Part shown: piece after piece, positions 1-42,277 of the stretch
Layout: each line of letters begins with the position of its first letter
How positions within the stretch are numbered: the stretch's first letter is position 1
Assembly: GCA_947361615.1 (NCBI GenBank)
Contig: CANAJP010000009.1
Span: 1-42,277 of the forward strand
DNA: 42,277 nt
Direction of reading: 5' to 3'
Source of the DNA: an uncultured Candidatus Melainabacteria bacterium
Lineage (GTDB): Bacteria > Cyanobacteriota > Vampirovibrionia > Gastranaerophilales > Gastranaerophilaceae
The notes under the pieces: model-generated
What the model was told of the DNA's origin: nothing
Databases searched by the model: none
What the model saw: only the letters and a program-made list of their open reading frames with translations
Program-made: the position numbers and the translations under genes

Positions 1-20
1 CGGGCTGCCGTACAACGAAA

Positions 21-1130
21 ATGAGGATGGCACTCAGTGCCTGTCATCCCGAACTTGTTTCGGGATCTGTCAAACGACACGAGCGCGAATGTAACGCTGG
101 CCAGATGCTGAAACGAGTTCAGCATGACACCCGCGGTCAAGCGGGTACCATAAGGGGCCTGCGGGCTACCGGTCGACGAATAGGTTTCACCATGGCTGAA
201 ATTCTACTATCCCTAACAATCATCGGCGTGGTTGCGGCTATAACATTACCGTCTTTGACAGGAAACATAAACGAGCGTACCTGGAGCACGCAAAGAAAAG
301 CGCTTTATGCGCGGTTTAGTCAAGCAATAGCGTTAATGCCTGCGTTGAATGGATACGGGACGCTTGCAGAGGACGCCGGTGGAAGTGTTACAGAAGATAC
401 CGCCGCCGAAACTTTCGTGACAGACGGTTTGGCAAAAGTTTTGAAAATTAACAATATTTGCGGTGGTGATAATTTACAAGATTGCGGGCTTCCTGGTAAA
501 ATTATTCCGCTTGGTGCGGGGAGTAACTTAGACTTCCCGAAAACGCTTAGTGAAATGAATGATAAGTTTGTTGGAATGGTCTATTATATTGGCGGTAATT
601 CAAGTAATCCGATTTATTACTCAATGCCTGATACAAAAGCCGCAGCGTTTGAAACTCAAAACGGCGAAAGCATTGCTGTGTACTACAATCCTTATTGTAC
701 GGCGGATATGAATGAAACTTCTTATCATTTTGTTCAATCAAAAATGTGTGCGAATTTTATTTATGATTTGAACGGTTCAAAAGGCCCGAATACAGTGGGT
801 AAGGATATTGGGTTTATTTCGGTGTTGTATCCGACTGATTCCAATGTTGTTGCGCCTTATGCACAGAATCGAAATGTAGCGGATAAGGTAGAACATGACG
901 CGGCTCTTGGTGCTTGCGTTGCTCAAGATAGCGAATATAGAACACCTAACAGAGATGAACTGGCTTCGTTGTTCTATAATAAATCGCTTATTGGTGTCAC
1001 AGAGACAACTTATTTTTGGAGTTCTTCAGTGTTTGACAGTTCTCATGTTTGGAGGCAGCATTTTGGCAGCGGACGCAGAGTGCCTGATGTTAAAAACGCT
1101 GAAAACGATGTAAGGTGCGTCAAACGTTAA
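21..1130 (+). CDS. Type IV pilin-like / pseudopilin protein with repeat-derived N-terminal extension
   Basis: The protein carries a class III (prepilin) signal: RRIG followed by FTMAEILLSLTIIGVVAA, with Gly at -1, Phe at +1 and Glu at +5, as prepilin peptidase expects. A hydrophobic helix follows, then a secreted globular domain. The C-terminus (YFWSSSV ... VRCVKR) resembles Lcl/DUF1566-type domains. It is a paralogue of the pilin at 11256, sharing about 45 N-terminal residues. The first 40 or so residues are a translation of the palindromic repeat at 42-129, and the frame is open to the window edge, so the true start is uncertain and may lie upstream. No ribosome binding site or promoter is visible. 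ATG 192 lies inside the pilin signal and is an unlikely start. The gene abuts the convergent gene at 1131 exactly. Confidence 0.75.
   Translation: MRMALSACHPELVSGSVKRHERECNAGQMLKRVQHDTRGQAGTIRGLRATGRRIGFTMAEILLSLTIIGVVAAITLPSLTGNINERTWSTQRKALYARFSQAIALMPALNGYGTLAEDAGGSVTEDTAAETFVTDGLAKVLKINNICGGDNLQDCGLPGKIIPLGAGSNLDFPKTLSEMNDKFVGMVYYIGGNSSNPIYYSMPDTKAAAFETQNGESIAVYYNPYCTADMNETSYHFVQSKMCANFIYDLNGSKGPNTVGKDIGFISVLYPTDSNVVAPYAQNRNVADKVEHDAALGACVAQDSEYRTPNRDELASLFYNKSLIGVTETTYFWSSSVFDSSHVWRQHFGSGRRVPDVKNAENDVRCVKR
42..129. repeat. Dispersed double-hairpin repeat (REP/MITE-like), copy 1
   Basis: There are two inverted repeats. ATCCCGAAC/GTTTCGGGAT-type arms lie at about 46-67, and ATGCTGAA/TTCAGCAT arms at about 105-126. 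They are separated by about 35 bp and the whole is bounded by TGTCA and TGACA. A second copy lies in inverted orientation at 28683-28769, with most bases identical once reverse-complemented. In this copy the repeat is read through by the pilin frame, giving residues such as CHPELVSGS and MLKRVQHD. Confidence 0.85.
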
Positions 1131-1760
1131 CTACATTGCCACAGAGCGCAAAACCATGTAATACTTATAATCGCCCCAGTAAAGAATTACAACAACAAAA
1201 TTATCGTCTAAGTCCTCCGCTTCCAAAAATGTCTTTGGCATTTCAGGACGCTGCGAGGACTTAAATTTTCCAACGAATTTCAACAAGCGCAAATGTTGTT
1301 TTTGCGACCAGGTCGTTTTTTCTTCAGGTAAGTTGTCTTTGTAAAATCCCATCGGAACAAGTTTTTTGTCATAAATCGGGATTATATATTTAACTTTTCC
1401 TGCTTCCTTGAACAGCATATACCAGTTGCCGTCTTGCTGGCGAGGGGTCAGAAGATAGTACCCGGGAGGAATGGTGACTGTTTTAAAATATAAAGGCGCT
1501 GTAAGACGGAAAAGTGAATAAGGCGACCACGCGGCATTTTGCAGGTCAACGTATTCTTCCGGATCAAGATCGTGAACATAACGGAATGTTGGAACTTCAA
1601 GGCTTCGGTAAATCTCAGGGATGTCCATATCTTCCAGATCTTTGTATTCGTAGTCCTGTGCCGCTTGTTCGCGTGGAATCTCTTCTATATTTACGTCCTC
1701 GCAAAACCCAGTCGTTGCCAGTAATATTCCAAATAATGCCGTTAATAAAATTCTTTTCAT
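1131..1760 (-). CDS. Secreted protein of unknown function
   Basis: A 209-residue protein that I do not recognise. It begins with a clear signal peptide (MKRILLTALFGILLATTGFC, with a plausible cleavage or lipoprotein-like Cys near residue 20). An acidic stretch (EDVNIEEIPREQ) follows, then a mixed alpha/beta domain rich in Tyr and Trp. It is the last gene of a minus-strand run with maf (4-bp gap) and converges on the pilin gene with no spacer. An envelope or periplasmic location is inferred from the leader only. Confidence 0.7.
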   Translation of the reverse strand: MKRILLTALFGILLATTGFCEDVNIEEIPREQAAQDYEYKDLEDMDIPEIYRSLEVPTFRYVHDLDPEEYVDLQNAAWSPYSLFRLTAPLYFKTVTIPPGYYLLTPRQQDGNWYMLFKEAGKVKYIIPIYDKKLVPMGFYKDNLPEEKTTWSQKQHLRLLKFVGKFKSSQRPEMPKTFLEAEDLDDNFVVVILYWGDYKYYMVLRSVAM

Positions 1761-1764
1761 AAAT

Positions 1765-2352
1765 CTATTTTAATGTTTTTTCTTCAAAAAGCAAGCGTTG
1801 GAAGCATTCATCCAATGCTCTCGGACAAATTCCGATAATATTTTCGAGGCTTCCGTCGTAGGATTTGACGTAGCCCTCGGGAAGTTCTTGAATTCCGTAA
1901 GCACCGGCTTTGTCAAGCGGTTTGTAGTTTTCAACGTAGAAGTCTATCATATCATCCGTTAATTCGTTGAAAATAACTCTTGATGTAGTTGACTTTATAA
2001 CACTTTTGCCTGTTGCAGTATTAATCAGTGCAATGCTTGTGACAACCTGATGCTCGCGACCGGAAAGGCATTTTAACATACATTTTGCGTCCGCTATGTC
2101 TTTAGGTTTTTCAAGAATTTTACCCGCAAGTACGACAACCGTATCGGCTCCGATTATATTACAATCACCCTCTACCAATGGAACAACGGTTTTCGCCTTG
2201 TTATAAGCTAAATTCTCCACGTAATCATAAGAAAAAACCGTCGTCGTATGAAGTTCCTCATACGGGGACGGCATAATTTCAAAAACATATTTGTTGTTTT
2301 TTAGTATTTCCGCCCTTCTTGGTGAAGAAGAGGCTAGAATATTTTTTCCCAT
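1765..2352 (-). CDS. maf: Maf-family nucleoside triphosphate pyrophosphatase
   Basis: The protein is 195 residues long, the usual Maf length. It has the family's N-terminal signature ILASSSPRRAEIL (nucleotide binding), GADTVV in the middle, and the KPKD...L.GREHQVVTS motif. The family hydrolyses non-canonical or modified dNTP/UTP-type nucleotides and is linked to housecleaning and septum control. I chose the start at 2352 rather than the longer frame beginning at 2481. The ATG at 2352 is preceded by AAAGGAG at good spacing, the signature starts three residues later, and the longer frame overlaps the upstream gene. Confidence 0.93.
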   Translation of the reverse strand: MGKNILASSSPRRAEILKNNKYVFEIMPSPYEELHTTTVFSYDYVENLAYNKAKTVVPLVEGDCNIIGADTVVVLAGKILEKPKDIADAKCMLKCLSGREHQVVTSIALINTATGKSVIKSTTSRVIFNELTDDMIDFYVENYKPLDKAGAYGIQELPEGYVKSYDGSLENIIGICPRALDECFQRLLFEEKTLK

Positions 2353-2422
2353 TATGCGCTCCTTTTCCAATATTATATCAGAAAAGAAACTTAAAATGAG
2401 CTTGTTACACCCGATACTTAAA

Positions 2423-2659
2423 TTAGTATCTTGATGTTTTAGTATATCTTGCTGCTTTTGCGTTGATTGCATAGCATGCAATGTTCAAACGTTGTTTGAT
2501 AGCTATCATATTACGGTACATTTCTGCTTGATCTTTCATCGCATCAAGCATTTTTTCAGGTTCAACAAGTGACTCCATATTATCATGGTTGTCAACTTTT
2601 TCATCTGCGTATTTTTTAACCAATAACTGATCAATGTAGTCTTCTGCGCCGATTGCCAT
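2423..2659 (-). CDS. Small helical protein of unknown function
   Basis: A 78-residue mostly helical, charged protein (EPEKMLDAMKDQAEMYRNMIAIKQRL) without signal peptide or membrane segment. It has a strong ribosome binding site (TTGGAGG about 8 bases before ATG), which supports it as a real gene. It lies upstream of maf on the same strand. I do not recognise the family. The helix pattern could suit a chaperone-like or structural role, but nothing in the sequence shows this. Confidence 0.7.
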   Translation of the reverse strand: MAIGAEDYIDQLLVKKYADEKVDNHDNMESLVEPEKMLDAMKDQAEMYRNMIAIKQRLNIACYAINAKAARYTKTSRY

Positions 2660-2706
2660 TAAATAGCCTCCAAGAGTTTAGTGTGTAATTCCTTAGAAAA
2701 ATAAAT

Positions 2707-2810
2707 TGTCCGAGAAAGTTTCGCTAGCGAAACTTTTGAGTGGCGTATTAGACAGCGTAGCCACTACGGCTCGCGGTTCAGCGAGGCGGTGTGGCGGAGT
2801 ACTGCTTTTA
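2707..2810. repeat. 105-bp intergenic repeat, copy 1
   Basis: This stretch shares conserved ends with 8715-8819. The left part is TGTCCGAGAAAGTTTCGC followed by GCGAAA.TTTTGAGTGGCGTATTAGACAGCG, and the right end is GGAG.ACTGCTTTT. The GC-rich middle differs between copies. The left part contains a perfect 20-bp palindrome at 2716-2735 (arms AAGTTTCGCT/AGCGAAACTT). It is clearly richer in GC than its AT-rich surroundings. It lies between two minus-strand genes. Confidence 0.8.
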
Positions 2811-2909
2811 ACATCCTATTTTATTCCTATGTATATATAAAGTATTTATCTTTTGCAGAATTGCCTAATTGGCTAGTAGTGGCTTAATAAAAGTTTACAA
2901 TCCTTAAGG

Positions 2910-3413
2910 TTAAAATCTTCTATTTAAGTCTTTAGGTTGGCCGTAACCCAATACATCTTTTAAGACAGAGAAACCTCCGTATGCTCCAAGTAGCCAGCCG
3001 CCCGCTTTTGCGACAGAATTTTTACTTGAAATTACGGTCAAAAGTCCGAGGCCAAGCGGTACAACGTTTGAAATCATTGATGTTCCGACACCTTTTACAT
3101 AACCGATTGTTGAATTTATAAAACTGCGCCAGTTTTGTTCTTCTTCTATATGCAAGGCTGCTTTTTTTAAGTCCGCGTTAATTGCGCTCGGATTTGAAAG
3201 GTACATTGTGTTTGTGGCACGTTCAATGCAGGCTTCGGCGTCTTTACTTTTGGAGTACATATCTGATTGCAAAAGACCAAGAATGTGTGCGTCGTAACCA
3301 ATCATTCCTAATGCACCTACACCTACGGCCTTGGCAATGTATTTACCGTAGTTGTTCTTAATATTTGTCAGGCAGTTAGTACTACCTGTTTTTATTTTAG
3401 AAAAGATTCTCAT
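2910..3413 (-). CDS. Membrane-associated protein of unknown function
   Basis: A 167-residue protein. A hydrophobic segment near residues 27-48 (AKAVGVGALGMIGYDAHILG) and another around 105-150 (MISNVVPLGLGLLTVI; GGWLLGAYGGFSVL) suggest a membrane or peripheral protein with Gly-rich helices. I recognise no family motif. It follows the gene at 3427 by 13 bp on the same strand, so the two are probably co-transcribed. ATG 3413 is the only reasonable start. Confidence 0.65.
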   Translation of the reverse strand: MRIFSKIKTGSTNCLTNIKNNYGKYIAKAVGVGALGMIGYDAHILGLLQSDMYSKSKDAEACIERATNTMYLSNPSAINADLKKAALHIEEEQNWRSFINSTIGYVKGVGTSMISNVVPLGLGLLTVISSKNSVAKAGGWLLGAYGGFSVLKDVLGYGQPKDLNRRF

Positions 3414-3426
3414 TTTCTACACATTC

Positions 3427-4257
3427 CTACTTTTTAGAGTCGGTTTTTTTATCGTTTTTTACTTCAAATTCTTTTTCTACAGTCTGGCCTGACATTTTGA
3501 GCAGAATATCTGAGGCCATCAGAGAATCCTGACCGTAGCCGGAACTTGTATTTTGAATATTAGTTAACAGTTGAACTGTTAGAGGGTCGCCTGTTGCCAT
3601 TCTTGATTGAAGTGCGGCCATCGCTAAAAATTTAACTTTTGAATATGGGTCTTGAAGCATTTTATTGATTAAGGCGTTAAGGGCTTTATCGTCTTTTCTT
3701 GACTCGTCTTCTTCAAGACGTGCGACAACTTCTTTCGCACCCATAAATCTTAATTCTTTATCCTGACTGTTTAGATAATTTTCAAGATTTTTTATATAAT
3801 CGTCAGTTAATTCAATGATTTGGCGTTTTTCTGTTTTTTTTGAATTGTCTATATTGTTGGTTGTATTTGTCGTTGTGTTTGTAACGTTTTTTGTTTCCTC
3901 TGCGGGTTTTGCAAGCTGTTGAGTATAATAGTTCGCAGGATAACTTTGTGCGGGCGCTGTTTGATAAGACGGCGCATTTACGTTATAAACCGGAGCATTG
4001 GCTCCCGGCGGAGTAACTGACGGGTTGAAGATTTGAATATTTACGCCTGAATAGTTTGGAACTTGTACGGATTGTTGTTGAGGTTGCTGACAGACAGGCT
4101 GATATACGGGCGCATGTTGTTGAGGCGCAGCAGTAGGAGGCGTTGCGTAATTCTGTTGGGCAACAGGTGCTTGAGCTTGCACATTCTGTTGAACCGGTCG
4201 TTGATACGCAGTCGGAATCGTTTGTGGTATTTGATTTTGTCCTACTGAATTTTGCAT
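3427..4257 (-). CDS. Pro/Gln-rich protein with C-terminal HEAT-like repeats
   Basis: Of the 276 residues, the first 115 or so are low-complexity and rich in Q, P, A, N and Y. An Asn/Thr spacer follows (NVTNTTTNTTNNIDN). From about residue 145 to 260 there is a helical domain with the spacing of HEAT or armadillo repeats (DKELRFMGAKEVVARLEED; DPYSKVKFLAMAALQSR). This looks like a disordered scaffold arm joined to a protein-binding solenoid. It has no signal peptide, so it is probably cytoplasmic. The ribosome binding site is GGAAGG. It forms a pair with the membrane-associated gene at 2910; the function is unknown. Confidence 0.7.
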   Translation of the reverse strand: MQNSVGQNQIPQTIPTAYQRPVQQNVQAQAPVAQQNYATPPTAAPQQHAPVYQPVCQQPQQQSVQVPNYSGVNIQIFNPSVTPPGANAPVYNVNAPSYQTAPAQSYPANYYTQQLAKPAEETKNVTNTTTNTTNNIDNSKKTEKRQIIELTDDYIKNLENYLNSQDKELRFMGAKEVVARLEEDESRKDDKALNALINKMLQDPYSKVKFLAMAALQSRMATGDPLTVQLLTNIQNTSSGYGQDSLMASDILLKMSGQTVEKEFEVKNDKKTDSKK

Positions 4258-4330
4258 GAATATAACCTTCCGTTAATATAAAGTGTTTTTGGGTGAAAAG
4301 ATTGCTATTTTGTTAAAGAAATGTAACGAT

Positions 4331-4359
4331 TTATCATTGATGAAATTATTAAGTATAAT
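4331..4359 (+). promoter_or_regulatory. Promoter for the cysteine-cluster gene, apparently leaderless
   Basis: TTATCA at 4331-4336 and TATAAT at 4354-4359 are separated by 17 bp. The ATG of the gene follows only 6 bases after the -10 box, so the predicted transcript would begin at or next to the start codon. No ribosome binding site is present. Confidence 0.5.
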
Positions 4360-4365
4360 ATTGCT

Positions 4366-4926
4366 ATGGCTGAAATTTTGGGAGAGAAGAAGATTTGCAA
4401 TAAATGTGGCAAATGTTGTCGTTTGATTTCGTCAACGAAATCTTATGATGAGTTGTGCGCTGAGGCTAAAAATGGCGATAATGTTGCTGTGAATTTTTTA
4501 AAACTTTTTCTTCCCTATGAGTCGTTAACAGATGCTATAAAAATTGATTCACACGTTGTGGATTCTTTGATTGAGATGAATAAACTTGCTTATGGCGAAA
4601 AAACTCAAACTTATTTCTATTATTGTCGCTATATAAATGAAGATAACTCGTGTAATGTCTATAATATGCGTCCTAAGCTTTGCAGACAATATCCGAAAAA
4701 TGAATTTATTCCGGTACCGGAAGAGTGTTCATACAGCGGGTATTCGTTTGCTATGCGTGAAAAGGTCAAGGCTAAGGTGCGCAAGGCAAAAGAAGAACTT
4801 TTAGATATTAAAATTATGCGTCAAAACGCTTCTGAACGCTCTGTTCTTGAACGTCTTAATAAACTTGAGAAAAAAGCGACCCAGCTGATAGAAGAGTATA
4901 AGGCTTTTGGTTCTTACGGCTGGTGA
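4366..4926 (+). CDS. YkgJ-family cysteine cluster protein (CxxCxxCC)
   Basis: The protein is 186 residues long. The N-terminal motif CNKCGKCCR and later cysteines (YYCRYINEDNSCNVYNMRPKLCRQYP) match the CxxCxxCC family (UPF0153/YkgJ), believed to bind an Fe-S cluster or zinc. The C-terminus is a charged helix, possibly a coiled coil. The gene appears to be read from a leaderless promoter. Its last 13 bases overlap the 3' end of the convergent phosphohexomutase gene, and its terminator lies inside that gene. The biochemical role of this family is not well defined. Confidence 0.85.
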   Translation: MAEILGEKKICNKCGKCCRLISSTKSYDELCAEAKNGDNVAVNFLKLFLPYESLTDAIKIDSHVVDSLIEMNKLAYGEKTQTYFYYCRYINEDNSCNVYNMRPKLCRQYPKNEFIPVPEECSYSGYSFAMREKVKAKVRKAKEELLDIKIMRQNASERSVLERLNKLEKKATQLIEEYKAFGSYGW

Positions 4927-6296
4927 TCCCGGGAAAATGCACTTTGCATTTTTTCCAGCTTTTCTTTTGAAGATGTTTCAAAATATATTCTCAAAAGCGG
5001 TTCTGTTCCGCTCGGACGTACTAAAATCCAGCTTTCTTTATCTTCAAAGAACAGTTTAACTCCATCAGTGAGGTCGGTTTTTATAACTTTTAAACCTGCC
5101 AGTTCTTTTAAATTTTCGACTTCTTGCAAGAATGGTTTAATTTCGTCAAAATTTTCAAGGTGTTTGTCGATTCTGTCGTTGATAAATTCTACGCCTATAA
5201 GATTTTTTAGTTCTGTCTGAAGCTCGACGAGAGTTTTGTTTTCATAGGCCATAGCTTCTAGCACAAGAAGATTGGCCAGAATTCCGTCTTTTTCAGGAAT
5301 ATGGTTTTGAATACTCAATCCGCCGCTTTCTTCACCCGCGATTATCGGGTTGAATTTTCTCATTGCTTCTCCTACATGTTTGAAGCCAACGGCTGTTTCA
5401 ATGAGTTCTACACCGAGTTTTTCAGCCAGAATGTTCAACATTAAGCTTGCACCAACTGTTTTTACGAGTGCTCCTGAATAATTTTTGTGTTTTTTAAGGT
5501 GAAGAAGTAATATTGCGATGATTTCGTTTGGTGTGACATATACGCCGTTTTCGTTGATAACACCAAAACGGTCCCCGTCTCCGTCGTTTGCAAAGCCTAC
5601 AGCACCGTGACAGCGTTCTATAAGGCCTTTTAGATATTTCGGTTTAGGTTCAGGCATGCCACCGCCAAAATTTACATCATGGTGGAGGTTAAGAGAGTCG
5701 AACTCTATCCCGTGAAGTTCCAGCAAACGGTCAAAATAGCCGATTGTCGCAGAATACAAGCCGTCGAAAATAATTTTTCCGGCATGTGATTTTATTTTTT
5801 CAAAATCTATAAGTTTTTCTAAGTGTTTAAAGTACTCAGGTGCAAAATTAACTATTTCAATTGTACCATTGCCAAAAGGTTCAAAATCTGCACCAAGATT
5901 TGCTGTGATTTTGTCTGTTATATCGCTTGTCGCAGGGCCGGCGTAATCCGGAATGAATTTTAATCCTAAATATTCCGGCGGGTTGTGAGAGGCTGTGAAC
6001 ATTAGTGCGCAAGCGTTGAGATGTTTAGCCTGAAACGCAAGTACAGGGGTCGGAATTATTTTGTCGCTGAGAAGAACTTTGAATCCGAATGATTTTAAAA
6101 GTTCTGCGCTCTGTTTTGCAAAAACATCCGCTTTATAACGCGGGTCGTAGCCGATAATAATCTTTTTATCAGCGCCAAAGGTTTCATAAACATATTTCGC
6201 AATCGCTTTTACGGCGCAATTAACGTTTTCTTCTGTGAAAACTTTATCTGTTATTGCTCTCCAACCGTCTGTTCCGAATTTTATTTCGTTTTTCAT
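4914..6296 (-). CDS. Phosphoglucomutase/phosphomannomutase (alpha-D-phosphohexomutase)
   Basis: The protein is 460 residues with all four family landmarks in order. These are FGTDGWR at the N-terminus, the active-site phosphoserine loop TASHNPP, the metal-binding loop DGDGDRFG, and the sugar-specificity loop GEESGG. The C-terminal phosphate-binding loop RPSGTEPLLRIY completes the set. The enzyme interconverts hexose 1- and 6-phosphates for cell wall and polysaccharide precursors; glucose versus mannose preference cannot be read safely. I place the start at 6296 (MKNEIKFGTDG) because AGAGGG precedes it at correct spacing. The ATG at 6311 would put that site inside the gene. It is transcribed divergently from pheA. 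Confidence 0.93.
   Translation of the reverse strand: MKNEIKFGTDGWRAITDKVFTEENVNCAVKAIAKYVYETFGADKKIIIGYDPRYKADVFAKQSAELLKSFGFKVLLSDKIIPTPVLAFQAKHLNACALMFTASHNPPEYLGLKFIPDYAGPATSDITDKITANLGADFEPFGNGTIEIVNFAPEYFKHLEKLIDFEKIKSHAGKIIFDGLYSATIGYFDRLLELHGIEFDSLNLHHDVNFGGGMPEPKPKYLKGLIERCHGAVGFANDGDGDRFGVINENGVYVTPNEIIAILLLHLKKHKNYSGALVKTVGASLMLNILAEKLGVELIETAVGFKHVGEAMRKFNPIIAGEESGGLSIQNHIPEKDGILANLLVLEAMAYENKTLVELQTELKNLIGVEFINDRIDKHLENFDEIKPFLQEVENLKELAGLKVIKTDLTDGVKLFFEDKESWILVRPSGTEPLLRIYFETSSKEKLEKMQSAFSRDHQP
4934..4954 (+). terminator. Intrinsic terminator inside the end of the opposing gene
   Basis: The arms AAAATGCA and TGCATTTT enclose a 3-base CTT loop and run into a T tract. It ends the 4366 transcript while lying within the last codons of the phosphohexomutase on the minus strand. 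Confidence 0.65.
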
Positions 6297-6297
6297 C

Positions 6298-6326
6298 TTG
6301 CCCTCTTTCATTTATTCTATTATAAT
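6298..6326 (+). promoter_or_regulatory. Promoter of pheA with overlapping divergent -10 boxes
   Basis: On the plus strand, TTGCCC (6298-6303), a 17-bp spacer and TATAAT (6321-6326) end 7 bases before the pheA ATG, again leaving almost no leader. On the minus strand a TATAAT occupies 6324-6319, overlapping the plus-strand box by four bases and placed correctly for the phosphohexomutase gene. The two genes seem to share one symmetrical promoter core. Confidence 0.55.
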
Positions 6327-6333
6327 ACAAAAT

Positions 6334-7212
6334 ATGAAAACAGGTTTGAATTTTGAACATATTCAAAATATAGCATATCTCGGGCCGGCCGGTTCTTATA
6401 CAGAAATGGCTATGGATTTTTTTGTGCATAAATATGAAATTCAGGCTCATCCGTTTGAGCAAAAAACTATACGTCAAGTCGCAGAATTTGTTGATGAAAA
6501 CCCGGATTCAATCGGTGTGCTTCCTGTTGAAAATTCTATTGAGGGTGCGGTTAGAGAAACACTCGATAATTTAATTAGATTAAAAAATCGCAATATTAAA
6601 ATTTTATCCGAAGTGATTATGCCCATTGAACACTGTTTACTAGCTCGTACAACAGAGTTTTACAGTATTACAAGCGGTATAATTTCGCATCCGCAGGCAC
6701 TTGCGCAATGCCAAAATTTTATCCACGCGGAACTTCCCTATAGTGTTCAAGTGATGGAAGCTTCAAGTACTGCAGAAGCTGCGAGAAGTCTTGTTAATTA
6801 TAATCTTACTTATGCCGCAATTGGCAGCAAGAAAACGGCGGATATTTATAGGCTTAATGTATTGCGTGAAAATATTAATGATGACAAATCAAACTGTACA
6901 CGTTTTATTCTAATCGGTGACGTGGAATCTGAATTTGTAAAAGGTATGCAGTCGACGCTGGCTTTTTCTACTGAAAATAAACCGGGTGCGCTTCTTGATG
7001 TATTAGAAATTTTTCGCAATAACAAAATTAATCTTTCTTATATATCTTCGCGTCCGTCAAAACAGATGTTTGGCGAATATATTTTCTATGTGAACTTTGA
7101 CGGGCATACAAGCCATTCTCAAATTTTGAAAACGGTTGAGGAAATGAAAGCGAAAACAACATTCTTAAGGTTTTTGGGCTCATATGAAAAAGATGTAGTT
7201 AAAAATGTGTAG
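6334..7212 (+). CDS. pheA: Prephenate dehydratase with ACT regulatory domain
   Basis: The protein is 292 residues long. The N-terminal catalytic domain starts with IAYLGPAGSYTEMA, includes GVLPVENSIEGAV, and ends with the catalytic TRF motif (NCTRFILIG). A C-terminal ACT domain (about residues 210-285, with KPGALLDVLEIF and ISSRPSK, a variant of the usual ESRP) should bind phenylalanine for feedback inhibition. It converts prephenate to phenylpyruvate. No chorismate mutase domain is fused. The start at 6334 is preferred over the 33-codon longer frame because the promoter -10 box lies inside that extension and homology begins here. Confidence 0.93.
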   Translation: MKTGLNFEHIQNIAYLGPAGSYTEMAMDFFVHKYEIQAHPFEQKTIRQVAEFVDENPDSIGVLPVENSIEGAVRETLDNLIRLKNRNIKILSEVIMPIEHCLLARTTEFYSITSGIISHPQALAQCQNFIHAELPYSVQVMEASSTAEAARSLVNYNLTYAAIGSKKTADIYRLNVLRENINDDKSNCTRFILIGDVESEFVKGMQSTLAFSTENKPGALLDVLEIFRNNKINLSYISSRPSKQMFGEYIFYVNFDGHTSHSQILKTVEEMKAKTTFLRFLGSYEKDVVKNV

Positions 7213-7226
7213 GCAAAATTGGGGAA

Positions 7227-7255
7227 TTGACACCCTTGTTAAAAATTGCTAAAAC
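7227..7255 (+). promoter_or_regulatory. Likely promoter of the tail-fibre-like gene
   Basis: A consensus TTGACA (7227-7232) is followed after 17 bp by TAAAAC (7250-7255), a weak -10. It lies about 45 bases upstream of the gene at 7301, whose ribosome binding site is AGAAAGG. Confidence 0.45.
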
Positions 7256-7300
7256 TTAATTACGCATACTTGTTTTATTAAATTAGTCAGAAAGGTTTTT

Positions 7301-8713
7301 ATGGCTAATTCTTTGATACCTTATTCTTTTGTGCCGGGAACAAAAGCTATGGCAAGTGAGGTGAACGCGAATTTTCTTGCGCTGGCAAATTCTGTAGAAG
7401 AGGGCAAACAATATACTGACGAGTCAATTGAAAAGTTTAATACGGAACTCGAGGCACGGCTTGAAGAGTATGATGGGTTTGTCGCAGAAAAATTGCAGCC
7501 AAATTTGTCTAATTCGCTTAATATTTCAAACTGCATAATCGAGCAACCGCAGCGAATACGTTATACATTAGAAAAAACGAAACTTACGATAAAGGCTGGC
7601 AGTGTTGTAATCGTTCCTTACGGAATTGTTGATTTACGCGAGAAACATCCGATTGGTTCGACATTTATAAGTGAAAATTTCAAGGTCGTGGATACACAAT
7701 TTACCTCAAAAGGATTTTTTGTTTGGGCTGAATTGCAAAAAGATATTTCGAATACAAATACTTCGGCAACAACTTCTGAGCGTCAACCTTATTTATATTT
7801 AAACGGCAGTTTGGGCGGTATGGTTAACATGGAATCTGGTACTTCCAACACGGCGTCTTCTATATATACCATTTATTACAATACTGCTACAAACCGTATT
7901 GGTGTCGCTACAAATACTACAACTATTTCTTATGATAATGTTATAAGTTTTCCGTTTATGCGTGTTATGGGTAATAGTCAAACTTATTGGGCGGATGTTT
8001 TGCAGGTATTTAACGGAATGGGGTTTATTGGCAATACGTTCTGGCTCGATAAAGGCGTAAAAGTATTGATGCCTGACGGTTTTAATACTGATGGAACATA
8101 TAAAAATATACAATATGTTTCGGAGGCATTATTATTAAATACATTTGATAAGTCATCGACCTGGACAAGAAATAGGCAGCCAATTATGCTTTATCGCGGA
8201 ACATTGTCAACAAATGTTTCAAGTAATCGTTATTATGAAGCATATTCAGATCCAGATCCTAAGAGTGCTTATGTTACTTGGTTGAATTTATGTAATAACA
8301 CTATGTATCATGCAGAGGCGACAGCCGGCGAATATTCAAAAATAACGGCTTGTTTTTTGGGTTATGCGGATGCCGAGCTTGGCAAAATAAAGTCGTTTTC
8401 TCCGCGTCAGGTTTTGAAAGTGGCTGATATTTATGAGGTTCAGCGTCTGATTCAGGCTTATAATACAGTATCTAAGTCTACTAACGGGTATGTGAAGCTT
8501 GGTGATGGGATAATTATTCAATGGGGGCAGCATGCGAATGGTACAGTGACTTTACCCGTACCGTTTAGTATTTCAAGTTACCGTGTTGCGCTATCAACGC
8601 AGGCTAACCAGGGGTCACACTATGGTGCCACTATTGAATCTAAAACGACAACGACATTTAAGTTGGTCGCAAATTATTCTTATACATCAGACTGGATAGC
8701 AATAGGGTATTAA
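7301..8713 (+). CDS. Phage tail-fibre-like protein
   Basis: A 470-residue protein. The N-terminus (NSLIPYSFVPGTKAMASEVNANFLAL) is followed by a short coiled coil (about 30-60) of the kind that attaches fibres to a baseplate. The middle is rich in Ser, Thr, Asn and Tyr, like beta-rich fibre shafts. The C-terminus (GYVKLGDGIIIQWG ... VTLPVPF ... YRVALST) matches the gp53-like C-terminal domain of phage tail fibres. No other structural phage genes surround it, so it is either a leftover of a prophage or a recruited adhesin. Its stop codon is followed directly by the ATG of the small frame in the 105-bp repeat. Confidence 0.75.
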   Translation: MANSLIPYSFVPGTKAMASEVNANFLALANSVEEGKQYTDESIEKFNTELEARLEEYDGFVAEKLQPNLSNSLNISNCIIEQPQRIRYTLEKTKLTIKAGSVVIVPYGIVDLREKHPIGSTFISENFKVVDTQFTSKGFFVWAELQKDISNTNTSATTSERQPYLYLNGSLGGMVNMESGTSNTASSIYTIYYNTATNRIGVATNTTTISYDNVISFPFMRVMGNSQTYWADVLQVFNGMGFIGNTFWLDKGVKVLMPDGFNTDGTYKNIQYVSEALLLNTFDKSSTWTRNRQPIMLYRGTLSTNVSSNRYYEAYSDPDPKSAYVTWLNLCNNTMYHAEATAGEYSKITACFLGYADAELGKIKSFSPRQVLKVADIYEVQRLIQAYNTVSKSTNGYVKLGDGIIIQWGQHANGTVTLPVPFSISSYRVALSTQANQGSHYGATIESKTTTTFKLVANYSYTSDWIAIGY

Positions 8714-8821
8714 ATGTCCGAGAAAGTTTCGCGTGCGAAATTTTTGAGTGGCGTATTAGACAGCGAGTCGCGGGTTGACCTGCGGGAGCAGGGCAAGCAG
8801 GCGACGGAGAACTGCTTTTGA
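8714..8821 (+). CDS. Possible 35-residue peptide encoded across the repeat
   Basis: An ATG directly after the tail-fibre stop (TAAATG) opens a 35-codon frame beginning MSEKVSRAKFLSGVLDSE, ending ENCF and stopping at TGA 8819. The frame covers the 105-bp repeat almost exactly. In the other copy (2707) the same residues occur at both ends, but a 1-base length change in the middle moves the end into another frame, and that copy starts with TTG. No separate ribosome binding site is seen; only coupling to the upstream stop would allow translation. Coding status is therefore doubtful. Confidence 0.3.
   Translation: MSEKVSRAKFLSGVLDSESRVDLREQGKQATENCF
8715..8819. repeat. 105-bp intergenic repeat, copy 2
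   Basis: This is the same repeat as at 2707-2810 and in the same orientation, with conserved ends and a divergent GC-rich core. The left-end hairpin is kept with a G-T wobble (AGTTTCGC/GCGAAATT), which suggests that secondary structure is maintained. It fills the gap between the tail-fibre gene and the next gene. Confidence 0.8.
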
Positions 8822-8836
8822 AAGGAGAATTTAATT

Positions 8837-9136
8837 ATGTTTAAAATAGGTCAGATTTTTAATGGGGTGTATCCGCCAGAAGCTGCTCAGTGGTGTAATG
8901 AGCGCGGAAATTGTTTTATTGAAGAAATTGAATCGATTGATGGTGAAAGGCGTTTTGAGATAAAAGAACTCGGTGAAGAAGATTTAAAACAGGGCGAAGT
9001 TCTGGAGATTAAGGCGAAACTTGTAGAGATTGATTTAAAGTGTATTCGTGCACTGCGGGCGGGAGATACGGAGTATCTTGAGGCTTACGAGGCGGAGGCC
9101 CAAGAATTAAGGATAAGGCTTGCAGAATTGGAATAG
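8837..9136 (+). CDS. Small phage-type protein, tail-fibre companion
   Basis: A 99-residue protein starting MFKIGQIFNGVYPPEAAQWC, with a helical acidic C-terminus (about 50-99). The opening resembles small proteins found just after tail-fibre genes in phages of Gram-positive hosts; this is recalled resemblance and I could not search. Ribosome binding site GAAAGGAG is clear. It lies 15 bases after the repeat and is co-directional with the tail-fibre gene. A role in fibre assembly or attachment is an inference from position. Confidence 0.6.
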   Translation: MFKIGQIFNGVYPPEAAQWCNERGNCFIEEIESIDGERRFEIKELGEEDLKQGEVLEIKAKLVEIDLKCIRALRAGDTEYLEAYEAEAQELRIRLAELE

Positions 9137-9141
9137 GTTAT

Positions 9142-9170
9142 CAGGGGCGTTTTTTTAAGCGCCCTGTTCT
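9142..9170. terminator. Shared terminator between convergent genes
   Basis: CAGGGGCG and GCGCCCTG arms (with one bulged G) enclose a T-rich loop, and TTCTTTT follows. It lies between the genes ending at 9136 and 9155 and runs into the last codons of the minus-strand gene. Confidence 0.5.
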
Positions 9171-10933
9171 TTTGGAGATAAAACAACCATTTCGCAGTTT
9201 TTGCAGTCAAAATGAAGCGGAAATTTAACCCCTTTTTCATCTTCTAAAAATAGGTTTACAGGCTTCTGGCATAGGCCGTGTGCGAATTTTAGACAGTGTT
9301 TTGTTCGCATAAGTTCTACTTGACGTTTTGGCTGTTCTTTTTCAAACGCAGGTTCTTTGACTTCGCAGTAGTGGTCAAGATAGAATTTTTGGGCGCTTTC
9401 GTTCAGAACATTTGCGCGGTAATCCATTTCCTGATTTGGGAAAATTGTTTCTTTCAGCGCTTTTTGAATTTTGCGCGGGTATTTCTTGAGTCTTTCGGCC
9501 ATCAGTGTTTCAAATGCATTACGGCGGAATTCATTTATTGCGGAAACAGGCATGAATGGCAGGTCACAGTTTATATGAAGGTGGACAAGTTCAAAGTCTG
9601 ATTCTCCTGTTTTTTTAAACTGTGTTAGGAAGGTTTCGTTTGCGCGCTGCTGGTTTTTAGGCTCTTCGCCCTGTGGCATGCCTATTTTCACGCGGTTTTC
9701 GTCTTCATCTGTCAGGGTTATGCCGTCAGTTGTGATTTCTGCATTAACCCTTATTTTGCGGATGAATTTAGCATTTTGAATTTCTCTTTCATATTGCGCG
9801 TCGAAATTTCTATAAATTGTATCACCGACTTTTATTGCAGGCATTCTGTTAGGAAAGATTTTTTTGCCCGCAGTTTTGTTGACCATAAATCCATTTAAAT
9901 CATCGCGCATAAAGCATAAACCGTCTTGAGGGTTTAACGTGACAGTGCAGTCGAGTTCAAAGTAATCCTTGCCTATGAATTTAACTTTTCCGAGTTTTTC
10001 GCCGATTGATTTAGGGGTGTTGAAGTTATAGCATTCGTGACGTTTTTCAAGAAAATAGTCTGTAAATCCACGGTTGAAGCTTTTTTCAAGTACTGGCATG
10101 AAGTCTGTTTTTATAATACCTGATGAGGTTTTGGATGAATGTTTGTCGAGTTCGTGACGGTAGTAGCTTACGACTGTTTTTATATATGTTTCGTCTTTTA
10201 GTCTTCCCTCAATTTTGAACGATTTGACGCCGATATCGCAGAGCTTTTTCAAGTGTTTTGAGGCGTTGAAGTCTTTTAAGGATAAAAGGTGTTTGTTTTT
10301 CGCTATGTAGTTTCCATCAGCATCAACAAGTGAGTATTTTTTTCTGCAAGGCTGTGCGCATTCGCCTCTGTTTGCCGAGCGTCCGCCGATATACTGGCTG
10401 AGGTAACACTGGCCGCTATAGCTAACGCATAAAGCTCCGTGTACAAAAACTTCTATTTCGGTGTGTTTAAGAGTTTTTGTTATTTTTTCGATTTGTTGCA
10501 GGGAAAGTTCGCGGGCAAGGATTATACGTTTAAGCCCTAGTTCTTTGAAGAAATCCACTTTTTCAAAATCACGGTTATTGCACTGAGTGCTGGCGTGAAG
10601 CGGAATAGGCGGGAGTTCACCGTTTTTCGCCAGTTCAAGAATTCCGAAATCCTGAACAATTAGTGCGTCAACACCGATTTCGTATAGTTTATGAATAAGT
10701 TCTTTAGCCTGTAAAAGTTCGTCATCTGTAAGAATTGTGTTGAGTGTCACAAAAACTTTTACATAAAATTTGTGTGCATAATCGACGATATCTTTGATGT
10801 CATCGAGTGAATTCGGTGCATTTTTGCGCGCACCAAAATTTGAAGCGCCGATATAAATTGCATCTGCGCCGCAATTTATGGCGGTAAAAGCTGTTTGTTT
10901 ATTTTTTGCCGGTGCTAAAAGTTCTGTTTTCAT
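9155..10933 (-). CDS. Peptidase U32-family protein (collagenase-like; RlhA/TrhP-type)
   Basis: A 592-residue protein beginning MKTELLAPAKNKQTAFTAINCGADAIYIG, the canonical U32 opening. The U32 signature is intact (EVFVHGALCVSYSGQC...S) with the following RGECAQPCR cysteine cluster, probably an iron-sulfur site. A C-terminal extension holds further cysteines (CQKP; DCKNCEM). Members in E. coli hydroxylate rRNA or tRNA bases rather than act as proteases, so a role in RNA modification is likely. I prefer the start at 10933 over ATG 10951: homology starts there, and a promoter ends 6 bases before it. Both tRNA-Arg genes lie just upstream on the other strand. Confidence 0.88.
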   Translation of the reverse strand: MKTELLAPAKNKQTAFTAINCGADAIYIGASNFGARKNAPNSLDDIKDIVDYAHKFYVKVFVTLNTILTDDELLQAKELIHKLYEIGVDALIVQDFGILELAKNGELPPIPLHASTQCNNRDFEKVDFFKELGLKRIILARELSLQQIEKITKTLKHTEIEVFVHGALCVSYSGQCYLSQYIGGRSANRGECAQPCRKKYSLVDADGNYIAKNKHLLSLKDFNASKHLKKLCDIGVKSFKIEGRLKDETYIKTVVSYYRHELDKHSSKTSSGIIKTDFMPVLEKSFNRGFTDYFLEKRHECYNFNTPKSIGEKLGKVKFIGKDYFELDCTVTLNPQDGLCFMRDDLNGFMVNKTAGKKIFPNRMPAIKVGDTIYRNFDAQYEREIQNAKFIRKIRVNAEITTDGITLTDEDENRVKIGMPQGEEPKNQQRANETFLTQFKKTGESDFELVHLHINCDLPFMPVSAINEFRRNAFETLMAERLKKYPRKIQKALKETIFPNQEMDYRANVLNESAQKFYLDHYCEVKEPAFEKEQPKRQVELMRTKHCLKFAHGLCQKPVNLFLEDEKGVKFPLHFDCKNCEMVVLSPKEQGA

Positions 10934-10939
10934 AGGGTA

Positions 10940-10968
10940 AATATAACTCAATCTTGTGTAATAATCAA
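10940..10968 (-). promoter_or_regulatory. Promoter of the U32 gene, apparently leaderless
   Basis: On the minus strand, TTGATT (10968-10963), a 17-bp spacer and TATATT (10945-10940) end 6 bases before ATG 10933. No ribosome binding site precedes that ATG. The arrangement matches those at 4331 and 6298. Confidence 0.5.
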
Positions 10969-10997
10969 TATTGTGTTATTCTGAGCAAGTAAATTAT

Positions 10998-11071
10998 GTG
11001 CTTGTAGCTCAGTTGAATAGAGCGTTGGTCTCCGAAGCCAAAGGTCACGGGTTTGAATCCCGTCAGGCACA
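10998..11071 (+). tRNA. tRNA-Arg (CCG)
   Basis: A 74-nt cloverleaf. The acceptor arms GTGCTTG and CAGGCAC pair, the D arm is GCTC/GAGC, and the anticodon arm TTGGT/GCCAA encloses loop CTCCGAA (anticodon CCG). The T arm is ACGGG/CCCGT around TTTGAAT. CCA is not encoded after the discriminator A. Confidence 0.93.
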
Positions 11072-11077
11072 ATTTGT

Positions 11078-11151
11078 GGGCTTGTAGCTCAGTAGGATAG
11101 AGCAACGGTTTCCTAAACCGGAGATCGCGAGTTCGACTCTCGCCAGGCCCA
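11078..11151 (+). tRNA. tRNA-Arg (CCT)
   Basis: It begins 6 bases after the previous tRNA. The acceptor arms GGGCTTG/CAGGCCC pair, and the D arm is GCTC/GAGC. The anticodon loop TTCCTAA (anticodon CCT) sits on a stem with one mismatched outer pair. The T arm is GCGAG/CTCGC around TTCGACT. No CCA is encoded. Confidence 0.9.
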
Positions 11152-11190
11152 TTTTAATTGTTTTATATACACAAAATTTTTCCAAACCTA

Positions 11191-11219
11191 TTGACCATGC
11201 GGGTTAAAAGTGTTATAAT
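11191..11219 (+). promoter_or_regulatory. Strong sigma-70 type promoter of the second pilin gene
   Basis: TTGACC (11191-11196), a 17-bp spacer and TATAAT (11214-11219) lie about 37 bases upstream of the pilin ATG. The ribosome binding site GAGGG is at 11241-11245. Confidence 0.8.
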
Positions 11220-11255
11220 TAAAACGGTATTATTTATAACGAGGGTATATAAAAG

Positions 11256-12203
11256 ATGAGAAAATTATTTTCAAAGACATCTGCTGCATTTACCATGGCA
11301 GAAATTTTGCTGTCATTAACCATTATTGGTGTAGTTGCAGCCATTACATTACCGTCTTTAACCGGTAACATTAACGAAAGAACATGGGCTACTCAAAAGA
11401 AAGCTCTTTATGCACGTATGTCACAAGCTATTCCATTGCTTGATTCTATGAATACATACAATGACGCTGAGTCATTTATTGCAGGCGCATTGAATACTGT
11501 TACTAAGATTAACAACGTATGTTCTCAAGCTAATATTGAAGATTGCGGTATCAACAAAGATTCATTGGGACCTCTTGCGGATGGTACTCCGATTTCATTC
11601 CCTGACACCTGGTCAGCTTTAGGTATTGATAAACAGTTTGAGTATGATTCAGCTGCAGCATCATCTAATACTTCTTTAGCTGCAAATACTAATAATGCAA
11701 TGGTTGCTGCGTTTGAAACAGGTAACGGTGAGTCTATCGTGCTTTACTACAACCCGGATTGCGTTCCTGATCAGGAACAAGCTCCAAACACATTGACTGA
11801 GGCTGATCCACTTGATATGTTTGATAACGTTTGTATTAACATGATTTATGACTTGAACAATAACAAAGGGCCTAACACAGTTGGTAAAGATATCGGTTTC
11901 ATGACGGTATTCTATCCTACAGATTCTACTGTTGTTGCTCCTGTTCCGTATGTCCAATCTATGACTGCTGGTTCTACCTGTGATTCTGAATACAGACTTC
12001 CGAATAAATTTGAAGCTACAGCAATGGCTTTGAATGGTAAATTGATTAAATCCTCTGGTGAAACTTATTTGACATCATCTAAAGGTGCTACAGGTACAAC
12101 GACCTATACTTACGTTCAAAAACCATTGGCTAGTGGTGAACTTCCAATGTATGCAACAGATGGTTCTACTTCAGGTATTGCTTCACGTTGCGTAAAACGT
12201 TAA
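11256..12203 (+). CDS. Type IV pilin-like / pseudopilin protein
   Basis: A 315-residue protein with a short prepilin leader (MRKLFSKTSAA), processing just before FTMAEILLSLTIIGVVAA, and Glu at +5. The residue before the cleavage point is Ala rather than the usual Gly. The extracellular part has paired cysteines (NNVCSQANIEDCG; C-terminal SRCVKR), probably disulfides. It is a paralogue of the gene at 21, nearly identical over the first 45 residues and again around NLYDLNxxKGPNTVGKDIGF-like text, but diverging elsewhere. It has its own strong promoter and terminator, suggesting a highly expressed single gene. Pilus assembly genes are not in the window. Confidence 0.88.
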   Translation: MRKLFSKTSAAFTMAEILLSLTIIGVVAAITLPSLTGNINERTWATQKKALYARMSQAIPLLDSMNTYNDAESFIAGALNTVTKINNVCSQANIEDCGINKDSLGPLADGTPISFPDTWSALGIDKQFEYDSAAASSNTSLAANTNNAMVAAFETGNGESIVLYYNPDCVPDQEQAPNTLTEADPLDMFDNVCINMIYDLNNNKGPNTVGKDIGFMTVFYPTDSTVVAPVPYVQSMTAGSTCDSEYRLPNKFEATAMALNGKLIKSSGETYLTSSKGATGTTTYTYVQKPLASGELPMYATDGSTSGIASRCVKR

Positions 12204-12225
12204 TCTAATCTTTTGATTAAACAGT

Positions 12226-12256
12226 AAAAGCCGGTTCTTTAAGAATCGGCTTTTTT
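12226..12256 (+). terminator. Intrinsic terminator of the pilin gene
   Basis: AAAAGCCGGTTC pairs with GAATCGGCTTTT (one G-T pair) around a short A/T loop, followed by TTTTTT. Confidence 0.9.
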
Positions 12257-12260
12257 GATG

Positions 12261-12289
12261 TTTACAAATATGTATTAATGGTGTAAAAT
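12261..12289 (+). promoter_or_regulatory. Promoter of the signalling/secretion gene run
   Basis: TTTACA (12261-12266), 17 bp and TAAAAT (12284-12289) lie directly after the pilin terminator and about 19 bases before ATG 12308. The ribosome binding site is AGAGGAG. Confidence 0.65.
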
Positions 12290-12307
12290 CTTAACAAGAG
12301 GAGAATT

Positions 12308-14032
12308 ATGGTAAAAGCTTGCGAGAAAAACAAAAAAGATATTTTGAAAATTATTTCTTTGTTGACTGATAGAGAGGCGGTTCAAGCTTTGGCGTCAATT
12401 AAAGCGTTGTCTGACGAGCTGCATTCGCAAAACTGCGTGGAACTTAACTCTGAATGTATGAGCTTAATGGGGTTCGCAAACTATCTCGCTGATAAAAATA
12501 ATTTTAAATCTTCTCTGGAAACTATCAATGAAGCGGCGTTTTTAGCAGCTTATAACAAAAATGTTTCGGCAAAACTTCTCAACGAATTTGTTCTTGGTGA
12601 ATTGAATTTCGCGGAAGGTGATGCAAAAGTTGCGTTGAAGCATTATCGTAATGCGCAGGAACTTTCTGCAGAAAAAAATATCGAGTATGATATTACTGAT
12701 ATGTTGACAATACGGGTAAGCCAGATTAATAACGGTCTGGATTTTTCGCACCCTGTAAAAGCGGATCCGCTAGTCTCTCTTGTTAAAATCGGACGTTCGA
12801 TTTCTGCATTGACTGATATTAAGGTGCTTTTAAAAGTTATTGCCGAAGAAACAAAAAATGCTATTCAGGCCGACCGTTGCACTGTTTTTTTGTGGGACAA
12901 AGAAACGGATGAACTCTGGTCAATGGTTGCGCTCGGAATGGGAAGTGAAGAAATTCGTTTTCCGGCTAGTAAGGGCCTTGCGGGTTATGTCGCTAAAACC
13001 GGAGAAAGTATTAATATTAAAGACGCTTACAATGACAAGCGTTTTAACCCCGAAGTTGACTTGAAGACCGGATATAAAACCAATACGATTTTGTGCTTGC
13101 CTATAAAAAATAATAATCAGGAAATAATCGGTGTATTTCAGGTTTTGAACAAGTTAAAAGGCACGTTTACGAAGAGTGATGAAGATTTGCTCGTCGCAAT
13201 CGGCGGAAGCGCAAGCATTGCTCTGGAAAACGCACAATTGTTTGCACAACAGGAAGAGCTTTATAAAGAACAAAAAGAACTTTTTGAAAGCTTTATTGAT
13301 ACGCTTGCAACCTCTATAGATGCGCGTGATAAGATTACGGCAGGTCATTCTTTGCGTGTAAAACTTTATTCTGTTTTAATTGCCCGCAAAATGGAATTAT
13401 CAGAAAAAGACATCGCTTTGATTGAAAAAGCAGCGATTTTGCACGATATCGGTAAAATCGGGATTATGGATTCTGTTTTGCAAAAAGAGGGTAAGCTTAC
13501 ACCTGAAGAGTATGCGCATATTCAGGAACACGCAAGAATTACGCATGATATCTTAGATAAAATTCACATGTCAAAAGATTTCAAAGTTATTACGGAAATT
13601 GCCTGCTCTCACCACGAAAAATTCAACGGTGCAGGTTATTATCGTGGTTTGAAAGGTGAGGAAATTCATCTGGGCGGAAGAATTCTTGCGGTTGCGGATG
13701 TGTTTGACGCGATTACGTCAAAACGCCACTATCGTGACAGAATGCCTATTATGAACGTTATAAACATTCTTTTGAAAGATTCCGGAACGCATTTTGACAA
13801 AGCAATTGTTGATGTGTTTATGTCGGTTCCTTTGCTCGAGTTAATTCAGGTATTTTTGAGCGAAAATCCGGACAAAATGCTTGAAGCAAAGGACGTCAAG
13901 GTTCTTGCTGACTCTTGTCTTACAGATTTGTATAAGGCAGGAAACAGCGAAAAACAAACTAAAAAACAACAAAAACTTATTGAGGTTTTTGAAAACTATT
14001 ATGCATGTAAAAATGGGGCAGGTACAGACTAA
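12308..14032 (+). CDS. GAF and HD-GYP domain signalling protein (probable cyclic-di-GMP phosphodiesterase)
   Basis: A 574-residue protein. Residues about 30-140 form a TPR-like helical region. A GAF domain spans about 155-315 (ADRCTVFLWD ... GLAGYVAKTGE ... IIGVFQVLNK), and a short coiled coil leads to an HD-GYP domain (about 335-500). The metal site ILHDIGKIGI is intact, as is AVADVFDAITSKRHYR. The name-giving motif reads HHEKFNGAGYYRG, so GYP has become GYY and the usual Asp is Asn. Activity on cyclic-di-GMP is therefore likely but not certain. No membrane segment is seen. It is the first gene of a run with TPR and response-regulator genes, 3 bases before the next start. Confidence 0.88.
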   Translation: MVKACEKNKKDILKIISLLTDREAVQALASIKALSDELHSQNCVELNSECMSLMGFANYLADKNNFKSSLETINEAAFLAAYNKNVSAKLLNEFVLGELNFAEGDAKVALKHYRNAQELSAEKNIEYDITDMLTIRVSQINNGLDFSHPVKADPLVSLVKIGRSISALTDIKVLLKVIAEETKNAIQADRCTVFLWDKETDELWSMVALGMGSEEIRFPASKGLAGYVAKTGESINIKDAYNDKRFNPEVDLKTGYKTNTILCLPIKNNNQEIIGVFQVLNKLKGTFTKSDEDLLVAIGGSASIALENAQLFAQQEELYKEQKELFESFIDTLATSIDARDKITAGHSLRVKLYSVLIARKMELSEKDIALIEKAAILHDIGKIGIMDSVLQKEGKLTPEEYAHIQEHARITHDILDKIHMSKDFKVITEIACSHHEKFNGAGYYRGLKGEEIHLGGRILAVADVFDAITSKRHYRDRMPIMNVINILLKDSGTHFDKAIVDVFMSVPLLELIQVFLSENPDKMLEAKDVKVLADSCLTDLYKAGNSEKQTKKQQKLIEVFENYYACKNGAGTD

Positions 14033-14035
14033 AAG

Positions 14036-15538
14036 ATGAAGAAATTTTTGTTAACAGGTATGATTTTATTTGCGGCAATGCCGGTTATGGCTGAGGATTT
14101 GTATTCACAGCTTCGCGTTGTTGACCCTGTTATGCAGAATGTTTTGAACCTGTCACAGGATGTTCCTAAAAAAGTTTCTATCAGTTATGACAGTCCTTTT
14201 GCGCTTTATAACATTGCTTTTGAACGTTTTAAAAACAGTAACATTAAGCCGGCGTATGACGATTTTAAAAACTTGTTTGAAAACGCAAATGCAAGCGACT
14301 ATTTTTATATGAGAATGGCCGAAGAAATGGCTAAAATAGGCTTTTATTCGCTTTCAGACCTTGCTATGAGTAAGATTAAAGAAAAAGACATAGCAAATAT
14401 TGTTGTTGAGGATATCAAACATTACTACTTCCCTGCACAGCAAATGCGTCAGAAAAAAGAATTGTATTTCGCGGAACTTTATTCAAACATTGTCTATAAC
14501 GAGCAGACCGCCGAAGTTATTAGCGAGTTCAACCGCGGCGATAATTCTCTTGACGGTATTGATTATGCAAATTATCTTCAAGCGTTTGCATTCGTCAAAA
14601 ATAATGATTTTGTAAATGCAAAAACTTATATCGACAAAGCCGTCTATTTAAACCCTGATAACCTTAATTATCAGGCGTTGCAGGTTGAAATTCTGGCCGA
14701 AATAAATCAGCCAAAAGAAGCGTTGAAAATTATTAACAAACTCAAAAAACAACAGATTTATTCTGTGACGTTTATCAATAAAATTAATTCCTTAGAACAA
14801 TATGTAAAATACAAACTTGCGAAGAACGAGTCGGCGAAATCTTACCATCTTGGGTATTATTATTACTGGGAAAAAGCGTATGAAAAAGCAATAAGAACGC
14901 TTTCAGCCATCGAAAAGAAAAATAAAGATGTCAACGCGCTTCTTGCAAGAATTTACTACGATACTCAGGATTACGACAAAGCCCATAGTTTTGCAGAGAA
15001 AGCGAAGTCTTCTGCGCTTGCAAATGAGGTTCTTGGCGACTATTACACTGATAAAAAAGAGTTTGCGACCGCGTTGAAATGTTATTCTAAGGCTTGCTCA
15101 CAGGATAAAAAACAGTTGAAATACCGCGAAAAACTTGCGCAGTGCTATCTTGCACTCGGACAAACAGGCAAGGCAAAAAGTTTGTTTGAAGATGTGATTG
15201 TAAATTCAAGTAATGCTTATCTTTCATATTACAACCTTGCAAAGCTTGACAGCGCTAAGGAACTTCCGTACTTGAAGAAAAGTGTTGCGATAAATATGAT
15301 GTTCGTTGATGGTTGGCTTTCTCTTGCTGAAACAGAACTTCGCAAAGAGAATTTGGACAGTGCCGGCAAATATTTGAAGATTGTTAAATCTATTGACGAA
15401 AATCATTTTAAATATTATTATTATCTGGGGTTATTATGTAATAAACAGGGGCAAAAGCACGATGCTGAGCAGAATTTCCAAAAGGCCCTTTTATTAAATC
15501 CTGATTTTGAACCGGCGAAAGAGGCGTTGAGTATATGA
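14036..15538 (+). CDS. Secreted/periplasmic TPR-repeat protein
   Basis: A 500-residue protein. The signal peptide is MKKFLLTGMILFAAMPVMA. Multiple tetratricopeptide repeats follow to the end (for example SDYFYMRMAEEMAKIGFYSLSDLA; KAIRTLSAIEKKNKDVNALLARIYYD; ALKCYSKACSQDKKQLKYREKLAQCYLALGQ, split here for length). It should act as a protein-binding scaffold in the periplasm or at the outer membrane. It begins 3 bases after the HD-GYP stop, and its own stop overlaps the next start (ATGA), showing tight translational coupling. The partner is unknown. Confidence 0.82.
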   Translation: MKKFLLTGMILFAAMPVMAEDLYSQLRVVDPVMQNVLNLSQDVPKKVSISYDSPFALYNIAFERFKNSNIKPAYDDFKNLFENANASDYFYMRMAEEMAKIGFYSLSDLAMSKIKEKDIANIVVEDIKHYYFPAQQMRQKKELYFAELYSNIVYNEQTAEVISEFNRGDNSLDGIDYANYLQAFAFVKNNDFVNAKTYIDKAVYLNPDNLNYQALQVEILAEINQPKEALKIINKLKKQQIYSVTFINKINSLEQYVKYKLAKNESAKSYHLGYYYYWEKAYEKAIRTLSAIEKKNKDVNALLARIYYDTQDYDKAHSFAEKAKSSALANEVLGDYYTDKKEFATALKCYSKACSQDKKQLKYREKLAQCYLALGQTGKAKSLFEDVIVNSSNAYLSYYNLAKLDSAKELPYLKKSVAINMMFVDGWLSLAETELRKENLDSAGKYLKIVKSIDENHFKYYYYLGLLCNKQGQKHDAEQNFQKALLLNPDFEPAKEALSI

Positions 15539-16188
15539 AACTAAATATTCTAATTGTAGAAGATCACGAATTAACACGTTTTGGTCTTAAGACGACATTT
15601 GAAGGCGTGGATTACGTTGAAGCCATTTTTGAGGCCGAATCTGCGGAAAAAGCGCTTGAAATTTTTGACGCCAATCCGATTGACGTTATAATTATGGATT
15701 TAGGGCTTCCCGGGATGAATGGCATTGAGGCTACTCAGAAAATACGTTTACGCAAAAAAGATGTTAAAGTTATTATGCTTACTTCTCACAACGACGAAAA
15801 AGAAGTTATCAGCAGTCTTAAAGCGGGCGCAAATGCTTATTGTTCAAAAGAAATTAATCCGCAAAGGCTTATCGGAGTTGTACAGTCTGTTGCTGACGGC
15901 GCGGCCTGGTTTGATCCCAGCATTGCGCACATAGTTTTAAAAGCAAGCAGTCAGGCGCAGGTGCAGGAAGAAAATTCGGGCGAAAACGCTAAAAAATATG
16001 ATCTTACTGCTCGCGAGTCACAAATTCTCAAGCTTATGACAGAGGGTTACAGCAATATGGAAATTGCCCAAATTCTGGTTATCAGTATTAATACAACAAA
16101 AGCCCATGTTGCAAATATTTTGCAGAAATTAGAGGTTGATGACAGATTGCAGGCTGCACTCAAAGCATTAAAAAATAAAATCGTTTAA
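15535..16188 (+). CDS. NarL/LuxR-family response regulator
   Basis: A 217-residue protein. The receiver domain (1-120) has acidic residues E9 and D10, phospho-acceptor Asp55 (IIMDLGLPGMNG) and the conserved Lys after CS. A LuxR-type helix-turn-helix follows (about 150-215: LTARESQILKLMTEGYSN ... TKAHVANILQKLEV). It should bind DNA when phosphorylated. No histidine kinase is in the window. Its ATG overlaps the TPR gene stop by 4 bases. Confidence 0.92.
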   Translation: MKLNILIVEDHELTRFGLKTTFEGVDYVEAIFEAESAEKALEIFDANPIDVIIMDLGLPGMNGIEATQKIRLRKKDVKVIMLTSHNDEKEVISSLKAGANAYCSKEINPQRLIGVVQSVADGAAWFDPSIAHIVLKASSQAQVQEENSGENAKKYDLTARESQILKLMTEGYSNMEIAQILVISINTTKAHVANILQKLEVDDRLQAALKALKNKIV

Positions 16189-16199
16189 TAAATGGTATT

Positions 16200-16784
16200 A
16201 TGACAAAAGTTTTACTCGTTGATGATAACTCTAAATATCTCAAAGATGCACTTCCATTCTATGGTTATGAAGTGACTTGTGCCGGTGATGGTGTTCAGGC
16301 ATTAAAAACACTTGCAAAAAATTTTGATTTTGATATTATACTTTTAGACGTAATGATGCCAAATATGAACGGTTGGGAAACCCTACGAAATATCAGGCAG
16401 AATTCATTGACAGAACACTTGCCGGTAATAATGCTTACAGCCGTAAACGATGAACAAAAAATGGTTCTCGGCTTGAAGAATGGAGCCGATGATTACATTG
16501 TAAAGCCCTTTATGCTCCCTAATCTTCTTGCAAGAATGGAGGCTGTTCTCAGACGTTCAAGACCTAAAACCGGTAAAGTTCAGACTTCAGTGTTAAGTAA
16601 TTTGACTAATAAAGAAAAAGAAGTTCTTTCAATGCTTGCAAAAGGCGCCAGCAATAAAGAAATAGCTGATAAGATGGTAGTTAAAGAAGTTACGGTTAAA
16701 ACTCATCTCAATTCTATTTATAAAAAACTTAATGTAACAGGTAGAACTCAGGCTATTTTACTCGCTATGAATATGAATTTATAA
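16200..16784 (+). CDS. Response regulator with LuxR-type DNA-binding domain
   Basis: A 194-residue protein. The receiver domain has D8/D9, Asp50 in LLDVMMPNMNG and the Lys in DDYIVKPF, so it looks like an OmpR-type receiver. The output domain is nevertheless a LuxR helix-turn-helix (LTNKEKEVLSMLAKGASN ... VKTHLNSIYKKLNV). It follows the previous regulator by 11 bases. Two regulators in tandem suggest a relay or heterodimer, which is inference. The ribosome binding site is poor, so translation probably depends on the upstream gene. Confidence 0.92.
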   Translation: MTKVLLVDDNSKYLKDALPFYGYEVTCAGDGVQALKTLAKNFDFDIILLDVMMPNMNGWETLRNIRQNSLTEHLPVIMLTAVNDEQKMVLGLKNGADDYIVKPFMLPNLLARMEAVLRRSRPKTGKVQTSVLSNLTNKEKEVLSMLAKGASNKEIADKMVVKEVTVKTHLNSIYKKLNVTGRTQAILLAMNMNL

Positions 16785-16801
16785 AAGGAGAAATTATAAA
16801 G

Positions 16802-17335
16802 ATGATAGATTATACAAGAGAAGAATTGGTTGATTTGTTGAGAAAAAATCCGGAGAAGTTTAACGAATGGAAATTGGATCAGGATGAAGAAATCAACTTG
16901 AGCGAAATGGATTTTTCAGGCTTGACTCTGAATGAAATTGATTTCAGCAATGTTAATCTTAATTCGAGTTCTTTCGCTGATTGCAGTCTATCACTTGTTA
17001 ATTTTACCAATACAGATTTAACCTCTGTGGATTTTACGCGTTCTCATATCATTGAATGTGATTTTTCCGAAAGCCTTATGACCGGAACTGACTGCAGTTA
17101 TTCTGTTGTAAGCTATTGTAATTTTACAGATACAGATTTGGCCGGATGTATTTTTTCAGAAGCAGATTTAAGCAATTCTGATTTTTCATCATCTGTAAAT
17201 CTGCACGCCTCAAGATTTGATGATGACACGGTTTGGCCGGATCCTGAATACTTGCCGGAAGATTTTGATGCTGTTTATAGCAAAGATCTTTCTTCACTTG
17301 AAGATGAAGACGATCCAGTAATTTCTGATTACTAG
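16802..17335 (+). CDS. Pentapeptide-repeat protein
   Basis: A 177-residue protein. Residues about 35-140 are tandem A(D/N)LXX-type pentapeptides (for example IDFSNVNLNSSSFADCSLSL), predicting a right-handed quadrilateral beta helix. An acidic tail follows, ending EDEDDPVISDY. Proteins of this fold bind other proteins or mimic DNA. The position between response regulators and a phosphatase suggests an adaptor. Ribosome binding site AAAGGAG is about 13 bases upstream. No more specific function can be assigned. Confidence 0.85.
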   Translation: MIDYTREELVDLLRKNPEKFNEWKLDQDEEINLSEMDFSGLTLNEIDFSNVNLNSSSFADCSLSLVNFTNTDLTSVDFTRSHIIECDFSESLMTGTDCSYSVVSYCNFTDTDLAGCIFSEADLSNSDFSSSVNLHASRFDDDTVWPDPEYLPEDFDAVYSKDLSSLEDEDDPVISDY

Positions 17336-17369
17336 GCAAAAATTTATTTTTTCAGGTTTTGATATTTCT

Positions 17370-17906
17370 ATGAATATTACAAATAGGAATTTTTCAAATC
17401 AAAATTTTGGTTCTCTTGCAAAATCTCAGAGTGTTGTTGACGAACGCCTGATTAGGGGACCTCGTGTTTCGTGCCCGTGGCGCCTGTATCAAATGAAGCG
17501 TGAGGGCATAAATCAGGTTATAGATTTGAGAAATGGTTCTTATTTTAATCGGCCGATGGAAAAGTTTTTTTGTAAACTTCTCGGGATAAAATATGTGAAC
17601 TATCGCTATTCTCATAAAGATATTAATCTTCCATCTGATGATTTTTTTAAGCGTGTTAATGATACTATTTTAAATAACGATGGGAAAACTTATATTCATT
17701 GTTTGCTTGGTAAAAGGCGTACCGGAGTTTGCGTGGCTTTATATGAAAAGTTACACACTGATAAAAGTGATAGCGTAATTATTAAAAATATGCTAGAAAA
17801 AGGGTTTAATGATATAGAGGGACGTAAAAATTCTAAACGTATTGAGCAATTAAGAACTATTTACGGCAATTTTATTCAAAAATATTTCCCGGAAGCAATA
17901 AGTTGA
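17370..17906 (+). CDS. Dual-specificity / tyrosine phosphatase-like protein
   Basis: A 178-residue protein. The active-site P-loop IHCLLGKRRTG fits H-C-x5-R-(S/T), with the general-acid loop probably in YRYSHKDINLPSDD. The N-terminal text (VDERLIRGPRVSCPWRLYQMKREGINQVIDLR) is typical of bacterial dual-specificity phosphatases. It should remove phosphate from Tyr/Ser/Thr or from another phospho-substrate. It sits just before the export genes, so it may act on regulators of secretion; that is inference. No clear ribosome binding site is seen. Confidence 0.85.
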   Translation: MNITNRNFSNQNFGSLAKSQSVVDERLIRGPRVSCPWRLYQMKREGINQVIDLRNGSYFNRPMEKFFCKLLGIKYVNYRYSHKDINLPSDDFFKRVNDTILNNDGKTYIHCLLGKRRTGVCVALYEKLHTDKSDSVIIKNMLEKGFNDIEGRKNSKRIEQLRTIYGNFIQKYFPEAIS

Positions 17907-17992
17907 AATTTGTAACAAAATTATTAAGTATTTGTTATCGTGTCTGTGGTGGATTAAAATATTCTTGGGAGAGTATGCCTGAGGGCAGATAA
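17903..17992 (+). CDS. Possible 29-residue peptide starting at TTG
   Basis: TTG overlaps the phosphatase stop (TTGA). The 29-codon frame is basic and cysteine-containing (start MKFVTKLLSICYRVCGG if TTG is read as Met) and stops at 17990-17992, three bases before the next ATG. GGAAG precedes the TTG at good spacing. It fills the whole gap between the two genes, which argues for a real gene; its small size and rare start argue against. Confidence 0.35.
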   Translation: MKFVTKLLSICYRVCGGLKYSWESMPEGR

Positions 17993-17995
17993 CAA

Positions 17996-19168
17996 ATGAG
18001 TACGCAAACTGCTAATATCGTTAATAATAAGAATTTATCGTATCAGTATGACTGGTTTCAGAAAACATTTCCGCCGGTCGTGCAGCAGGTTTTTGACAAT
18101 TTTTTTGAGCAGGATTTCAAATTTTCCCTGCTGGGAATTTGCAAAAACGTAAATTCTATTGTTGATAAAGCTGCATATTTTGTTACGAAGGTTAAGATTG
18201 ATAAGCAGCATGATGTGTTCTTTCGTATTTCCGAAACATCTATTGGCTTAATACTTGAGAGGGTTTTGGGCCGACCTAATAACCCGTTTGATTTGAACAA
18301 GTTGACAGAATTGGAAACAAAGATAGTTACTACATTCAATGATTGTCTGTTCAGGGCTGTTGTAGGTTTCCTTAAACCTGCACCGCCAACCCTTGCAAGA
18401 ACTAATTTTGATGTGATTTATCTTGTTTTTGTCTTAACAGATCAGGAAAGCGGAAAATCAGGAAGATTTGTTATTACATTGCCTGATGTTCTGTTAGAAC
18501 CGGAAACTATTCAAATGCAAGAAGATTTTCCGGTTGAACAATTTGAAAAAAGTACAATTTCTGCGCGGCTTGATGTTGGAAAAACTGTTTTTAAGCTTCA
18601 TGAAGTTAAACATCTTGAAGTTGATGATATGGTGGTTTTTGAAAACAGCAGCACGGATAAATTACGATTAAATTTCAGGGATTGGGAAACTGATGTATTA
18701 TTGAAACCGAATTTGAGTTTGGTTGTGCCAATTGATAACGATGGAGGTTCTGAGGTGTCAGAAAATGAAAATATAAATATTTGGGACAGTATTGAGGTAG
18801 AAATGGTTGGCCATTTTGATGCTGTTGATATTACGCTGGGTGAATTGAAGAAGATTCAAGCCGGAATGGTCGTTGATTTAGCTTCTATTTATCAAAACAA
18901 AGTAACATTAACGGTAGAAGATAAACCGATTGCCTCCGGTGAACTGGTTATTATTAACGATAAATACGGTGTAAAGATTACGGAAGTTCATGCTCCGAAA
19001 CCTGTAGAAGAAGTTTATGCTCCTGCGTCTGGTGGGGATGTTGAAGAATCTTCTATCGTGTCGCAGGATGAAGAAAATAATGATTTTCCAGAGGTGACGG
19101 CAGGTGAAGGAAGCGATGATGATGAAGAATTCGATTATAGCGATTTCGATTTAGAGGAGGATATATAG
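17996..19168 (+). CDS. SpoA-domain switch/sorting-platform protein (FliM/FliN/SctQ-like)
   Basis: A 390-residue protein. An N-terminal domain (1-180) of CheC/FliM-middle or SctQ type is followed by two SpoA-like domains at about 185-250 and 262-335 (SIEVEMVGHFDAVDITLGEL ... GELVIINDKYGVKI). An acidic tail ends the protein (about 350-390, EEFDYSDFDLEEDI). In flagella or injectisomes this family forms the cytoplasmic ring that receives cargo. The usual CheY-binding N-terminal motif of FliM is not seen, so an SctQ-like or fused FliM/FliN role is likely. The direct neighbours are FliO, FliP, FliQ and FliR. The ribosome binding site is GAGGG. Confidence 0.75.
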   Translation: MSTQTANIVNNKNLSYQYDWFQKTFPPVVQQVFDNFFEQDFKFSLLGICKNVNSIVDKAAYFVTKVKIDKQHDVFFRISETSIGLILERVLGRPNNPFDLNKLTELETKIVTTFNDCLFRAVVGFLKPAPPTLARTNFDVIYLVFVLTDQESGKSGRFVITLPDVLLEPETIQMQEDFPVEQFEKSTISARLDVGKTVFKLHEVKHLEVDDMVVFENSSTDKLRLNFRDWETDVLLKPNLSLVVPIDNDGGSEVSENENINIWDSIEVEMVGHFDAVDITLGELKKIQAGMVVDLASIYQNKVTLTVEDKPIASGELVIINDKYGVKITEVHAPKPVEEVYAPASGGDVEESSIVSQDEENNDFPEVTAGEGSDDDEEFDYSDFDLEEDI

Positions 19169-19169
19169 A

Positions 19170-19559
19170 ATGACTTCGTATCTTTTGACTTTTACGGTTT
19201 ATACAACAGCGATGGTGGGTGTGATTTTCCTTGCTCTCTTCGCTTATAAAAAGTTTTCGTTACAAAACAATCGCGTTTCCAACTCTAATTTTTTAGAGAT
19301 AGAGGATTGCGTAACACTTGGCGTGCGTAAACAATTGTATGTCGTAAGAGCCGGAGAAGAAAAGTTTCTGATTGCATCAGACGCTGAAAGGACGACTTTC
19401 CTTTCTAAGTTGAATTCTGAATCTATTCAAAAGCCACACAAAGAAATTACATCTTATGATGCAATCGGTCACTTTTACCCTGAAGAAGAACGTGAAAACG
19501 TTAGAAAAGATGCAACGGCTGTATTGAGAAATATCATTAGTACCGGAGAAAGAAGATAA
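19170..19559 (+). CDS. fliO: FliO-like export assembly protein
   Basis: A 129-residue protein with one N-terminal membrane segment (about 5-26), then a cytoplasmic domain starting near FLEIEDCVTLGVRKQLYVVRAGEEKFLIA, the typical FliO pattern. In flagella FliO helps FliP assemble. It starts 1 base after the SpoA gene stop and its last base is the first base of fliP (TAATG). Position and topology support the call more than sequence identity. Confidence 0.75.
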   Translation: MTSYLLTFTVYTTAMVGVIFLALFAYKKFSLQNNRVSNSNFLEIEDCVTLGVRKQLYVVRAGEEKFLIASDAERTTFLSKLNSESIQKPHKEITSYDAIGHFYPEEERENVRKDATAVLRNIISTGERR

Positions 19560-20200
19560 TGGATAGTGTAATAAAAGATATAAACCCAGTTTTACAGCTG
19601 TTAGTCGTAATGACGGTTTTTTCATTAATACCGTTTATTTTCTGCTGTATGACGAGTTTTTTGAGATTTGCGATAGTGTTTTCAATGCTTAAAACAGCAA
19701 TGGGAACCCAGCAGGTTCCGCCTAGTATTGTAATCATCGGACTTTCTATGATTTTGACGTTTTATACAATGGGTGGAACATTCCAGAAAATGTACGAAAT
19801 GGGTTCTGTACCGTATCAACAGAGTCAAAATATTGTTGCAGCTATAAATGAGGGTTCAAAGCCGTTAAAAGAGTTTATGATGAAGCAAACGCGGGAAAGC
19901 GATCTGGCGTTTTTTGTGGAATTATCTCAAAAGGTTCCGCCGAAAAGCCCTGAGGAGATAACCATCTGGCAGGTAGCACCGGCTTATATTATGAGCGAAT
20001 TAAAAACGGCGTTTGAAATCGGGTTTATAATCTTTGTGCCGTTTATTGTTCTCGACCTTGTTGTAGCGAATATTTTGCTGGCACTGGGGATGTTCATGCT
20101 GTCGCCTACGATTATTTCATTGCCGTTTAAGCTGTTGATATTTATCGCGGTTGATGGCTGGGGATTAATCGTTCAAGGGCTCGTTACAAGCTATAATTAA
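19559..20200 (+). CDS. fliP: Type III export gate protein FliP/SctR
   Basis: A 213-residue membrane protein. The family signature is present: SFLRFAIVFSMLKTAMGTQQVPPS followed by ILTFYTM (split as read), and the C-terminal segment FIVLDLVVANILLALGMFMLSP. It lacks the N-terminal cleaved signal peptide of many flagellar FliP proteins and so has the length of injectisome SctR. It forms the core of the export channel with FliQ and FliR. Its start overlaps fliO by one base. Confidence 0.92.
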   Translation: MDSVIKDINPVLQLLVVMTVFSLIPFIFCCMTSFLRFAIVFSMLKTAMGTQQVPPSIVIIGLSMILTFYTMGGTFQKMYEMGSVPYQQSQNIVAAINEGSKPLKEFMMKQTRESDLAFFVELSQKVPPKSPEEITIWQVAPAYIMSELKTAFEIGFIIFVPFIVLDLVVANILLALGMFMLSPTIISLPFKLLIFIAVDGWGLIVQGLVTSYN

Positions 20201-20218
20201 GGAAAGCGGGGTTAAATT

Positions 20219-20713
20219 ATGGAACTTATGGTTGAATATTTAGCAAGAGGCTTTCTGGTGATGCTTTCGATTTCTATGCCGTGCGTACTGGTTGCAGCGG
20301 GTATAGGTCTTGTTGTCGGTATTTTACAGGCGGTAACGCAGGTTCAAGAGCAAACAATTGCCGCTGCTCCTAAAATCCTCGGCGTTTTTCTTGTAATCAT
20401 TATCGCGGGTTATACGTTTATGAATTCCTTAAGCAATTTTTTTATTCAAGGGATGGGAATTGCTTTTAATGTTTTACCTAAGAACGATAGTTTTGTTTTG
20501 TCTTCAGATTATTACAAATATACAACGCCTTTTCAGGGGGAAATGGATGCGGATAAATTCAAAAATGTGCCTGATATCAACGAGATTATGAAAAATCCGG
20601 GTAAGGTTCCATATATTGATAAGTATGAAAAAGCGCGTTATCACGGAACCCCGCGTACTCCAATGCCTCGTCCTAATTTAATTGAAACTAATCAGATTTT
20701 GAGAGGACAATAA
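20219..20713 (+). CDS. fliQ: Type III export gate protein FliQ/SctS with long C-terminal extension
   Basis: Residues 1-87 are a typical two-helix FliQ (ISMPCVLVAAGIGLVVGILQAVTQVQEQT). The family normally ends near there, at about 88 residues. Here a further 75 residues or so follow (about 88-164), polar and Pro/Tyr-rich (YYKYTTPFQGEMDADKF ... GTPRTPMPRPN). No frameshift separates the two parts. The tail may reach the periplasm or cytoplasm and act as a plug or docking arm; this is inference. Confidence 0.9.
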   Translation: MELMVEYLARGFLVMLSISMPCVLVAAGIGLVVGILQAVTQVQEQTIAAAPKILGVFLVIIIAGYTFMNSLSNFFIQGMGIAFNVLPKNDSFVLSSDYYKYTTPFQGEMDADKFKNVPDINEIMKNPGKVPYIDKYEKARYHGTPRTPMPRPNLIETNQILRGQ

Positions 20714-20714
20714 T

Positions 20715-21047
20715 ATGAGATTAGCTTTGTTCTTTGCGCTGTTTGCATTTGCCCTTCCGGCGTTTGCGGCTGAAAATTATATAATGCTTGCGGATTTTCC
20801 TATCAAGAAAGTTGTTGTTCGTGACGATGAAATCCTTGCTGCAGCGTCTGTTTTCACGCTTGATAATGAAAAACGTCAGACAATACTTACGCCTAAGGTT
20901 GAAAACGGGGAAACACTTTTGTTTTTGCTTCTTGCTGATGGTGAATTAAAAGTTGATGTGACGATTAAAGATGGAGTTATGTCGCTGGACAAAAAGAGAG
21001 GATTGAAGCTTTTTGAATTGGACTTGCCGGAGGTTGATGAAGAATAA
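20715..21047 (+). CDS. Small secreted protein inside the export-gate cluster
   Basis: A 110-residue protein with a clean signal peptide (MRLALFFALFAFALPAFAA), then a small beta-rich domain with an acidic end (LPEVDEE). I recognise no family. It lies between fliQ (1-base gap) and fliR (1-base overlap), so it is translated with the export gate and probably acts at or near it in the periplasm. It does not resemble FlhB. Confidence 0.75.
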   Translation: MRLALFFALFAFALPAFAAENYIMLADFPIKKVVVRDDEILAAASVFTLDNEKRQTILTPKVENGETLLFLLLADGELKVDVTIKDGVMSLDKKRGLKLFELDLPEVDEE

Positions 21048-21832
21048 TGGGCGGGTTTGATTTTTTGACAGAATTGGTGAAAATTTTTCCGGAATTGGAC
21101 AAGTGTTTGATTGCCGGAATTTTGATTTTCTCACGTCTGCTTGGGTTCGCCAGATGGGCGCCGATTTTGAATAGAAAAGAAATCCCAGGTATGGTGAAAC
21201 TTTGCCTTGTATTCATTCTGACGATAACGCTTACGATGGTTGCGAAACCTGATGGCCAATTATTGCAGGATTCGTTATTGCTCGGAATTGTTTTGAACTT
21301 TGTCGTTGGCGGGCTTTTAGGGTATGTTGCGCAGGTGATTTTGATTGCGATTGAGGCTGGCGCGGATATGATTAATATGCAAATGGGGCTTTCTTCTGCG
21401 ATGGTTCTTGATCCTACAACATCAAGTCAGGTGTCTATTCTGGGGAAATGTTTTTCGCTCTTTGCCCTGTGTATTTTTATCCATATTGGCGGATTTTATT
21501 GGATGATGAACGCGTTTGTAAGAAGCATGGAAATTTTTCCGATTTATGCGACATCTATTCCGCTTGATAAAATTGTTAATTTGGATTATCTGGTAAAGAT
21601 TACATCGAATGTCCTTTATATGGGGCTTCAACTGGCGTCTCCAGTGCTTCTTGCAACACTCGGACAAGATATTATTCTGGGCGTAATCTCCAAAACAGCG
21701 CCGCAGGTTAATGTTTTCCAATTAAGCTTCCTGTTCAAACCTGTTTTAGGCGCTGCGATTATGGTTTGGATTTTGCCTATGCTGTTTAATATTATTCAGG
21801 ATTATTTAACTTCGTATAGCGGAATTTTCTAA
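21047..21832 (+). CDS. fliR: Type III export gate protein FliR/SctT
   Basis: A 261-residue protein with at least five membrane segments and the FliR pattern (IFSRLLGFARWAPILNRKEIPGMVKL; GADMINMQMGLSSAMVLDPTTSSQ). It completes the FliPQR gate. Its 3' end overlaps the convergent UbiA-family gene by 4 bases, so the run ends here. flhB and a full-length flhA are not in the window. Confidence 0.92.
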   Translation: MGGFDFLTELVKIFPELDKCLIAGILIFSRLLGFARWAPILNRKEIPGMVKLCLVFILTITLTMVAKPDGQLLQDSLLLGIVLNFVVGGLLGYVAQVILIAIEAGADMINMQMGLSSAMVLDPTTSSQVSILGKCFSLFALCIFIHIGGFYWMMNAFVRSMEIFPIYATSIPLDKIVNLDYLVKITSNVLYMGLQLASPVLLATLGQDIILGVISKTAPQVNVFQLSFLFKPVLGAAIMVWILPMLFNIIQDYLTSYSGIF

Positions 21833-22785
21833 TCTGCAATTATTGCGATTATGAGTATTATTGACATATACATCATAATATTTCGTGATAAAAGAAGCCT
21901 GAAATAAAAACTTCCAGCGCCGTCTTTAACAACCTGTTCCCAGTTGTCGAGCGGAAAGTTAAGTTTATTTATTCTTGGCGGTAGTGTTTTATCCGCGTTG
22001 AATTGGAGTAATTCTTTGAACAGCCAGATGATATAAGGCAAAGTTACAAATCCAGCGAGATAGAACCAGTTGCGGCTTAAAAGTGTGAGTGCGATTAGTG
22101 CTAGAAATCCGATGTCAAAAAACACCGCAAGCAAAAGAAGTGCTTTATTTTTATCACCAATCCGGCAGGCGAGCGTTTTTTTGTGAGAAATCATATCCCC
22201 GTCATAGTCAAGAACTGTGTGAGTGTAGAGGAATTGTTCCGAAAACATAACGCTTACAAGTGATAAAATTAGGACTTCGAGCGAGAAACTTCCGGTCATA
22301 ACGTAATATGTTCCCTCAAACATCAAAGGCCCGTAGACAATTCCGACCGCTAATTCGCTACAGCCGATTAGTGAACATTTTTGATAAAAAAGCACTGCCG
22401 CTGCGCCGATTGCCATCAGCCACCATACGTGCGGGCCGCTAAGGAAAAACAGGCTTACGCCGATAAGCGCCGCAATGGAACAAAGAATTATTATCGCAAT
22501 CCCGATTTGTTTGTGTGAAATAATTCCCTCGCAAATTAATCTGCATTTACCTTTTTGTACCGTGTTATGAAAATTCTGGTCGCGGCAGATGATTTTGTAG
22601 TCAAGATAGTCATCAACAAGATTTGTTGCAAGATGGGCAAGTTCTATTCCTAAACCTGCAAGAAGTCCAAACCATAAGTTGCCGCCCATTTTTAATCCGT
22701 AGGCAAAAATAACAGCCCATGACATAACAGTAATCGGAATTGAATATGCACGTACGCACTCAAGCCAGTTTTTTATCGTACTCAT
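21829..22785 (-). CDS. UbiA-family prenyltransferase (MenA-like)
   Basis: A 318-residue integral membrane protein with about eight or nine helices. The two Asp-rich motifs of the UbiA superfamily are present: NLVDDYLDYK (about 56-65) and DYDGDMISHKKTLACRIG (about 193-210), which bind the magnesium-diphosphate of a prenyl donor. The overall pattern is nearest to 1,4-dihydroxy-2-naphthoate prenyltransferases of menaquinone synthesis, but other lipid acceptors cannot be excluded since no other quinone genes are nearby. The ATG overlaps the upstream gene by 4 bases. Confidence 0.8.
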   Translation of the reverse strand: MSTIKNWLECVRAYSIPITVMSWAVIFAYGLKMGGNLWFGLLAGLGIELAHLATNLVDDYLDYKIICRDQNFHNTVQKGKCRLICEGIISHKQIGIAIIILCSIAALIGVSLFFLSGPHVWWLMAIGAAAVLFYQKCSLIGCSELAVGIVYGPLMFEGTYYVMTGSFSLEVLILSLVSVMFSEQFLYTHTVLDYDGDMISHKKTLACRIGDKNKALLLLAVFFDIGFLALIALTLLSRNWFYLAGFVTLPYIIWLFKELLQFNADKTLPPRINKLNFPLDNWEQVVKDGAGSFYFRLLLSRNIMMYMSIILIIAIIAD

Positions 22786-23000
22786 TTAAGTAGCCCCTCT
22801 TTGCTTTTGACGGCTTCGTAACTTGCTCCAGCCTCTAAAATTTCTTCTGCGCTCATCCCGAAAAGCGTTATAAGATTGTCAGCCTCACGGTCGTTTTCTT
22901 CCAGAAGTTTAACGACGGTTTTCACGGCGTCCTCGCGGCTTAGACTCGAAAATTGGTTATAAATTCCGAGTTGGAAACTTCTTTTTTTTGCCTTACCCAT
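22782..23000 (-). CDS. Small protein of unknown function in the nanE operon
   Basis: A 72-residue helical protein with a basic start (MGKAKKRSFQLGIYNQFSSLSRE) and an acidic middle. Its start lies inside the end of the ROK kinase gene (8-base overlap) and its end overlaps the UbiA start, so it is clearly part of the operon. The layout of two helices resembles small regulatory or adaptor proteins, but I do not recognise it. Confidence 0.65.
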   Translation of the reverse strand: MGKAKKRSFQLGIYNQFSSLSREDAVKTVVKLLEENDREADNLITLFGMSAEEILEAGASYEAVKSKEGLLK

Positions 23001-23856
23001 TACGCAATGTCTCCAATGCTAAAAGCCCCGCGCCTATCATTCCGGAATAGTTGCCTGCGCTTGCGTGGCGGATTTTTAAGGGTTGGGTCACAATTTCTTT
23101 GTTAACTTCGCGTTCTAAATATTCAGCGTCAAGGAATTCGCCCATTGAACCTGAAAGAACAATAACATCAGGATCAAAAAGGTTCGCAAGACCGATTAAG
23201 CCAGCAAGAACATCGTTTTGCCAGCGGTTAATTATATCGTTCATTCCCCCTTCAATAACGTCATAAGTTGTAATATTAGGGTTGCCACTCATTTCTTCGG
23301 CTGTTATTTTTAAACCTGTACCTGACGTATAAATTTCAAAGCAATCCCAGGCGCCGCAGGTGCATTGGCGACGTTTGTCAGGATACATTTTAAAATGCAT
23401 TTCGCCTGCGGCGCCGCTTTTACCTTTATAAAGCTTGTTGTTGAGGATTATGCCTCCGCCGACACCGGTTCCGAATGTAAGCATTATTGAATAAGGCATT
23501 CCTTTTGAGGCTCCGATTTTGTGTTCGGCCCACGCCGCAGCATTAGCGTCGTTTTCGACAAAAACAGGCTTTTTCGAAAGCGCTTGAAAATCCATTGTCG
23601 GGTACTCGGAGGCGATGTTTCCTGTGGAACCTAAAATCCCTGTATTTTCATTGTTTACTGCGCCGCAGGTCGCAATTCCGATAATATCAACAGCGTTTTC
23701 GTGTTTTTTTACGATCCCTTCCAGTGTTGACTTTATTTCTGCAAACGTCTTTGGCGTTGAGTGTTTCTCGATTTCAGCGATAATTTCGCCGTTTTCGTTG
23801 ATTATAGTGTTATAAATTTTTGTTCCGCCAATATCAATAACCAATGCTTTTTTCAT
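22993..23856 (-). CDS. ROK-family sugar kinase, probable N-acetylmannosamine kinase
   Basis: A 287-residue protein. It has the ATP-binding DIGGTKIYNTI at the N-terminus, the catalytic ENDANAAAWAE, FGTGVGGGII, and the ROK zinc motif QCTCGAWDCFE after GEMHF. It begins directly after the nanE stop (TAAATG), so the substrate is probably N-acetylmannosamine (NanK role) or another amino sugar feeding NanE. The exact sugar is not provable from sequence. Confidence 0.85.
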   Translation of the reverse strand: MKKALVIDIGGTKIYNTIINENGEIIAEIEKHSTPKTFAEIKSTLEGIVKKHENAVDIIGIATCGAVNNENTGILGSTGNIASEYPTMDFQALSKKPVFVENDANAAAWAEHKIGASKGMPYSIMLTFGTGVGGGIILNNKLYKGKSGAAGEMHFKMYPDKRRQCTCGAWDCFEIYTSGTGLKITAEEMSGNPNITTYDVIEGGMNDIINRWQNDVLAGLIGLANLFDPDVIVLSGSMGEFLDAEYLEREVNKEIVTQPLKIRHASAGNYSGMIGAGLLALETLRNG

Positions 23857-24543
23857 TTAGACACCCCGTTGTTGTACGAACCTTTTTGTAATCAGTTGCG
23901 GGCGTGTGATTGCCGAACCTATTACCACGCAGTGTGCGCCGAGTTTGAACGCTTTTTGAACCTGTTCCGGTGTCCAAATTCGGCCCTCAAGAACGACAGG
24001 AACTTTTACGGTTTTGACAAGTTTTTCAAGCAGTTCAAAATCCGGTTCGTCTGTTTCGTTTGGTGAGGTTTGCGTATAACCCGAAAGTGTTGTTGAAACG
24101 AGATCAGCGCCTGCTTGTTCGGCGAAAATCCCCTCTTCTAATGTTGAAATATCCGCCATCGCAATACGTTTGTTTATATGAATATATTTGATAATTTCTT
24201 CTACCGTACAACCGTCATGCGGGCGTTTTGTCCCGTCAAAAGCCACGATGTCCGCGCCGGCTTTGATAAGTTCCAGCGTGTCTTTGATTGACGGCGTAAT
24301 ATAAACAATTTCTTTCCAGTTTGGCGGAATTACGGCAGGTTTTGTAAGTCCGATTACAGGAACGTCAAAAAGTCCTTTTGCGTTTCTGACGTCACGCGCT
24401 CCCGCTACTCTCAATGCGCCTGCGCCGCCTTTAATGACTGATTTCATCATCGCAATCATACAGATTTCGTTGTAAAAAGGTTCATTAGGCATAGCCTGAC
24501 AGGACACAACAACTTTGTTTTTTAAACGATTAACCATATCCAT
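23857..24543 (-). CDS. nanE: N-acetylmannosamine-6-phosphate 2-epimerase
   Basis: A 228-residue TIM-barrel protein. The opening VVSCQAMPNEPFY, VPVIGLTKP, DGTKRPHD and MADISTLEEG are NanE landmarks, including the catalytic Lys in GLTKP. It converts ManNAc-6-phosphate to GlcNAc-6-phosphate, letting the cell use sialic acid or amino sugars. It heads a four-gene operon. A TATAAT on the minus strand (24555-24550) sits only 6 bases before ATG 24543, with no convincing -35; a second ATG lies two codons in. Confidence 0.92.
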   Translation of the reverse strand: MDMVNRLKNKVVVSCQAMPNEPFYNEICMIAMMKSVIKGGAGALRVAGARDVRNAKGLFDVPVIGLTKPAVIPPNWKEIVYITPSIKDTLELIKAGADIVAFDGTKRPHDGCTVEEIIKYIHINKRIAMADISTLEEGIFAEQAGADLVSTTLSGYTQTSPNETDEPDFELLEKLVKTVKVPVVLEGRIWTPEQVQKAFKLGAHCVVIGSAITRPQLITKRFVQQRGV

Positions 24544-24577
24544 TCCAATATTATAATCAAAAAATTTTTGTTTGGAG

Positions 24578-24612
24578 TATAATATTTTTAATTGTTACGA
24601 ATCCGAGGGGAG
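24578..24612 (+). promoter_or_regulatory. -10 box and ribosome binding site of the M16 peptidase gene
   Basis: TATAAT lies at 24578-24583 and GAGGGGAG at 24605-24612, just before ATG 24616. The ribosome binding site decides the start in favour of 24616 over an ATG 8 codons upstream. No clear -35 is seen. Confidence 0.5.
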
Positions 24613-24615
24613 ATT

Positions 24616-25944
24616 ATGAAAAAAAGTTTTGTTGAATATCCGTACTTAACAGAGAATGTAGAGATATATGAGCGTGAAAACGGACATAAAATTGTTCTGG
24701 CTCACAAAGAGGGCGAACTTGTGAATGTTTCAAGCTGGGTTAAAACAGGCTCTATTAACGAAGATGATACGAATAATGGAATCTCGCATTTCCTTGAACA
24801 CTTGATGTTTAAAGGCACGGAAAGATTTAAAGTCGGGGAATTTGACAGAATTTTAGAGGCAAAAGGCGGAATTGTTAATGCCGCAACATGGAAAGATTAT
24901 ACTTTCTATTACGTAACCTTGCCAAAAGGCGAAAATGATGAAAACCTTTACCTTGCGATTGATTTGCACGCAGATATGATGACAGGTGCGATTTTGCCTG
25001 ATGTTGAAATCGGCGCGCCATTCGATTTGAATGATACAACTGTTACCGACAAACGGGAACGTCACGTGGTAATCGAAGAAATCAGAATGCGCAAAGACCA
25101 GAATTGGACAAAGGTTTATAATGCTTGCAATTACAATATGTACACACAACACCCTTACAAACGTGACGTTATCGGAACTCCGGAGATTATTTCGCAAGTT
25201 ACGCGTGAACAGATCATGGATTACTACAAAACTCACTATACGCCTGAAAACATCACTACAATTATTGTCGGTGACTTTGATAAAGAAAAAGTTCTTGCGG
25301 CGGTTGAAAAAGGTTTTAATTTCAGCGGAGTGAAAAAAGCCCCTGTTCGCGAAAATCTGATAGATACACCTGTTTGCGAAACAAAAGTTATCGAAAATAC
25401 AACAAATGCAAACACCGGTTATGCAATGTTCGGGTTCCTCGGGCCAAAAGCAAGTGAGTTGAAAGACAATATTGCGCTTGATTTAATCAGTATTATCCTC
25501 GGTGAGGGAACCAGCTCAAGACTTTATCAAAATTTAATCGAAAAACAGGCTGAACCAATCGTAAATTACGTGGATTCAACACATTATCAGTTTAAAGACG
25601 GTAACAATTTCTTTATTCAGGCAAATTTCCGCCCTGAGAAAAAAGATGTCGTTGTAGAAATGTTGAAATCAGAGCTTGAAAAGCTTTTGAGTGAAAAGAT
25701 TACAGCTGCAGATCTGATGAAAGCGAAAAAGAAAACGAAATCCCGTTTTGCAGAGAACGCTGAAACCGTTTCAGAAATCGGCGAAACAATCGGCTATTAT
25801 ATGACTGTTTGCGACGATTTGAAACTTGTTGAAGAATATTTGCGCGACCTTGAAAATATCACGGTTGAAGATCTTGAAGCCGCAGTTCGCAAATATTTGA
25901 ATATAAAAAATGCCGTTATATCAATCCTTATGCCGCAGGCTTGA
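24616..25944 (+). CDS. M16-family zinc metallopeptidase
   Basis: A 442-residue protein with the inverted zinc motif HFLEHLMFKG (H-x-x-E-H) and the downstream Glu in VVIEEIRMRKDQ. A C-terminal M16-like domain (ANTGYAMFGFLGPKA ... LGEGTSSRLYQNL) follows. The layout is that of bacterial single-chain processing peptidases. No signal peptide is seen, so it is probably cytoplasmic. An insertion near residues 125-140 (GAPFDLNDTTVTDKRER) precedes the Glu helix. Its stop codon overlaps the -35 box of the antisense RNA promoter downstream. Confidence 0.9.
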   Translation: MKKSFVEYPYLTENVEIYERENGHKIVLAHKEGELVNVSSWVKTGSINEDDTNNGISHFLEHLMFKGTERFKVGEFDRILEAKGGIVNAATWKDYTFYYVTLPKGENDENLYLAIDLHADMMTGAILPDVEIGAPFDLNDTTVTDKRERHVVIEEIRMRKDQNWTKVYNACNYNMYTQHPYKRDVIGTPEIISQVTREQIMDYYKTHYTPENITTIIVGDFDKEKVLAAVEKGFNFSGVKKAPVRENLIDTPVCETKVIENTTNANTGYAMFGFLGPKASELKDNIALDLISIILGEGTSSRLYQNLIEKQAEPIVNYVDSTHYQFKDGNNFFIQANFRPEKKDVVVEMLKSELEKLLSEKITAADLMKAKKKTKSRFAENAETVSEIGETIGYYMTVCDDLKLVEEYLRDLENITVEDLEAAVRKYLNIKNAVISILMPQA

Positions 25945-25969
25945 CAAAATGGATTAAATAGTAAATAAT
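25941..25969 (+). promoter_or_regulatory. Consensus promoter for a candidate antisense RNA
   Basis: TTGACA (25941-25946) overlaps the M16 stop codon. After exactly 17 bp comes AATAAT (25964-25969), 5 of 6 matches to consensus. It points into the 268-bp gap that has no large gene on this strand. Confidence 0.65.
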
Positions 25970-25975
25970 ATAAAC

Positions 25976-26068
25976 ACAGGGCGAGAGGATTGCCGTCCTC
26001 TCTTTAAATGCCCTAGTGGATTAGTTTAAGCACTAAAAGTATTAGTAATAATATAATTAGTGCTTTTT
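25976..26068 (+). ncRNA. Candidate type I antitoxin: antisense RNA to the small hydrophobic peptide gene
   Basis: The RNA would start about 7 bases after the -10 box. Its 5' end folds into a strong hairpin (GAGAGGA/TCCTCTC inside AGGGC/GCCCT, 25978-26013). Its 3' end is a terminator: AAGCACTAA at 26028-26036 pairs with TTAGTGCTT at 26057-26065, leading into TTTTT at 26064-26068. The RNA is about 93 nt and complementary to the 3' half of the toxin mRNA, including most of its coding sequence. Start and end are predictions. Confidence 0.55.
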
Positions 26069-26087
26069 CGCTTGCTGCGAATATCAT
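26013..26087 (-). CDS. Candidate type I toxin: 24-residue hydrophobic peptide
   Basis: The ATG at 26087 opens a 25-codon frame: a short polar start (MIFAASEK), one membrane-spanning run rich in Leu and Ile (about residues 9-20), and a short basic end (KLIH). This is the size and build of type I toxins such as those of the Fst, TxpA or Ldr groups, without recognisable sequence similarity. The ribosome binding site is exceptional: AAAGGAGGTGAT complements the 16S rRNA tail across its whole core, 10 bases before the ATG. That site can be masked by an upstream hairpin. The gene sits between two convergent genes, opposite the antisense RNA. Confidence 0.6.
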   Translation of the reverse strand: MIFAASEKALIILLLILLVLKLIH

Positions 26088-26164
26088 CCTTGCATCACCT
26101 CCTTTCTAAAATCTAGATGCTGAAAACATCAGTAGAAAGGTGGTGTAGGGCTTACCCATTTAAC
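26088..26164 (-). promoter_or_regulatory. 5' leader hairpin that can sequester the toxin ribosome binding site
   Basis: On the minus strand CACC.CCTTTCTA (from 26145 down to 26133) can pair with TAGAAAGG.GGTG (26108 down to 26096), with one T-T mismatch. A smaller inner stem (GATG/CATC) lies between. The pairing covers the full AAAGGAGGTG. Such masking of a very strong site is typical of type I toxin mRNAs. Confidence 0.6.
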
Positions 26165-26170
26165 TATTTT

Positions 26171-26200
26171 AGTATAGATTTTTGTACTGGCAATCGTCAG
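26171..26200 (-). promoter_or_regulatory. Probable promoter of the toxin mRNA
   Basis: On the minus strand, CTGACG (26200-26195), an 18-bp spacer and TATACT (26176-26171) place a start near 26164, giving a leader of about 77 bases. Confidence 0.45.
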
Positions 26201-26212
26201 TTTGATGGATGG

Positions 26213-27691
26213 TTATAATTCCTCGAAAATTTCAATCGGTGCGTAGAACGAAACTTCTTCGCGGGAAAGCACTGAAACCTCGTTGAAATAGCTTGAAAGC
26301 ATTTTGAATATTAGGTGACGGAATTCTAACGGAACGATAATCGTTCTGCAATCGTATTTATTCATCAGCTTTTCAATTTTTTTCGCAAGTTGGTCTGCAT
26401 ATTTTGCGTCAATTCTGATGATTTCTTCGTCATCGTCTTCCTCGACGGCTGTTTCGCAAATATTTAGGAGTGAATCTTCGGTGATTTCGATTGCATTAAT
26501 CACGCCGTCCTCGTTAACGTAGTTTTTAGAAATCTGGCGGCCGATTGAAAGACGTAATTTGCGCAAAATGTCTGTTTTGTCGCTGTCGTTTGCAAAATCG
26601 TTGATTTTTTCTAAGATAAACGTAATGTCTTTTATTGAAACTCGTTCGTTAATCAGGCTTGTCAAAATATAGCGCAAGTCCCCTAACGACAGGAATTCCG
26701 GAATAAGGTTTTCGATTAAGTATGAATTGTTTTCGTCTACGACTTCGATGTAGTTGTCAAGTTCGTTGTAGTCAAGAATTTCATCAACAAACTTAATCGC
26801 AATAAATTCAAGAGCGCGGGTTATGCATTGAGCGCCTGAAAGCCCTTTTTCCCAGAAATCTTTGCATTTTTCTTTATCAATCCAGACGATTTTTTTGCCG
26901 GAAATTGTGTCGACGTCATAGATCGCGTCTTTAATTTTCTTATTAGTTAAAAGATTGTCCGTGAAGAACATCAGGTGGTTCGGGTAAACCATTCCGCGAA
27001 AAACTTCCAGTCCGCGAATTTTTATTGTGTATTCGTACGGGTTAAGCGTTTCATCGTCTTTGAAAATAATTTTTGGAATAACATAACCGAGTTCTTCAGT
27101 AAGTTTGAGTCGAAGTTTGACGGTTTCTGCGACGAGTTCCTCTTCGTCGATATCTTGCTCTGCGTCGATATAGCCGAGAATTTCTTCACTCAATGAGATT
27201 GCGAGTTTGTCTTCGCGTAATTTTTTATACATTCCATCAGGTGAAGTCGTCTCAGCAAGCTGGCGTTTTAATTCTTCAAGTTCTTTGAGTCCTGAAGAGA
27301 TTTTATCATTCAGGCGTTTTCTGCCAATTGACGCTGGAACTTCGTTTTCGAGTTCTTTTTTTGCGCGGGTGATTTTTCCCTTAACCTCTTTAATTTTGTG
27401 TTGAATTTCAAGGCAGGCTTCGTAAGGGGTCAGGGTTGGTGAAAGAAGTTTTTCCATCTGGCTTTTGAAGTTAGAAATATTGATTTCATCCGTGTTTTTG
27501 GAGTAGTTTTCATCCTCTGCTTCTCTCATAAAAATGCAGTTGTACTGGTAGCCCTCATCCACTTCAACTTCGTTGATAGTGTAGAGTTCCCAACCGTTCA
27601 TAGACATTTCGTTCAAAAGGTTTTGAAGCGCTTGTGTGTCTTCGCTGGAACAGGTTTTAATAACATATTGCATTTTCTTGTTTTTAAACAT
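26213..27691 (-). CDS. Soluble protein with FlhA/SctV-like cytoplasmic domain
   Basis: A 492-residue protein. Residues 7-57 resemble DUF4177 (MQYVIKTCSSED ... NGWELYTINEVE). Residues about 65-180 are charged helices, likely a coiled coil. From about 185 to the end it follows the cytoplasmic domain of FlhA: ELGYVIPKIIFKDDE, YEYTIKIRGLEVFRG, ITRALEFIAIKFVDEIL, then LIPEFLSLGDLRYILTSLI and ERVSIKDITFILEKI. The membrane-spanning N-terminal half of FlhA is absent. It may be a cargo-docking or decoy form of the export gate ring. The ribosome binding site is AGGGAG. Its closeness to fliOPQR supports a link to secretion. Confidence 0.75.
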   Translation of the reverse strand: MFKNKKMQYVIKTCSSEDTQALQNLLNEMSMNGWELYTINEVEVDEGYQYNCIFMREAEDENYSKNTDEINISNFKSQMEKLLSPTLTPYEACLEIQHKIKEVKGKITRAKKELENEVPASIGRKRLNDKISSGLKELEELKRQLAETTSPDGMYKKLREDKLAISLSEEILGYIDAEQDIDEEELVAETVKLRLKLTEELGYVIPKIIFKDDETLNPYEYTIKIRGLEVFRGMVYPNHLMFFTDNLLTNKKIKDAIYDVDTISGKKIVWIDKEKCKDFWEKGLSGAQCITRALEFIAIKFVDEILDYNELDNYIEVVDENNSYLIENLIPEFLSLGDLRYILTSLINERVSIKDITFILEKINDFANDSDKTDILRKLRLSIGRQISKNYVNEDGVINAIEITEDSLLNICETAVEEDDDEEIIRIDAKYADQLAKKIEKLMNKYDCRTIIVPLEFRHLIFKMLSSYFNEVSVLSREEVSFYAPIEIFEEL

Positions 27692-27826
27692 CTTTTACTC
27701 CCTTTATTATCATTATAACATATTGTGCAAGCTGTGCAAGATGGCTAATTGTTACAAAATTTAATATATTTGCCACGCAATAAATTTTTTCTGGTGTTTT
27801 TGATATAATGTGAAAAAGGAATTTTT

Positions 27827-28678
27827 ATGGTGGTAGAAAAATCTATTATGGAAAAAGTTAGTTTGTTGTCAGCAGAAAAAGCGCTAAAAAGCGTAAGTGA
27901 ACCAGTTTCTCATGTATTACCTCTTGAAATGTTTAGAAAACATGAGGAAATGAAATCTCTTTTAAAATATAATTCATCTATTGGAAATCCGGTTTTTGTT
28001 TCTTTGAAATCGGATTTTTTATATAAAATGCAAAGATTATTAAAACAGGATAGACCGATTATGATTGCGATTACAGGCGAAAGCGCCAGCGGTAAATCTT
28101 GTTTTACACAAAATTTGAAACAATTTATTCTTGATATGGGTATTGAATGCTCGTTTATCAGTTGTGATAACTTCTATCAAGATATTTCCTGCTACTATGA
28201 AAAATACGGGAATTACGGAAACGCACTTGCAGCAGGTGTTGACCTTGAGGGGCCAAGCGCGTTTGATTTGGAAGAACTTGAAAAATCTCTTGATGATATT
28301 TCATGTGGCAAAGAAATTTGTATTCCAAAAATGAATTTAAGCAACGGGGTTTGTATTAAGAATCAAACGCCTGTAAAAAGTGCGAAGGTTGTTCTTGTTG
28401 AAGGCATTGCCTCAATGTGGAACGGTTTAGATAAAAAGTTTGACGTTACGATATATGTTGATTTGGATGAAGCGACCCGCAAGGCCCGCCACGTCGAACG
28501 TGCGGCAAGCCGCAACAAATCTAAGGAAGAAGCGCTTCAAATGTGGAAATATATGAGTGCTTCCGCGGAACTTCATATTCAACCGCATAAAGAAAAATGC
28601 GATATCGTTTTGAACGGAAATTATTATAAAGAAGATTTGATTTCTATGTTCACAAAAATGCAAAAAATGTTTGCTTAA
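27827..28678 (+). CDS. Uridine kinase/phosphoribulokinase-family P-loop kinase
   Basis: A 283-residue protein. About 75 leading residues of unknown role precede the kinase domain. This has Walker A GESASGKS, then SFISCDNFYQDI (the substrate-binding DxxYxx of uridine kinases), VDLEGPSAFDLEEL, VVLVEGI (Walker B region), and a lid with RKARHVERAASR. It probably phosphorylates a nucleoside or related sugar; the substrate is unproven. TATAAT at 27804-27809 and AAGGAA precede the start. It is probably monocistronic. Confidence 0.82.
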   Translation: MVVEKSIMEKVSLLSAEKALKSVSEPVSHVLPLEMFRKHEEMKSLLKYNSSIGNPVFVSLKSDFLYKMQRLLKQDRPIMIAITGESASGKSCFTQNLKQFILDMGIECSFISCDNFYQDISCYYEKYGNYGNALAAGVDLEGPSAFDLEELEKSLDDISCGKEICIPKMNLSNGVCIKNQTPVKSAKVVLVEGIASMWNGLDKKFDVTIYVDLDEATRKARHVERAASRNKSKEEALQMWKYMSASAELHIQPHKEKCDIVLNGNYYKEDLISMFTKMQKMFA

Positions 28679-28682
28679 TAAT

Positions 28683-28769
28683 TGTCATGCTGAACTTGTT
28701 TCAGCATCTGTCCAGCGTGAAATTCTACAGGTGTCGTTTGACAGATCCCGAAACGAGTTCGGGATGACA
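28683..28769. repeat. Dispersed double-hairpin repeat, copy 2 (inverted)
   Basis: It has the same two hairpins and TGTCA/TGACA ends as 42-129 but in the opposite orientation. It lies between the kinase stop and the dapA promoter, so it may also act as a transcription barrier or mRNA stabiliser for the kinase gene. Confidence 0.85.
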
Positions 28770-28820
28770 GTAAAAGATTAATGCTTCTTAATAATTTAGG
28801 TTATTCTACAGCTTTTGTCG

Positions 28821-28906
28821 TATAATAATCCTGTATATAGGGATATTTGATAACGTTTTACCGTTGTCTGATTAGGAGGCCGCCTGAAAGGCGGAAAGAG
28901 GTAATT
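28821..28906 (+). promoter_or_regulatory. dapA promoter and structured leader
   Basis: TATAAT at 28821-28826 is followed by a leader of about 75 bases. The leader contains a GGAGG (28875-28879) immediately before a CCGCC-TGAAA-GGCGG hairpin (28880-28894), then AGAGG as the ribosome binding site. The leader is too short for a lysine riboswitch. Confidence 0.45.
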
Positions 28907-29812
28907 ATGGGATACAGATACGATGCAGGTGATATTATAACCGCTATGGTTACGCCGTTTAACGCTAAAAGAGAAATTGCTTACGATAAAGCTGAATCAT
29001 TAGCTAAGCATTTGATGGAAAATGGTTCCGATGCAATTCTTGTTGCCGGAACTACAGGCGAAAGCCCGACTTTGACTCATGAAGAAGAAATTGAACTTTT
29101 AAGCACCGTTAAGCGTGTTGCGGTCGAGGGCGGATGTAAGGTTATTATGAACGCTAGTTCTAATTGCACCGAAACTGCTTGCAGAACCGCCAAACTGGCA
29201 GAAAAAGAAAACGTTGACGCGCTTTTATCTGTTGTTCCCTACTACAACAAGCCAAATCAACAGGGGATGATTGAACATTTTTCTGCTGTTGCGGAAAGCA
29301 CTGATTTGCCGATTATTTTGTACAATATTCCGGGACGAACAGGTGTTAATATGCTTCCTCAAACCGTTGCTACGCTTGCAAAAAAATATGCTAATATCGT
29401 GGCTATCAAACAAAGCTGTGGTGATATGGACGCTGTTACTGAGATGAAATGTCTTTGCCCTGAAGATTTTGTGGTTTATTCTGGTGACGACAGCTTGACG
29501 CTTCCAATGATGGCGTTGGGTGCAAAAGGGGTTATCTCTGTTGCATCACATATCTTTGGGCGTGAAATGCAGTCTATGATTAGAAATTACAAAACTGGAA
29601 ACTTTAGTGCGGCGTTGAATACACATAAAAAACTTTTCCCTGCATTCAGAAAATTGTTTATGGCGCCAAACCCTGTTCCTGTAAAAGCGGTTCTTGCGCA
29701 TAAAGGTCTTATTGAAGAATATGTCAGACGCCCGCTTGTTGAACTCTCAGCAGACGCTAAAGCTGAATTATTCGCAGTTATTGACGAAACATTTTGTGCG
29801 TTTGAGGTATAA
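28907..29812 (+). CDS. dapA: 4-hydroxy-tetrahydrodipicolinate synthase
   Basis: A 301-residue TIM-barrel enzyme condensing pyruvate with aspartate semialdehyde for lysine and diaminopimelate synthesis. It has GTTGESPTL, the YNIPGRTG segment with catalytic Tyr, and the Schiff-base Lys in AIKQSCGD. The ATG at 28907 follows AAGAGG; an upstream in-frame TTG extension is rejected because it crosses the leader hairpin. The C-terminus has normal family length. Confidence 0.94.
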   Translation: MGYRYDAGDIITAMVTPFNAKREIAYDKAESLAKHLMENGSDAILVAGTTGESPTLTHEEEIELLSTVKRVAVEGGCKVIMNASSNCTETACRTAKLAEKENVDALLSVVPYYNKPNQQGMIEHFSAVAESTDLPIILYNIPGRTGVNMLPQTVATLAKKYANIVAIKQSCGDMDAVTEMKCLCPEDFVVYSGDDSLTLPMMALGAKGVISVASHIFGREMQSMIRNYKTGNFSAALNTHKKLFPAFRKLFMAPNPVPVKAVLAHKGLIEEYVRRPLVELSADAKAELFAVIDETFCAFEV

Positions 29813-29879
29813 CCGGTTGGGTTATGGCAAAATTCGCACAGATATGATTAAAAATTATTAGTAAAAGAGGAATAAAAAA

Positions 29880-31187
29880 GTGAAAAACAAATTGATTATG
29901 TTCTGGGTAATTGTGGCGATTACAATCGCTTCAATTGTCGTAATCTGTTTGAATCCGCCAAAACTCGGGCTGGATTTGATAGGTGGTTCCCGTCTTACTC
30001 TTGAGGCAAAAACGACTGACACTCTGGCTAAAATTACGCCGGAGGTGATGGATAGATTGAAATTCGCTATCGAAAACAGGGTTAATAAACTCGGTGTTGC
30101 TGAAACGGTTGTTCAACAGGTAGGTGAAAAACGATTACTCGTTGAAATTCCTAACGTTTCTGATTTGAAAGAAGCAAAAGCGTTCATCGGCGATACTGCA
30201 GAATTGGAATTTAAAAAAGAAAACGGTGTCGATAAAAACGGCAATCAGATTTGGGAAGCTACAGGCTTAACCGGTAAAGATTTATCTAAATCAATTCTTT
30301 CAACTGATAGTGCCGGTAAATGGGTTGTAGATTTAGAATTTAACGCTGAGGGTACTAAAAAGTTCGCTCAATTGACAACTGATTTGGTCGGAAAGCAAAT
30401 GGCGATTTTCTTCGGCGGTGACTTGCAGTCTGCTCCTGTAATTAGAGAACCGATTTTACTCGGACGCGCTCAAATTTCAGGCAGTGACGGTTTCGCATAC
30501 GAAGAAGCTGACAGAATGGTAAAACTTCTTAACGCTGGAGCGCTTCCGGTTCCTGCTGAAATCGTTGAAGAAAATATTGTAGGGCCAACTCTCGGGGCAG
30601 ACAGTTTAGAAAAATCTAAATTCGCAGGACTTCTCGGGCTTGGACTTGTAATGCTCTTTATGCTTGCATACTACAGAGTTCCGGGTATGATTGCAAACAT
30701 TGCGTTGATTATTTATAGTTTAATCCTTTTCGCGCTGTTTGTTACAATCCCTGTAACGTTAACGCTTGCCGGAATCGCCGGTTTCATCCTGAGTATCGGT
30801 ATGGCGGTTGACGCAAACATCTTGATTTTTGAACGTACCAAAGAAGAACTTCGTGCAGGCAGAAACCTTTACACCGCAATTAATTCCGGTTTTGACAGAG
30901 CGTTCACAAGTATTTTTGACTCAAACATGACAACAATTATTACCTGTGCAATCCTCTACTTCTGGGGTACAAGCATTGTTAAAGGTTTCGCCTTAACTCT
31001 TGCACTCGGTGTTATGGTGTCTATGTTCAGTGCAATCACAATTACTAAAAACTTCATGCACTTGATTTTTGGTACCGGCGAGTTGAAATATCCGCAAATG
31101 TTTGGCTTGCGTAAAGATGAAATTGATTCGGCTTACACCGCTAGTGAAACTAAGCGTGAAAAAGCTCGTTTCGGAATATTGGATTAG
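29880..31187 (+). CDS. secD: Protein translocase subunit SecD
   Basis: A 435-residue protein with GTG start after AGAGGA. One N-terminal membrane helix is followed by GLDLIGGSRLTLEA, a periplasmic domain, then five membrane helices with the GMAVDANILIFERTKEELR signature. It helps pull exported proteins across the membrane with SecF, which starts 10 bases later. Confidence 0.95.
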   Translation: MKNKLIMFWVIVAITIASIVVICLNPPKLGLDLIGGSRLTLEAKTTDTLAKITPEVMDRLKFAIENRVNKLGVAETVVQQVGEKRLLVEIPNVSDLKEAKAFIGDTAELEFKKENGVDKNGNQIWEATGLTGKDLSKSILSTDSAGKWVVDLEFNAEGTKKFAQLTTDLVGKQMAIFFGGDLQSAPVIREPILLGRAQISGSDGFAYEEADRMVKLLNAGALPVPAEIVEENIVGPTLGADSLEKSKFAGLLGLGLVMLFMLAYYRVPGMIANIALIIYSLILFALFVTIPVTLTLAGIAGFILSIGMAVDANILIFERTKEELRAGRNLYTAINSGFDRAFTSIFDSNMTTIITCAILYFWGTSIVKGFALTLALGVMVSMFSAITITKNFMHLIFGTGELKYPQMFGLRKDEIDSAYTASETKREKARFGILD

Positions 31188-31197
31188 GGAGGAAACA

Positions 31198-32166
31198 ATG
31201 AATAAACATTTAGTTCATATAGTAAAATACAGATGGCTGTGGATGATTTTATCCGCATTGCTATTATTACCAGGGATTGTTGCTATGATTTATTCAATGG
31301 TAACTTATCCTAACCATGCACCGCTTAAAGTTGGTATTGATTACACCGGCGGTACAATTTCACAGTTCGCGGTTCCGCAAAAGGTTAGAATTGACGATAA
31401 AGATCAACTCGCGACCCTCCGCCATAATCTTGATGCGGCTGATATCGAAAACCCTTATATTCAGATTTTGAGCGTAACGCCAACTCCTGAAAATAAAAAT
31501 GTTGATACAATCATCTCTATCAGAACAAAATTTATTGATAAAGATTCACAGGACTTGGACAAAATTACAACTGTTATGCAGTCTGAATTCCCTAATTCAG
31601 AATTGATTTCAGTAAGTTCTGTCGGCCCGACACTTGGTAAAGAATTGTTTAAAAATTCGTTGATAGTTTTAACTCTCGCGTTTTTAGGTATAGTCGCATA
31701 TCTGTCTGTAAGATTTAGATTTGATTATGCGCTTGCTGCTATTCTTGGTGTTGCACACGACGTACTTTTTGTTGTAGGTGCGTTCTCAATCCTCGGCTTG
31801 TTGTTTAATGTACAAATCGATGGGTTATTCATCACGGCAGTTCTGACAGTTATTGGCTTCTCTGTCCACGATACAATCGTAACGTTTGATAGAATTCGCG
31901 AAAACCTCAGATACTATTCTAAGAAAATGACATTCGGCGAAATTGTAGACGCTTCTGTTAACCAAACTCTTGCAAGAAGTATTAACACTTCTTTAACAAC
32001 TTTGATTACACTCCTGGCGCTCTACTTCTTCGGCGGCGTTACAACAAAAGATTTCGTTCTCGCAATGATTCTTGGTATTGCAATCGGTACTTATTCAAGT
32101 ATTTTCTTCTGTTCAATGCTAATTGAATTCTGGAATGATAAGAAAAATCAACCGGTTAAGGCTTAA
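31198..32166 (+). CDS. secF: Protein translocase subunit SecF
   Basis: A 322-residue protein. It contains KVGIDYTGGTISQF near the N-terminus and the membrane signature GFSVHDTIVTFDRIRENLR. The ATG at 31198 follows GGGAGG; the longer frame beginning at 31102 overlaps secD and lacks support. It forms the SecDF pair with the previous gene. Confidence 0.95.
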   Translation: MNKHLVHIVKYRWLWMILSALLLLPGIVAMIYSMVTYPNHAPLKVGIDYTGGTISQFAVPQKVRIDDKDQLATLRHNLDAADIENPYIQILSVTPTPENKNVDTIISIRTKFIDKDSQDLDKITTVMQSEFPNSELISVSSVGPTLGKELFKNSLIVLTLAFLGIVAYLSVRFRFDYALAAILGVAHDVLFVVGAFSILGLLFNVQIDGLFITAVLTVIGFSVHDTIVTFDRIRENLRYYSKKMTFGEIVDASVNQTLARSINTSLTTLITLLALYFFGGVTTKDFVLAMILGIAIGTYSSIFFCSMLIEFWNDKKNQPVKA

Positions 32167-32197
32167 AAATGGCGGTCATTAGACCGCCATTTTTTTT
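32166..32197. terminator. Terminator of secDF within the opposing gene end
   Basis: ATGGCGGTC and GACCGCCAT arms enclose ATTA and run into seven T. The A-rich left side lets it work in both directions. It overlaps the last codons of the minus-strand gene ending at 32179. Confidence 0.9.
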
Positions 32198-32937
32198 ACA
32201 GGTGCGTATACATTCTCTACACTTGTTTCTGTAAAACCATGCTGATTTAAAATTAATGGAATTCCGAGTCTTTCTTCAACATTTCCTATTACAACAAGCC
32301 CGTTGTCTTTTGTTTTTTCATATAAATGCGCGGCTAGGTTATGATAATTTTCTTTGTCAAAATATTTCCAGAAATTCCTGCAAAATATAACGTTATTCTT
32401 TTCAGGCAGGTTGTCTAAATCTTCAAGTATATCGCCCTGTTCAAATATTATTTTATCCTGCAGTACCGGTTTAGGTGCTAGCGCCATATCATAGCCAAAT
32501 TTGTTGCAGCGAACAGCTTGCATAAAGTCCCAAATTCTATTTTTAGTATAATAATTTATTGAATAAATATCTTTATTATAGATATGTACCTTACCAGAAC
32601 GTGCATCCTCAAGCACGTCAGGAAAATTATCTTTTGCAATAATTGGAAAAGCTGTGTCTTTCAGGTGTGGAGCATGGGTAAAAATTGTCATCGCAATGGT
32701 GTAAGCTTCTGAACCGTCCGAACAGCCGTAATCAGTTATATTTACGTTATCAGAATTTTTATACCTGTGTTCAAGAAATTCTCCTAGATGTTGCCAATCT
32801 AAATCGTCCCTGAAGAAAAACGTCATTGTTTTATTCGTAATTACGCCATTTTTATCCACAAAAACATCTTCGTTACTTTTAAAGTTGGGTTTAGCGCTAT
32901 TGGGGTAATATGTATATGGTGAAAATTTAACTTGCAT
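32179..32937 (-). CDS. CheR-like SAM-dependent methyltransferase
   Basis: A 252-residue protein. The SAM site TDYGCSDGSEAYTIAM matches the GCSxGxExYS loop of CheR, and NNVIFCRNFWKYFDKENY matches the CheR IFCRNVLIYF motif. The usual CheR N-terminal helical domain is replaced by about 35 residues containing KPNFKS. No chemoreceptors or CheB are nearby. It methylates an unknown substrate; glutamate residues on a protein are likely by family. Confidence 0.72.
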   Translation of the reverse strand: MQVKFSPYTYYPNSAKPNFKSNEDVFVDKNGVITNKTMTFFFRDDLDWQHLGEFLEHRYKNSDNVNITDYGCSDGSEAYTIAMTIFTHAPHLKDTAFPIIAKDNFPDVLEDARSGKVHIYNKDIYSINYYTKNRIWDFMQAVRCNKFGYDMALAPKPVLQDKIIFEQGDILEDLDNLPEKNNVIFCRNFWKYFDKENYHNLAAHLYEKTKDNGLVVIGNVEERLGIPLILNQHGFTETSVENVYAPVKKMAV

Positions 32938-33093
32938 ATTACTTTAACGTTCGAACAGAATTTTTTTTGCTAGTTGTTATATCCAAAAAAAGTTTTATGA
33001 AAACTTGTGTAAAAATTGTTTTCTGTACACTAGCAAAAAAATTTTTTGTGGTTTTATAGAAACACGTATAATATATGAAGGAGTATAAAAATA

Positions 33094-33870
33094 ATGAATA
33101 TATCAGCGGTTAATGCAACAAATAACCAGCCTAATTTTAAAGGATATGTTGATCCAAAACTTATCAATTTAATTAAAAACTCTGCAAATGGAGCTATTAA
33201 AAATGAAGCAAAATTTGGCATTTCAAGTGGAATGTTAAAAGGTAGAGTACTACAAAAGATTCAAAAGACTAGTGAAAAAGCAGATGAGTTTATCGGAATT
33301 CTGGAAAGTTCTGGTGTAAAAGAATTACATCCTAATACTTATTTAACCTATACATACAATGAAGCTAAACAAACACCATATTCTGAAAAAGATTTGAAAT
33401 TAATATTGGCTAATGATAAATTAAATCAAAATACAGAGTTTGGTACATTACTAAATTGTAGTTCTTGTTTGCATACTGATAAATATAATACAAAAGGTTA
33501 TAAATTTGACCCCGCTAAGTTAGTTAATGATGAGTTGGCAAAAGTATTTGATCATATTAGTCAATTTTTTGAAAAATCAAAAGATATTCTTACTCCCGAA
33601 ATGCTAAAAAAACGAGAATTAGAAATGTTTACAGCCTATACAGATGGTGGAATTATACGTTCACGCCGTCATAAAAAAGCAAACAAACTTGCACCAGAAT
33701 TCGGATTACCTTCAAATTGGACAGAGGTTTTGAAAGAAAAACGAGCTAAAGAAGAACTGAAAAAAAATTTAGCTATCCGATTAAGAAACGAAAAAATGCA
33801 GCAAGAAGAACAACAAAGAAAACAAATTGAAGCCCGAAATTGGGAAATTGTGAAAAAATATTTGAAGTAA
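33094..33870 (+). CDS. PNFKG-motif protein of unknown function
   Basis: A 258-residue protein. The N-terminus (MNISAVNATNNQPNFKGYVD) carries the same short motif as the neighbour at 32179. The middle is helical with a cysteine pair (NCSSCLH), and the C-terminus is a highly charged helix (about 215-258). There is no classical signal peptide. The ribosome binding site is AAGGAG, with TATAAT at 33067-33072. The next feature downstream is a strong terminator, then the integrated element. Confidence 0.7.
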   Translation: MNISAVNATNNQPNFKGYVDPKLINLIKNSANGAIKNEAKFGISSGMLKGRVLQKIQKTSEKADEFIGILESSGVKELHPNTYLTYTYNEAKQTPYSEKDLKLILANDKLNQNTEFGTLLNCSSCLHTDKYNTKGYKFDPAKLVNDELAKVFDHISQFFEKSKDILTPEMLKKRELEMFTAYTDGGIIRSRRHKKANKLAPEFGLPSNWTEVLKEKRAKEELKKNLAIRLRNEKMQQEEQQRKQIEARNWEIVKKYLK

Positions 33871-33872
33871 CT

Positions 33873-33902
33873 AAAAAAGAGGCTCTTTAGAGCCTCTTTT
33901 TT
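33873..33902. terminator. Bidirectional terminator at the left edge of the integrated element
   Basis: AAAAGAGGCTC and GAGCCTCTTTT arms flank TTTA, with A and T runs on both sides. Before integration this hairpin would also have ended the tRNA-Met transcript from the other strand. Confidence 0.9.
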
Positions 33903-33903
33903 A

Positions 33904-33949
<46 letters not shown>

Positions 33950-34010
33950 TAGGGTATAAAAATATGTAAAATTTTATAACAATTTATAATGCCTAAAAGT
34001 CACTAATAGC

Positions 34011-34039
34011 TTGAAATTTAAAAATTGATATGTTATAAT
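34011..34039 (+). promoter_or_regulatory. Integrase promoter
   Basis: TTGAAA (34011-34016), 17 bp and TATAAT (34034-34039) give a leader of about 63 bases that contains the two TTACGACAA repeats. Confidence 0.7.
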
Positions 34040-34072
34040 TTGTTATATAAAAATAAGTGTTTTTAGAGTTTA

Positions 34073-34092
34073 TTACGACAAAATTACGACAA
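34073..34092 (+). promoter_or_regulatory. Candidate integrase arm-type sites, left end
   Basis: TTACGACAA occurs at 34073-34081 and again at 34084-34092, 11 bp apart in the same orientation, one helical turn. A matching pair lies near the right end at 42124-42143. It lies between the int promoter and the int start. Confidence 0.6.
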
Positions 34093-34108
34093 TTTTTAAA
34101 GGGCATCA

Positions 34109-35182
34109 ATGGCAGAGATTAAAAAACGCGTTAAGAAAAATGGCAAAATTAGTTACACGGCATCTATAAGAATTAAAGGTTATCCGACAATGAGTGCAAC
34201 CTTTGAACGTTTGACGGACGCTAAAACATGGATTGGTGAACATGAAAGTAAAATGAAACGCGGCAAGAAAATTAAATATGCTGAGGCTATCAAGCATACA
34301 TTAAGCGAACTCATAGACCGATATATTGAAGAAGAGTTGCCAAATCGCAAATCAGACCAAGCAAAATTTAAAATGCAACTGGGTTGGTGGAAAGAAAGGA
34401 TAGGAGCCTATTTGCTTTCAGAAGTTACTCCAAGCCTTTTATCACAGTGCAAGGATACTTTGTCTAAGGAGCCAAGTTTACACCCCGTAAAAGGACGTAC
34501 AACGCGTTCTGGTGCCACTATTAACCGATATATGGCTTGTCTTTCTATTGTGTTTTCCCTTGCTGTTAATGAATGGGAATGGATGGAAGAAAATCCTATG
34601 CTTAAAGTTTCTAAAAAGCCGGAAACACGTGGGCGTGTTAGATATTTAAGTGAAGAGGAAAAAAGAAATCTGTTAGCAGAATGCAAGAAAATTTCAAAAG
34701 AATTGTATTTGCTTGTTTTAATTGCTGTAACATCCGGTGCAAGACATGGGGAAATTATTAATTTGAAATGGCAAAATATAGATTTTAATAATAGGTTGTA
34801 TCATTTTCTTGATACAAAAAATGGTGAAGATAGAGGCGTGCCGATTTCACACATCGCTTTACAAGAACTCAAAGAGTTTTCAAAAGTTCGTAATATTAAA
34901 ACGGATTATGTTTTTGGCAACAAAGACGGAAAATTGATGTATTTGACAGATAAATTTGAAAAAGCTGTTGAACTAGCGGGAATAACAGATTTTCATTTCC
35001 ACGATTTAAGACATACCGCGGCAAGCTATTTAGCGATGAATGGTGCAAGTTTACTTGAAATCGCTGAAATTCTAGGGCATAAAACCCTTGCAATGGTAAA
35101 AAGATATTCACACCTAACACAAAAGCACACCGCAAGCCTTATTGATAAGATGACAGAAAAGGAATTTGGCGGCTTTGCTTGA
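34109..35182 (+). CDS. int: Tyrosine recombinase (integrase)
   Basis: A 357-residue protein. The N-terminal arm-binding domain (MAEIKKRVKKNGKISYTASI) is followed by a SAM-like core-binding domain (about 70-165) and the catalytic domain. Catalytic residues are visible: Arg in SGARHGEI, His-x-x-Arg in FHDLRHTAAS, His in LGHKTLAM and the nucleophile Tyr in VKRYSHLT. It should catalyse integration at the tRNA-Met half and excision. AGGG precedes the ATG. Confidence 0.95.
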   Translation: MAEIKKRVKKNGKISYTASIRIKGYPTMSATFERLTDAKTWIGEHESKMKRGKKIKYAEAIKHTLSELIDRYIEEELPNRKSDQAKFKMQLGWWKERIGAYLLSEVTPSLLSQCKDTLSKEPSLHPVKGRTTRSGATINRYMACLSIVFSLAVNEWEWMEENPMLKVSKKPETRGRVRYLSEEEKRNLLAECKKISKELYLLVLIAVTSGARHGEIINLKWQNIDFNNRLYHFLDTKNGEDRGVPISHIALQELKEFSKVRNIKTDYVFGNKDGKLMYLTDKFEKAVELAGITDFHFHDLRHTAASYLAMNGASLLEIAEILGHKTLAMVKRYSHLTQKHTASLIDKMTEKEFGGFA

Positions 35183-35460
35183 TTCGTTTTATATGAATGT
35201 AAAGGTTTGTAAATATTCTCACTATTTTGTGTTATAAAGTTTTAAAAATTTGGAATGCTATTAGTAGGTAAAATATTCTTCTTTTAAATTTTAAAGGAAA
35301 TTCCTTTTATATCTTTTGAAGAATTTTATATTAAGGGAAAAGAAAAATTGAGAAAATTTTTTCTATTTATTTTTCATTGTATTGGAGAATATTTAATAGT
35401 TATTAATTATGAATATAGTTTTACAAAATGATATGATTTTACAAACAGAAAGCAGGTATA

Positions 35461-35676
35461 ATGAGTTTAAATAACAATCTGTTGACACTTCAGCAATTCA
35501 ACGAGCTTTACCCGGCATTTACTTTGGGAACGTTACGAAGATTGATTTTTAATGCAAGTAATAATGGTTTTAATAAAGTTATAAGACGTATCAGTCCGAC
35601 AGGTGGTCGAGGACGGATATTTATTAATGTATCAGCGTTCTTTGAATGGGTAGAAGAACAAAACAGCGTAGCCTAG
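35461..35676 (+). CDS. Small excisionase-like / AlpA-type DNA-binding protein
   Basis: A 71-residue protein. It has a winged-helix pattern (LLTLQQFNELYPAFTLGTLRRLIF ... GRIFINVSAFFEWVEEQ, split here) as in excisionases and MerR-like helix-turn-helix proteins of mobile elements. It lies 278 bp after int, on the same strand. It probably sets recombination direction or regulates the next gene. Confidence 0.7.
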   Translation: MSLNNNLLTLQQFNELYPAFTLGTLRRLIFNASNNGFNKVIRRISPTGGRGRIFINVSAFFEWVEEQNSVA

Positions 35677-35688
35677 AAAGGAGTTAAT

Positions 35689-35991
35689 ATGGCAGATAGT
35701 TCAAAATATTATATGGTTTGGGATTGGACAAGAGAGCGGTTAGGGTTTAAAAATCATGCCGAAATGATTGTGTTTAATTTCGTTTACGGATTAAATCTGA
35801 ATGATAAATTTTATCGAGGTTCTGCAAAATATCTAGCGGACCATGCTTGCACATCAATAAGTACAATACGTCGTGCGGTTAAAAGTTTGGCGCAAAGAGG
35901 TTTGATTTCAGTGGAGTACGGGAAATGCCCTGCTGGAAAATGTTGGATTTTGAATGTTCTTGTTAATGAAGAAGATGATTTTGCTGGATAA
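35689..35991 (+). CDS. Winged-helix DNA-binding protein of phage/plasmid replication type
   Basis: A 100-residue protein. The pattern MIVFNFVYGLNLNDKFYRGSAKYLADH followed by SISTIRRAVKSLAQRGLISVEYG matches the N-terminal winged-helix domains seen in replication initiators and other mobile-element proteins. Only that domain is present, so it may be a regulator or a shortened initiator. Ribosome binding site AAAGGAG. It is 12 bases after the previous gene. Confidence 0.72.
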   Translation: MADSSKYYMVWDWTRERLGFKNHAEMIVFNFVYGLNLNDKFYRGSAKYLADHACTSISTIRRAVKSLAQRGLISVEYGKCPAGKCWILNVLVNEEDDFAG

Positions 35992-36394
35992 GGTAAAGAT
36001 TTAGATTTGTCGTTTGATAATGATTTGTTATACTAACGGTTTTGATGTTTTTGACATGTTGTCAGTATGGATATTCAGAGTAGTCATTGTGATTAGTCTG
36101 AGTATTCACGGTGGTCGATTATATAATATTAATATGATATAGATAATATATTGCGTTGTTTACACGTTTTCTTAGACTATAAAGGATAAGGGAACGTGTA
36201 TTAAATAATATCTAAAAGCAATGCCTTATGGCATAGCTAACACCCCACCCCCAATTTGCGCGGCACCCCCTCCCCATGGGGTAAGGAATATATGCGCGTT
36301 TTTATGAGTATAAAATATACGCTTTTCTGTCATATATCATCTGCCATTTTCAACCTATAAATGCTTATTTGTCATGGTAATGTGTTGCTGTATA
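35992..36394. other. 403-bp gene-free stretch of the element
   Basis: No convincing coding frame. It holds a possible promoter (TTGTCG at 36007-36012, TATACT at 36029-36034, 16-bp spacer) and a palindrome like the XRE operators (ACATGTT at 36054-36060). It also holds AT-rich steps around 36120-36155 and a C-rich block at 36243-36275. It could contain the replication or transfer origin of the element, or a non-coding RNA. Confidence 0.4.
36243..36281. other. C-rich block able to form a G-quadruplex on the minus strand
   Basis: Four C runs lie at 36243-36246, 36248-36252, 36266-36270 and 36272-36275, ending in the palindrome CCCCATGGGG. The surroundings are strongly AT-rich. On the minus strand this gives four G runs with loops of 1, 13 and 1 bases. 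Confidence 0.5.
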
Positions 36395-36718
36395 TTATAG
36401 TAAAGATTTGACTAATTTATATAAAATTTGTAATCTATCCTTATCAGACTTTAGAAATTCAACTTTCTGAATAATATAATTATACATATCGTCTTCTTTA
36501 TTATCATTAAACGTAAAAAGTTCATTCGGTGTAATGTCAAGAAGTTCAATAATTTTTTCAAGAGTTTGGGCTGTCATAAAAGCATTGCCCGTTTCAATAC
36601 TACTTAGAGTGTTAGTTGCAATACCTATTTTTTCGGCGAACGATTCTTGACTGAATCCTTTGATTTTTCTAAGGTTTTGGATTCGTTTACCTAATTGTTG
36701 TTGAATATAATTTTTCAT
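36395..36718 (-). CDS. XRE-family repressor-like regulator
   Basis: A 107-residue protein. The helix-turn-helix (LGKRIQNLRKIKGFSQESFA, then KIGIATNTLSSIETG) spans about residues 9-65, and a short helical tail probably dimerises. The start at 36718 (MKNYIQQQ) follows GAGG; the longer frame to 36778 crosses the operator. It is the only minus-strand gene of the element and is divergent from the cargo, the usual layout of a master repressor. Confidence 0.88.
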   Translation of the reverse strand: MKNYIQQQLGKRIQNLRKIKGFSQESFAEKIGIATNTLSSIETGNAFMTAQTLEKIIELLDITPNELFTFNDNKEDDMYNYIIQKVEFLKSDKDRLQILYKLVKSLL

Positions 36719-36773
36719 TAAACTAACCTCAAAATAATTATAAAAGGGAAATTGAACTAATCTAACAATGTTT

Positions 36774-36808
36774 AACATGTTGACGATACAGCCAAAACAT
36801 GTTATAAT
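36774..36808 (+). promoter_or_regulatory. Cargo promoter with twin palindromic operators
   Basis: TTGACG (36780-36785), 17 bp and TATAAT (36803-36808) form a near-consensus promoter. Identical palindromes AACATGTT lie at 36774-36781 (over the -35) and 36796-36803 (touching the -10), exactly 22 bp apart, two helical turns. They are probably bound by the divergent XRE protein. Confidence 0.75.
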
Positions 36809-36835
36809 TGATTTTAGATAGAAAGGATTATTAAA

Positions 36836-37105
36836 ATGGATTATGAATTAATTACTGAATTTAGAACTTTGCTAGATGAATTTTCACGCGTGCATGATAT
36901 AACGCTTTCGAGCCTATATCCATTTAGTGCAAACTGTGAAACCATTGCTGTTATGGGTTTGCAGGATGAAACAGAGAAACTTGAACAAGATTTAAAAGAT
37001 TATATTACTACTCGAAGACAGGATTTAACCTACGGATGTACAATTTCCGAGTTCCATATAGATAACGAACCGCCTAAAATGGTTTTGGTGTTTAATATTG
37101 AATAG
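36836..37105 (+). CDS. Small protein of unknown function, first cargo gene
   Basis: An 89-residue acidic protein without signal peptide or membrane helix; helical start, beta-rich end (YGCTISEFHIDNEPPKMVLV). Ribosome binding site AAAGG. Directly controlled by the operator-bearing promoter, so it is presumably an early or regulated gene, like lambda Cro-position genes, but it has no recognisable helix-turn-helix. Confidence 0.65.
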   Translation: MDYELITEFRTLLDEFSRVHDITLSSLYPFSANCETIAVMGLQDETEKLEQDLKDYITTRRQDLTYGCTISEFHIDNEPPKMVLVFNIE

Positions 37106-37128
37106 TAGAATAAAAAGTGAGGAATAAT

Positions 37129-37392
37129 ATGAAAAAATTTTTAGTTATGTTTGTTTTGATGTCTGCATTTATCGCTAATGGTGCATTTGCTTATTATAAT
37201 TATCCAAGTGGTAATCCAATAATAAATGAACAACGACAAGTTGCAAATCAACAACGAATGATGGAAATGCAAAGACAGCAAATTAAACAACAAGAAGAAA
37301 TGTTGCGAATTCAACGACAAAGAGAAAACGCACGCTTAGACGCACAATTACGCAAAAATGGACTTAATTCTGTTCCTATGGGCAGATATTAA
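37129..37392 (+). CDS. Small secreted Gln-rich coiled-coil protein
   Basis: An 87-residue protein. The signal peptide (MKKFLVMFVLMSAFIANGAFA) is followed by a Gln/Arg/Glu-rich helix (residues about 40-75, QQRMMEMQRQQIKQQEEM). The start at 37129 has GAGG before it; the upstream GTG is unlikely. It is predicted to be periplasmic. No family recognised. Confidence 0.72.
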   Translation: MKKFLVMFVLMSAFIANGAFAYYNYPSGNPIINEQRQVANQQRMMEMQRQQIKQQEEMLRIQRQRENARLDAQLRKNGLNSVPMGRY

Positions 37393-37412
37393 TTTTATTT
37401 TGAGGAATAAGA

Positions 37413-37805
37413 ATGAATAAAATAATTATTCTCTGGTCTGTTTTACTATTTGCAGTTCCAGCTTATGCTACTAATTGGGTTGAAGTCGCAAGTGGAACGT
37501 ATATAGATATAGATAGTATTAAGCGTAACGTAAGTCAAGGCGAATTAATTACTATATATTGGGTCAAAGATTTAAATAGGCGGGCAAAAATTGAAGAACT
37601 TTTGAATAAAAAAACTAGTAAAGTGATACATAAAGAAGTAACTTATTGCGGTCGTAGAATTAATATCATTTTAGAATCTTATGTATATGATGAACAAGAT
37701 TCGCTTATTCGTTCATATACATTCTATGATGTTGGGACACTTAATCATCGTAGTATTGTACCAGATAGTGTTGGTGAAGCAATATATGATTTTGTATGTA
37801 AGTAG
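37413..37805 (+). CDS. Secreted protein, possibly surface-adhesin E-like
   Basis: A 130-residue protein. It has signal peptide MNKIIILWSVLLFAVPAYA, then WVEVASGTYIDIDSIKRNVSQ and an IYWVKDL strand, a pattern like the small beta-rich domains annotated as surface-adhesin protein E. Two cysteines (YCGR and FVCK) could form a disulfide. It follows the previous secreted gene by 20 bases and ends the first cargo cluster. Confidence 0.6.
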   Translation: MNKIIILWSVLLFAVPAYATNWVEVASGTYIDIDSIKRNVSQGELITIYWVKDLNRRAKIEELLNKKTSKVIHKEVTYCGRRINIILESYVYDEQDSLIRSYTFYDVGTLNHRSIVPDSVGEAIYDFVCK

Positions 37806-37844
37806 CCTTATAGACTTTGACTAGGACAACAGAAAGGATAACTA

Positions 37845-38735
37845 ATGAGCGAATCACTAGAGAATTTAATAGAGGATAATAACATAACCTTTGACGATGT
37901 TGGCGGATTGGAAGATTTAAAAGAGGAAATTCGTTTAAGTATTATTTATCCATTCAAAAATCCTGATTTGTATATTCAATATGGCAAGAAAGCTGGCGGA
38001 GGTTTACTTTTATATGGTCCTCCGGGATGTGGCAAAACTTATATTGCCAAAGCTACTGCAAATGAATGCGAGGCTTCTTTTATAAACATTTCACTTGTTG
38101 ATGTGCTAGATATGTATGTTGGTGAATCGGAAAGAAAGTTGCATGAAATATTTAATCTTGCAAGAAGAAAGTCGCCGTCAGTAATTTTTATTGATGAAGT
38201 GGATGCACTCGGCAATGATAGAATGAAAACAGGAACTAATGTTACAGCTAGAACCCTCGTAAATCAGTTTTTAACAGAGCTTGACGGAGTTGCAAGTAAT
38301 AACAACCAAATTATGGTAATAGGCTCGACAAACGTACCTTGGTTTGTTGATACCGCATTAAAACGTCCAGGACGTTTTGATAAAACATTATTTGTTCCTC
38401 CACCAGAATTACAAACAAGAGCAGATATTTTCAAGTTGAATTTAGCAGGAAAACCTGTTTCGCAAATAGATTATAATAAATTAGCAAATAACACAAAAGA
38501 GTTTTCCCCGGCGGATATAGTTGCAGTATGTCGTGTTGCAATTGATAATGCAATTAGAAAAGCAATAAAAACAGGTGAAAAAGATTTACTTACCACAGAA
38601 TCGCTATTGGATGCGATAAAAGAGGTTAAACCGTCAACAATAGAGTGGTTTGAAACGGCAAAGAATTATGTCAAGTATAGCAACCAAAGCGGTCACTATG
38701 ATGATGTTATGCGTTATCTAAATAAAAGGTTATAA
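37845..38735 (+). CDS. AAA+ ATPase of the Vps4/Cdc48/FtsH-like group
   Basis: A 296-residue single-ring AAA protein. It has DDVGGLEDLKEEI at the start, Walker A GPPGCGKT (58-65), pore-loop region MYVGESERKL, Walker B VIFIDEVDAL, sensor STNVPW and arginine-finger RPGRFD. A short C-terminal helical tail follows (WFETAKNYVKYSNQSGHYDD). There is no protease domain, substrate domain or membrane helix. Such rings unfold or remodel proteins. It is followed after 2 bases by a membrane TPR protein, which is the likely partner. Ribosome binding site AAAGGA. Confidence 0.88.
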   Translation: MSESLENLIEDNNITFDDVGGLEDLKEEIRLSIIYPFKNPDLYIQYGKKAGGGLLLYGPPGCGKTYIAKATANECEASFINISLVDVLDMYVGESERKLHEIFNLARRKSPSVIFIDEVDALGNDRMKTGTNVTARTLVNQFLTELDGVASNNNQIMVIGSTNVPWFVDTALKRPGRFDKTLFVPPPELQTRADIFKLNLAGKPVSQIDYNKLANNTKEFSPADIVAVCRVAIDNAIRKAIKTGEKDLLTTESLLDAIKEVKPSTIEWFETAKNYVKYSNQSGHYDDVMRYLNKRL

Positions 38736-38737
38736 TA

Positions 38738-39631
38738 ATGATACCTAATGTTGAACAGGTTTATAATAAAGCTACTATTGCAATCCAATTAAGAAAATAT
38801 AATGTTGCAGAACAATTATTACAAGAGCTATTAACCCAAAATCCTAATGATTCATGGGTGTATATTTTAATGGGCGCAATATGGTATAATAGATGTGATT
38901 ATGGTCATGCTATTGAATTTATAAAACAAGCTATTGCCCTTGACACAAGTTGTCCTGATTATTATAGAGTATATTGTTCTTGTTTGAATGCAAGTGGAGA
39001 GTATCAAGAAGCATTAAGTGTTTCAGATGAGGGACTAATGTTGGACCCTACTCACGTAAGATTAATGTATGAAAGAGCTTTGGCACTAAAAGCTCTTGGT
39101 AAACTTGATAGAGCTGAAGACGTCACAAAATATTTGTTAAAAAAAGACCCCAATAATGATAGTAATCATAATCTTTTGGCTACAATATATGCCGAAAAAA
39201 GTCAGCTAGATGAAGCAAATTTGGAATTCTTAAAAGCATTAGAGTTAAACCCTAATAATTCAGGAACTTATAACTCTTATGCAATGATGAAGTTTAATAA
39301 AGAAGAAAACAAAGAGGATGAGTCTATAGAAATGCTACAGGAATCTTTACGTCTTAATCCTGAAAACAAAACTGTTCAAAAAAATTTAGAGTATGTAATT
39401 AATTATAAAAAACGGAAGCCTTTTAATAATTTTATATTTATAATACTTTGTTGTTTATTTGTTATTTTGGGAATTTCAATTTTTGGTTATTATATTTATG
39501 ATTTAATTGCTATTCAAAAAATGCCAATAACACATGTAATTATATGTTTAGTTATAGGTGTAATATGGCAAATCATAGAATATTATTTAAAGTCACGCAA
39601 AAAGCAAGAATCTACTGCTTCAAACAATTAA
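38738..39631 (+). CDS. Membrane-anchored TPR protein
   Basis: A 297-residue protein. About five or six tetratricopeptide repeats fill residues 5-215 (for example WVYILMGAIWYNRCDYGHAI; LLATIYAEKSQLDEANLEF). Two C-terminal membrane helices (about 226-248 and 255-277) and a basic tail follow. The TPR region therefore faces the cytoplasm. It is coupled to the AAA gene, so the pair may form a membrane-bound remodelling or sensing complex. Confidence 0.82.
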   Translation: MIPNVEQVYNKATIAIQLRKYNVAEQLLQELLTQNPNDSWVYILMGAIWYNRCDYGHAIEFIKQAIALDTSCPDYYRVYCSCLNASGEYQEALSVSDEGLMLDPTHVRLMYERALALKALGKLDRAEDVTKYLLKKDPNNDSNHNLLATIYAEKSQLDEANLEFLKALELNPNNSGTYNSYAMMKFNKEENKEDESIEMLQESLRLNPENKTVQKNLEYVINYKKRKPFNNFIFIILCCLFVILGISIFGYYIYDLIAIQKMPITHVIICLVIGVIWQIIEYYLKSRKKQESTASNN

Positions 39632-39719
39632 ATTATTAATTTTTTGTTTATTTTTCGTATAATTATTCAAATATCGTAAATAATAACAATATAAATGCTA
39701 AACTAATGGGAGAAAGAAA

Positions 39720-40319
39720 ATGGCGAACTTGATATTTGAAAAATTTGCAGACTATGTTTTAAAAAAAGAAAAATATAAGAAAAGTTTTGTACATCAAACA
39801 ATTAATCAGGGTAAGTATGAACCTCAACAAGATTATTATTTGCAACTACGAACAAGATTAATTTCTTTACTTAGAAAAAATATACCATTAAATGAATTAG
39901 AAAATATAATAGGTAATATATCAGAGAGAAAAACTGGTAACTATACAACATTAATTGAAAATATACAAAGTTTTTTAAATGGAAAGCGCTATAAGTGGGT
40001 TGAACCTATAAAAAATGAGATTGATTATTCTGGTTTAACTATAAAAGTAAATCCTGAAATAGGACTTGAATTAGATGGAACAATATACTATATAAAAATG
40101 TATTTTAAGCAAAAAGAAATAAGCATTCAAAAGGTTAGTATATTAGAAAAGATGATGCAAGATGCTTGTAAAACTGAAACGGTAAATGTTAAACTTGCGA
40201 TATGGGATATAAGACGTTGTAAAATTTATTCTAAGGAATCTGAAGAAGAAATATCTATTGATTATGACTTACAAAAAGAAGCCTTAAGTTGGCTTAAGTA
40301 TGCAAACGATGAGGCTTAA
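39720..40319 (+). CDS. Protein of unknown function in the element
   Basis: A 199-residue protein. A helical N-terminal half is followed by a beta-rich part with IGLELDGTIYYIKMYFKQKEIS. This has the E..D....K spacing seen in some degenerate PD-(D/E)xK nuclease-like folds, but the match is not strong enough to assign. There is no signal peptide. Ribosome binding site GGGAGAAAG. It stands between the AAA/TPR pair and the kinase pair and could belong to either. Confidence 0.65.
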   Translation: MANLIFEKFADYVLKKEKYKKSFVHQTINQGKYEPQQDYYLQLRTRLISLLRKNIPLNELENIIGNISERKTGNYTTLIENIQSFLNGKRYKWVEPIKNEIDYSGLTIKVNPEIGLELDGTIYYIKMYFKQKEISIQKVSILEKMMQDACKTETVNVKLAIWDIRRCKIYSKESEEEISIDYDLQKEALSWLKYANDEA

Positions 40320-40371
40320 AATGTGTATTTCTTGAATATAATATATTTTAATGGTAGCATGGTGATGTTAT

Positions 40372-40392
40372 ATGACTAATATGGGTTCTTAA
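40372..40392 (+). CDS. Six-codon frame that may couple translation to the kinase
   Basis: ATG at 40372, preceded by GGTGAT, opens a six-codon frame ending TAA two bases before the GTG start of the kinase. The kinase has no ribosome binding site of its own, so re-initiation after this mini-frame is a possible mode of translation. Confidence 0.25.
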   Translation: MTNMGS

Positions 40393-40394
40393 AA

Positions 40395-41321
40395 GTGGCA
40401 AAAAATATTGAGCTGGTACAAATTAATAATAAAGATTGGACAGAAATTCAAGGCTTCTCATCTAAAGGTCGAAGAGTTAAATCTTGGTATGAAAGAGTAA
40501 GTTCAAGAGAAGTCTTTTTATACAAAGAGCCTAAAATATATTCAAGTACTAACTTTGTTACGAAGGAAATTTGGACAGAATACATTGCATACAAATTAGG
40601 GACTTTTTTAGGCTTAAATATTCCTGAAGCTATTCCTGCTACGGATGGCGAACATTATGGTATTTTAATAAAAAGTTTTTTAGAAAGAGGGGAGGCTGGT
40701 ATGCCAGCTATTGAATTAGCCGAGGCTAGTGATATACTTCACCATTTGAACTCTAAGCAGCCTCATAATCTTAGTACTATCAAACTTTTATTGCATACGG
40801 AGATGCTAGAAAAAGATTCTTGGGAAAATTTTAAACGTATGCTTATTTTTGATTGCCTTATAGGAAATAACGATAGACACGATGAAAACTGGGGCTTGTT
40901 ATATGGTTCAGCGATTTCTCAGATACGATTAGCGCCTATATATGACAATGCATCTTGTTTAACTTCTGGCGAGAATGAGGAAAAGGTAGAAAAATTGTTA
41001 CAAAATGAAACCATGTTAAATCAGTATATAAATAATAGCAAGCCTCCTAATTTATATTTAAATACTAGTGATAGTACGCATTACAAGCATTTTGAGATAA
41101 TACAATATTTAATTGATAAAGAGCAGAATAGTACAGTTGATTTAATTGGGGATATAGTAAAAAAAGATTATTTGAGTTATACTAAATATGTTCTAGAACA
41201 AATACATCATATAGATGTCCCAGATTTGTATAAATTAAGTGATAATAGGGTTGAATTAATTTATAAAATATTAGAACTAAGAAAGAAAAAACTAGAGGAA
41301 TTAATTAATGTGTACATTTGA
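40395..41321 (+). CDS. HipA-like Ser/Thr kinase
   Basis: A 308-residue protein. The ATP-site Lys is in EVFLYKEPK, the helix-C Glu in WTEYIAYKLG, the catalytic loop is FDCLIGNNDRHDENWGLL, and the metal-binding Asp is in LAPIYDNASCL. These fit the HipA/CtkA-type kinase fold. The HipA N-terminal subdomain is missing, as in HipT of three-gene HipBST systems. GTG start without ribosome binding site. It overlaps the HIRAN gene by 14 bases, so the two are coupled. Confidence 0.8.
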   Translation: MAKNIELVQINNKDWTEIQGFSSKGRRVKSWYERVSSREVFLYKEPKIYSSTNFVTKEIWTEYIAYKLGTFLGLNIPEAIPATDGEHYGILIKSFLERGEAGMPAIELAEASDILHHLNSKQPHNLSTIKLLLHTEMLEKDSWENFKRMLIFDCLIGNNDRHDENWGLLYGSAISQIRLAPIYDNASCLTSGENEEKVEKLLQNETMLNQYINNSKPPNLYLNTSDSTHYKHFEIIQYLIDKEQNSTVDLIGDIVKKDYLSYTKYVLEQIHHIDVPDLYKLSDNRVELIYKILELRKKKLEELINVYI

Positions 41322-41997
41322 TACCGACAAAATTTATTTAACCTGGAGAAAAGATGTTGATAAGCGCAGGCATATTGTTGGTATATTAAATAGAACTCAA
41401 GATAATAACTATTCATTCATGTATTCAGAAAAGAATGTTATAAATGCAGTTGATGAGGACGGGTTTACTTATTATCCAGCTTTTAATGAAATTGATAAGG
41501 TATACGATGAAAATGTACTTGAAGTTTTTAAAAGACGTTTATTGAATCCTCAACGGAGAGATTATGATGATTTTTTGAATTATTGGGGCGCGGGACAATA
41601 CAAGGACGATACCTTTGCATTGTTAGGTTTAACCGGAGCGAAATTGCTTACTGATAATTTTGAATTTATTGCACCTCATTGTGAGTACCCAGCAAAGTTT
41701 AATACGGATGTTTCTTGGCTTAACATTGGTTCTGACTATATTGTAAATTCTATCAGAGCGCTAAGTAATGATGAGGTTGAGTCAAAAATTTCGTTAGAAT
41801 TGGAGCCTGATAATTTATTTGATATGAAAGCCGTAAAGGTTTTGTTTGAAGATGAAAGATTAGGTTATATCAAAAGTATTCATTGCGAAAATATTTACAA
41901 TGCAATTTCTGTTGATAGGAATGTAAATGTTAAGATTGCTAATATTATTAAAAATGGAACAATAAAAGAAGTTCTTTTAAGAATTAATATAGATTAA
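41308..41997 (+). CDS. HIRAN-domain protein, possible partner of the HipA-like kinase
   Basis: A 229-residue protein. The C-terminal part (about 150-225) matches HIRAN (ISLELEPDNLFDMKAVKVLF ... LGYIKSIHCENIYNAI), a domain that binds DNA ends. The N-terminal part (IYLTWRKDVDKRRHIVGILN ... FTYYPAFNEIDKVY) resembles the HipA N-terminal (HipS-like) subdomain, so kinase and N-domain look split across two genes with HIRAN added. AGAGG precedes the ATG. It could be an inhibitor or a targeting partner; it is the last cargo gene. Confidence 0.68.
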   Translation: MCTFDTDKIYLTWRKDVDKRRHIVGILNRTQDNNYSFMYSEKNVINAVDEDGFTYYPAFNEIDKVYDENVLEVFKRRLLNPQRRDYDDFLNYWGAGQYKDDTFALLGLTGAKLLTDNFEFIAPHCEYPAKFNTDVSWLNIGSDYIVNSIRALSNDEVESKISLELEPDNLFDMKAVKVLFEDERLGYIKSIHCENIYNAISVDRNVNVKIANIIKNGTIKEVLLRINID

Positions 41998-42123
41998 TTT
42001 TACTAATTAAAATGTAAAGGTATAATCTACTATAGCGTTTTGGAAATTTAGGGGGTGGATAATTTGTCATGCCCCCCATATATTTATTAAATTTTACCCA
42101 ATTAATATATGTTTTAATTTTTA

Positions 42124-42143
42124 TTACGACAAATCTACGACAA
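42124..42143 (+). promoter_or_regulatory. Candidate integrase arm-type sites, right end
   Basis: TTACGACAA (42124-42132) and CTACGACAA (42135-42143) are 11 bp apart, in the same orientation and spacing as the left pair at 34073-34092, and lie about 72 bp inside the right repeat. Confidence 0.6.
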
Positions 42144-42165
42144 TTTTGTTTTATAAAATATCTCA

Positions 42166-42196
42166 ATAAAAAAGCAAGAGCGTAAAACCCTTGCTG
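42166..42196 (-). terminator. Terminator for tRNA-Met supplied by the element
   Basis: On the minus strand AGCAAG (42195-42190) pairs with CTTGCT (42178-42173), followed by a run of T (plus-strand A at 42168-42173). It lies about 20 bases after the tRNA 3' end. Confidence 0.7.
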
Positions 42197-42211
42197 TTAT
42201 TATCTTTTAAA

Positions 42212-42277
<66 letters not shown>

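Follow-up and report, generated by a model that had tools for sequence, protein, structure and literature searches.

A stand-alone FlhA cytoplasmic-domain protein in Gastranaerophilales genomes with flagellin-less export genes

In flagella and injectisomes, the ring formed by the cytoplasmic domain of FlhA (FlhA_C) selects the proteins that enter the export channel, and in known systems this ring is part of a membrane protein. The window examined here, a stretch of 42,277 nucleotides (contig C9) from a genome of 1.83 Mb in 108 contigs (95.6% complete), encodes an FlhA_C whose membrane half is missing (sFlhA; Table 1). The gene belongs to the Gastranaerophilales, gut-dwelling and non-photosynthetic cyanobacterial relatives, and raises the question of what a gate domain may do once it is detached from the gate.

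Fold and domain anatomy of sFlhA

The sFlhA frame is intact, starts with ATG, is preceded by the ribosome-binding-site-like sequence AAAGGGAG, and encodes 492 residues. Pfam family PF00771 (FHIPEP) matches all 47 orthologues, and the window protein with 165.7 bits (gathering score 29.1); the alignment is restricted to profile positions 309–653 of 657, and what a working gate has in front of this part, a membrane domain with some eight helices and the FHIPEP loop, is absent. The NCBIfam equivalog TIGR01398 scores 154.6 bits, below its cut-off of 772.1. Judged by its sequence, sFlhA is a member of the FHIPEP superfamily by descent. It is predicted to have no membrane helix, because its hydropathy maximum over 19 residues is 1.16, whereas the full-length FlhA encoded elsewhere in this genome (hereafter FlhA2) reaches 2.8. 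sFlhA is acidic (97 D/E versus 65 K/R).

An AF2 monomer model built from the 47 orthologues (pLDDT 82.7, pTM 0.65) comprises a beta-alpha-beta-beta domain (residues 7–57), a disordered stretch (60–84), a helical hairpin (89–149) and FlhA_C from residue 163. In a Foldseek search against the PDB, the top match to this model was Salmonella FlhA_C (6ch2; E=8e-21, TMt 0.84, 343 columns), with H. pylori and B. subtilis FlhA next and SctV proteins after them; model and search together place the four-domain FlhA_C fold in sFlhA. The preliminary description, which had proposed a soluble, stand-alone FlhA_C with a new N terminus and had named structure prediction as a check, is borne out in this respect. 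Working gates form a homo-nonameric ring through D1/D3 and FlhA_L; of these elements, the ring-linker motif SPDxMY, which is also present in FlhA2, and the D3 core are retained in the sequence comparison; the D1–D4 boundaries are approximate, having been set by alignment to Salmonella.

The N-terminal additions had been described as a DUF4177-like domain and a coiled coil, and both labels need some adjustment. PF13783 (DUF4177) matches residues 17–57 with 15.1 bits, below the gathering score of 25, and reaches E<=0.1 in 26 of 47 orthologues (best 0.0021); the model has a small mixed alpha/beta domain here, such that the label is suggestive: fair and real-looking, yet below the curated cut-off. 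What had been called a coiled coil is modelled as an antiparallel helical hairpin (residues ~89–149, pLDDT mostly 76–87), with C93, K99, I100, N128 and L145 invariant in the orthologue alignment. A fold search of the PDB with residues 1–158 returned nothing significant, the best match (E=0.007) being to generic TrmK/PadR-like helices. By mean column frequency the N-terminal domain is on average the most highly conserved region of sFlhA; together with D3, the best-kept part of FlhA_C, it forms the most conserved portion of the protein, and D4 is the least conserved.

Table 1 Features of the window and related loci. Coordinates refer to the window unless a locus is named; residues are those of sFlhA.
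Feature	Coordinates	Strand	Evidence
FliM/FliN-like (SpoA) C-ring protein	17996..19168	+	FliMN_C E=4.6e-18; weaker FliN, SctQ matches
FliO	19170..19559	+	PF04347 E=1.5e-7
FliP, single copy in genome	19559..20200	+	PF00813 E=1.1e-68
FliQ	20219..20713	+	PF01313 E=1.7e-19
FliR	21047..21832	+	PF01311 E=4e-49
sFlhA, 492 aa, stand-alone soluble FlhA cytoplasmic-domain protein	26213..27691	-	ORF, FHIPEP E=2.2e-48, orthologue alignment, model
Residues 6-57, beta-alpha-beta-beta domain, DUF4177-like (sub-threshold)	27521..27676	-	Profile, model
Residues 85-150, helical hairpin, helices ~89-115 and 122-149	27242..27439	-	AF2 model
Residues 151-491, FlhA_C D1-D4, opening with FlhA_L-like linker SPDxMY	26219..27241	-	Profile, Foldseek, alignment
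Residues ~236-282, D2 with altered chaperone pocket	26846..26986	-	Residues named in PMC5932034, PMC8166844
Type IV pilin-like proteins	21-1130, 11256-12203; L050:8008-9030, 12368-13366; L234:12-893

Distribution alongside a flagellin-less export system

The source genome holds a flagellar-type export set spread over several contigs. Apart from the genes in the window, FlhA2 itself (G000:C46:568-2544), the full-length copy whose presence the preliminary description had proposed checking, closes the array FliE-FliF-FliG-like-FliH-FlhA on C46 (L050), FlhB lies on C21 (L219), FliI, scoring above its curated cut-off, on C68, and FlgC with two FlgF/G-like rod proteins on C35 (L234). Outside the window, FliE, FliG-like, FliH and FlgC are named from gene order and sequence reading and not from individual profiles; the name FliF is backed by a profile match. 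No flagellin was found in this genome, and Flg_bbr_C has just two matches in it, where most flagellated relatives have seven or eight. Separately, flagellin N-terminal domains occur within very long frames in two other genomes (G016:C28:23102, 3249 aa; G024:C16:11447, 2085 aa).

Across the family, the operon FliE-FliF-FliG-like-FliH-FlhA2 is conserved, with rod genes ahead of it in two genomes, and FlhA2 (~700–735 bits to FHIPEP) is present in nearly all members, flagellated or not. A second FlhA, scoring 850–885 bits, occurs in every tested flagellin-positive genome and in none of the flagellin-negative ones; FliP is present once where there is a single FlhA and mostly twice where there are both. 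FlhA2 is thereby the gate of a coherent flagellin-less flagellar-type system (FliEFGHI, FlhAB, FliOPQR, FlgC, FlgF/G), a complete-looking set that is conserved across the order with or without a true flagellum. Earlier genome papers reported that most such organisms carry just a subset of flagellar genes, insufficient for a flagellum (PMC4040986), and the papers found on the order mention solely partial or complete flagellar gene sets.

Other genes of the window deserve brief mention. A 110-residue, Pfam-negative protein with a signal-peptide-like start is encoded between FliQ and FliR (20715-21047), and positions 34109-41997 look like an integrated element, in which a tyrosine-recombinase-like integrase precedes several small genes, HTH, AAA+ ATPase and TPR genes among them. 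Many type IV pilin-like proteins (Table 1) share the near-identical start FTMAEILLSLTIIGVVAAITLPSLTGNINERTW and have variable C-terminal parts.

An sFlhA HMM built from 16 orthologues and run on a sample of genomes of the class detected sFlhA in 142 of the 143 genomes sampled from the source family (count from the result table; metagenome-assembled genomes may miss genes, which bears on all presence and absence counts here) and in the sole genome that represents the order's other family in the sample. In sampled genomes of the class's other orders, some of which do have full-length FlhA, it matched just full-length FlhA or fragments. Fifteen orthologues are 40–58% identical to the window protein. 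Among the best 80 loci of a public genome scan, a shallow sampling of distant phyla for stand-alone FlhA_C, the titles that name an organism are Gastranaerophilales or Melainabacteria, bar a few mislabelled assemblies.

sFlhA is therefore a gene fixed throughout a lineage and not a local truncation. Its missing membrane half might suggest a truncated pseudogene or a gene-prediction artefact, an explanation to which we give almost no credence: an intact frame of 480–500 residues, with the same added N terminus and many invariant residues, occurs in ~140 genomes. A chance or decaying open reading frame is likewise excluded by these ~140 intact orthologues and their conservation over the full length.

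The link to type III export drawn in the preliminary description holds in the genomes tested. All tested sFlhA carriers have FliP, FlhB and FliI, whereas sFlhA is absent from 11 of 11 tested genomes of FliP-less families, and families with neither FlhA nor FliP have none. Flagellin is absent from 24 of 34 tested genomes of the order, sFlhA carriers included, and most tested carriers have neither flagellin nor the flagellar FlhA. The association is not without exceptions. Because three genomes have FlhA2 and no sFlhA in the FHIPEP search (G002, 98% complete, G003 and G089), sFlhA is not strictly needed; the N-terminal module is also missing from G002 and G003. Families f4, f9 and f10 have FlhA2 without sFlhA, and a free-standing N-terminal module in FlhA2-only families, which would have disclosed the module's partner, was not found in 20 genomes. 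Conversely, one genome (G045) has sFlhA with no apparent FlhA2, which is more likely an assembly gap, since FliP and FliI are there.

Parentage, hinge and chaperone pocket

In a maximum-likelihood tree, a split with 100/99 support sets flagellar FlhA, together with the FlhAs of families f5–f7, apart from sFlhA, FlhA2 and the extra copies, and an AU test rejects the grouping of sFlhA with flagellar FlhA (p=6e-6); with the long branches in this tree, the exact attachment point of sFlhA is unsure. At 17 positions sFlhA and FlhA2 agree with each other and differ from the flagellar FlhA of the same genomes, among them Salmonella positions 351 (Pro), 354 (Met), 400, 456, 552 and 558. In Salmonella the linker residues E351, W354 and D356 stabilize the ring (PMC8166844). 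FlhA2 is thus the apparent parent, and sFlhA a duplicate of its cytoplasmic domain. A further full-length FlhA, the third, was seen in one genome (L049:7722-9806(+), G072:C1; 694 aa); it is strongly diverged and fits FHIPEP well just at profile positions 266-656.

The same data bear on a service to the true flagellum, in which sFlhA would regulate the flagellar FlhA. Some carriers are indeed flagellated; however, the distribution, with most tested carriers devoid of flagellin and flagellar FlhA, strongly disfavours this role, the sequence groups apart from flagellar FlhA, and we consider it very improbable.

Since the duplication, sFlhA has diverged much faster than FlhA2_C: mean identity over seven genomes is 42.5%, versus 82.7% for FlhA2_C in the same genomes, and D3 is more acidic than in FlhA2. 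Two functional elements have changed in particular. The hinge glycine, which lies in the GYXLI motif (PMC9431611) and is present in 17 of 17 FlhA2 and all sampled flagellar FlhA proteins, is replaced by serine in 43 of 47 sFlhA orthologues (G368 in Salmonella numbering), making the same open–close hinge unlikely. The second element is the pocket that receives Salmonella FliS, FliT and FlgN together with the cargo they carry, including D456, F459, L461 and T490 (PMC5932034, PMC8166844); F459A, or substitution at D456 or L461, weakens or abolishes docking there (PMC5932034). In the window protein D261 and W270 preserve D456 and W465, whereas S264 and K266 stand in place of F459 and L461. Among the 47 orthologues D456 is kept in 44, F459 has become T/S in 46, L461 K/R in 41 and T490 R/K in 35. 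FlhA2 has an aromatic residue at 459 in 16 of 17 sequences and T490 in 13 of 17, with L461 missing there too. On these alignments, sFlhA is a protein that has lost the canonical chaperone pocket and the hinge glycine, and with the pocket residues replaced, docking of the known type at this site is unlikely.

This weighs against the idea, raised in the preliminary description, that a soluble FlhA_C competes for cargo; of the other roles offered there, a cytosolic hub or a regulator, either may apply. As a decoy or storage platform, free FlhA_C would compete with FlhA for chaperone–cargo complexes at the D1–D2 pocket, and in known systems FlhA_C by itself is indeed the chaperone-docking unit (PMC5932034); the equivalents of D456 and W465 are also retained. 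Yet F459, L461 and T490 are replaced in most sFlhA proteins, with FlhA2 mostly retaining the aromatic residue and T490, and we regard competition at the known site as unlikely.

Possible roles and comparison with known systems

In the loci read, sFlhA never adjoins the FlhA2 operon, which counts against a function with the export machine. Its neighbours are metabolic or envelope genes (for example, BamA/OmpH/nucleoside phosphorylase, PSP1 or ClpP) that differ between genera, and an operon with export genes was rejected; a promoter and terminator scan of the gene region gave results near chance. A mobile origin was also rejected: viral contigs hold no relative, phage and plasmid matches are weak (22–27% identity among the matches listed, with query coverage below 80% everywhere), and those plasmid matches that carry an annotation are ordinary FlhA.

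This lack of synteny, together with the fast divergence and the loss of pocket and hinge, would fit an exaptation in which the FlhA_C fold was recruited as a cytosolic scaffold or regulator outside export, its co-occurrence with export genes reflecting the order-wide fixation of both. We hold this to be possible, if rather doubtful, given that sFlhA is confined to export-positive genomes, that sister paralogues fuse FlhA_C to a FliG-like domain, and that the ring domain D3 is still the best-kept part of its FlhA_C.

Instead, the co-distribution of sFlhA with FliP, FlhB and FliI, including in flagellin-less genomes, supports the reading that sFlhA is probably a cytoplasmic accessory of the FlhA2 export machine. 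Here the cytoplasmic domain of FlhA2 would have been duplicated and cut loose from the membrane, and a new N-terminal domain and helical hairpin would have been added to the freed FlhA_C. The product may be a cytosolic partner of the FlhA2 machine. With its retained D1/D3 surfaces and its FlhA_L-like linker it would either join the FlhA2_C ring or build a separate one, and its N-terminal module may bind a different partner, be it cargo or a part of the C-ring or the ATPase. In substrate sorting, sFlhA would then serve as an adaptor or a regulator and not as a decoy for known chaperones. Ring joining is not assured, because of the fast divergence and the more acidic D3, and to the joint reading, a freed FlhA2_C duplicate with a new N terminus acting on substrate sorting, we give about an even chance.

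Further FlhA_C copies were observed in the family. Miniature proteins of 212–296 residues, whose alignment skips D2 and stops before D4 (D1 and D3 only), occur in several genomes (L214, L227, L228, L229, L230, L231, L233, L236, L237, L238), some with an N-terminal hydrophobic segment. Two fusions of ~593 residues (L224:4042-5823(-) and L225:3133-4911(+)) combine a FliG-like N-domain, hydrophobic segments and a D2-less FlhA_C, and both adjoin a histidine kinase and a response regulator; two more forms carry hydrophobic segments. The FliG-like protein encoded in the FlhA2 operon has an N-terminal domain that both fusions match (E=5.5e-21, with an HHalign probability of 98.7%, and E=6.8e-19). This match is the strongest indication that FlhA_C copies other than the gate itself are tied to the export machine in this lineage. 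Tentatively, the near-universal sFlhA, the miniatures and the FliG-like fusions might form a family of FlhA_C paralogues, freed from the membrane or anchored anew, that serve the Gastranaerophilales flagellin-less system by acting in the cytosol as interchangeable platforms for sorting or by regulating the gate, a proposal that we think possible and no better than doubtful.

No description of a stand-alone FlhA_C was found in the literature searched, and hence no earlier one of a membrane-free FlhA_C as part of flagellar-type export; the fold family itself is known. A free, altered FlhA_C in flagellin-less exporters offers a natural test that may separate ring surfaces needed for sorting from those needed for energy use, and it draws attention to a secretion system of common gut bacteria, as yet uncharacterised, that had been passed over as an incomplete flagellar set (PMC4040986).

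Compared with FlhA and SctV proteins, sFlhA shares the FlhA_C fold with its four domains (E~1e-20 against that of Salmonella), the FlhA_L-like linker and core residues such as R391, W465, E547, S550 and R579; it differs in having no membrane domain or FHIPEP loop, a serine for Gly368, a replaced pocket, an extra N-terminal domain and hairpin, and a gene that lies in no export operon. Its likeness to FlhA2 extends to the shared residues at 351, 354, 400, 456, 552 and 558, whereas FlhA2 retains the membrane half, the hinge glycine and the aromatic residue of the pocket, and shows roughly twofold higher conservation. A precedent for such an event is FlhX, a stand-alone paralogue of the FlhB cytoplasmic domain that can replace cleaved FlhB_C. 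FlhX is listed among flagellar secretion proteins (PMC9321776). As with FlhX, a soluble paralogue of an export-gate cytoplasmic domain occurs together with the full-length gate, here in nearly all family genomes; in contrast to FlhX, the gate protein concerned is FlhA, not FlhB, and sFlhA has lost the known docking surface.

Follow-up and report, generated by a model that had tools for sequence, protein, structure and literature searches.

The last two cargo genes of an integrative element in a gut Gastranaerophilales genome are, judged by sequence and predicted structure, a hipIN module: a short HipA-like kinase gene of the hipI type is followed by an overlapping gene of the hipN type, whose product joins a HipS-like domain to a HIRAN domain. 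Modules of this kind have been predicted since 2021, when Gerdes, Baerentsen and Brodersen defined hipIN, its HipS-HIRAN antitoxin HipN and the fused form HipL; the accessible text of that paper also raises binding of single-stranded DNA and proposes that phage DNA ends trigger abortive infection, so that this idea is already published (PMC8262856). What is new here are the pairing counts, an asymmetry between the two genes in Cyanobacteriota, the occurrence of the fused form in a P2 hotspot, an invariant pair of arginines, and the loss of the GxR motif in the clade of our module. We give about an even chance (roughly 0.5) to the reading that HipI is a toxin restrained by HipN, and that a signal sensed by HIRAN would set growth arrest free and so protect or stabilise the element.

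The DNA analysed, hereafter the window, is a stretch of 42,277 nucleotides on contig C9, which belongs to a genome of 1.83 Mb. The integrative element that carries the pair as its final cargo is 8.3 kb long and has the following features.

33904-33949, plus strand: attL, 46 bp identical to the 3' part of a tRNA gene
34109-35182, plus strand: tyrosine recombinase (integrase; Phage_integrase, 2.7e-34)
35461-35676, plus strand: small 71-aa ORF after the integrase gene, putative excisionase by position only
35689-35991, plus strand: replication-initiation-like small protein (phrog_678, 6e-5)
36395-36778, minus strand: Cro/C1-type HTH regulator
37845-38735, plus strand: AAA ATPase (CDC48/PAN-like module), other cargo
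38738-39631, plus strand: other cargo, a TPR protein that has a hydrophobic stretch at its C-terminus
39720-40319, plus strand: 199-aa protein without significant family match, its gene ending 75 nt before that of the kinase
40395-41321, plus strand: hipI-type kinase gene, 308 aa, GTG start (ORF, Pfam, PADLOC and structural model)
Within the kinase, roles by homology: Gly-rich loop G25, Lys K44, Glu E62, catalytic D160/N165, Mg-binding D184
41308-41997, plus strand: hipN-type partner gene, 229 aa, ATG start
41308-41679, plus strand: HipS-like / HipA N-subdomain-1 domain of the partner, residues 1-124; its Arg77 and Arg83 are invariant
41680-41994, plus strand: HIRAN-fold domain of the partner, residues 125-229
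42215-42260, plus strand: attR, a 46-bp copy inside the tRNA gene, which lies on the minus strand (anticodon CAT) and runs off the contig end

The original prediction had located the pair where a mobile element ends, and the integrase, the 46-bp tRNA repeats and an empty site in congeners make this location exact. The integrase gene lies immediately inside the left repeat, and the G+C content of the element is lower, 31% against 38%. The empty site is seen in two congeneric genomes (L321 from G003 and L323 from G001), where a single 46-bp copy is flanked by SecF and CheR on one side and by the genes of another contig of our genome, C27, on the other. Contig C27 is likely the right flank of the element, since the terminal 55 bases of the window recur at its positions 1-55. 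The window contig itself ends within the tRNA gene that serves as attachment site, and the assembly break is probably due to the repeated tRNA end.

Several lines of evidence support the assignment of the pair. First, the upstream gene encodes a core HipA-like Ser/Thr kinase, as far as homology and modelling can tell. It is short and HipA-homologous (Pfam HipA_C, 2.8e-12), its AlphaFold2 model has a pLDDT of 93.8 and a pTM of 0.92, and the Gly-rich, Lys, Glu, catalytic and Mg-binding residues are conserved. E62, D153, D160, R161, H162, N165 and D184 never vary in an alignment of 64 diverse homologues, where G25 (62/63) and K44 (all 63 sequences with a residue there) are near-invariant. Structural alignment of the model with VIA-align gave Z 29.2 for CtkA (282 residues, 2.5 A), Z 19.0 for HipA, Z 18.4 for HipT of L. 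pneumophila and Z 16.9 for HipT of E. coli. The profile of the kinase pairs with HipA from residue 150 onwards, which means that N-subdomain-1 is absent, as had been claimed from the letters of the sequence. The first HipA residue aligned in fold comparisons was 119 in seven rows, 124 in one and 64-67 in seven, and none of these rows spans the N-subdomain from its beginning.

Second, the downstream gene encodes a protein of two domains (model pLDDT 92.7, pTM 0.87). In fold comparisons, residues 7-124 matched N-subdomain-1 of HipA (2wiu; Z 12.2, 104 residues, rmsd 2.5 A) and this N-terminal half also matched HipS of L. pneumophila (Z 11.1, 23% identity), while E. coli HipS was absent among the matches listed. 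Residues 126-229 matched HIRAN domains (3k2y, Z 12.8; HLTF with ssDNA, Z 10.0). A Foldseek search with the same model placed HIRAN at the top, with HipA as a weak match (E 0.009 or higher). At the level of profiles, residues 4-114 pair with HipA N-termini in hhalign (E 4e-5, probability 69.6), and a profile of 69 HipN sequences matches the HIRAN domain of HLTF (1.7e-4) and lp_0118 (6.7e-8). As a single sequence, the partner scores 15.2 bits with Pfam HIRAN, under the gathering threshold of 24.7, which is a cut-off and not a biological property; the HIRAN call rests on profile and fold. The core signature of HIRAN is present in the HipN alignment, with N169 in 68/69, A175 in 65/69 and G186 in 69/69 sequences. 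The two-domain reading, drawn from profiles and a predicted model, is therefore secure despite the sub-threshold score of the single sequence.

Third, the two genes are linked. They have 14 nt in common, read in different frames, and the same overlap between homologous proteins recurs at three related loci (L061, L062 and L063), where identity to the window proteins is 56-68% for the kinase and 64-81% for the partner; the identical overlap rules out a chance overlap of ORFs. Among the genome contigs searched, the nearest named relatives are metagenome-assembled genomes of Candidatus Gastranaerophilales (L061 and L062). A fourth locus, L003, has kin of both proteins (kinase 45%, partner 52%), its kinase gene carrying an in-frame stop. 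Promoter-like matches were at chance level (12 against 11.3 expected), and the two terminator-like sites detected lie on the minus strand.

This linkage extends far beyond the Gastranaerophilales. Genome contigs were scanned with a kinase alignment, and the best 80 of 415 relatives were analysed; a gene for a full HipS-HIRAN protein follows the kinase gene in 74 of these 80 loci, a figure that is conditional on similarity because the query was built from hipIN kinases. Of the other six among the best 80, three have a HipS-like gene without HIRAN after the kinase (L102, L125 and L140); at L101 the contig ends within the partner gene, at L136 a frameshift splits the partner, and L138 has no partner. 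According to the record titles, the best 80 come from Cyanobacteria, Proteobacteria, Planctomycetota, Chloroflexi, Nitrospira, Latescibacterota, Actinobacteria and others. An overlap of 4 nt was found in 37 of the 69 loci that have one kinase and one partner with lengths within set ranges. Among viral sequences (IMG/VR), 64 of 65 loci, many of them near-identical prophages, have the partner, adjoining in 61 cases and fused in three; two of the 61 adjoining partners are HipS-like only (L251 and L252), and the one remaining locus is a weak kinase-like match without partner.

The original prediction hinged on a likeness of the N-terminal part of the partner to the HipA N-subdomain in a structural model, on an active site retained by kinase homologues and on linkage of the two genes in other genomes, and it held on all of these points: the likeness is seen in the predicted model (Z 12.2 with HipA, Z 11.1 with HipS) as well as in the hhalign pairing, the catalytic residues are invariant in 64 homologues, and the pairing recurs in 74 of the best 80 of 415 relatives and in 64/65 viral loci. 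The overlap of the two genes at 41308-41321 and a HIRAN domain in the partner had likewise been read correctly, the latter from a sequence that by itself stays below the Pfam cut-off.

Some loci depart from the usual arrangement. In uncultured Clostridium (L102, 4156-6558; L140, 3942-6501), a single 121-aa HipS-like gene without HIRAN lies between two HipI-like kinase genes, and both kinases retain all catalytic residues checked. At L148, another locus of the L102 genome, a HipS-like gene precedes one whose product no longer has the kinase motif. At L162 (145-2737; genome G834, of the same phylum as G483), the gene after that of the kinase encodes 573 aa that begin with a HipS-like region (Pfam Couple_hipA, 4.6e-10) and continue with weak HTH matches and a C-terminus without family assignment, so that a HipS lid is coupled there to a module other than HIRAN.

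The pair seems to move as a separate unit, since the other genes of the element do not travel with it in relatives. None of them lies beside the pair at L061 or L063; near it, L062 has a generic TPR match alone and L003 an HTH match alone, and the 199-aa gene was not found beside the pair in any of the four relatives compared (L003, L061, L062 and L063). The 199-aa, TPR and AAA genes were accordingly rejected as parts of the system, being absent beside the pair at L061, L063 and the short locus L003. As the neighbours of the pair vary among the relatives compared, the local cargo lends no support to a defence island. A scan for integrase motifs near the pair (0/80 and 1/65) was discarded because it missed recombinase-like ORFs visible in L061. 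Within the element, the AAA ATPase (296 aa, no protease domain found) and the TPR gene lie 2 nt apart (37845-39631); the ATPase matches the IetA models of PADLOC (4e-32), and the two genes that follow it have no IetS match in PADLOC.

The module resembles several known systems. It has the hipIN gene order, a short kinase without N-subdomain-1 and a HipS-like plus HIRAN partner downstream. It differs from the described hipIN modules in its host, which lies outside the HipI subclades named in the accessible text of PMC8262856 (Actinobacteria, Firmicutes, and a mix of Proteobacteria and Cyanobacteria), in the lack of the HIRAN GxR motif in its clade, and in an overlap of 14 nt instead of the common 4 nt. 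Both window proteins match the PADLOC candidates PDC-M03A and PDC-M03B (kinase 3.3e-51, partner 5.1e-37); PDC-M03 is a candidate label only, and the term occurs in none of the papers searched. With HipBST the module shares a split kinase whose missing N-subdomain is supplied as a separate protein. However, HipS lacks HIRAN and its gene precedes that of the kinase, HipB is present, and the inhibitory Trp65, itself kept in some but not all HipS, is not conserved in HipN. Membership in hipBST is ruled out by the downstream partner with HIRAN, by the lack of Trp in the loop and by the absence of an adjacent HTH gene; the original prediction had seen no HipB gene next to the pair, and indeed a search of the element found a single HTH gene, at a distance of 3.6 kb and on the opposite strand (36395-36778). 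A HipA-like kinase with a partner other than HipB is also known from HipAD / DS-6 / PDC-M66, where, according to the available parts of the reports, a HipA kinase with a DUF3037 partner was shown by experiment to provide phage defence and to behave as a toxin-antitoxin pair: the kinase is needed, and cells suffer toxicity when the partner is lost (PMC12548924, PMC13092281). By description, the DUF3037 partner is unrelated to HipS-HIRAN, and PDC-M66A matches the window kinase weakly (E 0.022).

How might the pair work? In the reading that we favour, the HipI kinase would be a toxin kept inactive by the HipN encoded downstream, whose HipS-like domain would substitute for the lid (N-subdomain-1) that HipA has in cis. 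The HIRAN half would be a sensor of DNA ends, single-stranded DNA or another phage- or damage-derived signal, and on meeting its ligand the hold of HipN on the kinase would change. The freed kinase would phosphorylate an essential target, which in relatives is an aminoacyl-tRNA synthetase, and growth would halt before the invader spreads. Located at its end, the pair would protect or stabilise the integrative element. For the window pair we infer lid-type inhibition, toxicity, sensing, target and defence.

HipS inhibits HipT via a residue wedged into the active site, according to the available text of PMC10627512. The Trp-bearing loop of HipS corresponds to residues of about 78-84 in HipN, bounded by Arg77 and Arg83, in a register taken from hhalign and from the ranges of E. 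coli HipS and the HipA N-terminus, and certain to about one residue. Both arginines are invariant in 69/69 HipN sequences. None of the 69 has a Trp at positions 75-91, and Trp is frequent only a few columns beyond the loop, where 29/69 have it in one insert or later column. Since the Trp of HipS has no counterpart in HipN, inhibition cannot use the same contact, and by analogy HipN probably acts like HipS through a different one.

According to the accessible text of PMC8262856, DNA ends are bound by the HIRAN domains of HLTF. A G-x-R stretch is kept in most HipN HIRAN domains (G in 62/69, R in 49/69), whereas the window HipN has W-L-N at this place, and W-x-N is found in it and its three nearest relatives. 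N169 and D172 of HipN align with the N-P-Y-D stretch of HLTF in the profile alignment. Which residues of HLTF contact DNA is an assumption in this comparison. Loss of the GxR motif suggests that DNA binding may be altered or lost in the window clade, and the absence of the motif from this clade makes DNA-end sensing less likely for the window member. DNA sensing is still the best general guess for HipN; it is a weaker one for this branch. The original prediction stood in its split kinase, HipS-like/HIRAN partner, linkage, residues and location, while the link to DNA ends that it drew from HIRAN appears weaker than supposed.

The fused form places the same modules in phages. Escherichia phage 899 encodes a single protein of 519-547 aa (two start choices) that contains kinase, HipS-like and HIRAN parts, and phrog_26212 (HipL) matches both window proteins; when HipL was aligned jointly with separate kinases and partners, the kinase C-termini were misplaced. 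HipL has the three modules of the window pair in the same order, but as one fused protein in the hotspot of P2-like prophages beside a 3'-5' exonuclease. In phage 899 it lies between the replication endonuclease and portal genes, next to that exonuclease gene. Fused HipL was found in 61/5426 E. coli genomes, always on the chromosome, and the two of the 61 regions that were examined are both P2-like prophages with the gene arrangement of phage 899. This gpA-gpQ interval of P2 is a hotspot of anti-phage systems (Rousset et al. 2022, PMC9122126, as seen in part); the words HIRAN and HipA are absent from the main text of that paper. Two-gene pairs also occur on phages, adjoining the integrase gene in Clostridioides phage phiCDKH02 (C. 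difficile) and in a Vibrio phage. Tentatively, and with clearly more doubt than for the main reading, hipIN and hipL could form one sensor-kinase immune family in which HIRAN would read phage or damaged DNA and gate a HipA-type kinase via a lid with the invariant arginine pair, the HIRAN domain of the Gastranaerophilales being re-tuned to a different ligand.

The exonuclease directly upstream of HipL is of the DEDDh type in P2-like prophages (L237, 2790-4994; L313, 7356-9560). It may be compared with a published link between deoxydinucleotidases and HIRAN-HipA genes: in the portion available of a 2025 paper, HipA and HIRAN genes adjoin about a third of deoxydinucleotidase genes (PMC11706625).

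An unlikely but serious alternative is that the pair is a plain addiction module, in which a kinase toxin and a labile antitoxin would retain the 8.3-kb element by post-segregational killing, and HIRAN would merely tether HipN to DNA or regulate the operon. The position of the pair at the tRNA end of an element whose empty site can be demonstrated in congeners would suit such a role. So would occurrence on plasmids, where a search with the partner gave a single match, to a partner only. On the other hand, HIRAN, which does not belong to the HTH domains that bind operators, is retained in 74 of the best 80 of 415 loci, the pairs at L062 and L063 lie in ordinary chromosomal contexts with no integrase visible within the flanks examined, and the fused form in the P2 hotspot cannot serve as a classical two-protein addiction pair.

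The asymmetry in Cyanobacteriota also speaks for addiction, and it bears on a further alternative. A search starting from the partner in 386 Cyanobacteriota genomes gave 26 full or nearly full HipN loci, one of them (L054) with a truncated partner; 17 have an intact adjoining kinase and nine do not, a kinase fragment being left in four of the nine. Two further strong partner matches (G287 and G311) are omitted from this count. The converse search, starting from the kinase in 292 genomes of this phylum, gave 14 full kinases and one fragment, and none of the 14 intact kinases lacks HipN; a partnerless kinase fragment in G304 is omitted because it is not an intact kinase. The difference (9/26 against 0/14) gives p=0.016 in a Fisher test on samples that are small and related and that come from overlapping genome sets. 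Such a pattern fits a kinase that cannot be maintained without HipN. It would also be expected if the kinase merely needs HipN to work, so that inhibitor and activator are not separated by it.

Still more doubtful than addiction, in our view, is that HipN is an activating or targeting subunit whose HIRAN domain takes an active kinase to DNA-linked substrates, making the pair a two-part effector and not a toxin-antitoxin system. A kinase that is useless alone would explain why no intact kinase (0/14) lacks HipN; the inhibitory Trp of HipS is not conserved in HipN, and the fused form has both halves on one chain. However, the N-terminal half of HipN has its characterised relative in HipS, which is an antitoxin in the available text of PMC10627512, and the survival of HipN after loss of the kinase in 9/26 loci is a better fit to a kept antitoxin, although gene decay can explain it.

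Finally, that the kinase is a secreted effector like CtkA of Helicobacter pylori, its best match by sequence (1.1e-12) and fold (Z 29.2), is very improbable and was rejected for want of supporting context: its gene overlaps that of a HipS-HIRAN protein, none of the element genes searched was recognised as a secretion gene, and the C-terminal tail of CtkA, its proposed secretion signal, is absent or divergent in CtkA homologues (PMC5536186, as seen in part). CtkA remains the closest solved kinase structure; it differs in being a reported T4SS-dependent effector, for which the accessible text of the same paper describes no HipN partner. CtkA-like kinases also occur on mobile elements, namely on a Megamonas plasmid (L241, 2435-3819; 217 bits against CtkA 3akj) and in an unverified phage record (L242, 2330-3759). 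Each is preceded by a small gene, of 136 aa with an overlap of 4 nt at L241, and an ORF of 165 aa that looks HTH-like by eye at L242. This arrangement suggests that CtkA of H. pylori derives from a toxin-antitoxin kinase family.

Searches of a literature that excluded most subscription journals found no experiments on hipIN, HipN, HIRAN in connection with HipA or phage defence, or PDC-M03, and a defensome paper (PMC10924106) contains none of the terms sought. A DNA-end trigger for Hip kinases is likewise not shown in the literature searched. If HIRAN gates a HipA-type kinase, the sensing of DNA ends would be coupled directly to growth arrest, and the one-chain HipL of E. coli P2-like prophages is a natural form of the system that is readily testable in a laboratory host.
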